Source: Actinomycetospora soli (lineage in GTDB: Bacteria > Actinomycetota > Actinomycetes > Mycobacteriales > Pseudonocardiaceae). From it: a stretch of 64,000 nt of DNA. Each line of letters begins with the position of its first letter. Position 1 is the first letter of the stretch. The notes beneath the pieces were generated by a model. That model was not told the origin of the DNA, did not search any database, and saw only the letters and a program-made list of their open reading frames with translations. Both the position numbers and the translations under genes were made by a program. Below are positions 1 to 64,000 of the stretch, piece by piece. The stretch is taken from positions 1 to 64,000 of the forward strand of contig NZ_JAJNDA010000016.1 in the NCBI RefSeq assembly GCF_021026295.1. The letters are read 5' to 3'.

Positions 1-207
1 AAACTTTCCACCACAGAACATGCATCCCATGGTCATATCCGGTATTAGACCCAGTTTCCCAGGCTTATCCCAGAGTGGAGGGCAGGTCACCCACGTGTTA
101 CTCACCCGTTCGCCGCTCGTGTACCCCGAAGGGCCTTACCGCTCGACTTGCATGTGTTAAGCACGCCGCCAGCGTTCGTCCTGAGCCAGGATCAAACTCT
201 CCAACAA
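1..207 (-). rRNA. rrs: 16S rRNA, 5' end only
   Basis: Read on the minus strand, the sequence starts near 207 and contains the universal 16S 5' segments: AGAGTTTGATCCTGGCTCAG (rc of 181-200), then GGCGGCGTGCTTAACACATG, then the GAGTAACACGTGGG helix region. The gene continues beyond base 1, so about 1.3 kb is missing. It lies downstream of tyrS on the same strand but has its own leader and promoter region. The mature 5' end was set by comparison with E. coli, seven bases before AGAGTTTG. Confidence 0.97.
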
Positions 208-471
208 AAAACGTTAGAGACCAATCAAGACCTCTGACAAAAACTAGCTACTCAAAGAAACCCCAAAAAAATTGGGGCCAGAACACAAAACGTCAGCACA
301 CTGTTGAGTTCTCAAAGGACGACCACACGAACCCGCAGACCCACACCCAGGTGGACCGCCAAGCCCGATGGCTTCGAGTCCTCACCCTACCAGACCGGCT
401 GGAGGGCAACCTCTCGAACCTATCCCGCCTCCAGGCCCCGGGGCAACCCCTTCGTCCTGGCGACATGGAGA
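208..471 (-). other. rrn leader region (precursor 5' sequence)
   Basis: This non-coding stretch lies between the rrn promoter candidate and the mature 16S end. It is noticeably richer in A/T than its surroundings, as rRNA leaders often are. It holds a hairpin at 261-277 (CCCCAA/TTGGGG) and a boxA-like element at 301-317. The RNase III processing stem would need the 3' flank of 16S, which is outside the window. I see no coding potential. Confidence 0.7.
301..317 (-). promoter_or_regulatory. boxA-like rRNA antitermination element
   Basis: On the minus strand this reads CTTTGAGAACTCAACAG, the TTTGAGAACTCAA motif recurrent in actinobacterial rRNA leaders and spacers. There it serves as the Nus-factor boxA. 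Its place about 95 bases before mature 16S fits. Confidence 0.65.
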
Positions 472-502
472 ACATTACACGGCCCGTGAGGGCCTGTTCG
501 AA
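472..502 (-). promoter_or_regulatory. candidate rrn promoter
   Basis: A TAATGT -10 hexamer (rc of 472-477) is the best TANNNT match in the leader. A weak -35 (TCGAAC or TTCGAA, around 496-502) sits 18-19 bases upstream. The spacing is slightly long and the -35 is poor, so this is a candidate only. Confidence 0.35.
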
Positions 503-529
503 GGGGGGTCCCTTTCGGGATCACCGCAG

Positions 530-553
530 GTCGGACGGGGTTTCCCGCCCGAC
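530..553 (-). terminator. hairpin after tyrS
   Basis: A ten-pair stem (GTCGGGCGGG / CCCGTCCGAC, one G-U pair) with a four-base loop lies 9 bases after the tyrS stop and before the rrn promoter region. There is no strong U-tract, as is common in high-GC actinobacteria. It probably ends the arg-tyrS transcript. Confidence 0.55.
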
Positions 554-562
554 CCACGGTCG

Positions 563-1843
563 TCACCCCGTCGACACGAGCTCCACACCCGCCGTCGTGC
601 GCTTCCCGCGACGGACCACGAGCCACCGACCGTGCAGCAGATCGGTCTCCGCCGGCGTCCAGTCCTCGGTCTCGACCTTGGTGTTGTTGACGTAGGCCCC
701 GCCCTCGGCGACCGTCCGCCGGGCCGCACCCCGGCCCGAGGCCAGGCCGGTCCCCACGAGCAGGTCGACGATGGTCGGGTTCTCGCTGCGCGACAGGGTC
801 GCCGACGGCACCTCGGCGAGGGCGGCCTCGAGCGTGGCCGCGTCGAGCTCGCGCAGCTCCCCGCGTCCGAACAGGGCCTGGCTGGCGGCCTGGACCCGCC
901 CGACCTCCTCGGCCCCGTGCACGAGGGTGGTCACCGACTCCGCGAGGGCCCGTTGGGCGGCCCGCGCCTGCGGCTTCTCGACGGTCAGCCGCTCGAGTTC
1001 CTCGATCTCCTCGTGGGGCAGCCACGTGAAGGCTCGGAGGTACTCCCCCACCTTCGCGTCCTCGGCGTTGATCCAGAACTGGTAGAAGGCGTAGGGGCTC
1101 GTCAGGTCGGCGTCGAGCCACACCGTGCCCGCCTCGGTCTTCCCGAACTTCGAGCCGTCGGCCTTGGTGATGAGCGGCGTCCCCAGTGCGTGCACGGACC
1201 GCCCCTCCACCCGGTGGATGAGGTCGATGCCCGACGTGAGGTTGCCCCACTGGTCGCTGCCCCCGGTCTGCATCGTGCAGCCGTAGCGGCGGTGGAGCTC
1301 GAGGAAGTCGTAGGACTGGAGAATCTGGTACGAGAACTCGGCGTAGCTGATGCCCTCGTCGGACTCCATCCGCCGACTCACCGCCTCCTTGGCCAGCATC
1401 CGTCCGACCCGGAAGTGCTTGCCGAGGTCCCGCAGGAAGTCCAGGGCCGAGACGCCCTCGGTCCAGTCGAGGTTGTTCACCAGCAGCGCGGCGTGCTCGC
1501 CCGTGAAGTCCAGGAACGGGCGCAGCTGGGCGCCGATCTTGTCGACCCAGCCGGCGACGATGTCGCGGTCGTTCAGGGTCCGCTCGGAGGTCGGCTTCGG
1601 GTCACCGATCAGCCCGGTGGCCCCGCCGACGAGGGCGATCGGGCGGTGCCCCGCCTGCTGGAAGCGCGCGAGGGTCAGCCACTGCAGGAGGTGGCCGATG
1701 TGGGCGCTCGGCGCGGTGGGGTCGATCCCGGAGTAGAGGGTGACCGTCCCGGTGTCGAGGTCGCGGCGCAGCGCGTCGAGGTCGGTGCTCTGGGCGATGA
1801 GGCCCCGCCAGGCGAGGTCGTCGAGGATGTGTGGTGCGGTCAC
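563..1843 (-). CDS. tyrS: Tyrosyl-tRNA synthetase
   Basis: Class I aminoacyl-tRNA synthetase that charges tRNA-Tyr in the cytoplasm. The 426-residue protein has the usual bacterial length. The HIGH motif (SAHIGHLL, residues about 46-53) and the KMSKS-like loop (ADGSKFGKT, about residue 235) are both present. The tyrosine pocket segment (LYSGIDPTAPS) is present, and the last 60 residues form an S4 RNA-binding domain. The GTG start was chosen because it gives the standard N-terminus (VTAPHILDDLAWRGL) and lies 26 bases after the mpg stop. It is the last gene of the arg-mpg-tyrS run. mpg next to tyrS is also the mycobacterial arrangement. Confidence 0.96.
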   Translation of the reverse strand: MTAPHILDDLAWRGLIAQSTDLDALRRDLDTGTVTLYSGIDPTAPSAHIGHLLQWLTLARFQQAGHRPIALVGGATGLIGDPKPTSERTLNDRDIVAGWVDKIGAQLRPFLDFTGEHAALLVNNLDWTEGVSALDFLRDLGKHFRVGRMLAKEAVSRRMESDEGISYAEFSYQILQSYDFLELHRRYGCTMQTGGSDQWGNLTSGIDLIHRVEGRSVHALGTPLITKADGSKFGKTEAGTVWLDADLTSPYAFYQFWINAEDAKVGEYLRAFTWLPHEEIEELERLTVEKPQARAAQRALAESVTTLVHGAEEVGRVQAASQALFGRGELRELDAATLEAALAEVPSATLSRSENPTIVDLLVGTGLASGRGAARRTVAEGGAYVNNTKVETEDWTPAETDLLHGRWLVVRRGKRTTAGVELVSTG

Positions 1844-1869
1844 GAGCCCATTGTCCCCGGTGGGCCCGC

Positions 1870-6746
<4,877 letters not shown>

Positions 6747-6750
<4 letters not shown>

Positions 6751-7661
6751 GCGTGGGGACCTCCTCCGGGGGATGCGGGAGCGGGGACCACCATGGTCCC
6801 GACGCCCGTGCTGGTGAACACCTCGAGCAGCACCGAGTGGGCCACCCGTCCGTCAATGACGTGGGCGCGCGGCACGCCGCCCTCGACCGCCCGCAGGCAG
6901 GCCTCCATCTTCGGGATCATGCCGCTGGAGAGACCGGGCAGGAGCTCGGCGAGCTCGGTCGCGTCGATCTCCGAGCGGAGGCTGGAACGGTCGGGCCAGT
7001 CGGTGTAGAGCCCCTCGACGTCGGTGAGGACGACGAGCTTGCGGGCGCCGAGGGCGACCGCGAGGGCGCCCGCGGCGGTGTCGGCGTTGACGTTGTGCAC
7101 CACGCCGTCCACGTCGGGGGCCACCGTGGAGATGACCGGGATGCGGCCGCCGGCCACCAGGTCGAGCACCGCGGCCGGGTTGACCTCGACGACGTCGCCG
7201 ACCAGACCGACGTCGACCTGCTCGCCGTCGACCGAGGCGGTGCGGCGGGCGGCGGTGAACAGGCGCGCGTCCTCCCCGGACATGCCGACCGCGAGCGGGC
7301 CGTGGGCGTTGACCAGGCCGACGAGCTCGCGGCCGACCTGGCCGACGAGCACCATCCGCACCACGTCCATCGTCTCCGGCGTGGTGACCCGCAGCCCGCC
7401 GCGGAACTCCCCGGACATCCCGAGCCGGTCGAGCATCGCGGTGATCTGGGGGCCCCCGCCGTGGACGACGACCGGCCGGATGCCCGCGAGGCGCAGGAAC
7501 ACCATGTCCTCGGCGAAGGCGCGGCGCAGCTCGTCGTCCACCATGGCGTTGCCGCCGTACTTGACGACGACGATCGCGTCCTGGAACTCCCGCAGCCAGG
7601 GCAGGGCCTCGGCGAGCACCGCGGCCTTGGCCTGGGCGTCCTCGTGCGCGGTCACGGTCAT
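6747..7661 (-). CDS. argB: Acetylglutamate kinase
   Basis: Amino-acid kinase that phosphorylates N-acetylglutamate, usually the arginine-inhibited step of the linear and cyclic pathways. The 304-residue product has [10 protein letters not shown] near residue 35, [10 protein letters not shown] near residue 65, and the nucleotide-binding part [17 protein letters not shown] near residue 195. The N-terminal helix before the kinase core resembles arginine-sensitive enzymes, so feedback control is likely but inferred. The ATG overlaps the argJ stop. Confidence 0.96.
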
Positions 7662-8818
7662 GTGGAGTAGGCGCTGTTCTCTTCGACGTAGGCGTGGGAG
7701 AGGTCGGTCGTCAGCACCGTCGCGGTGCCGGCGCCGAGTCCGAGGTCGACCTCGACGGTGACGTCACGGCCCGAGAGATCGGCCTTCGAGCGGTCTCCCA
7801 CGGCGGCCGCGGCGGCACAGAGCAGGACGCCGTTCACGGTCACCGACAGCGTCTCGGGCTCCACCCGGGCCTCGCTGGCCCCGATCGCCGCCGCGATCCG
7901 ACCCCAGTTCGGGTCGGAGCCGAAGAGCGCCGTCTTCACCAGGCTGTCGCGGGCCACGGCGCGGGCCCCGACGAGCGCCTCCGCGTCGGAGGACGCCCCG
8001 GTGACGGTGACGACGATGCGCTTGGTGACGCCCTCCGCGTCCGCCTGCAGGCCGCGCGCGAGTTCGGCGCACACCTCGCGCAGCTCGTCGGCGAACGTCG
8101 CCGCGTCCGGGGTGACCCCGGACGCGCCGGAGGCGAGCAGGAGCACCGTGTCGTTGGTGCTGGTCGAGCCGTCGATGTCGAGCCGGTCGAACGTCGTCGC
8201 CGTGGCGGCCCGCAGCGCGGCGTCGGCCGTGTCGGCGTCCAGGACGGCGTCGGTGGTGACGACCACGAGCATCGTCGCGAGGCTGGGCGCCATCATCCCG
8301 GCCCCCTTGGCGAAGCCGCCGACGGTCCAGCCGTCGCGGGAGCGGGCGGCCTGCTTGTCGACGGTGTCGGTGGTGAGCACGGCCGTCGCCGCGCGGGACC
8401 CGGCCCCGGCGTCGGCGGCGAGCACCCCGGCGGCCTCGTCGACCCCGGCGAGCAGGGACGCGATGGGCAGTCGTTCGCCGATGAGCCCGGTGGAGCAGAC
8501 GGCGACCTCGATCGCGCCGCAGCCGAGGACCTCCGCGACCTTCTCGGCGGTGTGGTGGGTGTCGCCGAAGCCGTCGGGGCCCGTGCAGGCGTTGGCGCCC
8601 CCGGAGTTGAGGACGACCGCGCGCAGCGCGTGCTCGCGCAGCACCTGCTGCGACCAGAGCACCGGGGCGGCCTTGACCTGGTTGCGGGTGAACACCCCCG
8701 CCGCCACGGTGGACGGGCCGTCGTTGACCACCAGGGCGAGATCCGGACGGTCGCCGTGGGCCCGCAGGCCGGCGCGGACGCCGGCGGCGCGGAAGCCGGC
8801 GGCGGCGGTGACGCTCAC
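7658..8818 (-). CDS. argJ: Glutamate N-acetyltransferase / amino-acid acetyltransferase (ArgJ)
   Basis: Bifunctional-type ornithine acetyltransferase that recycles the acetyl group from N-acetylornithine to glutamate. The 386-residue precursor is expected to cut itself before the threonine of [14 protein letters not shown] (about residue 180) into alpha and beta chains; that motif is intact. [10 protein letters not shown] and the C-terminal [17 protein letters not shown] end are typical. Its ATG follows argC after 40 bases, the only sizeable gap within the run from argC to tyrS apart from the 26 bases before tyrS. Confidence 0.96.
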
Positions 8819-8858
8819 GGCGTCCTCCTGGGGGTCGGGGCGGGCTGGTCGGGCCGGG

Positions 8859-9921
<1,063 letters not shown>

Positions 9922-9925
9922 GCGC

Positions 9926-11845
9926 TCAGCGGAAGTCGTGCCGCCCCGGGCTGAGCCACGTGAGCGCCGGCTGGTCCCCGGTGGCGGGTGCCCGACCGGC
10001 CGTCGGCCCACCCGTCCGCACCGCGGTCGGGAGCGTGGGGTGGGGCTCCCGCAGCGTCGGCCCGTCGATCAGGGTGGGGTCGACGACGGTGCGCCCCACG
10101 GTGGCCGACGGGACCGCCGGCTCCGCGGCGGGAGCGGGGACGGCCTCTGCGGGGGCGGCGGCGGCGGCCGGGGCGACCGGGGCGACCGGGGCGACCGGGT
10201 CCGCGTCGCCGCGTCGCGGCGAGGGCGCCACCGCGCCCGTCGCCACCGGGTCCCGACCGAGCACGGCGGCGGCGACCCAGTCGAGGACGATCCGTGCCTT
10301 GCGCTCCGCGGTCGGCATGGCCCACAGGTGGTAGGCGCGGTGCAGGGCGTACGCGGGCCACCCCATCAGGCGCACCCCGCGGATCTCGGCGACGCCCCGA
10401 CGGCGCCCGAGCCCGGCGACCACGCCGGCCGAGGCGTGCTGGTAGGGCTGCAGCGGACGGCCGCCGAGGTGGGCGACGACGTTGCCGGCGAGCACGCGGG
10501 CCTGCCGCACGGCGTGCTGGGCGGTCGGGGTGGTGAGGACCTTCGGGTCCTCGTCGGCGAGCAGGGCGCCGCGGGCGAGGTCGGGCACGGCGGCGCCGTC
10601 CCCCGCCGCGAAGACGTGCGGGCGTCCGACGACCTGCAGCATTGCCGTGCAGCGCACCTTGCCGGTGCGCTCGAGCGGCAGGTCGGTCCGCTCCAGCAGC
10701 GGGTGCGGGCGTGTCCCGGCCGCCACGACGACCGTGTCGGTCGGCACCTGGGTGCCGTCGGCGAGCCGGACGACGCCGTTCTCGGCGGACACCAGGCCCG
10801 CGCCGACCCGGACCTCGATGCCACGGCGGGCGAGCCGTCCGTGGACGCGGGCCGCGGTCGGTTCTGTGACCTCGGGCATGATCCGCCGGGACGCCTCGAC
10901 GAGGACCCAGCGCATCTCGTCGCGGTCCACGCCGACCTGACGTCCGGCCCGGCGGGCGAGGTCCTCCAGCTCACCGAGTGCCTCGACGCCGGCGAAGCCG
11001 CCGCCGATGACGACGAAGGTGAGCAGGCGTGCCCGCCGCGCGGCCTCCGCGGCCGTGGTGGGCACGACCGAGGCCGCGGCGTCGAGCCGGGACAGCACGT
11101 GGTCGCGCAGGGCGGCGGCGTCGCCGACCGTGCGGAAGGTGAGCGCGCACTCGGCGAGCCCGGGCACCGGCAGCTCCCGGGCGACCGCGCCCGGCGCGAC
11201 GACGAGGACGTCGTAGGGAATCTCCTTCGAGAGCCCGTCGGGCAGGGAGACCACGGCCCGACGACGGGCGTCGTCGATCGCGACCACGGAGCCCGTCACG
11301 ACGTCGCTCCGGTCGAGCACGCGCCGCAGCGACACCGTGAGGTGCCGCGGCGCGATCGACCCGCCGGCCGCCTCCGGCAGGAACGGCTGGTAGGTCATGT
11401 GCGGCTGCGGGTCGACGACCGTGATCGAGCCGACCGGCGTCGAGGCGCGGTCGCGGGCGCCGCTGCGGCGCCCGCGGTGGCGCCCGTCGCCGGACCGGCC
11501 GAGGCGCGCCTGCAGGGCCCGGGCGGCCACGAAGCCGACGTAGCCGCCGCCGACGACCAGGACGCGGGCGCCGGGCACGAACGTCCCGGTGTCGGGCGCG
11601 GGACCGACCGACCCGGCGCCGTGCAGGATCGTGCCGCCCGCCAGCGCCGCGCCGCCGCCCAGCGCGACGACGGCGAGGGCGGCCGCGACCCACCAGCCGA
11701 CGAGGCCGCCCGCCCAGAGTCCGAGGATGACCGCCGGGGCGGCGAGGACGCCGAGCACGGCGACCAGGCGGGCCGCCGTGCGGGGACGGCGGCCGGTCGG
11801 GGACCACTGGGACGGGACGTCGGGCGTCCCGGGGTACTGCGGCAT
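9926..11845 (-). CDS. NDH-2-like NAD(P)/FAD oxidoreductase, membrane-anchored N-terminus
   Basis: Pyridine-nucleotide-disulfide-type flavoprotein of the type II NADH dehydrogenase family. The 639 residues begin with about 85 residues holding two predicted membrane helices ([18 protein letters not shown] and VAAALAVVALGGGAALAGG). The FAD Rossmann motif (VLVVGGGYVGFVAARAL) starts near residue 95. A second nucleotide-binding motif (FVVIGGGFAGVEALGEL) lies near residue 280, and the FAD motif HVFAAGDGAAVPD near residue 405. The last 100 residues are an Ala/Pro/Val-rich tail of low complexity. It probably passes electrons from NADH to quinone. Both terminal extensions are unusual for NDH-2. Promoter not evident. 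Confidence 0.85.
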   Translation of the reverse strand: MPQYPGTPDVPSQWSPTGRRPRTAARLVAVLGVLAAPAVILGLWAGGLVGWWVAAALAVVALGGGAALAGGTILHGAGSVGPAPDTGTFVPGARVLVVGGGYVGFVAARALQARLGRSGDGRHRGRRSGARDRASTPVGSITVVDPQPHMTYQPFLPEAAGGSIAPRHLTVSLRRVLDRSDVVTGSVVAIDDARRRAVVSLPDGLSKEIPYDVLVVAPGAVARELPVPGLAECALTFRTVGDAAALRDHVLSRLDAAASVVPTTAAEAARRARLLTFVVIGGGFAGVEALGELEDLARRAGRQVGVDRDEMRWVLVEASRRIMPEVTEPTAARVHGRLARRGIEVRVGAGLVSAENGVVRLADGTQVPTDTVVVAAGTRPHPLLERTDLPLERTGKVRCTAMLQVVGRPHVFAAGDGAAVPDLARGALLADEDPKVLTTPTAQHAVRQARVLAGNVVAHLGGRPLQPYQHASAGVVAGLGRRRGVAEIRGVRLMGWPAYALHRAYHLWAMPTAERKARIVLDWVAAAVLGRDPVATGAVAPSPRRGDADPVAPVAPVAPAAAAAPAEAVPAPAAEPAVPSATVGRTVVDPTLIDGPTLREPHPTLPTAVRTGGPTAGRAPATGDQPALTWLSPGRHDFR

Positions 11846-12067
11846 CGCGGGCTCCTGTCGGGGCAGGACGGTGGTTCGTCGTCCACCGACCGGGCGGGCC
11901 CGGGGGAGCCGGTGGACGGGTGCTCACGCTAGGCACACGCCCGCGTGCGGAGCGCGGACCTGAGAGCGCCGCCGGGTACCACCGCCCGACGCCGCCCGCC
12001 CGGCGCTCAACTGCGCCCGATTGCTCCGAGCGGAGCAGCCCCGTGCAGCGAACGCCGCTCGGCCCTC

Positions 12068-13711
12068 TCAGGAACCGCCGTCGGTCCACGCCGGACCGTC
12101 GACCGCACCGAGCAGCGCGTCGCGGAGATCCCGCTTGAGGACCTTGCCCGCCGCCGACACGGGCAGGGCGTCGACCACGAAGATCCCGCGCAGGCGCTCG
12201 TAGGGCCGGACGGCGCCGTTGACCGCCGCGGCCAGGTCGGCGACCACGTCGGGACCCGATCCCGCCGACAGCACCACGGCCGCCGTCGGGACCTCCCCCA
12301 CCGCCTCGTCGGGCAGGCCGACCACCGCCGCCGTCAGGACCTCCGGACGGGCGACGAGCCGCTCCTCGAGCTCCCGCGGGTAGACGTTGTAGCCCTTGAA
12401 CAACAGCATGTCCTTGACCCGGTCGACCACCGACACGAGCCCGTCGTCGTCGACGATCCCGATGTCGCCGGTGCGCAGCCAGCCGTCGACGAGCGTCTCC
12501 GCCGTCTCGTCGGGGCGGTGGTGGTAGCAGCGCATCACCTGCGGGCCGCGGGCCCAGATCTCGCCGCGCTCGCCGATCCCCACCGGCGCGTCCCCGGGCC
12601 GTCCGGTGCCGACCTCGAGCAGGACCAGTTCGGTGTCGGCGATCGGCACGCCGACGGTGCCGATCCGCCGGTGCGCGGACCGGGCCGACGGCGAGGTGCA
12701 GAGCGCCATCGTGGCCTCGGTCAGGCCGTAGCCCTCGAGGACGATCGCGTCGGGCATGAGGGCCGCGATCCGCTCGGCCTGCGCGACGGCCATCGGGCTC
12801 GCGCCCGAGGTCACCGAGCGGACGCTGGACAGGTCGCGGGTCCGTGCGTCGGGGTGGGCGAGCAGCGCGTGGTACATCGCGGGTGCCCCGGACAACGTGG
12901 TCGCCCGGTGGCGCTCGACGTCGGCGAGGTAGGCGGCCGGGTCGAAGCGGTCCTGGACGACGGCGGTGGTCCCGGTGACGAGGCCGATCGTCAGCCCGTT
13001 GGTGCCCATGGCGTGGAACCACGGGGCCACGGCGAGCGAGACGCCCTCGCCGAGCCGCACCGGGTGCTCCTCCGGCGGGGAGGTCTGCTCGACGGTGACC
13101 CCGCCGTGCACGTCGGGGACCGGCACGGCGCCGGAGCCCGACGCCGTGTACTGCAGGACGTTGGCCACCACGTTCGCGTGCGTCAGCTCGACGCCCTTGG
13201 AGCGCCCGGTGGTGCCGCCGGTGTAGGCGAGGTGGGCCAGGGCCACCGTCGGGTCGATCTCGAGGTCCGGCGGGCCGTCGACCGGCTCGACCGGGAGGTC
13301 GAGGCGGCGCCCGTCGGTGCCGACGACGTTCGGCAGGGTGGTGTCGCGGCTGACGACGGCGACGACCCCCGCGTCCTCGAGCTGGGCGCGCAGCAGCTCG
13401 GGCGGCAGCGCCGGGCTCGCGAGCGCCACCGTGGCGCCGGCCAGCAGGATGCCGTGGTACGCGACGGGCCAGACCAGGGAGTTCGGCAGGTGCAGGCCCA
13501 CGACGTCGCCGGGCCGGATGCCGCGCGCGACGAGCGCGTGGGCGACGCCGCAGGCCTCGGTCCACAGCGCGCGGAAGCTCAGGACGTCGTCGTGGTGGAC
13601 CAGGGCGGCGCGGTCGCCGTAGCGCCGGGCGGCACCGTCGAGCAGGGCCCCGACGGGGACCACGGGGAGGTCGAGGGAGATCGGGGAGCGCAGCGTCGGG
13701 CCCGTCGTCAT
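12068..13711 (-). CDS. Class I acyl-CoA ligase (ANL superfamily)
   Basis: AMP-forming acyl- or aryl-CoA synthetase of 547 residues. Motifs: the P-loop AYTGGTTGRSKGVELTH (about residue 170), LEGYGLTEATMAL (about 320), DGWLRTGDIG (about 415), RVKDMLLFKGYNVYPRELEE (about 435), and the C-terminal catalytic lysine in AAGKVLKRDLRDAL. The ATG at 13711 starts the conserved N-terminus; upstream in-frame sequence is not conserved-looking. A GGAGGAG lies about 14 bases before it. The substrate cannot be told; medium-to-long acyl or aromatic acids are typical. Confidence 0.9.
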   Translation of the reverse strand: MTTGPTLRSPISLDLPVVPVGALLDGAARRYGDRAALVHHDDVLSFRALWTEACGVAHALVARGIRPGDVVGLHLPNSLVWPVAYHGILLAGATVALASPALPPELLRAQLEDAGVVAVVSRDTTLPNVVGTDGRRLDLPVEPVDGPPDLEIDPTVALAHLAYTGGTTGRSKGVELTHANVVANVLQYTASGSGAVPVPDVHGGVTVEQTSPPEEHPVRLGEGVSLAVAPWFHAMGTNGLTIGLVTGTTAVVQDRFDPAAYLADVERHRATTLSGAPAMYHALLAHPDARTRDLSSVRSVTSGASPMAVAQAERIAALMPDAIVLEGYGLTEATMALCTSPSARSAHRRIGTVGVPIADTELVLLEVGTGRPGDAPVGIGERGEIWARGPQVMRCYHHRPDETAETLVDGWLRTGDIGIVDDDGLVSVVDRVKDMLLFKGYNVYPRELEERLVARPEVLTAAVVGLPDEAVGEVPTAAVVLSAGSGPDVVADLAAAVNGAVRPYERLRGIFVVDALPVSAAGKVLKRDLRDALLGAVDGPAWTDGGS

Positions 13712-13743
13712 GACCGGGGAGTCTGCTCCTCCCCGGAGGGGAT

Positions 13744-13786
13744 TTCCTGGCACCGGACGCAAGCAATGACGCCTTCCTGGCACCGG
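13744..13786. repeat. Intergenic repeat family C, copy 1
   Basis: The 13-mer TTCCTGGCACCGG occurs twice at exactly 30-base spacing (13744-13756 and 13774-13786) between the acyl-CoA ligase start and the HTH_42 stop. A diverged reverse-complement copy with the same 30-base spacing is at 52279-52319. The inner sequence (GGACGC-NN-GCAA-N-GACGC) is shared too. Confidence 0.7.
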
Positions 13787-13792
13787 AGGCGC

Positions 13793-14773
13793 TCAGAACA
13801 GCGCCCGCTCCACCCGGCGGTTGCGTCCGGAGCCCGCCCAGGCCCACGTCCCGACGATCCGGCCGTCCCGCACGACCGTCGGGCGGAAGACCCCGTTGGC
13901 GCCGGGGACGATCCTCTCGGCGTGCTCGGGGTCGAGCACGGCGCTGCGGTCGGCGTAGCCCAGGACGAACTCGTCGAAGCCGGGCAGCAGCAGCTCGTCG
14001 GGGACCTCGGCGGCGGCCAGCCGGTCCGGGGTCTCCGGGTCGTGGAGCAGGCCGTCGGTCTCGGCGAGGTCGTCCCGGGCGCCCTCGATCGCGACGGTGA
14101 CGTCGGCGGCCGGGATGCCGGTCCAGCGGGCGAAGTCCTTGCGGTCGGCGGGGCCGTGCGAGCGGAAGTACCGCCGCGCCCACTCGGCGAGGGCCTCGTC
14201 GCGGGTGAGCCGCCGCGGCGCCGGCACCCACTCGTCCAGCAGCACGAACGCCTGTTCCCTGGCCGAGGCGAACGGGCCCTGCACCAGCAGGCCGCGCTGA
14301 CACAGGACGCTCAACGCGTGGTAGACGCGGGACGAGGTGAGGTCCAGCCCGGCCTCGGCCCACGCCTCGCACATCTGCGCCCGGGTCCGCCGGCCGCCGC
14401 CGCGCAGCACCTCCGCCGCGACCTCGCCGGCGCGCTCGAGGGTCTCCTCGGCCAGCCCGAGCCCGGCGCGTCGCTTGGCGGCCGCGGCGAGCGGGCGCGG
14501 CGTGCCGAGCGGCAGCATCCACGCGAGGTCCTCCGCGGCGACCACGTGCAGCGTGCCGCGCATGGGCCACGACCGGACGAGCGCCCCGTCGTCGAACGCG
14601 CGCCGGACCTCCTCGACGTCGCCCGTCGTCGTTCGCAGGGCGATCGACGCGAGGGCCCCGGGGAGGTCCTGGCCCTGCGCGCACCCCAGCCACGCGACGG
14701 CCTCGGCGGGAGACGCAGCGCGTTCCCCCACCAGCCGCAACGCGGCGAGCCGCCATCGACCGACCTCGATCAC
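13793..14773 (-). CDS. Winged-helix DNA-binding protein, HTH_42 family (AlkZ/YcaQ-like)
   Basis: 326-residue protein of the HTH_42 family, whose characterised members (AlkZ, AlkX) are DNA glycosylases that unhook crosslinks or remove alkylated purines. The segment AWLGCAQGQDLPGAL near residue 30 resembles the family's Q-x-Q/Q-x-D active-site motif. The central SRVYHALSVLCQRGLL and C-terminal LLPGFDEFVLGYADRS are family-like. The GTG at 14773 is preferred: a CACAAT -10 lies 8 bases upstream and no ribosome site is visible. Function as glycosylase is inference; mpg is its broken functional relative in this window. Confidence 0.8.
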   Translation of the reverse strand: MIEVGRWRLAALRLVGERAASPAEAVAWLGCAQGQDLPGALASIALRTTTGDVEEVRRAFDDGALVRSWPMRGTLHVVAAEDLAWMLPLGTPRPLAAAAKRRAGLGLAEETLERAGEVAAEVLRGGGRRTRAQMCEAWAEAGLDLTSSRVYHALSVLCQRGLLVQGPFASAREQAFVLLDEWVPAPRRLTRDEALAEWARRYFRSHGPADRKDFARWTGIPAADVTVAIEGARDDLAETDGLLHDPETPDRLAAAEVPDELLLPGFDEFVLGYADRSAVLDPEHAERIVPGANGVFRPTVVRDGRIVGTWAWAGSGRNRRVERALF

Positions 14774-14802
14774 AGCGTCGCATTGTGGCAGCGTCCGCAC
14801 CC

Positions 14803-16482
14803 ATGACCTACTGCGTCGCCGACTACCTCGCCGACCGCCTCGCCGAGGTCGGGGTGGAGCACGTCTTCGGGGTGCCCGGGGACTACAACCTCGCGATGCT
14901 CGAGCACGTCGTCGGCCACGACCGGCTGCGGTGGGTCGGCTGCGCCAACGAGCTCGACGCCGGCTACGCGGCCGACGGCTACGGACGCCTGCGCGGGATG
15001 GCGGCGCTCGCGACGGCCTTCGGCGTCGGGGAGCTGTCGGCGATCAACGCCGTGGCGGGGAGCTTCGCCGAGCACGTGCCGGTGGTGCACGTGGTGGGCG
15101 CCCCCTCGACGGACCACCAGTCGGCCCACCGGATGGTCCACCACTCGCTCGGCGACGGCGTCTTCACCCACTTCATGACGATGCACGAGGGCATCACGTG
15201 CGCGCGGGCGGCGCTGACCGTGGAGAACGCGCGGGCGGAGATCGACCGGGTGGTCGTCGAGGTGCGTGACCGGCACCTGCCCGGTTACCTCCTCGTCCCG
15301 ACCGACGTGTCCGCCGCCGCGGTCGACCCGCCGTCGGGAAGCCTCCCCGCACCCGTGGACCACACCGACCCGGAGGCCCTCGAGGGCTTCGTCGAGAGCG
15401 CCCGGGCCCTGCTGGAGAAGGCGGGCTCGGTGGACCGCGTCGGGGTGCTCGCCGGGCTGCTGACCCACCGGGTGGGCGGCCGGGAGGTGCTGCGGGAGCT
15501 GCTCGACGCCGGACCGCTGCGGCACGCGACCGACGTGTGGTCCAAGAGCCTGGTCGACGAGAGCGTGGAGCACTTCGTCGGGACCTACGCCGGCGCGGCG
15601 AGCGCCGAGGAGGTGCGGTCCGCCGTCGAGGACGCGGCCGCGCTGATCGTGGCCGGCGTCTACTTCACCGACCTGACCAGCGGCTTCTTCACGCAGCGCA
15701 TCACCCGCTCCCGGACGATCGAGCTCGGGGCGCGGACGGCCAGCGTCGGCGCGGCGACGTTCTCGCCCGTCGAGCTGCCGACGGCGCTCGCCGCGCTCGT
15801 GCCGCTGGTGCGCGACCTGGCCGAGCGCGGCGGGGTCACGGCGCCGCACCCGGCCCCCGCCCCCGCCCTCGCCGCCCCGGACGCCGCCGAGCCGCTGTCC
15901 CAGGACGCGCTGTGGGCCGAGGTCGCCGGGTTCCTGCGCGAGGGCGACGTGGTGCTCGCCGACCAGGGCACCTCGTTCTACGGCGCCTCGACGCACCGGT
16001 TGCCGCGCGGCGTGGACTTCCTCGGGCAGCCGCTGTGGGCCTCGATCGGCTACACGCTGCCCGCCACGCTCGGCGCGTGCCTGGCCCAGCCCGACTCGCG
16101 GGGCGTGCTGCTCATCGGGGACGGCGCGGCCCAGCTGACGGTGGCCGAGCTCGGCACGATCGTCCGGGAGGGCCTCGCGCCGGTGATCGTGGTGGTCGAC
16201 AACGACGGCTACACCGTCGAGCGCGCCATCCACGGGCCGGCCGAGCCGTACAACGACATCGTGCGCTGGGACTGGACGGCCGCGCCCGCGATGTTCGCGC
16301 CCGGCGGCGGGGCCACGGCCTCGCGCGCGACGACCGTGGGCGAGTTGCGCACGGCGCTGCGAGCCGCGCGCGAGGACCCGTCCCACACCGCCATCGTGCA
16401 GGCCGTGGTGCCCCGCGACGACGTGCCGCAGCTGCTCGCCGACCTGACGAAGGCGCTGGGTCAGGCCAACTCCAGCTCCTGA
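14803..16482 (+). CDS. Thiamine-diphosphate 2-oxoacid decarboxylase (KDC/IPDC type)
   Basis: 559-residue TPP enzyme of the pyruvate/indolepyruvate decarboxylase family, which turns 2-oxoacids into aldehydes. The cofactor glutamate lies in CANELDAGYAADGYGR (about residue 50). The paired catalytic histidines are in RMVHHSLGDG (about 115), and the TPP/Mg motif runs from GDGAAQLTVAEL to VVDNDGYTVER (about 440-470). ATG 14803 is preferred over an in-frame GTG at 14785. It is divergent from the HTH_42 gene, with overlapping -10 hexamers on the two strands (CATTGT/CACAAT at 14781-14787). The 3' end overlaps the hydrolase gene by 22 bases. Substrate specificity is unknown; mycobacterial relatives take branched and aromatic 2-oxoacids. 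Confidence 0.9.
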   Translation: MTYCVADYLADRLAEVGVEHVFGVPGDYNLAMLEHVVGHDRLRWVGCANELDAGYAADGYGRLRGMAALATAFGVGELSAINAVAGSFAEHVPVVHVVGAPSTDHQSAHRMVHHSLGDGVFTHFMTMHEGITCARAALTVENARAEIDRVVVEVRDRHLPGYLLVPTDVSAAAVDPPSGSLPAPVDHTDPEALEGFVESARALLEKAGSVDRVGVLAGLLTHRVGGREVLRELLDAGPLRHATDVWSKSLVDESVEHFVGTYAGAASAEEVRSAVEDAAALIVAGVYFTDLTSGFFTQRITRSRTIELGARTASVGAATFSPVELPTALAALVPLVRDLAERGGVTAPHPAPAPALAAPDAAEPLSQDALWAEVAGFLREGDVVLADQGTSFYGASTHRLPRGVDFLGQPLWASIGYTLPATLGACLAQPDSRGVLLIGDGAAQLTVAELGTIVREGLAPVIVVVDNDGYTVERAIHGPAEPYNDIVRWDWTAAPAMFAPGGGATASRATTVGELRTALRAAREDPSHTAIVQAVVPRDDVPQLLADLTKALGQANSSS

Positions 16483-17264
16483 GCGAGGAACTCGACGGTC
16501 ATGGCGTCGACCTGACGGGCGGCTTCGGTCTGCGGGGCCGGCTCGAGGCCGGGCTCGTCGGCGAGCGCGTGCCCCATGTCGTTGACCACCCGCAGGTCGG
16601 CCCGGACGCCCTGCTCGCGCAGCATGTCGCGCAGGCGGCCCGCCGGGTAGAGGAAGGCGTCGAGGTCGTCGTCCCCGCCGACGATGCAGCGCACGGCGGT
16701 GCTCCCGAACTCGTGGGCCCGCCACACCAGGTCCATCCGGTCGGCGACGGCCGTGGACTCCGGCGTCCACGTGTAGTCCACCCCGAAGTGCCGGGCCAAC
16801 AGGTCGACGACCGGTCGGAGCTGCAGCAGGGGGCTGATCAGCACCGCCGCCCGGGCCTGCACCACCTTCCCGACGACGGCTCCTCCCGCGACCCCCGCGC
16901 CCGCGGAGCCGCCGACGAGCGCGACCGGACCGCCGCCGATCCCGTGCGCGGCCCGGACCTCGTCGAGCAGGCCCGGGAGCTCGGCGACCGCCTCGGCGTT
17001 GATGCGGCCGTGCCCGTTAAGCACCGGCTCCGCGAGCATCTGCGCCATGAACGCCTCCTCGCCGGGGAAGCGGTCGCCGCTGAGCGGCAGGCCGGGATAG
17101 AGCTTCCACGCGTCGAGCCCCGCGAGCGGGAGCGCCGCGGCGAACGCGCGCTCGGTGCGCGGCGCGTCCATGAGGTGCCAGGCGATGACCAACGGCGCGT
17201 CGGGCCGACCCGACGACGGCGGCTCGAGGACGTACGGGACACCGGCGGCCGAGGTGCTGTACAT
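16461..17264 (-). CDS. Alpha/beta hydrolase
   Basis: 267-residue cytoplasmic alpha/beta-hydrolase. The nucleophile elbow is LVGGSAGAGVAGG (GxSxG type, about residue 125). A late aspartate region (VGGDDDLDAFLYP) and the histidine in NDMGHALADEPG complete a plausible triad. It has no signal peptide. The ATG is fixed by a perfect TACTAT -10 (rc 17271-17276) 6 bases upstream and no Shine-Dalgarno, so the mRNA is probably leaderless. The start codon itself lies inside the dyad shared with the divergent TetR gene, so repression by that protein is likely. The substrate is unknown. Confidence 0.85.
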   Translation of the reverse strand: MYSTSAAGVPYVLEPPSSGRPDAPLVIAWHLMDAPRTERAFAAALPLAGLDAWKLYPGLPLSGDRFPGEEAFMAQMLAEPVLNGHGRINAEAVAELPGLLDEVRAAHGIGGGPVALVGGSAGAGVAGGAVVGKVVQARAAVLISPLLQLRPVVDLLARHFGVDYTWTPESTAVADRMDLVWRAHEFGSTAVRCIVGGDDDLDAFLYPAGRLRDMLREQGVRADLRVVNDMGHALADEPGLEPAPQTEAARQVDAMTVEFLAQELELA

Positions 17265-17292
17265 AGTCCAATAGTAGCTGGACGCTGTACAG
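17257..17292. promoter_or_regulatory. Divergent operator for TetR regulator and hydrolase
   Basis: Two 14-base arms (CTGTACATAGTCCA at 17257-17270 and TGGACGCTGTACAG at 17279-17292) form an inverted repeat with two mismatches and an 8-base spacer. The spacer holds the hydrolase -10, and the right arm holds most of the TetR gene -10 (TACAGT, 17288-17293). A repressor bound here would block both genes. Confidence 0.75.
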
Positions 17293-17301
17293 TTGGGAAG
17301 T

Positions 17302-17874
17302 ATGAGAACCCCCGGGCAGCGGGCGGGACTGACCCGACCCGTCGTCGTGCAGGCCGCGCGCGAGGTCCTCGACGACGGCGCATCGTTCTCCATGCGCGCC
17401 GTGGCCGGACGGCTGGGGGTGGCGCCGAACGCGCTGTACAGCCACGTCGACGGCCGGGACGGGCTGCTCGACCTGGTGCTCGACGAGCTGCTGGCGGTCC
17501 TGCCCGAGCCCGAGGACGCCTCGCCGCGTGCGGGGTTGGTCGCGCTGATGACCGCCACCCACGACCTGCTCCTCGCCCACCCCCGGCTCGTGCCGCACTT
17601 CGTGGCGCGGCAGGGCTCGCGGGGACCGAACGCGCGGCGGCTGGGCGAGACGATGCGGTCGTGCCTGGTGGCGGCAGGTGTCGTCGACCGCGCGGCGCAG
17701 GACACCGCGATCCGGGTGCTCGTGGTGCACGCGATCGGCAACGCCGCGCTCGGGGTCGCCGCCGACGGCGCCCCGTTGCCGCCCGACACGCTGCGCGCGA
17801 CCTACGCGGCCGGGCTGTCGTGGTTGGTGGACGGCGCGCTCGGATCGGCGTCGGCCGGCCCCCTCCACGCGTGA
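17302..17874 (+). CDS. TetR-family transcriptional regulator
   Basis: 190-residue regulator. The N-terminal helix-turn-helix is VAGRLGVAPNALYSHVDGRD (about residues 35-54), followed by a ligand-binding helical domain of the TetR C-terminal type. The ATG at 17302 has a TACAGT -10 eight bases upstream. It is divergent from the alpha/beta hydrolase with a 37-base gap that contains a strong dyad, so it is the likely repressor of that gene and of itself. The inducer is unknown, perhaps a substrate of the hydrolase. Confidence 0.9.
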   Translation: MRTPGQRAGLTRPVVVQAAREVLDDGASFSMRAVAGRLGVAPNALYSHVDGRDGLLDLVLDELLAVLPEPEDASPRAGLVALMTATHDLLLAHPRLVPHFVARQGSRGPNARRLGETMRSCLVAAGVVDRAAQDTAIRVLVVHAIGNAALGVAADGAPLPPDTLRATYAAGLSWLVDGALGSASAGPLHA

Positions 17875-17920
17875 GGGGAACCCTCGAGCGCTCTGATGGC
17901 ACGAGAGCTCCCCTCACGCG
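17868..17920. terminator. Palindromic gene-end element, family A copy 1
   Basis: Perfect 12-base arms (CGCGTGAGGGGA / TCCCCTCACGCG) with an internal GAGCGCTC-type palindrome, between convergent tetR-like gene and pheT. It overlaps the last codons of the regulator. A closely similar 47-base copy sits between nadB and nadC (36761-36807). It probably acts as a bidirectional terminator. Confidence 0.65.
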
Positions 17921-17951
17921 GGGTGGGCGCCGAGGGGACGGCGCGGAGAGC

Positions 17952-20462
17952 TCAGGCGCGCAGCGTCGCCCCGTGGCGCTCACCGGCGAGCGCGATCGCG
18001 GCGTCGCGGGCGGCGCCGGCCTCCTCGAGGGTGAGCGTCCGGTCGGGCGCGCGGAGGCGCAGGGCGAACGCGAGCGAGCGCCGCCCCTCCCCCACCTGGG
18101 CGCCGGAGTAGACGTCGAAGAGCCGCACGTCCTCGATGAGCTCCCCGCCGCCCTCGACGAGCGCGGCCTCGATCGCGGCGGTCGGCACGTCCTGCGCCAC
18201 GACGAGCGCGACGTCGAGCAGCACCGGCGGGAACGCCGACACCTCGGGCCGCGCGAGCACCTCGTGCACGGGCAGCCGGTCCAGCTCGAGCTCCATCGCG
18301 CAGGTGCGCGGCGGCAGACCCAGGGCCTCCAGGACCTTCGGGTGCAGCTCGCCGGCGTGCCCGACGAGGACCCCGTCGACGTGCAGCGCGGCGCACCGGC
18401 CCGGGTGCCAGGGAGCGTGCCGGTCGTTCGACACGGTCGGCGTCGCGCCGTACACCGCGGCGACGGTCCGCGCCGCCTGCACGGCGTCCGCCCAGGTCGC
18501 CGGGCGGCCCTCGCCCCACCAGCCCTTCGGCTCCCAGGCCCCGGTGAGCACGGCGCCCACGCGCAACGGCTGGGCGGGCAGCGCCTCGAGCAGGGCGGCG
18601 ATCTCGGCGTCGGAGGGCCGGGAGTCGGTGGCGACCACGGGGGCGTCCGCGGGCTCCCCGGTCGGTCGGGCGACCTGGCCGACGTGGAAGAGGGCCAGGT
18701 CGCGCAGGCCGCGCGAGACGTTCCGGACGACCGCGTCGAGCAGCCCCGGCAGCAGCGTCGTCGCCATGAGCGAGCGGTCCGCGTCGAGCGGGTTCGCGAG
18801 CCGGACCGCGGAGCGGCGCGGGTCGTCGTCGTCCAGGCCGAAGGCGTCGAGCACGCCCGGCGCCATGAACGGCGACGGCAGGACCTCCTGGAAGCCCGCG
18901 TCGGCGAGCGTGTGCGACACCTGGCGGCGACGGCGCTGGGCCATGGTCAGCCCGGTGCCGCCCGCGAAGACCGGGAGCACCGACGGGATCGCGTCGTAGC
19001 CCTCGAGCCGCAGGACCTCCTCGACGAGGTCCGCCGGGCGGGTCAGGTCGGGGCGCCAGGTCGGCGGGACGACGGTGACGCCGTCACCCCCGACGTCGAC
19101 CCCGCAGCCCACCTGCACGAGCCGGCGCACGCTCGCGCCGCGCGGGTAGGTGACGCCGGCGACCCGGTCGGGCAGGTCGAGCGCCATGGTGATCGGCGGG
19201 GTCGGCGGCTCGGTGCCCTCGGGGAACGCCCCGACGTCGGTGACCCCGCCGTCGACCGTCGCCCGGCCGTGGTGCGCGAGCAGGGCCGCGGCCCGGTCCG
19301 TCGCCGCCCGGGCGACCGCCGGGTCGACGGCCCGCTCGAAGCGGCGCGCCGCCTCGCTGGGCAGCTTGTGCCGGCGCGCGGTGCGGGCCACCGAGGCGGG
19401 GTCCCAGGTGGCGGCCTCGAGCAGCACGTCGGAGGTCGTCGCGGTGACCTCGGTGGACGCGCCGCCCATGACGCCGGCCAGGCCGATCGGGCCGGAGTCG
19501 TCGCAGACCGCGACGTCGTCCGGGTCGAGGGCCCGGCTGACGTCGTCGAGGGTGGTGATCTTCTCGTCGGCCCGCGCCCGGCGCACCACGACGTCGCCGG
19601 TGATCCGGGCGGCGTCGTAGGCGTGCATCGGCTGCCCGAGCTCGAGCATCACGTAGTTCGTGACGTCGACCGCGAGCGAGATCGGGCGGATGCCCGCGAG
19701 CAGCAGCCGGCGGGTCATCCACCACGGCGTCGGCGCGGTCGGGTCGAGACCGGTGACCCGGCGGGCGACGAAGCGGCGGCAGCCCGACGCCGGGTCGACC
19801 GTGACCGGGTAGCCGGCCGCCCCCGAGCCCGGGACCCCCTGGTCGATCGAGGCCGGGTCGCCGAACGGCGCGTCGTGGGCGTTCGCGAGTTCGCGTCCCA
19901 TGCCGCGGATCGAGAGCGCGTACCCGCGGTCGGGGTTCACGGCGATGTCGAGCACGGCCTCGGCGTCGCCCTCGGCGAGGCCGAGGAGCGGCGCGGCGTC
20001 CGTGCCCGGCTCGGCGGTGTCCGCGGGCAGCACGAGGATGCCGGAGTGGTCCTCGCCGAGCCCGAGCTCGTCGAGGGCGCAGAGCATGCCGTCGGACACC
20101 CGCCCGTAGGTCTTGCGCGCGGCGATCGCGAAGTCCCCGGGCAGGGTGGTCCCGGGCAGGGCCGCGACGACGAGGTCACCGACCGCGAAGTTCGTCGCCC
20201 CGCAGACGATGCCCTGGGGCCGGTCGGGGTCGCTGCCGCGCGCGCCGACGTCGACCCGGCAGAACCGGATCGGCTTCTTGAACTCGGTCAGCTCCTCGAT
20301 CTCGAGGACCCTCCCGACGACGAGCGGGCCGGGGACGGCCTCGAGCTGCGCGACGTCCTCGACCTCGAACCCGACCCGGATCAGCGCCTCGGCGAGGTCG
20401 TCCGCGGAGACGTGCTCCGTCAGACCGACGTGCTCGGTGAGCCAGGAGACGGGGACGCGCAC
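17952..20462 (-). CDS. pheT: Phenylalanyl-tRNA synthetase beta subunit
   Basis: 836-residue beta chain of the alpha2-beta2 enzyme. Order of domains: an OB-type tRNA-binding domain (about 40-155, VVGRVLEIEELTEF), the B3/B4 editing domain (about 215-390), B5 (about 415-485), a catalytic-like core, and a C-terminal ferredoxin-fold anticodon-binding domain (about 740-836, FPPVLLDVALVVAQDVPTAA). The GTG start gives the canonical MRVPVSWLTEHV. It follows pheS by 52 bases in the translation operon. Confidence 0.97.
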   Translation of the reverse strand: MRVPVSWLTEHVGLTEHVSADDLAEALIRVGFEVEDVAQLEAVPGPLVVGRVLEIEELTEFKKPIRFCRVDVGARGSDPDRPQGIVCGATNFAVGDLVVAALPGTTLPGDFAIAARKTYGRVSDGMLCALDELGLGEDHSGILVLPADTAEPGTDAAPLLGLAEGDAEAVLDIAVNPDRGYALSIRGMGRELANAHDAPFGDPASIDQGVPGSGAAGYPVTVDPASGCRRFVARRVTGLDPTAPTPWWMTRRLLLAGIRPISLAVDVTNYVMLELGQPMHAYDAARITGDVVVRRARADEKITTLDDVSRALDPDDVAVCDDSGPIGLAGVMGGASTEVTATTSDVLLEAATWDPASVARTARRHKLPSEAARRFERAVDPAVARAATDRAAALLAHHGRATVDGGVTDVGAFPEGTEPPTPPITMALDLPDRVAGVTYPRGASVRRLVQVGCGVDVGGDGVTVVPPTWRPDLTRPADLVEEVLRLEGYDAIPSVLPVFAGGTGLTMAQRRRRQVSHTLADAGFQEVLPSPFMAPGVLDAFGLDDDDPRRSAVRLANPLDADRSLMATTLLPGLLDAVVRNVSRGLRDLALFHVGQVARPTGEPADAPVVATDSRPSDAEIAALLEALPAQPLRVGAVLTGAWEPKGWWGEGRPATWADAVQAARTVAAVYGATPTVSNDRHAPWHPGRCAALHVDGVLVGHAGELHPKVLEALGLPPRTCAMELELDRLPVHEVLARPEVSAFPPVLLDVALVVAQDVPTAAIEAALVEGGGELIEDVRLFDVYSGAQVGEGRRSLAFALRLRAPDRTLTLEEAGAARDAAIALAGERHGATLRA

Positions 20463-20514
20463 GGGTGTTCAGGCCTTTCGGACGACGGCTCTCGGGAGGC
20501 TCTCGGGAAACGGA

Positions 20515-22470
<1,956 letters not shown>

Positions 22471-22474
<4 letters not shown>

Positions 22475-22875
22475 GCAGCGGCTCCGTCTTCGCCGTTCTT
22501 CTCCGCGCCCTTGGGCACGTCGGCCACGGCGGCCTTCGCGGTCTCGACCAGCGCCGCGAACGCGGTCGGGTCGGAGACGGCGATCTCGGCGAGGACCTTG
22601 CGGTCCGCCTCGATGCCGGCGAGCTTGAGGCCCTGCATGAACCGGTTGTAGGTCATGTCGTTGGCCCGGGCCGCCGCGTTGATACGGGTGATCCAGAGCT
22701 GCCGGAAGTCGCCCTTGCGCTGCTTGCGGTCGCGGAAGGCGTAGGTCAGCGAGTGGAGCTGCTGCTCCTTGGCCTTGCGGTAGAGCCGGGAGCGCTGCCC
22801 GCGGTAGCCGCTGGCGGCCTCGAGAACCGTGCGGCGCTTCTTCTGGGCGTTGACTGCGCGCTTGACGCGTGCCAC
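22471..22875 (-). CDS. rplT: 50S ribosomal protein L20
   Basis: 134-residue primary-binding 23S rRNA protein needed for early 50S assembly. The sequence ([59 protein letters not shown]) matches the family end to end, with a short acidic tail. It is third in infC-rpmI-rplT. The ATG lies 72 bases after the rpmI stop. Confidence 0.98.
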
Positions 22876-22947
22876 GTCGTCCTGCCTTCGATCGTGTCGG
22901 GGACGGTCACCGGGGCGTCACGGCGACCGGGTGGTCAAGGGGGCTGC

Positions 22948-23139
22948 TCAGATACCGAGCATCTTGCGGATGCGGCGGTCGTCGGACTTGGCGACCTCCG
23001 TCTGACCCGCGAGCCGGCGGGTGTGCTCGCTGGACTTCTTCTCCAGCAGGTGGCGCTTGCCGGCCTTCTCGCGCAGCAGCTTGCCGCTGCCCGACACCTT
23101 GATGCGCTTCTTGGTCCCGGAGTGGGTCTTGTTCTTCAT
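22948..23139 (-). CDS. rpmI: 50S ribosomal protein L35
   Basis: 63-residue basic protein with the family hallmark [20 protein letters not shown] and a SEHTRRL segment. The ATG at 23139 is chosen over an upstream in-frame extension because it gives the standard N-terminus and length. It lies 114 bases after infC. Confidence 0.97.
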
Positions 23140-23253
23140 CCGTCCTCGTCCTGGTCGTCCTGCCGTCCCGGTCCGCACGTGCGACCCGGGCGGGGGCGGC
23201 TCCCGCCACCGCGGGGCGGGCCGTGCCTGACGGTACGGCCCACCCCCGCGGGG

Positions 23254-23835
23254 TCAGGAGGTCGGCGTCGGCTCGGCGGTCTCCGCCGCGGCCTGGGCCT
23301 GCTGCTGCTTCGGCGTCTTCGCGACCTTCTTGTTGGGCGCGAGCACCATGGTCATGTTGCGGCCGTCCTGCTTCGGTGAGGCCTCGACGAACGCGAGGTC
23401 GCCGACGTCCTCGGCGAGCCGCTGGAGCAGCCGGAAGCCCAGCTCGGGCCGGGACTGCTCGCGACCGCGGAACATGATCGTGACCTTGACCTTGTGACCC
23501 TGACCGAGGAAGCGGGTGACGTGACCCTTCTTCGTCTCGTAGTCGTGCGGGTCGATCTTCGGCCGGAGCTTCTGCTCCTTGATCACGGTCTGCTGCTGGT
23601 TGCGACGCGACTCGCGGGCCTTCTGCGCGCTCTCGTACTTGAACTTGCCGAAGTCCATGAGCTTGCAGACCGGCGGGCGCGCCTGGGCCGCGACCTCGAC
23701 GAGGTCCAGGTCGGCCTCCCGGGCCAGCCGCAGGGCGTCCTCGATGCGGACGATCCCCACCTGCTCGCCGTTCGGACCGACCAGACGGACCTCGGGCACG
23801 CGGATGCGCTCGTTGATGCGCGTCTCTGCGCTGAT
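23254..23835 (-). CDS. infC: Translation initiation factor IF-3
   Basis: 193-residue IF-3 that keeps 30S and 50S apart and proofreads initiator tRNA pairing. N-domain: [20 protein letters not shown]; linker and C-domain: [19 protein letters not shown], with [18 protein letters not shown]. The start is taken as ATC (23835-23833), reading [10 protein letters not shown], 5 bases after a strong AGGAG. No ATG/GTG/TTG gives the right N-terminus. Non-canonical AUU/AUC starts are known for infC and allow IF-3 to repress itself. The tail is Ala/Gln/Thr-rich. Confidence 0.93.
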
Positions 23836-24126
23836 GAGTTCTCCTCGGGTTAGGCAGTGTTTCCGGCCGCAACCCGGCGAGAGGTGTCCTTGTTCCCTCA
23901 CGACGTCGAGCCCCGCGCCGTCGTGCTGCTGGCGGGGGCCCTGACTCGTACCGATCGGACTCGTCCCCGGGATCACTCCCGGCGACGGGTCTGTTGCGCC
24001 GCTCCCGGAGGAACGACGTAGACCGGGACCCGGCCACCGGGGGCGGCTCGGGTGGGAGACGGGCTCCACTTGCCGCTCGCGTGGACACGGATGCCCGCAC
24101 GAGCTGGTCGCTTGACGTCGAGCCTA
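23836..24126 (-). promoter_or_regulatory. infC leader and candidate promoter
   Basis: About 290 bases without a gene precede infC. A TAGGCT -10 (rc 24121-24126) is the best start-site candidate; its -35 is poor. A hairpin (CGGGTT/AACCCG, 23846-23876) abuts the infC ribosome site GAGGAG (23841-23846), so it could gate access to it. The leader length fits a regulated infC-rpmI-rplT operon. Which protein (IF-3 or L20) would act here is not visible. Confidence 0.45.
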
Positions 24127-24213
24127 CCACTGCCCGCGTGTCGGGCTCCCACGGCGTGGCGACGGGACGTGGCACGGCCCGGGCGTCGGCCGGGCGCGGG
24201 GCCGGCGCGAGAT

Positions 24214-24256
24214 TCACACCAGGCAGGCCCCGGGGCCCCCGGCGTGCCTCACGTGA
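24214..24256. terminator. Palindromic gene-end element, family D copy 1
   Basis: TCACACC-AGGCA ... TGCCT-C-ACGTGA forms a GC-rich stem 15 bases after the uvrA stop. The flanking CGCGAG-GAT-type sequence and the AGGCAG/TGCCT ends recur after dnaE (57494-57537) and, more loosely, at 43851-43912. It is likely the uvrA terminator. Confidence 0.6.
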
Positions 24257-24271
24257 CCCTCGCGGGCGGCG

Positions 24272-27169
<2,898 letters not shown>

Positions 27170-27409
27170 GGATCAGCTCCCCAGGCGTTCAGGACAGGTG
27201 AGTGCTCCCCTGTCATACCCCCGGGCACCGACAACATCGTCCGGCAGCGACTCGCGGGGGTTCTCCTCCACTGTAGGAGCCGTTGTCCAGGTCGCCCGCC
27301 GGGCCCGGATCCGGGCGGTCAGCGGCCCGTCCGCGACGCCGGGCGCGGACACGGGCCGTCGTCGGGGTCGCCCGGGTGCGGTGAACGGACGAGCGGGTAC
27401 GCCTCCCGG

Positions 27410-28471
27410 GTGACCGCCTCAGCCCGACCGCTCCCCTGGACCGACGACACCGAGCAGCTCCAGCCCCACGAGGACGAGCACATCCGGCGCTGCATCGACT
27501 CGATGCTGCGGATCAACGCGATGACGTTCGACCTCCACCGGCACGGCGTGCGGGCCACGCACGCGAAGAGCCACGGCTTCCTGCGCGGCACCCTCACCGT
27601 CCACGAGGACCTGCCGCCGGAGCTCGCCCAGGGCCTGTTCGGCACGCCCGGCGCCACCCACGACGTCGTGGTGCGCCTCGCGACCGAGTCCGGTCAACTC
27701 GACGACGACCGCAAGCCCAACGCCCGCGGCCTGTCGCTGAAGGTCTTCGACGTCGACGGCGAGACCCTCGAGCCCGGCTCGTCGACCCAGGACCTGCTGT
27801 TCAACACCCTGCCGATCCTCGGCCCGGGCACGGCGCAGAAGTTCATGGAGCTCTCCGAGATCCGCGAGCGCCACTTCTCCGACGAGTCGGCCATGACCGA
27901 GGAGATCCAGGCCCGCGACGACGCCGAGCAGATGACGTCCTTCCACCGGCTGGTCGGGAACATCCACCCGCTCGCCCACGCCTACTACACGCAGGGCGCC
28001 TTCGGATACGGCGAGCACGTCGCGAAGATCGCCGTGTACCCGGGGACGTCCGAGCAGGAGGCCCTCGCCGACCGTGAGGTCACGAACGACGACGACGGCA
28101 GCGTGCTCCGCGCACTCGTCGAGTCCTGGACCACCGACCGCGAGACGGTGTTCGACGTGCGGGTCCAGCTGCGCACCTCCGAGGACATGCCGGTCGAGGA
28201 CGCGTCGGTCGACTGGTCGCAGGAGGAGAGCCCGTACCGCTCGGTGGCGACGGTGCGCCTGCCCCCGCAGCAGCCCTACTCCAACGCCCGCCGCGTCTTC
28301 GGCGACGACCGCCTGGCCTTCCGCCCCTGGCACGGGCTCGCCGCCCACCGGCCGCTCGGCTCGGTGAACCGGCTGCGGCGGGCCGGGTACGAGGAGCTCG
28401 GGCGGCAGCGGACCGACCTGAACGCGGTCGAGGGCACGACGATGCGGTCGGCGTCCGAGCTGCCGGACTGA
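27410..28471 (+). CDS. Catalase-like heme-dependent protein (y4iL/SrpA-like family)
   Basis: 353-residue member of the divergent catalase superfamily. Seen: [20 protein letters not shown] (N-terminal), [36 protein letters not shown] in the middle, and [19 protein letters not shown] at the C-terminus. It is shorter than true catalases (about 480 residues and up), and the classical heme-ligand motif is not evident, so peroxidase or lipid-peroxide chemistry is possible. GTG 27410 was chosen as the first start of the conserved protein. It is divergent from uvrA across a 240-base gap that contains a GACAGG/CCTGTC hairpin and nothing else clear. Confidence 0.8.
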
Positions 28472-28500
28472 GCGGGCGGTCCTCCGGGCAGACTGGGGGC

Positions 28501-29178
28501 GTGGAGCTTCTGGACGAGTACACCGGCCACGTCGACCCGGAGGGCCCGGCCGCCCGGCGCGACCTCGGCGCCGTCGCGATCACCAAGGTCTCCGTCGGCC
28601 CGATGGACAACAACGCCTACCTGCTGGTCGACAAGGCCACCGGGTCGACGCTGCTCATCGACGCCGCGAACGAGGCCGAGCGCCTGCTCGACACCGTCGA
28701 CACCGTCGCCGAGCGCGGCCGGACGAAGACGATCGTCACCACCCACCAGCACTGGGACCACGTGCAGGCGCTGGAGGCGATGACGCAGGCGCTCTCGCCC
28801 GAGACCTACGCGCACGAACTCGACGCGCCGGAGCTGCCGGTGCCGCCGGACCACACGGTCGGCGACGACGACGAGGTCCGGTTCGGCGAGTCGTTCGTCG
28901 AGGTCATCCACCTCGACGGGCACACCCCGGGCTCGATCGCGCTGCTCTACCGCGACCCGGACGGCTCGGCGCACCTGTTCACCGGCGACTCGCTCTTCCC
29001 CGGCGGCCACGGCAAGACCGCGACCGTCGACCACCACAACGCGCTGATGGACGACCTCGAGCGGAAGGTCTTCGACCGGCTCGACGACGACACCTGGGTC
29101 TACCCCGGCCACGGCGACGACACGACGCTCGGCGCCGAGCGCCCGCAGCTGCCGGAGTGGCGCGAGCGGGGCTGGTAG
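28501..29178 (+). CDS. MBL-fold metallohydrolase
   Basis: 225-residue metallo-beta-lactamase-fold hydrolase, glyoxalase-II-like. The metal motif is TTHQHWDHVQAL (HxHxDH, about residue 81), followed by LDGHTPGSIALLY, FTGDSLFPGG and YPGHGDDTTLGAE. An MBL gene beside uvrA is also found in M. tuberculosis (Rv1637c). GTG 28501 has CAGACT six bases upstream and no Shine-Dalgarno. The substrate, perhaps a thioester, is unknown. Confidence 0.88.
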   Translation: MELLDEYTGHVDPEGPAARRDLGAVAITKVSVGPMDNNAYLLVDKATGSTLLIDAANEAERLLDTVDTVAERGRTKTIVTTHQHWDHVQALEAMTQALSPETYAHELDAPELPVPPDHTVGDDDEVRFGESFVEVIHLDGHTPGSIALLYRDPDGSAHLFTGDSLFPGGHGKTATVDHHNALMDDLERKVFDRLDDDTWVYPGHGDDTTLGAERPQLPEWRERGW

Positions 29179-29207
29179 GCCGTTCCCGACGACGGGTGGC
29201 CGGGGGC

Positions 29208-30473
29208 TCAGGCCCCCGGCATCGTCGCGTTCGGTGCGGGCACGGTGCGGCTCATGAGCGACCGGGCGAGCTCGAGCACGAGGTCGCGCTCGTAGACCAC
29301 CGCGTACTGGTACTCGCCCCCGACGGTCTCCCGCGCGACGAGCGCGGCGGACACGTGCGGGCCGACGACGATGACGTCCCACTCGGCGCGCAGCGGGTCG
29401 CCCTCACCGAGGTCGGCCCCGCGGACACCGGGCAGGGGCTCCGGCCCGGCGCCGAGCAGCGCGACGAGGCTGGTCTCGCGGGCCGCCTGGGCGTAGCGCT
29501 CGCCACGGGCCCCGCTGAAGGCGCCGCGGGGGCCGACGGTGGCGAGGGTGACGGTCGGGCCCTCCGCGGTGAGCGCGCGGCGTTCGAGCAGCTCGGCGGC
29601 GAGGGAGACCTCGGCGAACCCGCCGTGGCGCATCGGGCGGCTACGGGACACCGTGGCGAACGGACTGCGCCGGGTCGGTCCCTCCGGCGCCCGCGCGAGC
29701 GGGGCGCTCACCGGGAGGATGCGGCGCGGGTCGGGGCCGAGCAGGCCCGGCCGCCCGTAGTACCAGCCCTGGCCGAGGGTGGCGCCCAGCGCGCGGGCGG
29801 TGCGCTCGTGCGCGGCGGTCTCGATGCCCTCGGCGAGCACGATCGCGTCGTTCTGCTCGGCGTAGGCGAAGACCGCGGTGGCGATCCGTGCGGCGTCGTC
29901 GTCGTGCGGCTCCTGGATCAGCCGCTGGTCGAGCTTCACGACCTCGGGGCGCAGGAACGGCATGAGCGCGAGCGAGCTGGGGTGGCTCCCGACGTCGTCG
30001 AGCGCGATCGCGATCCCGACGTGGCGCAGCCGCGTCGCGAACCACTGCACGCGGGCCGGGTCGGCGGTGAGCGCGCGCTCGGTGAACTCCATGACGAGCC
30101 GGCCGCCGCGGGCCGCGAACTCCTGCGCCACGGCGGGCGGCGGTCCGATCGGGATGCCGTCGGGCTCGACGTTGAGGAACAGCGTGGTCGGCCCGTCGTC
30201 GCCGGCCGCGAGCGTCGCCTCGAGGGCACGGATGCGGCAGAGCTCGTCGAGCTCCGCGAGCCGCCCGTCGGAGCGGGCCCGCTCGAAGAGCTGCTCGGGC
30301 CGGGCGAGCAACCCGGCGGGGCCGCGCGTCAGCGCCTCGTGCGCGATCACGCCGCCGGTCGCGAGATCGACGATCGGCTGGAACGCGGTGGTGAGCGAGT
30401 CCATGGCGCCGGTGAGCTCGTCGCCCGCCTCGACGGCGGCCCGGGGTCCGCTGACCCGCCAGATGTCGGTCAC
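29208..30473 (-). CDS. EAL-DICT protein 1 (c-di-GMP phosphodiesterase-like)
   Basis: 421-residue cytoplasmic protein. An EAL domain occupies about residues 25-255, with EALTR (46-50), FLNVEP, MEFTE, ALDDVGSH, VVKLD and VLAEGIE. The loop-6 motif is DDVGSHPSS rather than DDFGTGYSS, so activity may be reduced. A DICT-type sensory domain follows (about 275-400, with LRAEWDVIVVGPHVSAALVA). GTG start. It is a tandem paralogue of the next gene upstream, with matching promoter elements 45-60 bases before each start. No GGDEF domain or membrane segment is present. Confidence 0.85.
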   Translation of the reverse strand: MTDIWRVSGPRAAVEAGDELTGAMDSLTTAFQPIVDLATGGVIAHEALTRGPAGLLARPEQLFERARSDGRLAELDELCRIRALEATLAAGDDGPTTLFLNVEPDGIPIGPPPAVAQEFAARGGRLVMEFTERALTADPARVQWFATRLRHVGIAIALDDVGSHPSSLALMPFLRPEVVKLDQRLIQEPHDDDAARIATAVFAYAEQNDAIVLAEGIETAAHERTARALGATLGQGWYYGRPGLLGPDPRRILPVSAPLARAPEGPTRRSPFATVSRSRPMRHGGFAEVSLAAELLERRALTAEGPTVTLATVGPRGAFSGARGERYAQAARETSLVALLGAGPEPLPGVRGADLGEGDPLRAEWDVIVVGPHVSAALVARETVGGEYQYAVVYERDLVLELARSLMSRTVPAPNATMPGA

Positions 30474-30518
30474 GGGTCACCCCTTCCAGCCACGTCGCGC
30501 CTGCACTCCGTGGACCGG

Positions 30519-30537
30519 ACGGTACCCGGATGATCCG
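30519..30537 (-). promoter_or_regulatory. Promoter/operator of EAL-DICT gene 1
   Basis: The perfect palindrome CGGATGATCCG (30527-30537) lies directly before a TACCGT -10 (rc 30519-30524), about 50 bases before the start. The same arrangement precedes the paralogue at 31918-31937. The palindrome would sit in the -35/-10 spacer, an operator position. Confidence 0.5.
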
Positions 30538-30543
30538 ATGGAG

Positions 30544-31881
30544 CTAGCGCCCCGCCCCGGAAGCGACCCGGATGGATGACAACGGCGACGCTGAGGTCTC
30601 GTCGGCCGCCGGACGGGGGACGGCCCGGGCCATCAGGGAGCGGGCGATCTCGAGGACCAGGGGCCGGTCGTGGGTGAGGACGTAGTCGAACGGGCGGGTC
30701 GGATCGGCGGGGTCCGCGTCCGGCTCGAGGTCGCGGGCGACCAGCGCGGCGGCGAAGTGGGGCCCGACCACCGCCACGTCCCACTCCCCCTGCACCGGGT
30801 CGTCGGCGTCGAGGTCGGCGCCGCGGACCCCCGGCTCCGGCTCGGGGTCGAGGCCGCGTCCGAGGACCCCGACGAACGCGGCCGCGGCGGCGAGCGCCCG
30901 GTAGCGGCGCCGCGATGCGGGGGTGAGGTTCACGGCGTCCTCGTAGGCGGCCAGGACGACGGCGAGCTCGCCCTGGTCCGCGGCCTGCCGCTCCAGGTGC
31001 CGGCTGACCGCGACCAGCAACGCCTTCGACGCGCGGCGGGGCGTCCCGTCGCGGGCGGCGGTGGCGAACGGACTGCGCACGACGCCGCCCGCGACGGGAC
31101 GGCGCAGGACGGGCGGGCGCCAGGGGGCGGCGAGGTCGCCGAGGTGCTCCGCCCCGGCCGGGCGCCCGACGTGCCAGCCCTGCACGAGCGTGGCGCCGAG
31201 GCCCCGGGCCGCGGCGAGGTGCTCGGGGGTCTCGACGCCCTCGGCGAGGACCACGGCGTCGGCCTGCTCGGCGTAGGCGGCGACGGCCGACATGATCTCG
31301 GCGACCTCTCCCGGGTCGCGTCCCTGCACCAGGGACAGGTCGAGCTTGACGACCTCGGGACGCAGGAACGGCATGAGGGCGAGCGAGGCCGGCACCGCCC
31401 CGACGTCGTCGAGGGCCACCCGCAGCCCGTGGGCACGGGCCTGCTCGGCGAAGGCGAGCAGCCGGGCGGGGTCGGCGGTCAGGTCGCGCTCGGTCAGCTC
31501 GACGACGACCCGGACGCCCCGCTCGAGCAGGGTGGCGACCGCCGGGACGGGATGCACGGCGGTCGGCACCGCGAGCGGCTCGACGTTGACGAACAGCCCG
31601 AGCGGCCCGGTCAGCCCGGCGTCGGCGGCGACCTCGACCGCCCGGCGGCGGCACAGGTCGTCCAGCTCGGCGAGGCGACCGCAGGCGCGGGCGACGGCGA
31701 AGAGGCGGTCGGGCCGCTCGAGGGGGCCGCCGGCCGGTCCGCGGGCGAGCGCCTCGACGCCGACCACGGCGCCGGAGGCGGCGTCGGCGACCGGCTGGAA
31801 CACGGGGACCACCGCGCGGTGGCGCAGCAGGTGGCTCAGCGCCGCCCGCTCGGTCGGGGTCGCGCCCGGGTCGTGGGACAC
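30544..31881 (-). CDS. EAL-DICT protein 2 (c-di-GMP phosphodiesterase-like)
   Basis: 445-residue paralogue of the downstream gene. EAL domain about 25-260: VEALARGPAG, LFVNVEP, VELTERDL, ALDDVGAVPASLALMPF, VVKLDLSL, VLAEGVETPEH. A DICT-like domain covers about 300-420 (QGEWDVAVVGPHFAAALVA). GTG 31881 (VSHDPGATP) is preferred over a longer upstream frame, because a GGGGAG lies nearby and the promoter/operator element would otherwise be inside the gene. Loop 6 is again degenerate (DDVGAV). A 70-base gap with its own promoter separates it from gene 1. Confidence 0.85.
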   Translation of the reverse strand: MSHDPGATPTERAALSHLLRHRAVVPVFQPVADAASGAVVGVEALARGPAGGPLERPDRLFAVARACGRLAELDDLCRRRAVEVAADAGLTGPLGLFVNVEPLAVPTAVHPVPAVATLLERGVRVVVELTERDLTADPARLLAFAEQARAHGLRVALDDVGAVPASLALMPFLRPEVVKLDLSLVQGRDPGEVAEIMSAVAAYAEQADAVVLAEGVETPEHLAAARGLGATLVQGWHVGRPAGAEHLGDLAAPWRPPVLRRPVAGGVVRSPFATAARDGTPRRASKALLVAVSRHLERQAADQGELAVVLAAYEDAVNLTPASRRRYRALAAAAAFVGVLGRGLDPEPEPGVRGADLDADDPVQGEWDVAVVGPHFAAALVARDLEPDADPADPTRPFDYVLTHDRPLVLEIARSLMARAVPRPAADETSASPLSSIRVASGAGR

Positions 31882-31917
31882 CCGCGCTCCCCTCCCCCGG
31901 CGACACGAGCGCCACCG

Positions 31918-31937
31918 ACCGTACGCCGGATGATCCG
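31918..31937 (-). promoter_or_regulatory. Promoter/operator of EAL-DICT gene 2
   Basis: CGGATGATCCG (31927-31937) followed by a TACGGT -10 (rc 31918-31923), about 45 bases before the start. It matches the element in front of the paralogue, with one more base between the two parts. Confidence 0.5.
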
Positions 31938-32033
31938 AAAGGGCGACGCCTGCGGACCCGACGTCCCCGACGGCGGTCACGCGCCGAGCACGCCCTCTCC
32001 GGCGACCGACCCGTGGGCCACAATGGGCGAGGT

Positions 32034-32435
32034 ATGGACGGGACGACGCGCGTGGACCGCTGGCTGTGGGCGGTGCGGCTGAGCAAGACCCGGGCGGACG
32101 CGGCGACCGCGTGCCGCGGCGGGCACGTGCGGGTCAACGACAAGCCGGCGAAACCGTCCACCCCGGTGCGCCCTGGCGACACCGTGCGCACCCGCCTCTA
32201 CGACATCCCCCGCATCGTCGAGGTCGGCACGGTCATCGAGAAGCGCGTCGGGGCCCCGGTCGCCGTGACCTGCTACGTCGACCACACGCCGCCCCCGCCG
32301 CCGAAGGAGTCCGTGCTCCCCGTGGCGCAGCGCGAGCGCGGCGCCGGTCGCCCGACCAAGCGCGACCGACGCCGGATGGAGGCCTTCGAGCAGGCCTCGC
32401 TGCTGCACACCGTGGAGCACGAGCTCGAGGACTGA
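32034..32435 (+). CDS. S4-domain RNA-binding protein (Hsp15-like)
   Basis: 133-residue protein with an N-terminal S4 domain: RVDRWLWAVRLSKTRADAAT then GGHVRVNDKPAKPSTPVRPGD. It resembles heat-shock protein 15, which rescues stalled 50S subunits carrying nascent-chain tRNA. The basic C-terminus (RGAGRPTKRDRRRMEAFEQA) is typical of actinobacterial members. ATG 32034 is used; a GTG at 32013 is an alternative. A CACAAT lies 9 bases before the ATG. Convergent with the GH12 gene, 6 bases between stops. Confidence 0.88.
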   Translation: MDGTTRVDRWLWAVRLSKTRADAATACRGGHVRVNDKPAKPSTPVRPGDTVRTRLYDIPRIVEVGTVIEKRVGAPVAVTCYVDHTPPPPPKESVLPVAQRERGAGRPTKRDRRRMEAFEQASLLHTVEHELED

Positions 32436-32441
32436 GGTCCC

Positions 32442-33653
32442 CTACTGCCCGTTGCGGGTCAGCGAGTAGGACGTCGTCTCCAGGCCGTCGCCGCCGATCC
32501 ACGGCTCGAACCCGGCCTGCACGCTCGTGAGGTACCAGCCCTCCTTGGCCTGCCCCCGCTTCTGCGCGTCGGCCACGAAGCCCGTGATGTTCAGGTCCTT
32601 GACCTCGGTGGTCTGCTGCTGGCGGACGTAGGAGATGGTCGGCAGGTCGGCCTTGCCGAGCCACACGTCGTAGCCGACGCCGTCGAGCGTGGCCGTGCCG
32701 ACCTTGTTGCCGATGGGCTGGACCCGGTCGGTGTGCTTGAGCCAGATCATCAGCTCCAGGCCCGTGGGGCGGCCGTCCTTGCGGGCGGTCGGGTCGAGCC
32801 AGATGTCGTAGGCGACGTTGTAGTCCCCGGACGACGGGGTCTTCACCGACCACGACGACCGCAGGTCCCCGAGGTCGGAGATCGGCCGCGGGAACGGCGT
32901 GCCCTTGGTGCAGTTGCCGTAGTTGCAGCCGAGGACGATCGACGGGTACGACGCCGGGCCGCTGTTGTTGCGGTGCTTGGCCTCGACCCGGAAGGCGGCG
33001 CTCGCCCCGGTCGGTCCGGCGCTCGGGCCGTCGAAGGCGACGATGCACTGCGGGGTGCTCGCGCCCCACAGCGAGTTCTGCACCTCGTAGCGACCGCCCG
33101 CGACCGGCGTCGACCCGAACTTCTCGCAGACCTTCTTCTCCGCACGGCCCGCCGAGGCGGCCGCGGTCGTGGCGCTCGGGGCCGTGGTGGTGGTGGTCGT
33201 CGGACCGTCCGGCGCGTCCGAGGCCTCCGGTGCGTCCGGCTCGGAGGTCGGCTCCGGCGTCGTCGACTCCGTGGCCTCCGGGGTCTCCGGGGTCTCCGGG
33301 GTCTCCGGGGTCTCCGGGGTCTCCGGGGTCTCCGGGGTCTCCGCCGGGCTCGCCGGCGTGAGGGTGCTCGTGGTCGGGGTGCCCGGCACGTCGGTCGTGG
33401 CCACGGCGGCCGGGACCAGGTCGACGGTCGCGGCGGCGGCCCCGTGCGGCAGGCCGGTCAGGACGGCCAGCGCGACGAGGGCCACTCCCCCGGCGAGCGT
33501 GCGCGCCGCGTCGGCGCGGAACCCCGCCCGCCGCTCGTGGCGTGCCGCGACCGCGGACCGGGCACCGCGGCGGGCCGAGCCGGCCCGCCGGTGCCGCCCG
33601 ACCCGCCGTCGGGCCTTCGGCGTCTCGCTCGCCGTCGATGACCGACCGTTCAT
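32442..33653 (-). CDS. Secreted glycoside hydrolase family 12-like protein 1
   Basis: 403 residues. A very basic N-terminal stretch (about 1-50) precedes a hydrophobic segment (LAGGVALVALAVLTGLP) and a likely AAA cleavage site. Then follows a Thr/Pro/Glu linker with seven ETP repeats (about 105-130). The GH12 domain (about 170-403) shows EVQNSLWGASTPQC, SYPSIVLGCNYGNCT and DLRSSWSV. The nucleophile region is LELMIWL, and AGFEPWIGG carries the likely acid/base Glu. Expected to act on beta-1,4-glucan outside the cell. ATG with GGGGAGGAC about 13 bases upstream. The catalytic domain is about half identical by eye to the neighbouring gene. Confidence 0.85.
   Translation of the reverse strand: MNGRSSTASETPKARRRVGRHRRAGSARRGARSAVAARHERRAGFRADAARTLAGGVALVALAVLTGLPHGAAAATVDLVPAAVATTDVPGTPTTSTLTPASPAETPETPETPETPETPETPETPEATESTTPEPTSEPDAPEASDAPDGPTTTTTTAPSATTAAASAGRAEKKVCEKFGSTPVAGGRYEVQNSLWGASTPQCIVAFDGPSAGPTGASAAFRVEAKHRNNSGPASYPSIVLGCNYGNCTKGTPFPRPISDLGDLRSSWSVKTPSSGDYNVAYDIWLDPTARKDGRPTGLELMIWLKHTDRVQPIGNKVGTATLDGVGYDVWLGKADLPTISYVRQQQTTEVKDLNITGFVADAQKRGQAKEGWYLTSVQAGFEPWIGGDGLETTSYSLTRNGQ
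33275..33345. repeat. 9-bp coding minisatellite (ETP repeats)
   Basis: Seven near-perfect tandem copies of a nine-base unit (GGTCTCCGG on the plus strand) encode the ETP repeats in the linker of the GH12 protein. Such arrays can vary in copy number between strains. Confidence 0.85.
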
Positions 33654-33690
33654 CCGCGCCGTCCTCCCCGTTGGACCGTTCAGCGCGCAG

Positions 33691-33720
33691 AAACGTACGT
33701 TCGGCGCAGTGAGCTGCGCC
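33691..33720. promoter_or_regulatory. Palindromes upstream of GH12 gene 1
   Basis: Two adjacent dyads lie 38-67 bases before the GH12 start. GAAC-GTAC-GTTT (rc 33691-33702) resembles an actinobacterial LexA half-site pair. GGCGCAG-TGAG-CTGCGCC (33703-33720) is a perfect 7-base inverted repeat. The second may be an operator for GH12 gene 1 or part of the terminator of GH12 gene 2. Confidence 0.4.
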
Positions 33721-33778
33721 AGACGGCGTCAGTCGTTCGAGGTGTAACGAGGAGCCTTCACACCCACTCGGGTGACGA

Positions 33779-34723
33779 TCAGACCCCGTTGCGCGTGGCG
33801 TTGAAGGCGTCCGTGGACAGCCCGGTACCGCCGACCCAGGGCTCGAAGCCGGCCTGGAGGTTCGTCAGGTACCAGCCGGGCTGCACGACGCCCTGCCGCT
33901 GGGCGTCGCGGACGAAGTCGGTGATGGGCAGGTCGAGCACCTGGCGGACCGACTGCTGACGCACGTAGGAGATGACCGGCACGCCGTTGTTCGCCCCGGT
34001 CCAGACGTCCCACGCGGCGCCGCCCAGCGTCACCGTGCCCCGCTTCGAGCCGATCGGGTCGATGCCGCCCGCGCGGATCGTCCAGATCATGAGCTCGGCG
34101 CCGGTGTTGTCGCCGTCGCGGCGCGGTGTCGGGTCGAGCCAGATGTCGTAGGCGGCGTTGTAGCGGCCGCGGTCGGGCACCGTGACCGACCAGCTCGACC
34201 GCACGTCGCCGAGGTCGGCGAGCGGCCGCGGGAACGGCGTGCCGCGCGTGCAGGTGCCGTGGTTGCAGCCCCACACGATGCTCGGGTAGGCCGCCGGGCC
34301 GGAGTCCTTCGCGTGGTTCGCCTGCACCGCGAACCCGGTGTCGAAGGCGGTGGTGCACTGCGGGGTGTCCGCGCCCCACGCGTTGTTCTGGACCTCGAAG
34401 CGACCGCCCGCGACGGGGGCCGAGCGGAACTTCTCGCAGATGCGGGGCCCGGTGCGGTTCCCGATCGCCGACAACGGCGCGAGCAGCCGCGGGACGGCCG
34501 GGGCCGCCTCCGGCAGGGCAGGCAGGGGCGCCGGGAGCGGCGCGGCGCCCGCGAGGGGCTGCGACCCGGCGTCGGCGGCGCGGTCGACCGTGATCGGCGG
34601 GACCGTCTCCTGCGGACCGGCGCAGGCCGTGAGCAGGGCCAGGAGCGCGGCGACGGCGAGCACCGGGAGACGACGGGACCGGCCACGCGGCGCAGCGGAG
34701 CCGACTCCTCGGGACTGACCCAC
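33779..34723 (-). CDS. GH12-like lipoprotein 2
   Basis: 314 residues. Signal peptide with RGRSRRLPVLAVAALLAL and a lipobox ending LTAC, so the mature protein is probably anchored by a lipidated Cys. An Ala/Pro linker is followed by a GH12 domain (about 110-314): FEVQNNAWGADTPQC, YPSIVWGCNHGTCT, AELMIWTIRAGG and QAGFEPWVGG, both catalytic Glu positions kept. GTG 34723 is fixed by TAGCCT seven bases upstream (leaderless). That -10 overlaps the TAG stop of the upstream amine oxidase gene. Tandem paralogue of the next gene. Confidence 0.85.
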   Translation of the reverse strand: MGQSRGVGSAAPRGRSRRLPVLAVAALLALLTACAGPQETVPPITVDRAADAGSQPLAGAAPLPAPLPALPEAAPAVPRLLAPLSAIGNRTGPRICEKFRSAPVAGGRFEVQNNAWGADTPQCTTAFDTGFAVQANHAKDSGPAAYPSIVWGCNHGTCTRGTPFPRPLADLGDVRSSWSVTVPDRGRYNAAYDIWLDPTPRRDGDNTGAELMIWTIRAGGIDPIGSKRGTVTLGGAAWDVWTGANNGVPVISYVRQQSVRQVLDLPITDFVRDAQRQGVVQPGWYLTNLQAGFEPWVGGTGLSTDAFNATRNGV

Positions 34724-34733
34724 ACGGGGGAGG

Positions 34734-35837
34734 CTAGAGCAGGCGGTCCGGGTGGTACGCAGCGGGCTCGACGCCGTGTCGTCGCAGGTCAGCGGGCACG
34801 TCACGGCCCAGCAGGACGGCCGCGGCGAGCGCCGCCGCGGCGGGCGCGGTCTCGATCCCCGAGCCGCCCTGACCGGCCACGACCGCGAGCCCGGGCGCCC
34901 GCTCCCCCACGACGAGCGTGCGGTCGGGCGCGAACGTCCGCTGCCCCGCCCGGCTGGTGACGACCGACCGGAGCCCGAGGGTGGTCACGGCGTCGACGCG
35001 CTCGAGGGCCAGCGCCACGTCGAGCTCGTCGGGCCGGGCGTCGCCCGGCTCCTGCGGCGTCTCCTCGGAGGGGCTGATCAGCAGGCCCGCCGCCTCCGGC
35101 TTGGCGTACCAGGCGTCCGCGGCGCTCACCGCGAACGGGTCGTCGGGGCGCACCTGCGCCCGCACGATCGCGATCGTGCGCCGGTAGGCCTGCAGTCCCA
35201 GCGGAGCCGCGCCCGCGAGGACCAGGAGCCGGTCGGTCCACGCCCCGGCGGCGAGGACGACGAGGTCGGTGTCGATCCCGCCGTCGGGGACCTCCAGGTG
35301 CCACCCGGTGCCGGTCGGGGCCATCCCGACGACGGGTGCGCTCGTCCGGATCGTGCCGCCCGCGGCCCGGAAGCGGGCGCGGTAGTGCTGGAGCAGGCCG
35401 GACGGGTCCGCGTCGTGGGCGTCCTCGACGATGCCCGCGGCGCGCACCGCGTCCGGTCGCAGCGCCGGCCACCGGCGGACGGCCTCCGTCGGGGTCAGCT
35501 CGTCGACGGGGTCGAGCGGGAGGATCTCGTCGCGGAGCACCCGCTCCTCGTCCGCGGTGGTGGCGACGTGCAGGACCGGGCGCGGGCGCAGGAACGGGTG
35601 GCCCGCCTCGGCCGCGAGCGCGTCGAACCGGTCGCGGCTCGCGGCCACGAGCGCCCGCATCGGCCCGGACCCGTGCCCGGGGATGTAGCTCGCCGCGGAC
35701 CGGCCGGTGGTGTGCCGAGCGAGCTCGGGCTCGGCCTCGAGCAGCACCGGGCGCTCGACGCCGAGGGCGGCCAGCTCGGCCGCCACCGACACGCCACCGA
35801 TCCCGCCGCCGACGATCACGACACCCGCGGTGCTCAC
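34734..35837 (-). CDS. FAD-dependent amine/D-amino-acid oxidase-like protein
   Basis: 367-residue DAO-superfamily flavoprotein (glycine oxidase, D-amino-acid dehydrogenase type). FAD motif GVVIVGGGIGGVSVAAELAA at residue 5; the C-terminus has RAGQRTFAPDRTLVVGE and VVAGQGGSGIETAPA. The GTG start overlaps the nadC stop (GTGA), so it is co-translated with nadABC. The substrate is unknown; the context suggests an amino acid related to aspartate or to NAD metabolism, which is inference. The usual nad operon of actinobacteria ends at nadC. Confidence 0.85.
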   Translation of the reverse strand: MSTAGVVIVGGGIGGVSVAAELAALGVERPVLLEAEPELARHTTGRSAASYIPGHGSGPMRALVAASRDRFDALAAEAGHPFLRPRPVLHVATTADEERVLRDEILPLDPVDELTPTEAVRRWPALRPDAVRAAGIVEDAHDADPSGLLQHYRARFRAAGGTIRTSAPVVGMAPTGTGWHLEVPDGGIDTDLVVLAAGAWTDRLLVLAGAAPLGLQAYRRTIAIVRAQVRPDDPFAVSAADAWYAKPEAAGLLISPSEETPQEPGDARPDELDVALALERVDAVTTLGLRSVVTSRAGQRTFAPDRTLVVGERAPGLAVVAGQGGSGIETAPAAAALAAAVLLGRDVPADLRRHGVEPAAYHPDRLL

Positions 35838-36739
35838 GTCCGCAGGTCCAGCCCCAGGTCCAGCGCCGGGGAGGAGTGCGTGAGCCCGCCGACGGCGAGG
35901 AAGTCCACCCCGGCCGCTCCGTAGGCGGCCGCGGTGTCGAGCGTCAGCCCGCCGGAGGCCTCGAGCCCGCAGCCCGGGGCCGCCGCGTCCCGCCGCCGGA
36001 CCGCCTCGGCGCACTCGTCCGCGGTGAAGTTGTCCAGCAGGATCAGCTCCAGGCCGAGCCCGAGCGCCTCGTCGAGCTGGTCGAACGAGTCGACCTCCAG
36101 CTCGCAGGGCAGCTCGGGCGCGGCGGCGCGCGCAGCCCGGACCGCGGCGGTGACCGACCCGGCCGCCGCGACGTGGTTGTCCTTGATCAGCAGGGCGTCG
36201 CCGAGGGACATCCGGTGGTTGACCCCGCCACCGGCGCGCACCGCGTACTTCTGCAGTGCACGCAGGCCCGGCACGGTCTTGCGGGTGTCGCGGATGCGGG
36301 CCCGCGTGCCGGCGACGGCGTCCACCCAGGCGCTGGTGGCGGTCGCGACGCCGGACAGCTGGCAGAGCAGGTTCAGTGCCGTCCGCTCGGCGGTCAGAAG
36401 CGTCGTCAGCGGTGCCCGCACCGCGAGCGCGACCTCACCGGCCGCGAGCCGCGACCCGTCGTCGCGCACGTCCAGGACCTCCAGGTCCGGGCCGCAGACC
36501 CGCTCGAGCACGCGGACCGCGACGCCGACGCCCGCGAGCGTGCCCGGAGGCCGCGTCCGGAACTCCCCGACCGCGACCGCCCCGGGCGGCACGCAGGCCG
36601 CCGTCGTGCGGTCCGGTCCGTCGCGGAGGTCCTCGTCGAGGGCGCGGTCGACGACGGCGTCGATCTCCGCGACGTCGAGCCCCTCGGGCAGCAGGACGGG
36701 CGTGGCGAGCGGAGCGACGGGTCCGGACGTTCGAGTCAT
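35834..36739 (-). CDS. nadC: Quinolinate phosphoribosyltransferase
   Basis: 301-residue enzyme that converts quinolinate and PRPP to nicotinate mononucleotide. Motifs: LNLLCQLSGVATAT, RDTRKTVPGLRALQKYAVRA, GGVNHRMSLGDALLIKDNH, then CELEVDSFDQLDEAL and ASGGLTLDTAAAY. ATG 36739 follows a strong GGAGGT five bases upstream. The 82-base gap from nadB contains the family A palindrome. Overlaps the amine oxidase gene. Confidence 0.97.
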   Translation of the reverse strand: MTRTSGPVAPLATPVLLPEGLDVAEIDAVVDRALDEDLRDGPDRTTAACVPPGAVAVGEFRTRPPGTLAGVGVAVRVLERVCGPDLEVLDVRDDGSRLAAGEVALAVRAPLTTLLTAERTALNLLCQLSGVATATSAWVDAVAGTRARIRDTRKTVPGLRALQKYAVRAGGGVNHRMSLGDALLIKDNHVAAAGSVTAAVRAARAAAPELPCELEVDSFDQLDEALGLGLELILLDNFTADECAEAVRRRDAAAPGCGLEASGGLTLDTAAAYGAAGVDFLAVGGLTHSSPALDLGLDLRT

Positions 36740-36760
36740 GCGACACCTCCGGTGGAGATC

Positions 36761-36807
36761 GTGAGGGGAGGATCCGAGCGCTCTTGTGGCACGAGGGCTC
36801 CCCTCAC
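36761..36807. repeat. Palindromic gene-end element, family A copy 2
   Basis: GTGAGGGGAG (36761-36770) pairs perfectly with CTCCCCTCAC (36798-36807), and the inner sequence (CGAGCGCTCT then GGCACGAG) is nearly the same as in the copy at 17868-17920. Here it lies inside an operon, between nadB and nadC, where it could cause partial termination or set nadC levels. Confidence 0.7.
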
Positions 36808-36821
36808 GCCGGGGGAGGGCC

Positions 36822-38426
36822 TCACGCGGCACCTCCCAGTGCGGTCTCCAGCGGGGCGACCCGGAGGACGTCGCCGTCGAGCGTGACGGCCACCGACGTG
36901 CCCTGCCAGCGGTCGTCGCGGCGCGGGAAGTCGCGTCGGAGGTGGCAGCCGCGGGACTCGGTGCGCCAGCCGGCGGCGGCCAGCACGGCGCCCGCGGCGA
37001 GCGTCAGCGCGGCGTCCTCGACGGCCGCCCGGGTGTCGAGCGCGCGCGGCGCGGCCGACGCCTCGACGACGTCGGACGTCGCGGCCAGCCCGGCCGCGTC
37101 CCGCCCGATCGCGACGCCGCGGCTCATCGCGCGCTGCAGGACCGTCCGGTCCGCCGCCGGGGCGTTCCCGACGACGGGTGCGCCCGGCTCCGGCACCGAG
37201 CGCGGCCCCGCGAGGGTCGCCGCGACGTCCGCCCCGGCCCGACGACCCACGACGAGGCCCTCGAGCAGGCTGTTCGACGCGAGCCGGTTGGCCCCGTGCA
37301 GCCCGGTGCGGGCGACCTCGCCGGCCGCCCACAGCCCCGGCACCCCGGTGCGCCCGGTCGTGTCGGTGAGGACGCCGCCGCAGGCGTAGTGCTGCGCGGG
37401 CCGGACCGGGATCGGCTCGTGGGCGAGGTCGACGCCGATCGCGTCGCAGGAGGCGGCCACCGTCGGGAAGCGGCGGCGGACGTCGGGGACGCCGGTCGCG
37501 TCGAGCAGGACGTGGTCGGCGCCCGTCCGGACCAGCACCGCGGTGATCGCCCCGGCCACGACGTCGCGCGGGGCGAGGTCGCCGCGGGGGTCGACGTCGT
37601 CCATGACGCCGTGCCCGCCGAGGTCGACGAGGTGCGCGCCCTCGCCGCGCAGCGCCTCGGTGACCAGCGGCGCCCGGCCGACCAGGCCCGGCACGAAGAG
37701 CGCGGTCGGGTGGAACTGCACGAACTCGACGTCGGCCAGCGCCGCCCCCGCCCGCAGCGCGAGGGACCAGCCGTCGGCGGTGGCGACCGCGGGGTTCGTG
37801 GAGGTCTCGTAGAGCCCGCCGATGCCGCCGGTGGCGAGCAGGACGGCGGGCGCCGCGAGCACGCCGAGGCGCCCGGCGGCGTCGACCACCTCGAGGCCCG
37901 CGACCCGCCCGCGGTCCCGACGCACGGCGACCGCGGTGTGGTGCGCCAGCACGGTCACCTCGCCGGGCAGGGCCGCGAGCAGCGCACGCTCCACCTCCGC
38001 GCCGGTGGCGTCGCCGCCGGCGTGGATGACCCGAGTGGTGCCGTGCCCGCCCTCGCGCGTGCGAGAGAGCCGCGGCCCGTCCGCGTCGAAGAGCGCCCCG
38101 CGCGAGCGCAGGTCCTCCACCGCGTCGCGGCCGCCCCCGAGCAGGTCCCGGGTCGCCGCCTCGTCGACCAGCCCGCCGCCCGCGGCGAGCGTGTCGGCCA
38201 CGTGCGCGTCCACGGTGTCGCCCACGACGTCGCCGAGCACCACGGCGATCCCGCCCTGGGCCCAGCGCGTGGAGCCCTCGTCGGGCACGTCCTTGGTGAC
38301 GACCACGACGCGCAGCCCCGCCCGCGACGCCTCCGCCGCGGCCGAGAGGCCCGCGACCCCGGAGCCGACGACGACGAGGTCGGCGGCCGCGGTCCAGGGG
38401 GCCCGCCGTTCCGGACGAACGGTCAT
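36822..38426 (-). CDS. nadB: L-aspartate oxidase
   Basis: 534-residue flavoenzyme that oxidises L-aspartate to iminoaspartate for quinolinate synthesis. FAD motif [20 protein letters not shown] at residue 19; [64 protein letters not shown] overlaps the nadA stop by four bases. The C-terminal helical domain is complete. Confidence 0.97.
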
Positions 38427-39460
38427 TCCCCACCCCCGGGCTGCCCGATCTCGATCATGCGCTGCACCGACGCGCGGGCCCGCTCCGCGGTCGCCGGGTC
38501 GACGTGGACCTCGTCGCGCCCCTCCTGCAGCGACCGCAGCAGCGCACCCGGCGTGATCATCTTCATGTACCCGCAGGCCGCGCGGGCGTTGACCGGCCGG
38601 AAGTCCACGGCCGGGTTGGCACGGCGCAGCTGGTGCAGCATGCCGACCTCGGTGGCGACGAGCACCGACGACTTCGTCGTGTTCTTCGCCGCGTCGAGCA
38701 TCCCGCCGGTGGACAGGATGTGGACCTGCTCGGCCGGGACGGCGCCCTCGCCCGCGAGGTAGAGCGCCGAGGTGGCGCAGCCGCACTCGGGGTGGACGAA
38801 CAGGTCGGCGTCCGGGTCGGCCTGCGCCTGCGCGGTGAGCTCGGCGCCGTTGATCCCCGCGTGCACGTGGCACTCGCCCGCCCACACGTGCAGGTTCGCC
38901 CGACCGGTCTCGCGGCGGACGTGGGCGCCGAGGAACTGGTCGGGCAGGAACAGCACCTCGCGGTCCGGGTCGATCGACGCCACGACCTCGACGGCGTTCG
39001 AGGAGGTGCAGCAGACGTCGGTCTCGGCCTTCACGGCCGCCGTCGTGTTGACGTAGGAGACGACCACCGCGCCCGGGTGCTCGGCCTTCCAGGCCCGCAG
39101 CTCGTCCGCGCTGATCGAGTCGGCGAGCGAGCAGCCGGCCCGCGCGTCCGGGATCAGCACCGTCTTCTCCGGCGCGAGGATCTTCGCCGTCTCGGCCATG
39201 AAGTGCACGCCGCAGAAGACGATGGTCGACGCGTCGGAGGCCGCCGCGACCCGGGAGAGGGCCAGCGAGTCACCGGTGTGGTCGGCGACGTCCTGGATCT
39301 CCGGGCGCTGGTAGTTGTGCGCGAGCACCACCGCGTCCCGGGCCCGCGCGAGCTCCCGGACCTGCGCGGCCCAGGCCTCCACCTCGTGCGGCGCGGACAG
39401 CGAGCGCGGCTCGACGAGATCCGTCGGCGGCTGGTGCACGGCGTCCTCGATGACGGTCAT
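38423..39460 (-). CDS. nadA: Quinolinate synthase A
   Basis: 345-residue [4Fe-4S] enzyme that condenses iminoaspartate with dihydroxyacetone phosphate. The three cluster cysteines lie in [19 protein letters not shown] and [28 protein letters not shown] and [13 protein letters not shown] are conserved. ATG 39460 follows GGGGGAGGACC. First gene of the nadABC operon, divergent from nrtR. Confidence 0.97.
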
Positions 39461-39520
39461 GGCCGGTCCTCCCCCGACCCACCCGCCCGTCCCCGGGACG
39501 GTGTGTCGGTTCTGTCCGAG

Positions 39521-39543
39521 GTTTTCGCCTGTTGGTCGAAAAC
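39521..39543. promoter_or_regulatory. NrtR operator
   Basis: A perfect inverted repeat, GTTTTCG-N9-CGAAAAC, lies 60 bases before nadA and about 98 before nrtR. It is A/T-rich for this genome. NrtR repressors of the Nudix family control nadABC in actinobacteria, and the regulator gene is divergent from the operon, so this is the expected binding site. Confidence 0.8.
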
Positions 39544-39641
39544 AGGGGCGACGGTACGCGGCGTGCCCGCACCGCGCCAGCTCTCCGACCGACCGGGATG
39601 ACGCAGCACACAGCCGGTCACGGACCGCTACCGTGACGCGC

Positions 39642-40331
39642 GTGGAGGCCGAGGGCCTGATCGCCCACGACGTGCTGGCCGTCGTGCTGCGGATGACGCC
39701 CAGCTCGCCCGAGGTGCTGCTCTGGCAGCGCGCCCGGGAACCGCACGACGGGCGCTGGGCGCTGCCGGGCGGCCGCCTGGGTGCCACCGAGGACGTCGAG
39801 GCCTCGGTGCGCCGCCACCTCGCCGAGAAGGTCGACCTGGGCGAGGTCGCGCACGTCGAGCAGCTCTCGGTGTTCTCCGACCCCCACCGCGGCCCCGCCC
39901 CGCGCCGGGTCGCGACCGCGTTCCTCGGGCTCGTGCCCAGCGACGCCGACCCCGCCGTCCCCGGTGACACCGCGTGGCACCCGGTCGACGCGCTCCCGGA
40001 GACCGCGTTCGACCACGGCACCATCACGACGGCGGGTCTGGACCGGCTGCGCGCGAAGCTCTCGTACACCAACATCGGCTTCGCGCTGGCCCCCGAGATC
40101 TTCTCGATCTCCGAGCTGCGCGGGCTCTACGCGGCCGCGCTCGGGCACCGGGTGTCGGCCACGAACCTGCAGCGGGTCCTCACCCGCCGCGGCGTCCTGG
40201 TCCCGACCGGCAGCACGGCCGCTCCCGGCCCCTCGGGCGGGCGACCGGCGGCGCTCTTCCGCTTCTCCGAGCGGTCGTTGCGGGTCACCGATCCCTTCGC
40301 GACGCTCCGCCCGCCCGACCGGGACTGCTAG
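39642..40331 (+). CDS. nrtR: NrtR-type Nudix transcriptional repressor of NAD synthesis
   Basis: 229-residue protein with a Nudix-like domain (about 1-135; [20 protein letters not shown], where the catalytic Nudix box is degraded: [20 protein letters not shown] lacks the REUXEE core). A C-terminal winged helix follows (about 150-225; [34 protein letters not shown]). This is the NrtR architecture, in which ADP-ribose or NAD-derived ligand releases DNA. GTG 39642 has TACCGT seven bases upstream; a GTG at 39633 is possible. Divergent from nadA, as in M. tuberculosis Rv1593c. Confidence 0.9.
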
Positions 40332-40411
40332 CGGTACGGGGTGCGCGCCACCCGTACCGTCCGCGCACGCTCACCCGGCGACGGGCGCCCGGTGGCCGTA
40401 GCGTGAGCGCC

Positions 40412-41185
40412 GTGCCCGAGACGCTGCCCCTCTTCCCGTTGGGCACGGTGCTGCTCCCCGGGGCACCGCTCCCGCTGCACATCTTCGAACCGCGGTACCG
40501 CCAGCTGACGATCGACCTGGTCACCGGCGCCGTCCCCGGCAAGCAGTTCGGCGTGGTCGCCGTGCGTGAGGGATGGGGGCCCGACGACGGCCTCGACGGG
40601 CTCCACGAGGTCGGCTGCACCGCGTCGCTGCGCGAGGTGCGGCGCCTGCCCGACGGCCGGTTCGACGTCCTCACCGTGGGCGACCGCCGGTTCCGCCTGC
40701 TCACCGTCGACGCCACCTCCGCGCCGTACCTGACGGCCGAGGTCGAGTGGCTCCCCGATCTCGAGGGCGACGACCCCGACGTGCTCGAACCCCTGGAGCG
40801 CGCCGCCCGCGCCGCCCACCGCCGCTACTGCACGGCGGCGTGGACCTACCGCCGCCAGGCCGAGCGGGACGTCGACGACGTGGTCGACCTCGCCGAGGTC
40901 GTCGAGGACGAGGAGGACGAGGAGGACGACCTCGACGACGACGCCCAGGCGCCGCCGGTGTCGACCGAGCGGACCGACGTCGACGTCACCGTGCTCCCGC
41001 ACGTCCTCGCCGCCGACTGCCTGCTCCCCCTCGCCGACCGCCAGGAGCTGCTGGAGCAGACCTGCCCGAAGGCGCGCCTGGAACTGGTCTCGCACGCCAT
41101 GAGCCGGGAGGCGACCCTGCTCGGCCGCCTCGGCGCGGTGTGGGCGCCGACGGCGAAGTTCATGGTGCCCACGAGCGACAACTGA
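40412..41185 (+). CDS. LON substrate-binding-domain protein
   Basis: 257-residue stand-alone LON N-domain protein (PF02190 type): LPLFPLGTVLLPGAPLPLHI and FEPRYRQL at the start, then VGCTASLREVRRLPDGRFDV and GDRRFRLL. It lacks AAA and protease domains. An acidic insert (EVVEDEEDEEDDLDDD, about residues 165-182) is unusual. GTG 40412 (MPETLPLFPLG) has TAGCGT seven bases upstream; a GTG at 40403 is the alternative. Role unknown; such proteins are thought to bind misfolded or regulatory proteins. Confidence 0.85.
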   Translation: MPETLPLFPLGTVLLPGAPLPLHIFEPRYRQLTIDLVTGAVPGKQFGVVAVREGWGPDDGLDGLHEVGCTASLREVRRLPDGRFDVLTVGDRRFRLLTVDATSAPYLTAEVEWLPDLEGDDPDVLEPLERAARAAHRRYCTAAWTYRRQAERDVDDVVDLAEVVEDEEDEEDDLDDDAQAPPVSTERTDVDVTVLPHVLAADCLLPLADRQELLEQTCPKARLELVSHAMSREATLLGRLGAVWAPTAKFMVPTSDN

Positions 41186-41198
41186 GGTGCGCTCCGCG

Positions 41199-41244
41199 CA
41201 GGTGAGCACGGACGGTCGCTACAGCGACCGTCCGTGCTCACCTG
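41199..41244. terminator. Perfect 22-bp-arm palindrome, family B copy 1
   Basis: Arms 41199-41220 and 41223-41244 are perfect reverse complements with a two-base loop. It begins 14 bases after the LON stop and covers the last codons of the convergent DUF2567 gene. A related element is at 53608-53653; both follow a stop codon with AGGTGCGCT-N-CGCGCAGGTG. Likely a bidirectional terminator. Confidence 0.75.
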
Positions 41245-41848
41245 CCGGACGGCACATGTCGTCCTCGCCGAGCGCGATCGCGCAGAGCAGGTAGGCCAGG
41301 ACCGCCCCGAGACCGGCGCCGAGCACCGTCCAGAACGAGCCGATGGTGGCCGGCACGGTCGACAGGGTCGCGGGGATCGGCGCGCCGGCCGTCGCGCTGC
41401 CGGTGGCCTCGGCGCGGTCGAGGAGCACCCCGATCGGCGACCGGTCGGTCAGCGGCCCCGCCAGCGCGGTGCCGACGGAGGCCGCGATCCACGCGCCCGC
41501 CGTCGTCGCGACGCCGACCCCGAGCAGGATGACGGGGCCCCGGCGGTCGACGCGCCGCCAGGCCAGTGCCCCGACGACGACGCCGTAGGCCGTGGCGAGC
41601 AGGAAGAAGATCGCGGTCGCGTCGAAGACGTGGTCGGACTCGGCGGCGAGGGGGGACGTGGCGCCCGTCGCCGTCGTCACCGTCGCCTGCCCGGGCGCGA
41701 TCAGGGCCCAGAGCAGGCCCAGCAGCACACCCGACAGCGCGACCACGACCATCGTCAGGACGGTGGGCCGCAGGTCGGAGCGGAGCTCGCCGCGCGAGAG
41801 CAGGCCGCGCGGCTCCTCGACCACGAACTCCTCGGACCCGAGCGTCAC
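41219..41848 (-). CDS. DUF2567-type membrane protein
   Basis: 209-residue membrane protein with four predicted helices ([75 protein letters not shown]). Its place after bioB and bsaP matches M. tuberculosis Rv1591, a DUF2567 protein; the family name is inferred from position and topology. GTG 41848 overlaps the bsaP stop. The last residues are encoded within the gene-end palindrome. No function is known; linkage suggests biotin synthesis or uptake. Confidence 0.75.
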
Positions 41849-42042
41849 CGCTGCGCGGCCTCGGCGCTCGTCCGCTCCCCGTGCCGGCTGCAGCGGGCGG
41901 TCCAGCCCATCGGGTCGACCTGCACGACCATCCGCCGCGCGCACTCGGCGCAGTACCGGGGCGGGTCGATGAGCGAGAGCCGCGACCGGCAGTGCTCGTG
42001 GTCGCCGGACGCGGTCTCGCCGCCGCAGAAGGAGCAGAACAT
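41845..42042 (-). CDS. bsaP: Biotin synthase auxiliary protein BsaP-like
   Basis: 65-residue Cys-rich protein: [17 protein letters not shown] and CSRHGE provide five or more cysteines plus histidines in a zinc-ribbon-like layout. It directly follows bioB, with its ATG overlapping the bioB stop by one base (TGATG). The mycobacterial gene in this place (Rv1590, BsaP) is required for BioB to turn over dethiobiotin, so it is expected to help with the BioB auxiliary iron-sulfur cluster here too. Identity rests on position, size and cysteines. Confidence 0.8.
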
Positions 42043-43082
42043 CAGAGCGTGTCGTTCAGGGCCTTGATCGGCATCTTCAGGGTCTCGAGCATCTCGAGGT
42101 CCTGCTCCGCCGGGCGGCCCAGGTTGGTGAGGTAGTTCCCGACGATGATCGCGTTGACCCCGCCGAGCATCCCCTGCTCCGCGCCGAGGTCGCCGAGCGT
42201 GAGCTCACGGCCACCCGCGAAGCGCAGCACCGTCTTCGGCATCGCGAGCCGGAACGCCGCGATCGTCATCAGCGCGTCCGGGCCCTGCGGCACGTCGAGG
42301 TGCGCGAACGGGGTGCCCGGGTTGGGGATCAGGAAGTTCATCGGGACCTCGTCGGGCTCGAGCTCGGCGAGCTGCACGGCGAACTCCGCGCGCTGCTCGA
42401 GCGTCTCCCCCATCCCGATGATCCCGCCGCAGCAGACCTCCATGCCCGCGGCGCGGACCATCTGCAGGGTCTCCCAGCGCTCCTCCCAGGTGTGGGTCGT
42501 GACGACCTCCGGGAAGTGCGAGCGCGCGGTCTCCAGGTTGTGGTTGTAGCGGTGCACGCCCATCGCGGCGAGGCGATCGACCTGCTCCTGGGTCAGCATC
42601 CCCAGCGAGCAGGCGACGTTGATGTCGACCTCGGCGCGGATCGCGGCGACCCCGACCCGGATCTGCTCCATCAGCTTCTCGTCCGGCCCGCGCACGGCGG
42701 CGACGATGCAGAACTCGGTCGCCCCGGTCTTCGCGGTCTGCTTCGCGGCCTCGACGAGGCGGTCCTTGTCCAGCCATGCCGCGCGCACCGGGGAGTCGAA
42801 GAGCCCCGACTGGGAGCAGAAGTGGCAGTCCTCCGGGCAGCCGCCGGTCTTCAGGCTCACGATGCCCTCGACCTCGATGTCCGGCCCGCACCAGCGCACC
42901 CGCACCTCGTGGGCCAGCGCCAGCGCCTCGGTCAGCCGCTCCGCCGGGAGCTGCAGCACCTCGAGGACCTGGGCCTCGGAGAGTCCCTCGCCGCGCTCGA
43001 GGACCTGCTCGCGGGCCACGGCGAGGATGTCGCCCGGCTCGCCGGCGGTCCCGGTGGCGGTGTCGGTGCTCGCCGTCGTCAC
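42042..43082 (-). CDS. bioB: Biotin synthase
   Basis: 346-residue radical SAM enzyme that inserts sulfur into dethiobiotin. CxxxCxxC motif in [15 protein letters not shown] (about residue 82); auxiliary-cluster residues in [13 protein letters not shown] and [24 protein letters not shown] near the C-terminus. GTG 43082 with AGGAG eight bases upstream. Followed at once by bsaP and the DUF2567 gene, so the three form one operon. Confidence 0.97.
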
Positions 43083-43135
43083 GCGTCGCTCCTGGGGGTT
43101 TCGGGGGTCGGACGGTGCGGAGTCTGCCTGACTCC

Positions 43136-43813
43136 TCACGGCTGACTCCACCGCCCACCCAGGACGTGATGCAACCCGCACCGGGCGGCGGTCTCGAACG
43201 ACGCGGGATCCGCGTCGCCGAGGCCGGCCGGCAGCACGCCGAGCAGGGGCGCGCCGGTGACGACGGGGACGTCGTCGAGGTTGGTGCGCTCGGCGAGGTC
43301 GGGCTGCTCGGGGTAGGCCCCGACGACGGTCCCGACGAGGTCCCTCCCGCGCCGGTCGAGCGCCTCCGCGGTGAGCGCCGCGGAGTTCAGGACGCCGAGA
43401 CCCGCGGAGGCGACCAGCAGCACCGGCAGGTCCAGGTCGGCGAGGGTCTCGCCGTCGTCGTTCAGGCGGACCAGCAGCCCGCCGGCGCCCTCGACGAGCA
43501 CGAGGTCGGCCGTGACGTCGGTCAGCGCCTTCTCGATGTCCGCGACGTGCAGCGGCGGGAGCCCGGAGCGCCGCGCGGCCGTGGCGGGCGCGAGCGGCTC
43601 CGGGTAGCGGGCGAGCTCGAGCGTGGTGACGCGGTCGCCGGTCAGCCGCCCGACGTCGGCCAGGTCCCCGGGCGCGCCCGGCTCGATCCCGGTCTGGGCG
43701 GGCTTCACGACGACGACCCGTTCCCCGGCCGCCGCGGCCAGCGCCGCGACGGCGGCGGTCACGACGGTCTTGCCGACGCCGGTCCCGGTCCCCGTGACGA
43801 TCATCGTGCGCAC
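43136..43813 (-). CDS. bioD: Dethiobiotin synthetase
   Basis: 225-residue ATP-dependent carboxylase that closes the ureido ring. P-loop [19 protein letters not shown] at residue 7; [36 protein letters not shown] 43813 is favoured by TAGGCT six bases upstream (leaderless); an ATG three codons later is possible. The gap to bioB is 53 bases. Confidence 0.95.
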
Positions 43814-43850
43814 GGGTCGAGCCTAGAACGCCCGGCCCCCTCCGCGCGCT

Positions 43851-43912
43851 AGGCAGTTGATCATGCCGAGCGCGACGCTCCGGGTCGTCGCGCTCGGCGT
43901 GATCATCTGCCT
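43851..43912. repeat. Long palindrome upstream of bioD (family D-related)
   Basis: Arms of 27 bases (43851-43877 and 43886-43912) pair with two mismatches around an 8-base loop. The ends are AGGCAG and TGCCT-GGCGT, like the gene-end elements after uvrA and dnaE. It includes TGATCA in each arm. It lies 38 bases before bioD and could be a terminator for the lysA-like transcript or a cruciform. Confidence 0.7.
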
Positions 43913-43960
43913 GGCGTCGGCCGGCCGGTGTCCTCGGGCGGGTCGGGCTCGTCTGCCCGG

Positions 43961-44155
43961 AGATCTCGTCGAGCGGAGCGAAGTGCGCGCTCAGCGAGTA
44001 CTTCGCTCGGCTCGTTCCGATCTCGGGTGCCCATTCCGACCGAAGGGTCCCCTCGCGCAGTGGAGCCGCCCGTGGGCGCCCACGGCCAGGAAGAGACCGC
44101 ACTGGCGGTGGGCGCCCACGGCCCGTCTACTCGACCGAACGGGCCCTTCGGTCGG
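43961..44155. repeat. Nested inverted repeats between lysA-like gene and bioD
   Basis: This 200-base gene-free stretch is almost filled with palindromes. A 15-base pair with one mismatch sits at 43970-43984 / 44000-44014. A 12-base perfect pair CCGACCGAAGGG / CCCTTCGGTCGG at 44036-44047 / 44144-44155 encloses two direct copies of the self-complementary GTGGGCGCCCAC. Open frames cross it on both strands but look like GC artefacts. Confidence 0.65.
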
Positions 44156-44168
44156 GACGGGCCGGACG

Positions 44169-45572
44169 TCAGTCCCGGCCCAGCACCACCCCGCCGCACC
44201 AGGCGTCGTCGTCCCAGCACCCCTCGTCGGGCACGGAGCGGGGCAGGCAGCAGTCGCGGGCGAGCAGGTCGGCCGTGGTCTCCCGGCGCACCAGCACCCG
44301 GGCCACCCCGTCGCGGACGCCGACCAGCGGCGGGCGGCCGACCAGGTTGTACGACGACGCCATCGCGTGGTGGTACGCCCCGGTGCCGGGCACGGCGACC
44401 ACGTCGCCGACGGTCACGTCCTCGGGGAGCGCGACGTCGCGGGCGAGCACGTCACCGGCCTCGCAGTAGCGGCCGACCACGGTGGCGGGCCTCCACGCGG
44501 CGCAGGTCGACCGACCGACGAGGTGGGCGTCGTAGGCCGCGCCGTAGAGCGCGACGCGCGGGTTGTCGCCCATCCCGCCGTCGACGGCGACGAACCAGCG
44601 GCCGCTGCCGGCGCACTTGGTGGCCTGGACCCGGTAGAGCGTGACCCCGGCGCGCGCCACGATCGCCCGGCCCGGCTCCACCCCGAGGCGCAACAGGGGC
44701 AGCGATCGGGCCGAGCAGCCGCGGGCCACGGCGCCGGTCACGCGACGGGCGAAGCCCGCGAGGTCGAACGGGGTGCCGCCGGTGACCGCGTGCCCGCCGC
44801 CGAGGTTCAGCTCGCCGAGCTCGCCGGGCAGCTCGGCGGCGAGGTCGAGCAGCGGGTCGACGGCGCGCTCCCACACCGCGGTGTCCGCGATCTGCGAGCC
44901 GAGGTGGCAGTGCAGGCCGACCAGGCGCAGCGCGCGGCGCCCCGCGATCGCGCCGGCCACCGCGGCCGCGCGACCCCCGGCCAGCGGGACCCCGAACTTC
45001 TGGTCGTCGCCGCCGGTGCGGATGGCCGGGTGGCCCCCGGCGTCGACGCCCGGCGCGATGCGCAGCAGGACGTCGACCACGGTGCGGTGCCGCGAGGCGA
45101 CGGCCGCGAGCCGGTCGGCCACGTCGAGCGAGTCGACCACCACCCGGCCCACCCCGGCCCGGACGGCGGCGTCCAGCTCCGCCTCGGTGGGCGCGTTGCC
45201 GTGCACCACGATCCGGTCCGCGGGCATACCCGCCCGCAGGGCCAGCGCGAGCTCGCCGCCGCTGCAGACGTCCAGCCGCACCCCCGCCTCGACCAGCAGC
45301 GACACCAGCCCGGCGCACAGCAGCGCCTTCCCCGCGTAGGCGACGTCGGCGTCGGGCAGCGCGGTGCGGTAGGCCCGCAGGCGGGCGGCGACGTCGTCGA
45401 GGTCGAGCACGGTCGCCGGGGTGCCGAAGCGCGCGGCGAGCCCCGCGAGGCCCAGGCCCCCGACGGCGAGGTCGCCGCCCGGCGCGGGCGCGGTGGTCAG
45501 CGGCCAGGCCGCCGGGTCGACGTGCTGGTAGAGCGTGCTGCGCAGGCTCGGGATCACCGTCTCCAGGGTCAC
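44169..45572 (-). CDS. lysA: Diaminopimelate-decarboxylase-like PLP enzyme
   Basis: 467-residue fold-III PLP decarboxylase. The Schiff-base lysine is in VAYAGKALLCAGL (about residue 80). HCHLGSQIAD, LNLGGGHAV, GVEPGRAIVA, RYCEAGDVLARD and YHHAMASSYNLVGRP follow the DapDC/LysA pattern. The Cys-Glu loop reads CEAGD where LysA usually has CESGD. It may be the lysine enzyme or a paralogue recruited to another amino acid; its place inside the biotin region is odd. GTG 45572 has CAGGCT seven bases upstream. The C-terminus is Asp/Cys-rich. Confidence 0.8.
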   Translation of the reverse strand: MTLETVIPSLRSTLYQHVDPAAWPLTTAPAPGGDLAVGGLGLAGLAARFGTPATVLDLDDVAARLRAYRTALPDADVAYAGKALLCAGLVSLLVEAGVRLDVCSGGELALALRAGMPADRIVVHGNAPTEAELDAAVRAGVGRVVVDSLDVADRLAAVASRHRTVVDVLLRIAPGVDAGGHPAIRTGGDDQKFGVPLAGGRAAAVAGAIAGRRALRLVGLHCHLGSQIADTAVWERAVDPLLDLAAELPGELGELNLGGGHAVTGGTPFDLAGFARRVTGAVARGCSARSLPLLRLGVEPGRAIVARAGVTLYRVQATKCAGSGRWFVAVDGGMGDNPRVALYGAAYDAHLVGRSTCAAWRPATVVGRYCEAGDVLARDVALPEDVTVGDVVAVPGTGAYHHAMASSYNLVGRPPLVGVRDGVARVLVRRETTADLLARDCCLPRSVPDEGCWDDDAWCGGVVLGRD

Positions 45573-45604
45573 GACGACGAGCCTGCGGTCACCTCCCGCG
45601 CCGC

Positions 45605-45624
45605 GGTCCGGTCGTGCACGGACC
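45605..45624 (-). terminator. Hairpin after zinc-ribbon gene
   Basis: GGTCCG-N8-CGGACC lies 35 bases after the stop of the small zinc-ribbon gene and before the lysA-like gene. Short stem, no U-tract. Confidence 0.35.
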
Positions 45625-45658
45625 GTTCACGACGGCGGGTCGGGCTTTGACGGGTGGT

Positions 45659-45862
45659 CTACAGCCAGTCCCGCACGCGCACGGCGTTCGGGTCGGCGGC
45701 GGGGCGCTCGGCGGCCTCGACGTCCGGGCGCGGCGTGCCGTCGACGTCGTGCACCGCGCCGCAGCAGCGGCAGCGCAGGTAGTCCGACGCCTCGGCCAGC
45801 GGGCGTCGGCAGCGGCCACAGTGCCAGAGCCGGAACGCCTGACGGCTGTCCGTGACGGTCAC
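45659..45862 (-). CDS. Small zinc-ribbon protein downstream of bioF
   Basis: 67-residue protein with [19 protein letters not shown] followed by [11 protein letters not shown]: two CxxC pairs spaced like a zinc ribbon. The rest is acidic and low in complexity. The GTG at 45862 has a strong GGGGAGGAG eight bases upstream, one of the best ribosome sites in the window, which supports it as a real gene. It starts 22 bases after bioF, so it is in the bioF operon. I do not recognise the family. Confidence 0.75.
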
Positions 45863-45884
45863 CGCGATCTCCTCCCCGATCGAT

Positions 45885-47105
45885 TCAGTACTGCTCGGTC
45901 CAGGATGCCATCCCGGCTCGCCCCGCCGGGTCGGGGGGACCGGGCGGGCCGCCGCCGACGAGCGTGCCCAGCACCTCGTGCAGCACCCGGTCGACCAGCG
46001 CCAGGTCCTCCGCCGAGAGGTCGGCGCGGGCGGTGAGCCGCAGCCGGGACGTGCCCTCGGGCACCGACGGCGGCCGGAAGCAGCCCGCCCGCACGCCGGC
46101 CGCGGCACAGGCGTCCCGGGCGGCGACCGCGAGGTCGGGCTCCCCGAGCACGACCGGGACCATCGCCGCCGTCGGGTCCGCGACCCCGAGCGACGGGGCG
46201 GCCGACCGGGCCGACGCCGCCACGGCCGCGGCCGCCGCGTGCAGCGCCCCCACCCGCTCCGGCTCGGTGCGCAGCACGCCGAGGGCGGCGAGCGCCGCGC
46301 CGACGCTCGCGGGCGCGAGACCGGTGTCGAAGATGAAGGCGCGGGCGGCGTCGACGAGGTGCGCGACGACGGCCGCCGACCCGAGCACCACGCCGCCCTG
46401 CGACCCGAGCGACTTGGACAGCGTCGCCGTCGTGACGACGTCGGGCTCCCCCGCCAGGCCCGCCTCGGCGACGAGGCCCGCACCGCCGGGACCGCGGACC
46501 CCGAGCCCGTGGGCGTCGTCGACGAGCAGCACGGCCCCGCGGGCGCGGCACACCGCGTGCAGCTCCACCAGCGGCGCCAGGCCGCCGTCGACCGAGTCGA
46601 CGCCGTCGGTGACGACCAGGCGACGGGTCTCCCCCGCCGCGGCGAGCACGGCGTCGACCTCGGCCGGCACCGCGCACCGGCCCACCACCACGCGGGCCCG
46701 CGACAGCCGCGCCGCGTCGACGAGCGAGGCGTGCGCGGCGACGTCGCTGACCACCAGCGCGCCTCGCCCAGACAGGGCGGTCACGGCACCGAGGTTCGCG
46801 GTGTAGCCGCTGGAGAACACGAGCGCGTCGGGCGTGCCGACGAGGTCGGCGAGCGCCTCCTCCAGCTCGGCGTGCAGGCGGGTCGAGCCGGTGACCAGGC
46901 GCGACCCCGTCGACCCGGCGCCCCACGTGCGGGCCGCGGCCACGGCGCCCTCGACCACGCGCGGGTCGCGGGCGAGGCCGAGGTAGTCGTTCGACGCCAG
47001 GTCCACGAGCGGCTCGACCACGTCCCGCGGGGACAGCACGCGCCGCAGGCCGGCGGCCCGGCGGTCGCGCGCGGTGTCGGCCAGCCAGGCGAGGGGATCG
47101 TCCAC
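45885..47105 (-). CDS. bioF: 8-amino-7-oxononanoate synthase
   Basis: 406-residue alpha-oxoamine synthase that joins pimeloyl thioester and alanine. Motifs: [57 protein letters not shown], and the PLP lysine in [13 protein letters not shown] (about residue 245). GTG 47105 is preceded by TAGGCT eight bases upstream with no ribosome site, so a leaderless start is likely. Confidence 0.94.
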
Positions 47106-47170
47106 GGGCGGACAGCCTAGGCACTCCACCGGCACCGACCCGGCGTCGGGAACGCCCCGCCCGGAGGACG

Positions 47171-47215
47171 GCAATGCGTCACTGCGTGCACCGGGAGCCG
47201 GCAGTGACGCATTGC
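47171..47215. terminator. Gene-end palindrome after SulP-CA gene
   Basis: GCAATGCGTCACTG (47171-47184) pairs perfectly with CAGTGACGCATTGC (47202-47215). Each arm is followed by a GCACCGG, a layout shared with the family C repeats. It lies 13 bases after the SulP-carbonic anhydrase stop and upstream of bioF. Confidence 0.6.
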
Positions 47216-47227
47216 TCGCACCGGGGC

Positions 47228-49636
47228 CTAGCTGCTCACCGGGAACGCGGTCGTCTCCGGCTCGGCCCGCGTCGCCGACGCGCCCGCGCCGAGGCGGTCG
47301 GTCGACGCCGGGACGAAGCGGTCGCCGTCGAGGACGAGCATCCGGGCGGTCGGGATGTCGAAGAACAGCCCGACGAGGCGCACGCGGCCCTCGGAGACGG
47401 CGGAGGCCACCCCGGGGTGCCGGGCGAGGCGGTCCAGCTGCACGGCCACGTTGACCATGGCGAGCTGATCGACGTCGCCCCAGCCGCCGGCGCGGGCGTG
47501 CTCCCCCACCGGGTGCTTCGCCGCCCAGCGCGACTTCGACTCCGTGGCCCCGGCGAGCCAGCGGCCGAGCGCCGAGTCGCCCGCGACCTCGCGGTTGACC
47601 GCCTGCATCGCGCCGCAGCCGGAGTGGCCGCAGACGACGAGGGTGGGCACGCGCAGGGCGTCGAGGGCGTACTCGACGGTCGCGCCGACCGAGTCGTCCG
47701 CCTCGGTGCCGAGCGGCGCGAGGTTGCCGACGTTGCGGACGGTGAACAGGTCGCCCGGCCCGGACGAGGTGATCACGTTGGGCACGACCCGCGAGTCGCT
47801 GCAGGTGAGGAACCAGGCGTGCGGGGCCTGGCCGTCGGCGAGGTCGGACAGGTACGGCGCGACGAGTCCGGCGGCGCGGCGGTGGTACTCGCGCAGTCCG
47901 GTGAGGATCGGGTCGGCGTCGTCGCTGTGCTCGTGGCCGTCGTGCTCGTGGTGCCCGTGGCCCCAGCCCTCGCCGTAGGCGGCGTCGTGCCGGGCCTGCC
48001 ACACCGACCAGGGCGAGAGGAACCGCGGCACGGGGCCGGGGCGCCGGTCGCCGGGACCGCCCGCGGTCGACTCGCGACGGGCGACGAGGCCCATCGTGCC
48101 GACCTCGTCGATGCGGACGCTGCCCCCGGCGAGCCGGTGCCGCTCCTCCCACTCCGAGAGGTGGTCGTACGCGGCGTGGTCGAGGTAGTCGGTGACGAGG
48201 TCGACCACGACGTCGGCGCCCTCGGGGATCTGGGCGAGGCGGCGCGAGAGGCGCGGCACCGACAGGAAGCAGAGCGCGCCCTCGACGACGACGTGCCAGG
48301 TGCCGCCCTCCTTGCGCCAGGGCCCGTCGTCGTCGGCGCGCGGCTCCTGCACCTCGATCGTCGCCCACACCACGCGGCGCAGCACCATGAGCAGCGCGAG
48401 GCCGAGCCCGATCAGCACACCGCTGAGCAGGTCGATGAAGACCACGCCGAGGATCGTCACGACGTAGACGGGGAGCTCGCCGTGGCGGTGCAGCTCGCGC
48501 ATGTGACCGACGTTGACGAGCTTCGCGCCGATGTGGACCAGCAGGCCGGCGAGGACCGCCATCGGAATCTGCTGGACCAGGCCGAGCAGGGCCACCGAGA
48601 AGACCACGACCCAGACGCCGTGCAGGATCGCCGAGACCCGGGTGCGTCCGCCGGCCGCGACGTTGGTGGTGCTGCGGACGATGACGCCGGTGATGGGCAG
48701 GCCGCCCAGCAGGCCGGAGAGGGTGTTGCCGGCGCCCTGGCCGACGAGCTCGCGGTCGAGGTCGGTCTGCGAGCCGGGCCGCATGCGGTCGACGGCGACG
48801 GCGGAGAGCAGGCTCTCGATCGAGGCGATGATCGCGACGGTGAAGACGCCGACGATGACGCCGCCGAGGTCGGAGGTCGGCAGGATCGGCAGGGCGATCG
48901 CGTCGAGCACGTCGCCGCCGATCTCCACCCGCTCCACCGGCAGGGCGAACACGGTCGCGACGACCGTCAGCGCGACGACCGCCAGGAGCGGTGCGGGAAC
49001 GCCCTTCACCCAGGACGGCACGGCCTTCGGCAGCTTCGGCCAGGCGAGCAGGATGGCGATGACGGCGAGCCCGAGCAGCGTCGCGGGGCCGTAGGCCGAG
49101 ACCAGCTGGCCCGGCAGGGCGAGGACGTTGGCCAGGGCGCCGTCCTGCTGCTCGCCACCGAGGACGACGTGCAGCTGGCCCAGCACGATCGTCACGCCGA
49201 TGCCGGCGAGCATCCCGTGCACGACGGCGGGTGAGATCGCGAGCGCGGCCCGGCCGACCCGGGTGAACCCGAAGACGATCTGGAGCACGCCCGCGGCGAC
49301 GGTGATCGCGCAGGTGACACCCCAGCCGAAGCGGTTGACCAGGTCGGCGACGATCACGGTGAGGCCCGCGGCCGGGCCGCTGACCTGCAGCGCGGAGCCG
49401 CCGAGGGCGCCGGCGACGATGCCGCCGACAGCGGCGGCGATGAGGCCCGCGGTCAGCGGCGCGTCGGAGGCGACCGCGATGCCGAGGGAGAGCGGCACGG
49501 CGACGAGGAAGACCACCAGCGAGGCCGGCAGGTCGTAGCGGATGTTCTCGCGGAGGCTCGTCAGGGCGCCTGAGAGGCCTGCGGCGGGGGGACCCGACGC
49601 CGATGACGTCGGCGGGGTCGGAGCGGGAGCGCTCAT
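47228..49636 (-). CDS. SulP-family transporter fused to beta-carbonic anhydrase
   Basis: 802 residues in three parts. SulP membrane domain (about 35-425, some ten or more helices; SGPAAGLTVIVADLV, GLLGGLPITGVIVRSTTN); a STAS-like domain (about 445-525); and a beta-class carbonic anhydrase (about 575-775). The CA zinc residues are in FLTCSDSRVVPN (C612, D614, R616) and VVCGHSGCGAMQAV. A His-rich linker (GHGHHEHDGHEH, about 559-570) precedes the enzyme. It is probably a bicarbonate transporter coupled to CO2 hydration, like M. tuberculosis Rv3273. ATG 49636. Bicarbonate feeds BioD and the biotin carboxylases, which may explain its place. Confidence 0.9.
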   Translation of the reverse strand: MSAPAPTPPTSSASGPPAAGLSGALTSLRENIRYDLPASLVVFLVAVPLSLGIAVASDAPLTAGLIAAAVGGIVAGALGGSALQVSGPAAGLTVIVADLVNRFGWGVTCAITVAAGVLQIVFGFTRVGRAALAISPAVVHGMLAGIGVTIVLGQLHVVLGGEQQDGALANVLALPGQLVSAYGPATLLGLAVIAILLAWPKLPKAVPSWVKGVPAPLLAVVALTVVATVFALPVERVEIGGDVLDAIALPILPTSDLGGVIVGVFTVAIIASIESLLSAVAVDRMRPGSQTDLDRELVGQGAGNTLSGLLGGLPITGVIVRSTTNVAAGGRTRVSAILHGVWVVVFSVALLGLVQQIPMAVLAGLLVHIGAKLVNVGHMRELHRHGELPVYVVTILGVVFIDLLSGVLIGLGLALLMVLRRVVWATIEVQEPRADDDGPWRKEGGTWHVVVEGALCFLSVPRLSRRLAQIPEGADVVVDLVTDYLDHAAYDHLSEWEERHRLAGGSVRIDEVGTMGLVARRESTAGGPGDRRPGPVPRFLSPWSVWQARHDAAYGEGWGHGHHEHDGHEHSDDADPILTGLREYHRRAAGLVAPYLSDLADGQAPHAWFLTCSDSRVVPNVITSSGPGDLFTVRNVGNLAPLGTEADDSVGATVEYALDALRVPTLVVCGHSGCGAMQAVNREVAGDSALGRWLAGATESKSRWAAKHPVGEHARAGGWGDVDQLAMVNVAVQLDRLARHPGVASAVSEGRVRLVGLFFDIPTARMLVLDGDRFVPASTDRLGAGASATRAEPETTAFPVSS

Positions 49637-50119
49637 GGGCGGGTGCGTCCTCCGGACGGATCGTCTCGGCCGCGTCCGCCCGTCGTCGTCGACGGGGATC
49701 CACGGCCCGGGGCGGTCCGAGCGGTCTGCGTCCCTCGCCGTCGTCGTCGACGTCGAGTGCGGCAGTCGTCTCGGCTGCTCGGTCACTGCGTGTGTAGGTC
49801 GGAGATTCCCCGGCGACGGCCGCGGTCTCGTCGACGAGAGGGAGTCTGCCCTGTCGCGAGCCCGCGTCGACCGGTTCACCTGCCGTTCACGTGACTCCCG
49901 GTACCGGCTACTCGCGAGGGTCCACGCGACACGCCGCGCATAGTGAATCGCGCACAACCGATGATCACGGAACGCGTCGCTGGGCCGTTCAGCCGCGTGG
50001 GCCAGGTCGCACAGGTGCGCCGATCAGGTGAAGATTCGCTTTACCGACTCTTGGGACGCGGCTGCAGTGGCCTTTGCCTTCCGCAGTGGTCCGGACCTCA
50101 CACCGTCGACACACCACCG
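49637..50119. other. Long gene-free region between bioA and SulP-CA
   Basis: About 480 bases without a convincing gene. It contains the repeated motif CGTCGTCGTCGACG (near 49682 and 49740), an A/T-richer patch (50030-50060, around GGTGAAGATTCGCTTTACCG), and a CCACCG/CGGTGG hairpin at the bioA end (50114-50133). A CACTAT -10 (rc 49941-49946) could start a leader of about 300 bases for the SulP gene. No riboswitch family is recognisable. Confidence 0.5.
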
Positions 50120-51403
50120 TCACCCGGCGGTGGCGGCCCCCACGACGGCCTCCGCGATGCGCGCCACGTCGTCCGGCCCGGTGACGAACGGCGGCATCGT
50201 GTAGATCAGGTCGCGGAAGGGCCGCAGCCACACACCGTGACGCTCGGCGGCGGCCTGCGCGGCCGGCACGTCGACGGGGTGGTCGAGCTGCACCACGCCG
50301 ATCGCCCCCAGCACCCGGACGTCCCGGACGCCCGCGAGCGCCCGGGCCGGCGCGAGACCCGTCGTCAGGACCTCGCCGATCCGGGCCACCTCGCCCCGCC
50401 AGTCGCGGCGCAGCAGTTCGGTGACGCTCGCCAGCGCGACGCGGGCGGCGAGCGGGTTGCCCATGAAGGTCGGGCCGTGCATCAGTCCGCCGCCGCCGGC
50501 GTCGTCGCTGACCGCGGCGGCGACGTCCGGGGTGCACAGCGCCGCGGCCATCGTCAGGTAGCCGCCGGTGAGGGCCTTGCCCACGCACAGGACGTCGGGC
50601 GCGACGCCCGCGTGGTCGGCCGCGAACAGCTCCCCGGTGCGGCCGAACCCGGTGGCGATCTCGTCGAACACGAGCAGGAGGTCGTGCCGGTCGGCGATGG
50701 CCCGCAGCGCGGCCAGGTGGCGCGGGGAGTGGAACCGCATGCCGCCCGCGCCCTGCACCACCGGCTCGACGACGATCCCCGCCAGCTCGTCGGCGTGCCG
50801 CTCCGCGACCGCGGCGAGGTGCTCGTCGTAGGCCGGGTCGTAGGCGGCCGGGGGCGCGTCGGCGAACACCTGCTCGGGGAGGAAGCCCTGCCAGAGCGCG
50901 TGCATCCCGCCGTCGGGATCGCAGACGCTCATCGCGGCGAAGGTGTCGCCGTGGTAGCCGCCGCGCCAGGTCATCATCCGCGTCCGGCCGGGGCGTCCCC
51001 GGGCCCGCTGGTACTGCAGGCACATCTTCACGGCGACCTCGATCGAGATCGACCCGGAGTCGGCCAGGAACACGTGCTGCAGGGGCGCGGGCGTGATCTC
51101 CACCAGCCGCGTCGCGAGCTCGACCGCCGGGTGGTGGGTGAGCCCGCCGAACATGACGTGGCTGAACGCGTCGGCGTGCAGGGCCGCGTCGAGCGCGGGG
51201 TGCCGGTACCCGTGGACCGCCGCCCACCACGAGCTCATCCCGTCGATCAGCTCGCGCCCGTCGTCGAGCGTGAGCCGCACCCCCTGCGCGCCGGTGACGA
51301 CGAGCGGGGCGGTCCGCCCCGGCATGGGGCCGTACGGGTGCCAGACGTGCTGACGGTCCAGGGCGCGCACGGAGTCCGACACGTCCGGGACGGTAACCCT
51401 CAC
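50120..51403 (-). CDS. bioA: Adenosylmethionine-8-amino-7-oxononanoate aminotransferase
   Basis: 427-residue PLP aminotransferase that makes 7,8-diaminopelargonate with SAM as amino donor. [18 protein letters not shown] at the N-terminus, [46 protein letters not shown], and the PLP lysine in [15 protein letters not shown] (about 275). GTG 51403 gives the whole protein; later GTGs (for example [10 protein letters not shown]) are possible. Divergent from a PaaX-family gene with only 15 bases between starts. Confidence 0.95.
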
Positions 51404-51418
51404 CTACGATCACGTCCC

Positions 51419-52258
51419 ATGGCGGCGGGGGCGGGCGAGGCGTTCTCGCGCCGTCGTGAGGTGGCGGCCACCAGCGCCCGCTCGCTGCTGCTCACCGTGC
51501 TCGGCGAGTTCGTGCTCCCGGCCGGCGAGCCGGTGTGGACCCAGACCCTGCTCGACGCGCTCGGGCACGTCGGCGTCGAGGAGAAGTCGGCCCGCCAGGC
51601 GCTGGCCCGCACGGCCGCCGACGACGTCGTGGTCTCGGAGCGTTCCGGACGACGGGTGCGGTGGTCGCTGACCACCGCCGGCCGCCGGTTGCTCTCCGAG
51701 GGCGCCGCCCGCATCTACGGGCACGGCGTCGGACGGGAGGCGTGGGACGGGCGCTGGCTCGTGCTCGTCGTGAGCGTGCCGGAGGCCCAACGGGCCCTGC
51801 GTCACCAGCTGCGCACCCAGCTCGCGTGGGCGGGCCTCGGCTCCCCCGCGCCCGGCGTGTGGGTGTGCCCCGACGCGGCGCGGGCCGGCGAGGCCCACCG
51901 GGCCCTGGTCGACGTCGGGCTCGACGAGTCCGCGCTCGTGGTGGTCGGCGGCACCCACGGCGGCCTCTCCGACGCCGAACTGGTCGCCCAGGCCTGGGAC
52001 CTGCGGGAGGTCGAGTCGCGGTACGGCGAGTTCGTCGAGCAGTTCGCCGACCTGGACCCCGAGCAGGACGGCGGCGTCCTGGCGGCCCAGGTCCGCCTCG
52101 TCGACGCCTGGCGGCGGTTCCCGTTCCTCGACCCGCAGCTGCCCGCCGAGCTGCTGCCCGACGACTGGGTGGGCGCCCGCGCGGCCGAGGTGTTCCACGC
52201 CCGGCACGAGGCGTGGGCACCCGGGGCGCAGGCGGCGTTCGCGGAGCTGGGGCGGTAG
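51419..52258 (+). CDS. PaaX-family transcriptional regulator
   Basis: 279-residue regulator with the PaaX layout. N-terminal winged helix (about 18-95; SLLLTVLGEFVLPAGEPVWT, ALGHVGVEEKSARQAL), a central domain beginning WDGRWLVLVVSVPEAQR, and a C-terminal part ending DPQLPAELLPDDWVGARA. PaaX proteins usually sense CoA thioesters such as phenylacetyl-CoA. ATG 51419 has TACGAT eight bases upstream (leaderless). Divergent from bioA, so it may control bioA; alternatively it serves the catabolic genes further downstream. Confidence 0.88.
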   Translation: MAAGAGEAFSRRREVAATSARSLLLTVLGEFVLPAGEPVWTQTLLDALGHVGVEEKSARQALARTAADDVVVSERSGRRVRWSLTTAGRRLLSEGAARIYGHGVGREAWDGRWLVLVVSVPEAQRALRHQLRTQLAWAGLGSPAPGVWVCPDAARAGEAHRALVDVGLDESALVVVGGTHGGLSDAELVAQAWDLREVESRYGEFVEQFADLDPEQDGGVLAAQVRLVDAWRRFPFLDPQLPAELLPDDWVGARAAEVFHARHEAWAPGAQAAFAELGR

Positions 52259-52278
52259 CGGGCACGGTCCCCGCCCGG

Positions 52279-52319
52279 GGTGGCAGGAAAGCGTCGTTGC
52301 CGGCGTCCAGTGGCAGGAA
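52279..52319. repeat. Intergenic repeat family C, copy 2
   Basis: GTGGCAGGAA occurs twice at exactly 30-base spacing between the convergent PaaX and VOC stops. Its reverse complement aligns with 13744-13786, including the GGACGC-NN-GCAA-N-GACGC core. Confidence 0.65.
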
Positions 52320-52340
52320 CGCCCCGTCGTCGGGCCGCGA

Positions 52341-52745
52341 TCAGGGCGTCGGCAGCCAGATCTCCCAGGCGATCCCGTCCGGGTCGGCGAAGGAGATGAA
52401 CCGGGCGTACCCGATGTCGCGGACGGGGCTGGGCTCGACGCCGTGGGCGGCGAGCTGCTCGGCCCACGCGTCGAGGGCCGCCTGGTCGGCGACGGTCAGC
52501 GCGACGTGGTCGAGACCGGTGCGCTGCGGGCTGAACCGCTCCCCCGAGCCGTCGAGGGGCTCGTGGATGCCGAGCGTGATCCCCGAGTCGGGGTGGCGCA
52601 GCAGCTGCCGCGGGTGGCGGGCCTCGGGCGGGCCCTCGAGGCGCTCGGTGACCGCCTCGAACCCGAGGACGCGGCCGTAGAACTCGACGCTCGCCGCCAT
52701 GTCGCGGACCACGAGCGCCACGTGGGCGATGCCGCTGAAGCTCAT
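52341..52745 (-). CDS. VOC-family (glyoxalase/bleomycin-resistance fold) protein
   Basis: 134-residue vicinal-oxygen-chelate protein with paired beta-alpha-beta units. Metal-ligand positions are suggested by GIAHVALVVRDM (His 8), LDHVALTVADQ (second His) and DPDGIAWEIWLP (Glu near the C-terminus). It starts 10 bases after the amidohydrolase stop, so the two are co-transcribed. Lyase, isomerase or dioxygenase activity cannot be told apart here. Confidence 0.87.
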   Translation of the reverse strand: MSFSGIAHVALVVRDMAASVEFYGRVLGFEAVTERLEGPPEARHPRQLLRHPDSGITLGIHEPLDGSGERFSPQRTGLDHVALTVADQAALDAWAEQLAAHGVEPSPVRDIGYARFISFADPDGIAWEIWLPTP

Positions 52746-52755
52746 GCGCGCCGGA

Positions 52756-53595
52756 CTACCCCTCGAGCCCCGGGAAGACGCGGGCGGCGTTGCCGCCGAG
52801 GACGGCGTCGGTGAGGTGCTCGGGCAGGCCGAGGTCGCGGACGGCGGCGACGTTGCGCGACGGGCTCGCGGCGGGCGCGTCCGTCCCGAAGATCGACTTG
52901 GCGGCGATCCGCTCGAGCCCGAAGCCCGCGTAGTAGGTGGGCAGCCGCTTCGGCGGGAGGCCGGCGAGGTCGAGCCACAGGTTCTCGCGGGTCAGCGCCA
53001 GGGACGCGGCGGCGTCGTAGCTCCAGCCCCGCCCGCCGTGGGCGAGGATCACGACGAGCTCGGGGAAGTCGCGCATCACGTCGTCCATGAGCACCGGATC
53101 ACCGTGCCGGGACGTCGCGCCCGGGAAGAACGAGGGCCCGGTGTGCACGATGACCGGGACGCCGCGCTCGGCGCAGCGCGCGTAGGCCGGGTAGAGCTCG
53201 CGGTCGTTCGGGGCGATCCCGGCGTGCACCGGGTGGATCTTCAGTGCCACCGCGCCGTGGTCGAGCTGCCGGTCGGTCTCGCGGCCGACCGGGTGGTGCA
53301 CGTGCGGGTTGACGTTCGCGACGATGCGGAAGCGCTCCGGGTCGTGCTCGACGATCGGCAGGACGTCCTCGATCGTCTGCCAGCCCGTGGCCTTCGGGCT
53401 GTACTCGCAGAACATCAGGACGCGGTCGACGCCCTCGTCGGCGAAGTACCCGCTGACCCGCTCCGGGACCGGCGCGCCGTCGTCGTCGTACATCGCCGCC
53501 CACGCCGCGGCGTCGCCGGCGGGCCCGATCCACGTCTCCCACGGCACCTTCAGCCGGGCGAGGTGGGCGACGTGGACGTGGGCGTCGACGATCAT
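52756..53595 (-). CDS. Amidohydrolase-2 family metal-dependent hydrolase
   Basis: 279-residue TIM-barrel protein of the amidohydrolase-2 (ACMSD-like) type. The N-terminal HxH motif is in MIVDAHVHVAHL; VALKIHPVHAGIAPND and PVIVHTGPSFFPG give further ligands; IFGTDAPAASPSRNV supplies the late Asp. Members hydrolyse or decarboxylate aromatic or lactone substrates. Grouped with the VOC gene downstream and the aldolase gene upstream on the same strand. Confidence 0.87.
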   Translation of the reverse strand: MIVDAHVHVAHLARLKVPWETWIGPAGDAAAWAAMYDDDGAPVPERVSGYFADEGVDRVLMFCEYSPKATGWQTIEDVLPIVEHDPERFRIVANVNPHVHHPVGRETDRQLDHGAVALKIHPVHAGIAPNDRELYPAYARCAERGVPVIVHTGPSFFPGATSRHGDPVLMDDVMRDFPELVVILAHGGRGWSYDAAASLALTRENLWLDLAGLPPKRLPTYYAGFGLERIAAKSIFGTDAPAASPSRNVAAVRDLGLPEHLTDAVLGGNAARVFPGLEG

Positions 53596-53607
53596 GTGGC
53601 CTCCGGC

Positions 53608-53653
53608 CAGGTGAGCAGAAAAGGTCGTTATAGCAGCCCTTACTGCTCACCTG
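53608..53653. terminator. Gene-end palindrome, family B copy 2
   Basis: CAGGTGAGCAG (53608-53618) pairs with CTGCTCACCTG (53643-53653). Read on the minus strand, it follows the aldolase TAG stop with AGGTGCGCT-G-CGCGCAGGTG, matching the element after the LON gene at 41199. Confidence 0.7.
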
Positions 53654-53665
53654 CGCGCAGCGCAC

Positions 53666-54481
53666 CTAGTCGAACAGGTCGGGATCCGTCCGCACGATCT
53701 CGTCCCAGATCGGCTGGAAGGAGAACCAGCCGGCGTACTCGGTGCCGGTCTGCTCGGCAGAGAACTTCGCGTTGACGTGGTCGATCTGCGTCGGCGTGCC
53801 GGCGGCCTCGGCGAGCAGCTGCGCCTGGCAGTTGCGCTCGGTGTTGATGAACCACCACGCGGCCTCGGCGACCGTCCTGCCGACCGAGAAGATGCCGTGG
53901 TTCTGGTGGAACACCATCTTGTTGCCGGTCAGCCCGGTCGCCAGCGCCTTCCCGACCTCCGGGTCCAGCACCACCGCCCCGCGCCCCTCGGTCACCACGC
54001 CGTGCTGCTCGTAGAGGGTGCAGGCGTCCTGGGTGATCGGGTCGAGCGGGCGGCCGAGCGAGGACCACGCCTTGCCGTACACCGAGTGCGCGTGCGCCGC
54101 CGCGACGACCTCCGGGTGTGCGGCGTGCACCGCGGAGTGGATGACGAAGCCCGCCTGGTTGACCGGCCGGTTGCCGTGGACGACCTCGCCCTCGTGGTTC
54201 ACGGCGATGAGGTCGGAGACGCGGATGTGCCGGAAGCTCATGCCGAACGGGTTGACCCAGAACATGTGCGGGTCCTCGGGGTCGCGGACCGTGATGTGTC
54301 CGGCGATCCCCTCCCCGAAGCCGAACCGCCCGAACACCCGGAACGCGCCCGCGAGCTGCTGCTTGCGGTGCAGCCGCTCCTCCTCGACGGTCGCGAAGGT
54401 CGGCGGCTGGGGCATGGCGATGCCGCCCTGGGCGGGCATCGTGTCGGCGGAGGTGGGGCGGTCCTGCGTCGGTGCGGCCAT
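53666..54481 (-). CDS. Class II aldolase/adducin-domain protein
   Basis: 271-residue zinc-type class II aldolase. Metal histidines in AAAHAHSVYGKAWSSLG and in VFHQNHGIFSVG; the substrate-loop region VNPFGMSFRHIRVSDLIAVN is family-like. The ATG at 54481 adds an Ala/Pro/Thr-rich 25-residue lead before PTFATVEEERLHRK. TTGACC-N18-CACCGT ends six bases before the ATG, a good leaderless promoter. Substrate unknown; such proteins often act on sugar-phosphate or aromatic-hydroxy acids. Confidence 0.85.
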   Translation of the reverse strand: MAAPTQDRPTSADTMPAQGGIAMPQPPTFATVEEERLHRKQQLAGAFRVFGRFGFGEGIAGHITVRDPEDPHMFWVNPFGMSFRHIRVSDLIAVNHEGEVVHGNRPVNQAGFVIHSAVHAAHPEVVAAAHAHSVYGKAWSSLGRPLDPITQDACTLYEQHGVVTEGRGAVVLDPEVGKALATGLTGNKMVFHQNHGIFSVGRTVAEAAWWFINTERNCQAQLLAEAAGTPTQIDHVNAKFSAEQTGTEYAGWFSFQPIWDEIVRTDPDLFD

Positions 54482-54487
54482 ACCCCG

Positions 54488-54517
54488 ACGGTGCGCCGCG
54501 GCCCGCGTCCCGGTCAA
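54488..54517 (-). promoter_or_regulatory. Promoter of class II aldolase gene
   Basis: TTGACC -35 (rc 54512-54517), 18-base spacer, CACCGT -10 (rc 54488-54493), then six bases to the ATG. It is in the 57-base gap divergent from the LLM genes, so this small region drives both directions. Confidence 0.5.
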
Positions 54518-54538
54518 GACCGGAGGATGATCGGGGCC

Positions 54539-55564
54539 ATGCCCGCACCCGGCACCCCGCTCGAGAAGCTCGGCTTCCTCACGATCGGCACCTTCGACGG
54601 CGACGACCCGCGCCCCGGCCACGAGAGCCTCCTGCAGGAGATCGTGCTCGCCGAGGAGCTCGGCTTCGACTCCGTCTGGCTGCGCCACCGCCACCTCCAG
54701 CACGGCGTCTCCTCCCCCGTGACGCTGCTCGCGGCGGCCTCGCAGCGCACCTCGCGCATCGAGTTCGGCACGGCGGTCACCCCGCTGGGCTGGGAGAACC
54801 CGCTGCGCTACGCCGAGGACCTGTCCACCCTCGACGTCCTCTCCGGCGGTCGCATGAACCCGGGGCTCTCGGTCGGGCCGCCCGGACACTTCGACGACGT
54901 CAAGCACTCCCTCTACCCCGACACCGCCGACGCCGAGGACTTCACCTACACCCGCGTCGAGCGCCTGCTCTCCCTGCTGCGCGGGGAGCCCGCGAGCACC
55001 TTCTCCGGCGTCCAGGGCATCGAGGTCTTCTCCGACCACGTCCAGCCGCACGCCGCGGGCCTCGCCGAACGCGTCTGGTACGGCGCGGCGAGCGACCGCT
55101 CCGCGATCTGGGCCGGGGAGCAGGGCCTGAACCTGCTGACCTCCTCCGTGGTGCGCGTGGGCGAGGGCGAGGAGCCGGACTTCGCCGGCATCCAGTCGCG
55201 CACCATCCGGGCGTACCGGGAGGCTCTTCCCGACGGCAGGTCGGGCCGGGTCTCGCAGGGCCTCGTCGTGATCCCGACGGACTCCGCGACACCGGAGCAG
55301 GAGGCGAAGTACGCCGAGTACGTGGAGAGCCGCACGGCGCGGACGTCGTCGCCGCAGGGTCCGGGCCGACTGCTGTTCGCCCGCGACATCCTGGGCACGT
55401 CGGAGGAGGTCGCCGAGGCGCTCTACGCGCACGCCGCGTTCCGCGAGGTCACCGAGGTGGTGTTCGCGCTGCCGTTCGGCTTCGCCCACGAGGACTACGT
55501 GCAGATCCTGACCGACATGGCCACGCACCTGGGTCCGGCGCTGGGCTGGTCGGCCGGGGCATGA
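54539..55564 (+). CDS. LLM-class flavin-dependent oxidoreductase 1
   Basis: 341-residue luciferase-like monooxygenase-fold protein. Seen: EELGFDSVWLRHRHLQHGVS, QRTSRIEFGTAVTPLGWENP, LRYAEDLSTLDVLSGGRMNP, and a C-terminal FGFAHEDYVQILTDMA. ATG 54539 is used; an ATG at 54527 is in frame. It uses FMN or F420, which cannot be told from sequence alone. Its paralogue starts 7 bases after its stop, so they may form a heterodimer like bacterial luciferase. Confidence 0.88.
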   Translation: MPAPGTPLEKLGFLTIGTFDGDDPRPGHESLLQEIVLAEELGFDSVWLRHRHLQHGVSSPVTLLAAASQRTSRIEFGTAVTPLGWENPLRYAEDLSTLDVLSGGRMNPGLSVGPPGHFDDVKHSLYPDTADAEDFTYTRVERLLSLLRGEPASTFSGVQGIEVFSDHVQPHAAGLAERVWYGAASDRSAIWAGEQGLNLLTSSVVRVGEGEEPDFAGIQSRTIRAYREALPDGRSGRVSQGLVVIPTDSATPEQEAKYAEYVESRTARTSSPQGPGRLLFARDILGTSEEVAEALYAHAAFREVTEVVFALPFGFAHEDYVQILTDMATHLGPALGWSAGA

Positions 55565-55571
55565 TCTGTCC

Positions 55572-56609
55572 ATGCCCGAACCCGGCGTGCCCCTGGAGCG
55601 GCAGGGCTTCCTGACCCTCGGCACCTACGACGGCGCCGACCCCGCGCCCGGCCACGAGTACCTGCTGCGCGAGATCGTGCTGGGCGAGGAGCTCGGCTTC
55701 GACTCGGTGTGGCTGCGCCACCGCCACTTCCAGTCCGGCATCTCCTCGCCGGTCGCGATCCTCGCGGCCGCCTCGCAGCGCACGTCGCGGATCGAGTTCG
55801 GGACGGCGGTGACGCCGCTGGGCTGGGAGAACCCGCTGCGCTACGCCGAGGACCTCGGCACCGTCGACGTCCTCTCCGGCGGGCGGATGAACCCGGGCAT
55901 CAGCGTCGGGCCGCCGATCCACTGGGACGACGTGAAGGCCGGGCTCTACCCCGACACCGCCGAACACGAGGACCTGACCTACTCCCGGGTGGAGCGGCTC
56001 CTGGCCCTGCTGCGCGGGGAGCCGGCGAGCACGTTCTCCGGGATCGACGGCATCGAGTCGTTCTCCGACTACGTGCAGCCGCAGTCGCCGGGTCTGGCCG
56101 ACCGCGTCTGGTACGGCGGCGGCAGCCGGCGCTCGGTGCGCTGGGCCGGGGAGCACGGCCTCGCCATGCTCACGAGCAACGTCATCCAGGCCGAGGGCCA
56201 CGACCTCGGCGACGACGCGTCGCAGGTCTTCCCGCTCATCCAGGCCGAGCAGATCGAGCTCTTCCGGTCGGTGCACCCGCTCGGTGCCGCGGCGCGGGTG
56301 TCGCAGGGCCTCGTCGTCATCCCGACCGACTCCGCCACCGCCGACCAGAAGGCCCGCTACGCCGCCTTCGTCGAGCACCGCACCCCGCGGACCGCGGTCG
56401 CCCACGGCCCCCGGAACATGCTCTACGCCCGCGACCTCGTCGGCTCCTCGGACGAGATCGCCGAGGCGCTCTACGCGAACCCCGCGTTCCGGGCGGTCCG
56501 CGAGGTGGTCTGGGCGCTGCCGTTCACCTTCGAGCACGCCGACTACGTCCAGATCCTCACCGACATGGCCGAGAAGCTCGGCCCGGCGCTCGGCTGGAGC
56601 CCCCGATGA
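55572..56609 (+). CDS. LLM-class flavin-dependent oxidoreductase 2
   Basis: 345-residue tandem paralogue of the previous gene, alignable over its whole length (GEELGFDSVWLRHRHFQSG; AAASQRTSRIEFGTAVTPLG; SEALYANPAF-type C-terminal region). The central part differs most (GGGSRRSVRWAGEHGLAMLT), which suggests a division of roles. The stop overlaps the crotonase ATG by four bases (ATGA). Confidence 0.88.
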   Translation: MPEPGVPLERQGFLTLGTYDGADPAPGHEYLLREIVLGEELGFDSVWLRHRHFQSGISSPVAILAAASQRTSRIEFGTAVTPLGWENPLRYAEDLGTVDVLSGGRMNPGISVGPPIHWDDVKAGLYPDTAEHEDLTYSRVERLLALLRGEPASTFSGIDGIESFSDYVQPQSPGLADRVWYGGGSRRSVRWAGEHGLAMLTSNVIQAEGHDLGDDASQVFPLIQAEQIELFRSVHPLGAAARVSQGLVVIPTDSATADQKARYAAFVEHRTPRTAVAHGPRNMLYARDLVGSSDEIAEALYANPAFRAVREVVWALPFTFEHADYVQILTDMAEKLGPALGWSPR

Positions 56610-57388
56610 GCCTCCTTCCCGACGCCGGGTCGGTGCGGGTCACGCACGACGGTCCCGTCACGACCGTGACCCTGCACCGCCCCGAGCGGCGCAACGCCGT
56701 CGACGGCCCGACCGCGCTCGCACTCGCCGAGGCGTTCCGGGCGTTCGACGCGGACCCGCGCGCGGCGGTCGCCGTCCTGCACGGCGCCGACGGCGTGTTC
56801 TGCGCGGGCGCCGACCTCACCGCGGTGGGGAGTCCGTCGGGCAACCGCACCGACCCCGCCGGCGACGGACCGATGGGCCCGACCCGGCTGCGGCTGTCGA
56901 AGCCGGTGATCGCCGCGGTCTCCGGTCACGCCGTCGCGGGCGGGTTGGAGCTGGCGCTGTGGTGCGACCTGCGGGTGGCCGACGAGACCGCCGTGTTCGG
57001 GGTGTTCTGCCGTCGGTGGGGCGTGCCGCTGATCGACGGCGGCACCGTGCGTCTCCCCCGGTTGATCGGCACGAGCCGCGCGATGGACCTCGTCCTGACC
57101 GGCCGCCCCGTCGACGCCGCGGAGGCGCTGTCGATCGGGCTGGCGAACCGGGTCGTGCCGGCCGGGTCGGCGCTGTCGGCGGCCCAGTCGCTGGCGCGCG
57201 AGCTGGCCGCGTTCCCGCAGGTGTGTCTGCGTGCCGACCGGGCGTCGGTGCTCGGGCAGGAGGGCCTCGACGAGGAGTCCGCCCTGGCCGCTGAGTTCTC
57301 GGGCGGGCTGGCCGCACTGATGGCCGAGGGCGTGGCGGGCGCGGCGCGGTTCGCGTCCGGTGAGGGCCGGCACGGGAGCTTCGAGTAG
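56606..57388 (+). CDS. Enoyl-CoA hydratase/isomerase family protein
   Basis: 260-residue crotonase. Oxyanion-hole segments HGADGVFCAGADLTAVG and SGHAVAGGLELALWCDLRVA are present; the latter carries the first catalytic Glu (GGLELA). The second hydratase Glu, normally in FGxPE, is replaced: the segment reads FGVFCRRWGVPLIDGG. Isomerase, hydrolase or lyase chemistry is therefore as likely as hydration. Translationally coupled to the LLM pair. Confidence 0.87.
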   Translation: MSLLPDAGSVRVTHDGPVTTVTLHRPERRNAVDGPTALALAEAFRAFDADPRAAVAVLHGADGVFCAGADLTAVGSPSGNRTDPAGDGPMGPTRLRLSKPVIAAVSGHAVAGGLELALWCDLRVADETAVFGVFCRRWGVPLIDGGTVRLPRLIGTSRAMDLVLTGRPVDAAEALSIGLANRVVPAGSALSAAQSLARELAAFPQVCLRADRASVLGQEGLDEESALAAEFSGGLAALMAEGVAGAARFASGEGRHGSFE

Positions 57389-57493
57389 GCCTCACCCGCA
57401 CGACGACGTCGTGAGCACGACACGGCTGGACGCGGGCGTGTCGCTCACGCCGCCGATCTCGCCCGGGCACCGGCGCCCGCGCCTCCGCGAGGA

Positions 57494-57537
57494 TGACACC
57501 AGGCAGCATCCGGAGCCCCGGACCCTGCCTGACGTGA
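57494..57537. terminator. Palindromic gene-end element, family D copy 2
   Basis: TGACACC-AGGCAG ... CTGCCT-GACGTGA, with an inner CCGG-AGCC-CCGG stem, 24 bases after the dnaE stop and between convergent genes. It is preceded by CGCGAGGAT, as is the copy after uvrA (24214-24256). Another hairpin (GTGAGC-ACGACACG / CGTGTCG-CTCAC) lies at 57411-57450. Confidence 0.6.
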
Positions 57538-57560
57538 CACGCGCGGCGGCGCCGCCGGCG

Positions 57561-60500
57561 TCACTGCAGGCAGCGTGGCCCGAGCAGCGCCTTGAGGTCG
57601 CCCATCAAGGCGCCGGAGTTGGTGACCTTCAGCCCGTCGTCGAGACGCAGCACGTGGGACGCGCCGTTCGCGGCGAGCAGCGTCAGGTGGACCTCGCTCG
57701 GCCCGGGGTGGGCGACGAGGACCTCCTTGAACTTGCCGACCCGCTCCGGCGTGCACCGGGCGCTCTCGATCGTGACGCGCACGGGCGGAGCGGCCTGCGC
57801 GCCGGTGGACAGGTCGGGCACCGCGAGGTCCTCCACGAACAGGCTCACGCGGTCGTCCCGCTTGTTGACCTTCGCCTTGAGCAGCACGATCGCGTCCTCG
57901 GAGACGTCGATCGACACGGCCGCGTAGGTCCGCGGGAAGAACAGCACCTCGATGCCGCCGGCGAGGTCCTCGATCTGGGCCGACGCCCAGGGCTCGCCCT
58001 TCTTGTTCACCCGTCGGGTGACGCTGGCGAGGATGCCGCCCACCGTGACCTGCGCACCCTCCGCGACGTCACCCTCGAGGATCTTGGTGATCGGGGTGTC
58101 GGCGCGGCTGGCGAGCACGTGCTCGATCCCGTTGAGCGGGTGCCCGGACACGTAGAGGCCGAGCATCTCCCGCTCCAGGGCGAGCCGGTGCTTGGGCTCC
58201 CACTCGCCGTCGGGGACCTTCACGTCGAACATGCCCGTCGTGTCCACGGCCTCGGCGCCGTCGTCGGGTTCGTCGAAGCTCCCGAAGAGGTCGAACTGAC
58301 CGTCGGCCTCGGCCCGCTTGGTGGTCATCACCGCGTCGATGGCCTCGGCGTGCACCAGCGCGAGTCCCTTGCGCGGGTGTCCGAGCGAGTCGAACGCACC
58401 GGCCTTGATGAGCGACTCGACCGTCTTCTTGTTGCAGACCTGCTGCTCGACCTTGCGCAGGAAGTCCGAGAAGTCGGTGAAGTTGCCCTTCTCGCGGCGG
58501 CTGCCGACGATCGACTCGACGACGTTCGCGCCCACGTTGCGGATCGCGCCGAGACCGAAGCGGATGTCGGACCCGACCGGGGCGAAGTCGCGCACCGAGT
58601 CGTTCACGTCCGGCGGCAGCACCGTGATGCCCATGCGGCGGCACTCGGCGAGGTAGATCGCCGCCTTGTCCTTGTCGTCCCGGACGCTGGTGAGCACCGC
58701 GGCCATGTACTCGGCGGGGTAGTTCGCCTTGAGGTACGCGGTCCAGTACGACACCACGCCGTAGGCCGCCGAGTGCGCGCGGTTGAACGCGTAGTCGGAG
58801 AACGGCAGGAGGATGTCCCACAGCGTCTTGATCGCGGCCGCGGAGTAGCCGTTGTCCTTCATGCCCTGGGCGAAACCCTCGTACTCCTTGTCGAGGATTT
58901 CCTTCTTCTTCTTGCCCATGGCGCGGCGGAGCAGGTCGGCCTTGCCCAGCGAGTAGCCCGCGAGCTTCTGGGCGATCGCCATGACCTGTTCCTGGTAGAC
59001 GATCAGGCCGTAGGTCTCGCCGAGGACGTCCTTGAGGGGCTCCGCCAGCTCCGGGTGGATCGGCGTGACCTCTTGGCGCTTGTTCTTGCGGTCCGCGTAG
59101 TCGTTGTGCGCGTTTGCGCCCATCGGGCCCGGCCGGTACAGCGCGCCGACGGCGGAGATGTCGTCGAACTCGGTCGGCGCCATCCGGCGGAGCAGGTCGC
59201 GCATCGGCCCGCCGTCGAGCTGGAAGACCCCGAGGGTGTCGCCGCGCGAGAGCAGCTCGTAGGTGGCCTTGTCGTCGAGCCCGAGGTTGTCGAGGTCGAG
59301 CGGCTCCTTGCCGTTCAGCGTGATGTTCTTCAGCGCGTCGTCGATGATCGTCAGGTTGCGCAGGCCGAGGAAGTCCATCTTGAGCAGCCCGAGGGTCTCG
59401 CAGACCCCCATGTCGAACTGCGTGATGATCGCGCCGTCGGCCTCGCGACGCTGGATCGGGATCACGTCGATGAGGTTCTCCCTCGACATGATCACGCCGG
59501 CCGCGTGCACGCCCCACTGACGCTTGAGGCCCTCGAGGTCACGCGCGGTGTCGACGATCTCCTTGACCTGCGGGTCCGACTCGTAGAGCGCCCGCATCTC
59601 GGCGGCCTCGGAGTAGCGCTTGTGGCTCGGGTCGAACACCCCGGACAGCGGGATGTCCTTGCCCATGACGGCGGGCGGCATCGACTTGGTGATGCGGTCG
59701 GCCACCGCGTAGCCGGGCTGGCCGTAGAGCACGCGCGCGGAGTCCTTGATCGCGGCCTTCGCCTTGATCGTGGAGTAGGTGATGATCTGGGCGATCTTCT
59801 CCTCGCCGTACTTCTCGGTGACGTAGCGGATCATCTCGCCGCGCCGGCGCTCGTCGAAGTCCATGTCGATGTCGGGCATGGAGACGCGCTCGGGGTTGAG
59901 GAACCGCTCGAAGATCAGCTTGTGGTGGATCGGGTCGAGGTCGGTGATGCCCAGGACGTACGCCACGAGGCTGCCGGCGGCGCTGCCTCGGCCCGGCCCG
60001 ACGCGCAGGTTGACCGAGCGCGCGTAGTTCAGCAGGTCGGCCGTCACCAGGAAGTAGCCCGGGTAGCCCATCTGCATGATGACCGAGACCTCGTACTCGG
60101 CCTGCTTGCGGTAGTTGTCCGGGACGCCGTTCGGGAACCGCCAGTGCAGGCCCCGCTCGACCTCCTTGACCAGCCAGCTGCCCTCGGTCTCGCCCTCGGG
60201 GACCGGCGCCACCGGCTGCAGGTCGCGGCCCTCGGTGAACGTGATGTCGACGCGCTCGGCGATGGCCAGCGTGTTGTCGCACGCCTCCGGGAACACCGGG
60301 TCCCACTGCGCGCGCATCTCGGCGGCCGACTTCAGGTAGAAGTCCTGCGCGTCGAACCGGAACCGGTTCGGGTCGTTCATCGTCTTGCCGGTCTGCACGC
60401 AGAGCAGCACCTCGTGCGGCTTCGCGTCCTTCGCGTACGTGTAGTGCAGGTCGTTCGTCGCGAGGCCCGGCAGGTCGAGCTTCTTCTTGAGGTCGTAGAG

Positions 60501-61106
60501 GTCGTCGCGGACCCGGCGTTCGATCTCGATGCCGTGGTCCATCAGCTCGCAGAAGAAGTTGTCGCGGCCGAAGATGTCGCGGTAGTCGCTGGCGGCCTGC
60601 ATGGCGCCGTCGCGGTCGCCGTACTGGAGCAGGCGCGCGACCTCGCCCGACGGGCAGCCCGTCGTCGCGATGATCCCCTTGCCGTAGGTCTCCAGGAGCT
60701 CCCGGTCCATACGCGGCTTGTAGTAGTACCCCTCGAGGCTCGCGAGGCTGGAGAGCCGGAAGAGGTTGTGCATCCCCTCCGTGTTCTCCGCCAGGAGCGT
60801 CATGTGGGTGTACATCTCGCCCGGGTTGTCCTGGTCGGCCTTGACGCCGTTCAGGGTCGCCCGCTTGCGCTCGTGCCGGGACCCGGGGGCGATGTAGCCC
60901 TCCATGCCGATGATCGGCTTGACCCCGTGCGCCTTCGACTTCTTCCAGAACTCGTAGGCGCCGTAGGTGTTGCCGTGGTCGGTCATCGCGAGGGCCGGCA
61001 TGCCCATGCGGGCGGCCTCGGTGAACAGGTCGTCCAACCGCGCCGCGCCGTCGAGCATCGAGAACTCGGTATGGGTGTGGAGGTGGACGAACGAGTCGTC
61101 GGACAC
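57561..61106 (-). CDS. dnaE: DNA polymerase III alpha subunit
   Basis: 1181-residue replicative polymerase (DnaE1 type). PHP domain at the start ([20 protein letters not shown]); palm with the catalytic Asp pair in [16 protein letters not shown] (about residue 415) and the third Asp in [18 protein letters not shown]-adjacent regions; helix-hairpin-helix (about 880-910); OB fold (about 990-1070, [18 protein letters not shown]). GTG start with GGGAGG eight bases upstream. The small acidic gene lies 72 bases upstream on the same strand. Confidence 0.97.
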
Positions 61107-61178
61107 GCCAGGAACCTCCCCGCGGGCTGCCGGTCAGGACGGGGCCACGCTACCCGTCGGGTCCGACAGTCTCGGCGC

Positions 61179-61415
61179 TCACTCGGGGGGCGGACCGTCG
61201 ATGCTGCTCACCGACCCGGGGCGGCGTGTCGGCGCCCGGGAGGCGTTCCGCGCGTCGCACGAGCCGCACGGACAGCACACCGAGCCGTCGCACGGGATCG
61301 GCCCGTAGGCCTCGTCGTCGTCCTCGTCGTCCCGGTCGAACGTGTCCTCCCAGGACGGGTCGTCGCCGGTCGACCACAGTCGCCCCAGCTCGGCCAGGTC
61401 CACGATTCGTCGCAT
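61179..61415 (-). CDS. Small acidic cysteine-containing protein upstream of dnaE
   Basis: 78-residue protein: MRRIVDLAELGRLWSTGDDP, a very acidic stretch FDRDDEDDDEAYG, then DGSVCCPCGSCDARNA with four cysteines in CCPCGSC, and a basic/Pro tail. ATG 61415 has GAGGGGGA seven bases upstream. A 15-base palindrome GTGTC-GATCG-GACAC (61428-61442) lies just before that. I do not recognise the family. A near-copy of an 18-base stretch lies upstream of both this gene and dnaE. Confidence 0.65.
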   Translation of the reverse strand: MRRIVDLAELGRLWSTGDDPSWEDTFDRDDEDDDEAYGPIPCDGSVCCPCGSCDARNASRAPTRRPGSVSSIDGPPPE

Positions 61416-61563
61416 GGCATCCCCCTCGTGTCGATCGGACACGCGGAGGGTGACGCAGGGGTCCGACAGCCTCGGCCGTTGATGCGAGGCGATCCGAGGC
61501 CACGTGGAGTGGACGGGCGCCTCGTGGGGCGCCTCGTCTCGGGCTGCGGCCGTCCTCGGCTCG

Positions 61564-61921
61564 CCTTGTCGCGGGCTACGGCCGACCTCGGCTCGCCTTG
61601 TCGCGGGGATTCACAACGACAAGGCACGGCGGGGGCGGGCACGGACCACGACAAGGCACTCGCGGGCAGGGCGACGTCCGGCCGCCGGTCTCCGTCGGCA
61701 CCCTGTCGTGGGCTCCGGCCGACCTCGGGTCGCCCTGTCGTTGTGAATCCCCGCGACAAGGCACCCGCGGGGCGGCGGCAGGCCACGACAAGGCACCCGC
61801 GGGGCGGCGGCAGACCACGACAAGGCACCCGTGAGGCGGCGGCAGGCCACGACAAGGCACCCGTGGAGCGGCGGCAAGCCGCGACAAGGCACCCGCGGGG
61901 CCGCAGCAAGCCGCGAAGGCG
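61564..61921. repeat. 32-bp-period repeat locus with inverted segments
   Basis: The octamer CGACAAGG, or its complement CCTTGTCG/CCCTGTCG, recurs at exactly 32-base steps. Minus-type at 61564 and 61596; plus-type at 61617 and 61649; minus-type at 61701 and 61733; plus-type at 61754, 61786, 61818, 61850, 61882 and a worn copy at 61914. The last six form a direct tandem array with few mismatches. 61596-61624 and 61733-61761 are a 29-base inverted pair with one mismatch. Period 32 is not a multiple of three and all frames drift, so it is not coding. It fills most of the gene-free 61416-61966. Confidence 0.9.
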
Positions 61922-61966
61922 CCCGCGGGGCGGGCCGGACCGGCCGACCCGCCGTCGGGAAGGGCC

Positions 61967-62848
61967 CTAGAGGAGCCCCGCACCCTCCAGGGCGGCGCGC
62001 ACCACCGCGGCCTCCTCGTCGGAGGCCTCGACGAGCGGGAGACGCAGACCCGGGCCGCACAGCCCGAGCATCGCCAGGGCGGCCTTGACCGGGATCGGGT
62101 TCACCGTGACCGACAGCGCGTCGAGGATCGGCTTGAACGCCGCCTCGAGTTCCGCGCGGTGCTCCGGCTCGCGGGCCATCCGGGCCATGAGGTCGCCGCA
62201 GACGTGCGAGGCGACGGAGATGACGCCGCACTCCCCCAGGTCCAGCACGGGGGCGTACAGCTCGTCGTTGCCGGCGTAGATGCCGAGGCCGTCGACCTTC
62301 GCGAGGTTCGCGTTCGCGGCCTGCTTGACGTAGTCGACGTGCTCGATCTGGGCCAGCTCGGCGAGCTCGTCGTTCGGCACGTCGCGGGAGACGCGCGACG
62401 GGATGTTGTAGAGCACGATCGGCTTGTCGGTGGCCTTCGCGACCTCGCGGTAGTGCGCGGCGAGACCCCGGCGGTTGGGCCGGTTGTAGTACGGGGTGAC
62501 CGAGAGGATCGCGTCGACGCCCGCGGCGGTCGCGCGCTCGGTCATCTCGACGGCGTGGCGGGTGTCGTTCGAGCCGGCCGACCCGACGATCGTCACGCCG
62601 GCGGGGCGCTCCGCGCAGGCCAGCTCGACGAGGCGCATGTGCTCCTCGATCGACAGGGTGGGCGACTCACCGGTGGTCCCGCACACGACGATCCCGTCGG
62701 AACCGTGGGCGGCCAGGTGGTGCATCAGGTCGACGAAGGTCTTCTCGTCGACGGCCCCCTGCTCGTCGAAGGGCGTGACGATGGCGGTGAGGACGGTTCC
62801 GAGCGACACCCGGACAGGTTGCCCTGTCGGGGTGCCGCCCGTCGACAC
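61967..62848 (-). CDS. dapA: 4-hydroxy-tetrahydrodipicolinate synthase
   Basis: 293-residue class I aldolase that condenses pyruvate with aspartate semialdehyde in the lysine/diaminopimelate pathway. CGTTGESPTLSIEEH (about residue 57), SVTPYYNRPNRRGL, VLYNIPSRVSRDV with the catalytic Tyr, and VDYVKQAANANL with the Schiff-base lysine. The GTG at 62848 lies 13 bases after mdh with no good ribosome site; a GTG 14 codons later (VSLGTVLTAIV) is possible. No dapB is adjacent. Confidence 0.94.
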   Translation of the reverse strand: MSTGGTPTGQPVRVSLGTVLTAIVTPFDEQGAVDEKTFVDLMHHLAAHGSDGIVVCGTTGESPTLSIEEHMRLVELACAERPAGVTIVGSAGSNDTRHAVEMTERATAAGVDAILSVTPYYNRPNRRGLAAHYREVAKATDKPIVLYNIPSRVSRDVPNDELAELAQIEHVDYVKQAANANLAKVDGLGIYAGNDELYAPVLDLGECGVISVASHVCGDLMARMAREPEHRAELEAAFKPILDALSVTVNPIPVKAALAMLGLCGPGLRLPLVEASDEEAAVVRAALEGAGLL

Positions 62849-62861
62849 CGGGTGGGCCGTC

Positions 62862-63920
<1,059 letters not shown>

Positions 63921-63942
63921 TCACCTCACCGCGCCCACCGGG

Positions 63943-64000
63943 TCAGTCGCCGACGACGAGCTGCGAGCGCCGCTGACCGATGTAGCGGAACGTCAGCGCC
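63943..64000 (-). CDS. 3' end of an unidentified gene
   Basis: The last 18 codons before a TGA at 63945-63943 read TFRYIGQRRSQLVVGD-type residues, basic then ending in acidic GD. The gene continues past base 64000. Codon use is high-GC at third positions, as in its neighbours. The family cannot be named from so little; a small membrane protein or folD-side gene is common here in relatives. Confidence 0.4.
   Translation of the reverse strand, partial: ALTFRYIGQRRSQLVVGD

Follow-up and report, generated by a model that had tools for sequence, protein, structure and literature searches.

The array between dnaE and dapA

The window analyzed here, a stretch of 64,000 nucleotides from Actinomycetospora soli, starts with the end of a minus-strand 16S rRNA gene (1-207) and contains, at 33267-33343, CTCCGGGGT 8.6 times in a clean tandem repeat with a 9-bp unit. 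Towards its other end, three reading frames are found on the minus strand: dnaE (57561-61106), an open reading frame named from the original prediction and from its translation by eye; a small open reading frame of 87 amino acids (61179-61442, or 61179-61403 according to the simple gene caller), for which no Pfam family was found at 0.001; and a dapA-type gene (61967-62848; Pfam DHDPS). An array of octamers lies between the small open reading frame and the dapA-type gene. The stop codon of the latter adjoins the array, which is thus situated in the 3' gap of this gene.

Between 61564 and 61889, nine exact copies of the octamer CGACAAGG are present (two on the minus strand and seven on the plus strand), together with two one-mismatch copies on the minus strand (61701 and 61733) and a worn remnant near 61914. 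The whole window contains 14 exact octamers, compared with a shuffle mean of 2.24 and a shuffle largest of 7, and the array is not a result of chance. Originally, twelve octamers at 32-base steps were described. The octamers are real, but the step is exactly 32 bp only within blocks; from block to block, the starts are 21 (minus to plus) or 52 bp (plus to minus) apart, and there is no single phase.

The array consists of two symmetric elements of 93 bp, followed by three further plus-strand octamers as a short tandem extension. Each element has the form CCTTGTCG-N24-CCTTGTCG-N13-CGACAAGG-N24-CGACAAGG and is assigned no strand. Element A (61564-61656) has octamers at 61564-61571 and 61596-61603 on the minus strand and at 61617-61624 and 61649-61656 on the plus strand, around a 13-bp centre at 61604-61616, and its 32-21-32 spacing matches that at other loci. 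Element B (61701-61793) follows the same plan, with octamers at 61701-61708 and 61733-61740 (minus, one mismatch each) and at 61754-61761 and 61786-61793 (plus) around a centre at 61741-61753. The right arm of element B is extended on the plus strand (61794-61933) with a period of 32 bp, the octamers being at 61818, 61850, 61882 and, worn, at about 61914. A degenerate extra octamer with two mismatches lies on the minus strand at 61532-61539, 32 bp outside element A. By eye, the two 13-bp centres are mutual reverse complements and the arms have the same orientation, as if the centres had been flipped between the inverted octamers.

Architecture and dispersal of the elements

Position profiles from five species, made from elements of the fetched loci accepted with at most three mismatches, give a dyad half consensus of TCACAACGACAAGG(Y), about 23 weakly conserved bases and then CCRCGACAAGG, beyond which strong conservation is absent. 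The statement that only the octamer is kept was therefore nearly right, as the 13-bp centre TTGTGA[A/T]TCACAA and the CCR preceding the outer octamer are also conserved. Among the half-elements, 231 of 332 have a same-strand octamer (at most one mismatch) at exactly +32, the runner-up being offset 73 (n = 19). Outer octamers within two mismatches are found on both sides in 121 of 166 elements with flanks, on one side in 24 and on neither side in 21.

The two halves of an element vary independently: identical half-sites occur in 8.2% of the cases and in 8.5% after permutation, and arm likeness is 0.486 within elements and 0.485 between elements. Octamer variants on the two sides do not compensate each other (inner 16 versus 19.9 expected; outer 33 versus 29.6), and pairing is mildly in excess at one of six centre positions (offset 5; z 3.1; 147 unique cores). 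Six elements folded as single-stranded DNA reach z values of -4.0 to -5.9, which is what inverted octamers alone would give. Because the halves vary independently, the element code looks like DNA half-sites and not like a paired hairpin. We read the octamers, from their sequence pattern, as putative double-stranded half-sites on one helix face, with contacts about three helical turns (32 bp) and about two turns (21 bp) apart. A core at fixed spacing in both orientations supports a protein that would make several contacts. The proposal of sites for such a protein has gained ground with this spacing, with the independence of the halves and with a candidate protein with a predicted DNA-binding fold that is encoded among the elements (see below).

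The array is a member of a dispersed repeat family and is not specific to dnaE. The window's genome (69 contigs, 6.52 Mb) contains the exact octamer pair at 32-bp spacing 54 times and the reversed pattern never, and with up to two mismatches there are 112 octamer-pair matches versus 8 for the control. When one mismatch is allowed, there are 46 cores, distributed over 26 fetched loci including that of the window; two of these loci (L084 and L089) are contig ends and probably halves of one broken locus, which leaves about 25 clusters. At these loci, the < 32 < 21 > 32 > plan is whole or partial, and elements are single or clustered up to four. The exact pair is found in six of 61 genomes: that of the window, A. 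termitidis (G007; 34), Actinomycetospora sp. NBRC 106378 (G001; 11), A. endophytica (G016; 9), A. chiangmaiensis (G015; 1) and, outside the genus, G026 with a single match. The inner 29-bp core, with one mismatch, has matches in seven of 18 genomes of the genus. Five of the 18, namely those of the window and the four named species, carry the family in number, with 46 (window's genome), 59, 24, 10 and 7 core sites; two further genomes, G003 and G010, have one each, and judged by sequence the match in G003 looks like a relic and that in G010 like chance. A scan of genome contigs with a stricter palindrome, which may omit records very near the window's genome, gave ten loci, all from Actinomycetospora.

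Many elements have flanks that are orthologous between species, and since positions are largely common to species, movement is either slow or past. The dnaE-dapA gap holds the element in the window, NBRC 106378 and A. termitidis and is empty in A. chiangmaiensis, A. endophytica, G003 and G010. Comparison with related genomes, as originally suggested, recovered a family in the genus and an array at this position that is absent in several congeners, which goes part of the way to refuting the original interpretation; the repeat family is dispersed, but no description of it was found in the literature searched (open library only). No target-site duplications were found between occupied and empty sites, the flanks having diverged too far for element ends to be placed. 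Comparison of 36 orthologous element pairs gives identity at 481 of 576 positions for the outer octamers (83.5%) and at 973 of 1728 for the spacers (56.3%); for random cross-species pairs chosen by the same best match, the values are 75.6% and 46.7%. The spacers of elements at orthologous positions are now almost as different as those of unrelated elements, and octamers have been kept, which fits selection on the octamers and also element turnover by copying. Orthologous elements are barely above random pairs, so that octamer conservation is mostly family consensus and alone no proof of selection per site; this baseline weakens the case for selection per site, not the case for copying.

In the carriers, elements are mostly found at gene 3' ends. 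Gaps with elements (n = 116; seven contig-edge elements left out) are convergent in 54 cases, co-directional in 49 and divergent in 13, compared with 6, 24 and 45 for neighbouring element-free gaps above 150 bp (n = 75), a comparison that is only indicative, as the background consists of neighbours of elements and insertion itself lengthens a gap. These orientations were obtained with a simple coding-score gene caller.

A candidate nuclease and its relatives

At one locus, elements are present in all five carriers. Four of these (NBRC 106378, A. chiangmaiensis, A. termitidis and A. endophytica) have there a gene for a protein of about 293 amino acids, with elements on both sides of the gene in three loci and upstream only in A. 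termitidis (L134). The orthologue is single-copy, and a close relative is present at no other fetched element locus. The predicted structure combines an AbiEi antitoxin-like DNA-binding part with a Vsr / I-Bth0305I-type nuclease, and Pfam gives a weak DUF559 / MTES_1575 match (PF04480, PF18741). In a search of the 18 genomes of the genus, orthologues with at least 75% identity were found only in these four species; the other 14, including the window's genome, reach at most 39% identity among the matches listed, and three of the 13 genomes without the gene (G004, G008 and G014) are less than 90% complete. That all four orthologues fall within the five carriers of 18 has a chance p of about 0.0016 by hand calculation, which is only indicative as the species are related, and the association of gene and elements within the genus is not phylogenetically independent. 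The likely partner of the repeats is this predicted DNA-cutting protein encoded among element copies.

In the window's genome, the closest match to the protein has 32% identity, and the nuclease locus is split over two contig ends (L089:4800-4956 and L084:1-100). At one contig end, elements are present together with the final bases of the nuclease gene, which run into another reading frame; we take this frame to resemble the end of an IS3-type transposase, and Pfam gave no match to its 28 residues. The other side of the assembly break begins near a G run. The nuclease gene is thus broken or unassembled in this genome. Since an intact orthologue is absent from the assembly, elements can persist, at least temporarily, without the gene.

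G003 lies inside the carrier clade in a tree of dapA (clade support 100/100); the inner fork that joins it with the window's genome (G000), NBRC 106378 and A. chiangmaiensis has support of 87/86 in this tree of one gene only. No nuclease orthologue was found in G003, its relic core is the only one genome-wide, and six of seven gaps looked at are element-free. The seventh (L247:569-660, at about 931.5 kb of contig C1) holds a worn element, with a mismatch in every octamer and one outer step of 31; this locus and L248 were placed by one flank only. Sequence comparison suggests that the nuclease gene and the elements were probably lost together in G003, and the worn element fits decay after gene loss. 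Another G003 locus (L235; C1:5802200-5803400) has, in the place of the element of the carriers, an open stretch that by eye codes for an HNH-type nuclease.

Several of the paralogues found in other Actinomycetospora species likewise lie between inverted repeats, each with a repeat sequence of its own. A nuclease domain of the DUF559/MTES_1575 type is present in 35 of 41 genomes of the order, as defined by GTDB (Mycobacteriales; NCBI puts Actinomycetospora in Pseudonocardiales). A flank test was applied to 32 genes of AbiEi-Vsr type, of which the genus contributed 20 and other genera of the order 12; these 12 came from 30 fetched loci, 17 of which had open frames of at least 520 amino acids and were not used, with one more (L277) dropped at a contig edge. 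The upstream 450 bp of each gene was compared with the downstream 450 bp, and a gene passed when beaten by at most two of 62 mismatched pairings. In total, 21 of the 32 genes passed, each bracketed by its own repeats, although one pass (L224) looks like a chance match; eight of the 12 genes from other genera beat all 62 mismatched pairings. Ordinary control genes at the matching rank cut passed in none of 60 cases, these 60 (of 116 candidates) being taken from fetched loci of the element-bearing Actinomycetospora and G003, not from other genera. The test was failed by 11 genes, including L205, L206 and L207, for which 3, 6 and 21 of 62 controls were as good; these three belong to the four bearers of the window's family, which share a repeat and serve as each other's controls. 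As control pairings include such repeat-sharing orthologues, the test is conservative.

A dispersed palindrome of the own nuclease gene was found in all six other genera tested, which cover six of the eight passing loci (L268 and L269 were left out). When the six genomes were searched with the six palindromes joined, each matched its own palindrome only, among the matches listed, at a minimum of about 40 (G047), 17 (G066), 11 (G053), 9 (G067), 6 (G049) and 6 (G041) places, counted by hand with duplicates on both strands merged. In all eight proteins from the passing loci of other genera, AbiEi matches are N-terminal and MTES_1575/DUF559 matches are at the C-terminus. In two locus pairs, L269/L270 and L215/L219, taken as orthologous by eye from the same neighbours, both flanking repeats differ together between species.

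Two further repeats were observed beside paralogues. In the window's genome (L218, around C55:322363-323884), a second dispersed repeat family brackets another AbiEi-Vsr-type gene; its units, GAGTGGTC.CT.AGGCAGGTT, have a period of about 103-105 bp with seven copies around the paralogue, and variants lie at C44:400 kb, C65:236 kb, C69:216 kb, C33:227 kb and elsewhere. In G009 (L222), a 52-bp near-perfect palindrome with centre CCTATAGG precedes a further paralogue, and a variant follows it.

Interpretation and comparison with known systems

With moderate confidence, we regard the array as two copies of a dispersed intergenic four-site palindrome of REP/BIME-like behaviour, with a cognate nuclease in the role of RAYT and copying by cutting and repair. 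The support consists throughout of sequence comparison and structure prediction, with some genomes being drafts and genes called from a simple codon score, and binding, cutting and mobilization are put forward as inferred steps. The AbiEi-like part would bind one octamer per monomer, at two inner and two outer sites on one DNA face, and the Vsr-like part would make its nick or cut at the 13-bp dyad or close to it. Repair of the break may then copy one element into another and, on rare occasions, into a new gap. Such copying could explain why elements are dispersed, why they grow in tandem and why flanking repeats change jointly, and copies would accumulate at gene 3' ends, where an insertion is least costly. 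The nuclease gene might in addition be regulated through the sites around it, as happens with AbiEi sites.

Several other explanations were weighed. The elements could be a domesticated binding platform, such as a 3' roadblock or terminator, a nucleoid clamp or an insulator of converging genes, with selection instead of mobility keeping octamers and spacing. This would suit the positions common to species, the drift of spacers beside kept octamers and the excess of convergent over divergent gaps, but the dnaE-dapA gap is element-free in four congeners, G003 shows the set to be dispensable, being nested in the carrier clade, nearly element-free and without an orthologue, and the joint change of flanking repeats is unpredicted by pure site conservation; we therefore consider it unlikely. 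The predicted fold of the nuclease, which is that of homing enzymes, and its single-copy orthologue among elements would also be expected if a homing-type gene had inserted, as a parasite, into older and independent REP-like repeats that are its target. That different paralogues have different repeat families, and that gene and intact elements are absent together in G003, makes this quite improbable.

Transcribed hairpins, in which the inverted octamers would act as RNA or single-stranded DNA stem-loops (terminators or mRNA stabilizers), agree with the folding values and the 3'-end location; we give them very little credence, as variation in halves, arms and octamers is independent except at the one centre position, and octamers repeated directly every 32 bp contribute no stem. 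The original idea, that a replication or nucleoid protein binds the array to act at dnaE, drew on the phased sites and the nearness of the array to this gene. It has the least in its favour and hardly merits belief, since the same element occurs at 25 other fetched loci and the gap is empty in relatives; a role specific to dnaE is largely refuted.

The favoured reading, a nuclease that copies its own palindrome, is closest to the REPtron, in which the gene of an enzyme, mostly in single copy, lies among extragenic palindromes that belong to it and are dispersed (PMC8266576, PMC3733652). REP/BIME sequences are described as short palindromic intergenic repeats that form inverted pairs and tandem clusters and lie for the most part between convergent or co-directional genes (PMC3733652, PMC8266576). 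The RAYT (TnpA-REP) gene is mostly single-copy, shows no sign of being mobile itself and lies near or flanked by repeats; presence of the gene and of repeats is often correlated, and the partners named there are RAYT-type tyrosine transposases (PMC3733652, PMC8266576). Like these, the family of the window comprises dispersed intergenic palindromic repeats in many copies and a single-copy candidate gene flanked by repeats (on both sides at three of four loci). Unlike these, the candidate partner is a predicted AbiEi-Vsr-fold protein and not an HUH (Y1) tyrosine transposase; no HUH domain was found in it by Pfam, and the model aligns with the AbiEi and Vsr folds. In addition, the elements are four-site arrays with variable spacers, whereas REP is one conserved hairpin, and the position profiles of the five species have no conserved GTAG (or CGTC) tag. 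Because it lacks both an HUH transposase as partner and the tag, the family is not placed among the REPtrons but is filed, by analogy, as probably working like REP/RAYT with an unrelated partner.

The AbiEi-like predicted DNA-binding part is shared with AbiE type IV toxin-antitoxin systems, the AbiEi antitoxins of which include Rv2827c (PMC7319586). The candidate differs from AbiEi in its nuclease fusion at the C-terminus and in sites that are genome-wide, and beside the gene of NBRC 106378 (one locus) no AbiEii (DUF1814) toxin gene was found, the neighbours being YceI/CarboxypepD_reg and DUF1275 proteins. Its predicted catalytic fold is that of the Vsr-fold homing endonuclease I-Bth0305I, but unlike this enzyme and the Vsr repair nuclease, it is tied to dispersed repeats and has an AbiEi-like part; no homing of the single-copy orthologue was seen, and no phage match was found for the candidate. 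Proteins with a DUF559 / MTES_1575 "endonuclease domain" (PF04480, PF18741) belong to the same family, weakly for the gene of the window's family and clearly for those of other genera, and no link of such proteins to their own palindromes was found in the literature (open library only). CRISPR arrays, compared by orientation only, differ in that the octamers occur in both orientations with dyad symmetry.

For the order as a whole, we suggest tentatively, with slightly more doubt than belief, that each AbiEi-Vsr (DUF559/MTES_1575) nuclease maintains and spreads a private palindrome family, as a second, independently evolved REPtron-like system. If this is true, an order-wide nuclease-palindrome system, in which a nuclease binding double-stranded sites replaces the HUH transposase, would account for many actinobacterial repeat families. 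Position, distribution and joint change tie a nuclease family other than RAYT to its own repeats, which gives DUF559/AbiEi-type proteins a testable function and offers an independent case for how extragenic palindromes can be spread or policed by a nuclease. Such arrays can also break draft assemblies exactly at nuclease genes, as in the genome of the window.
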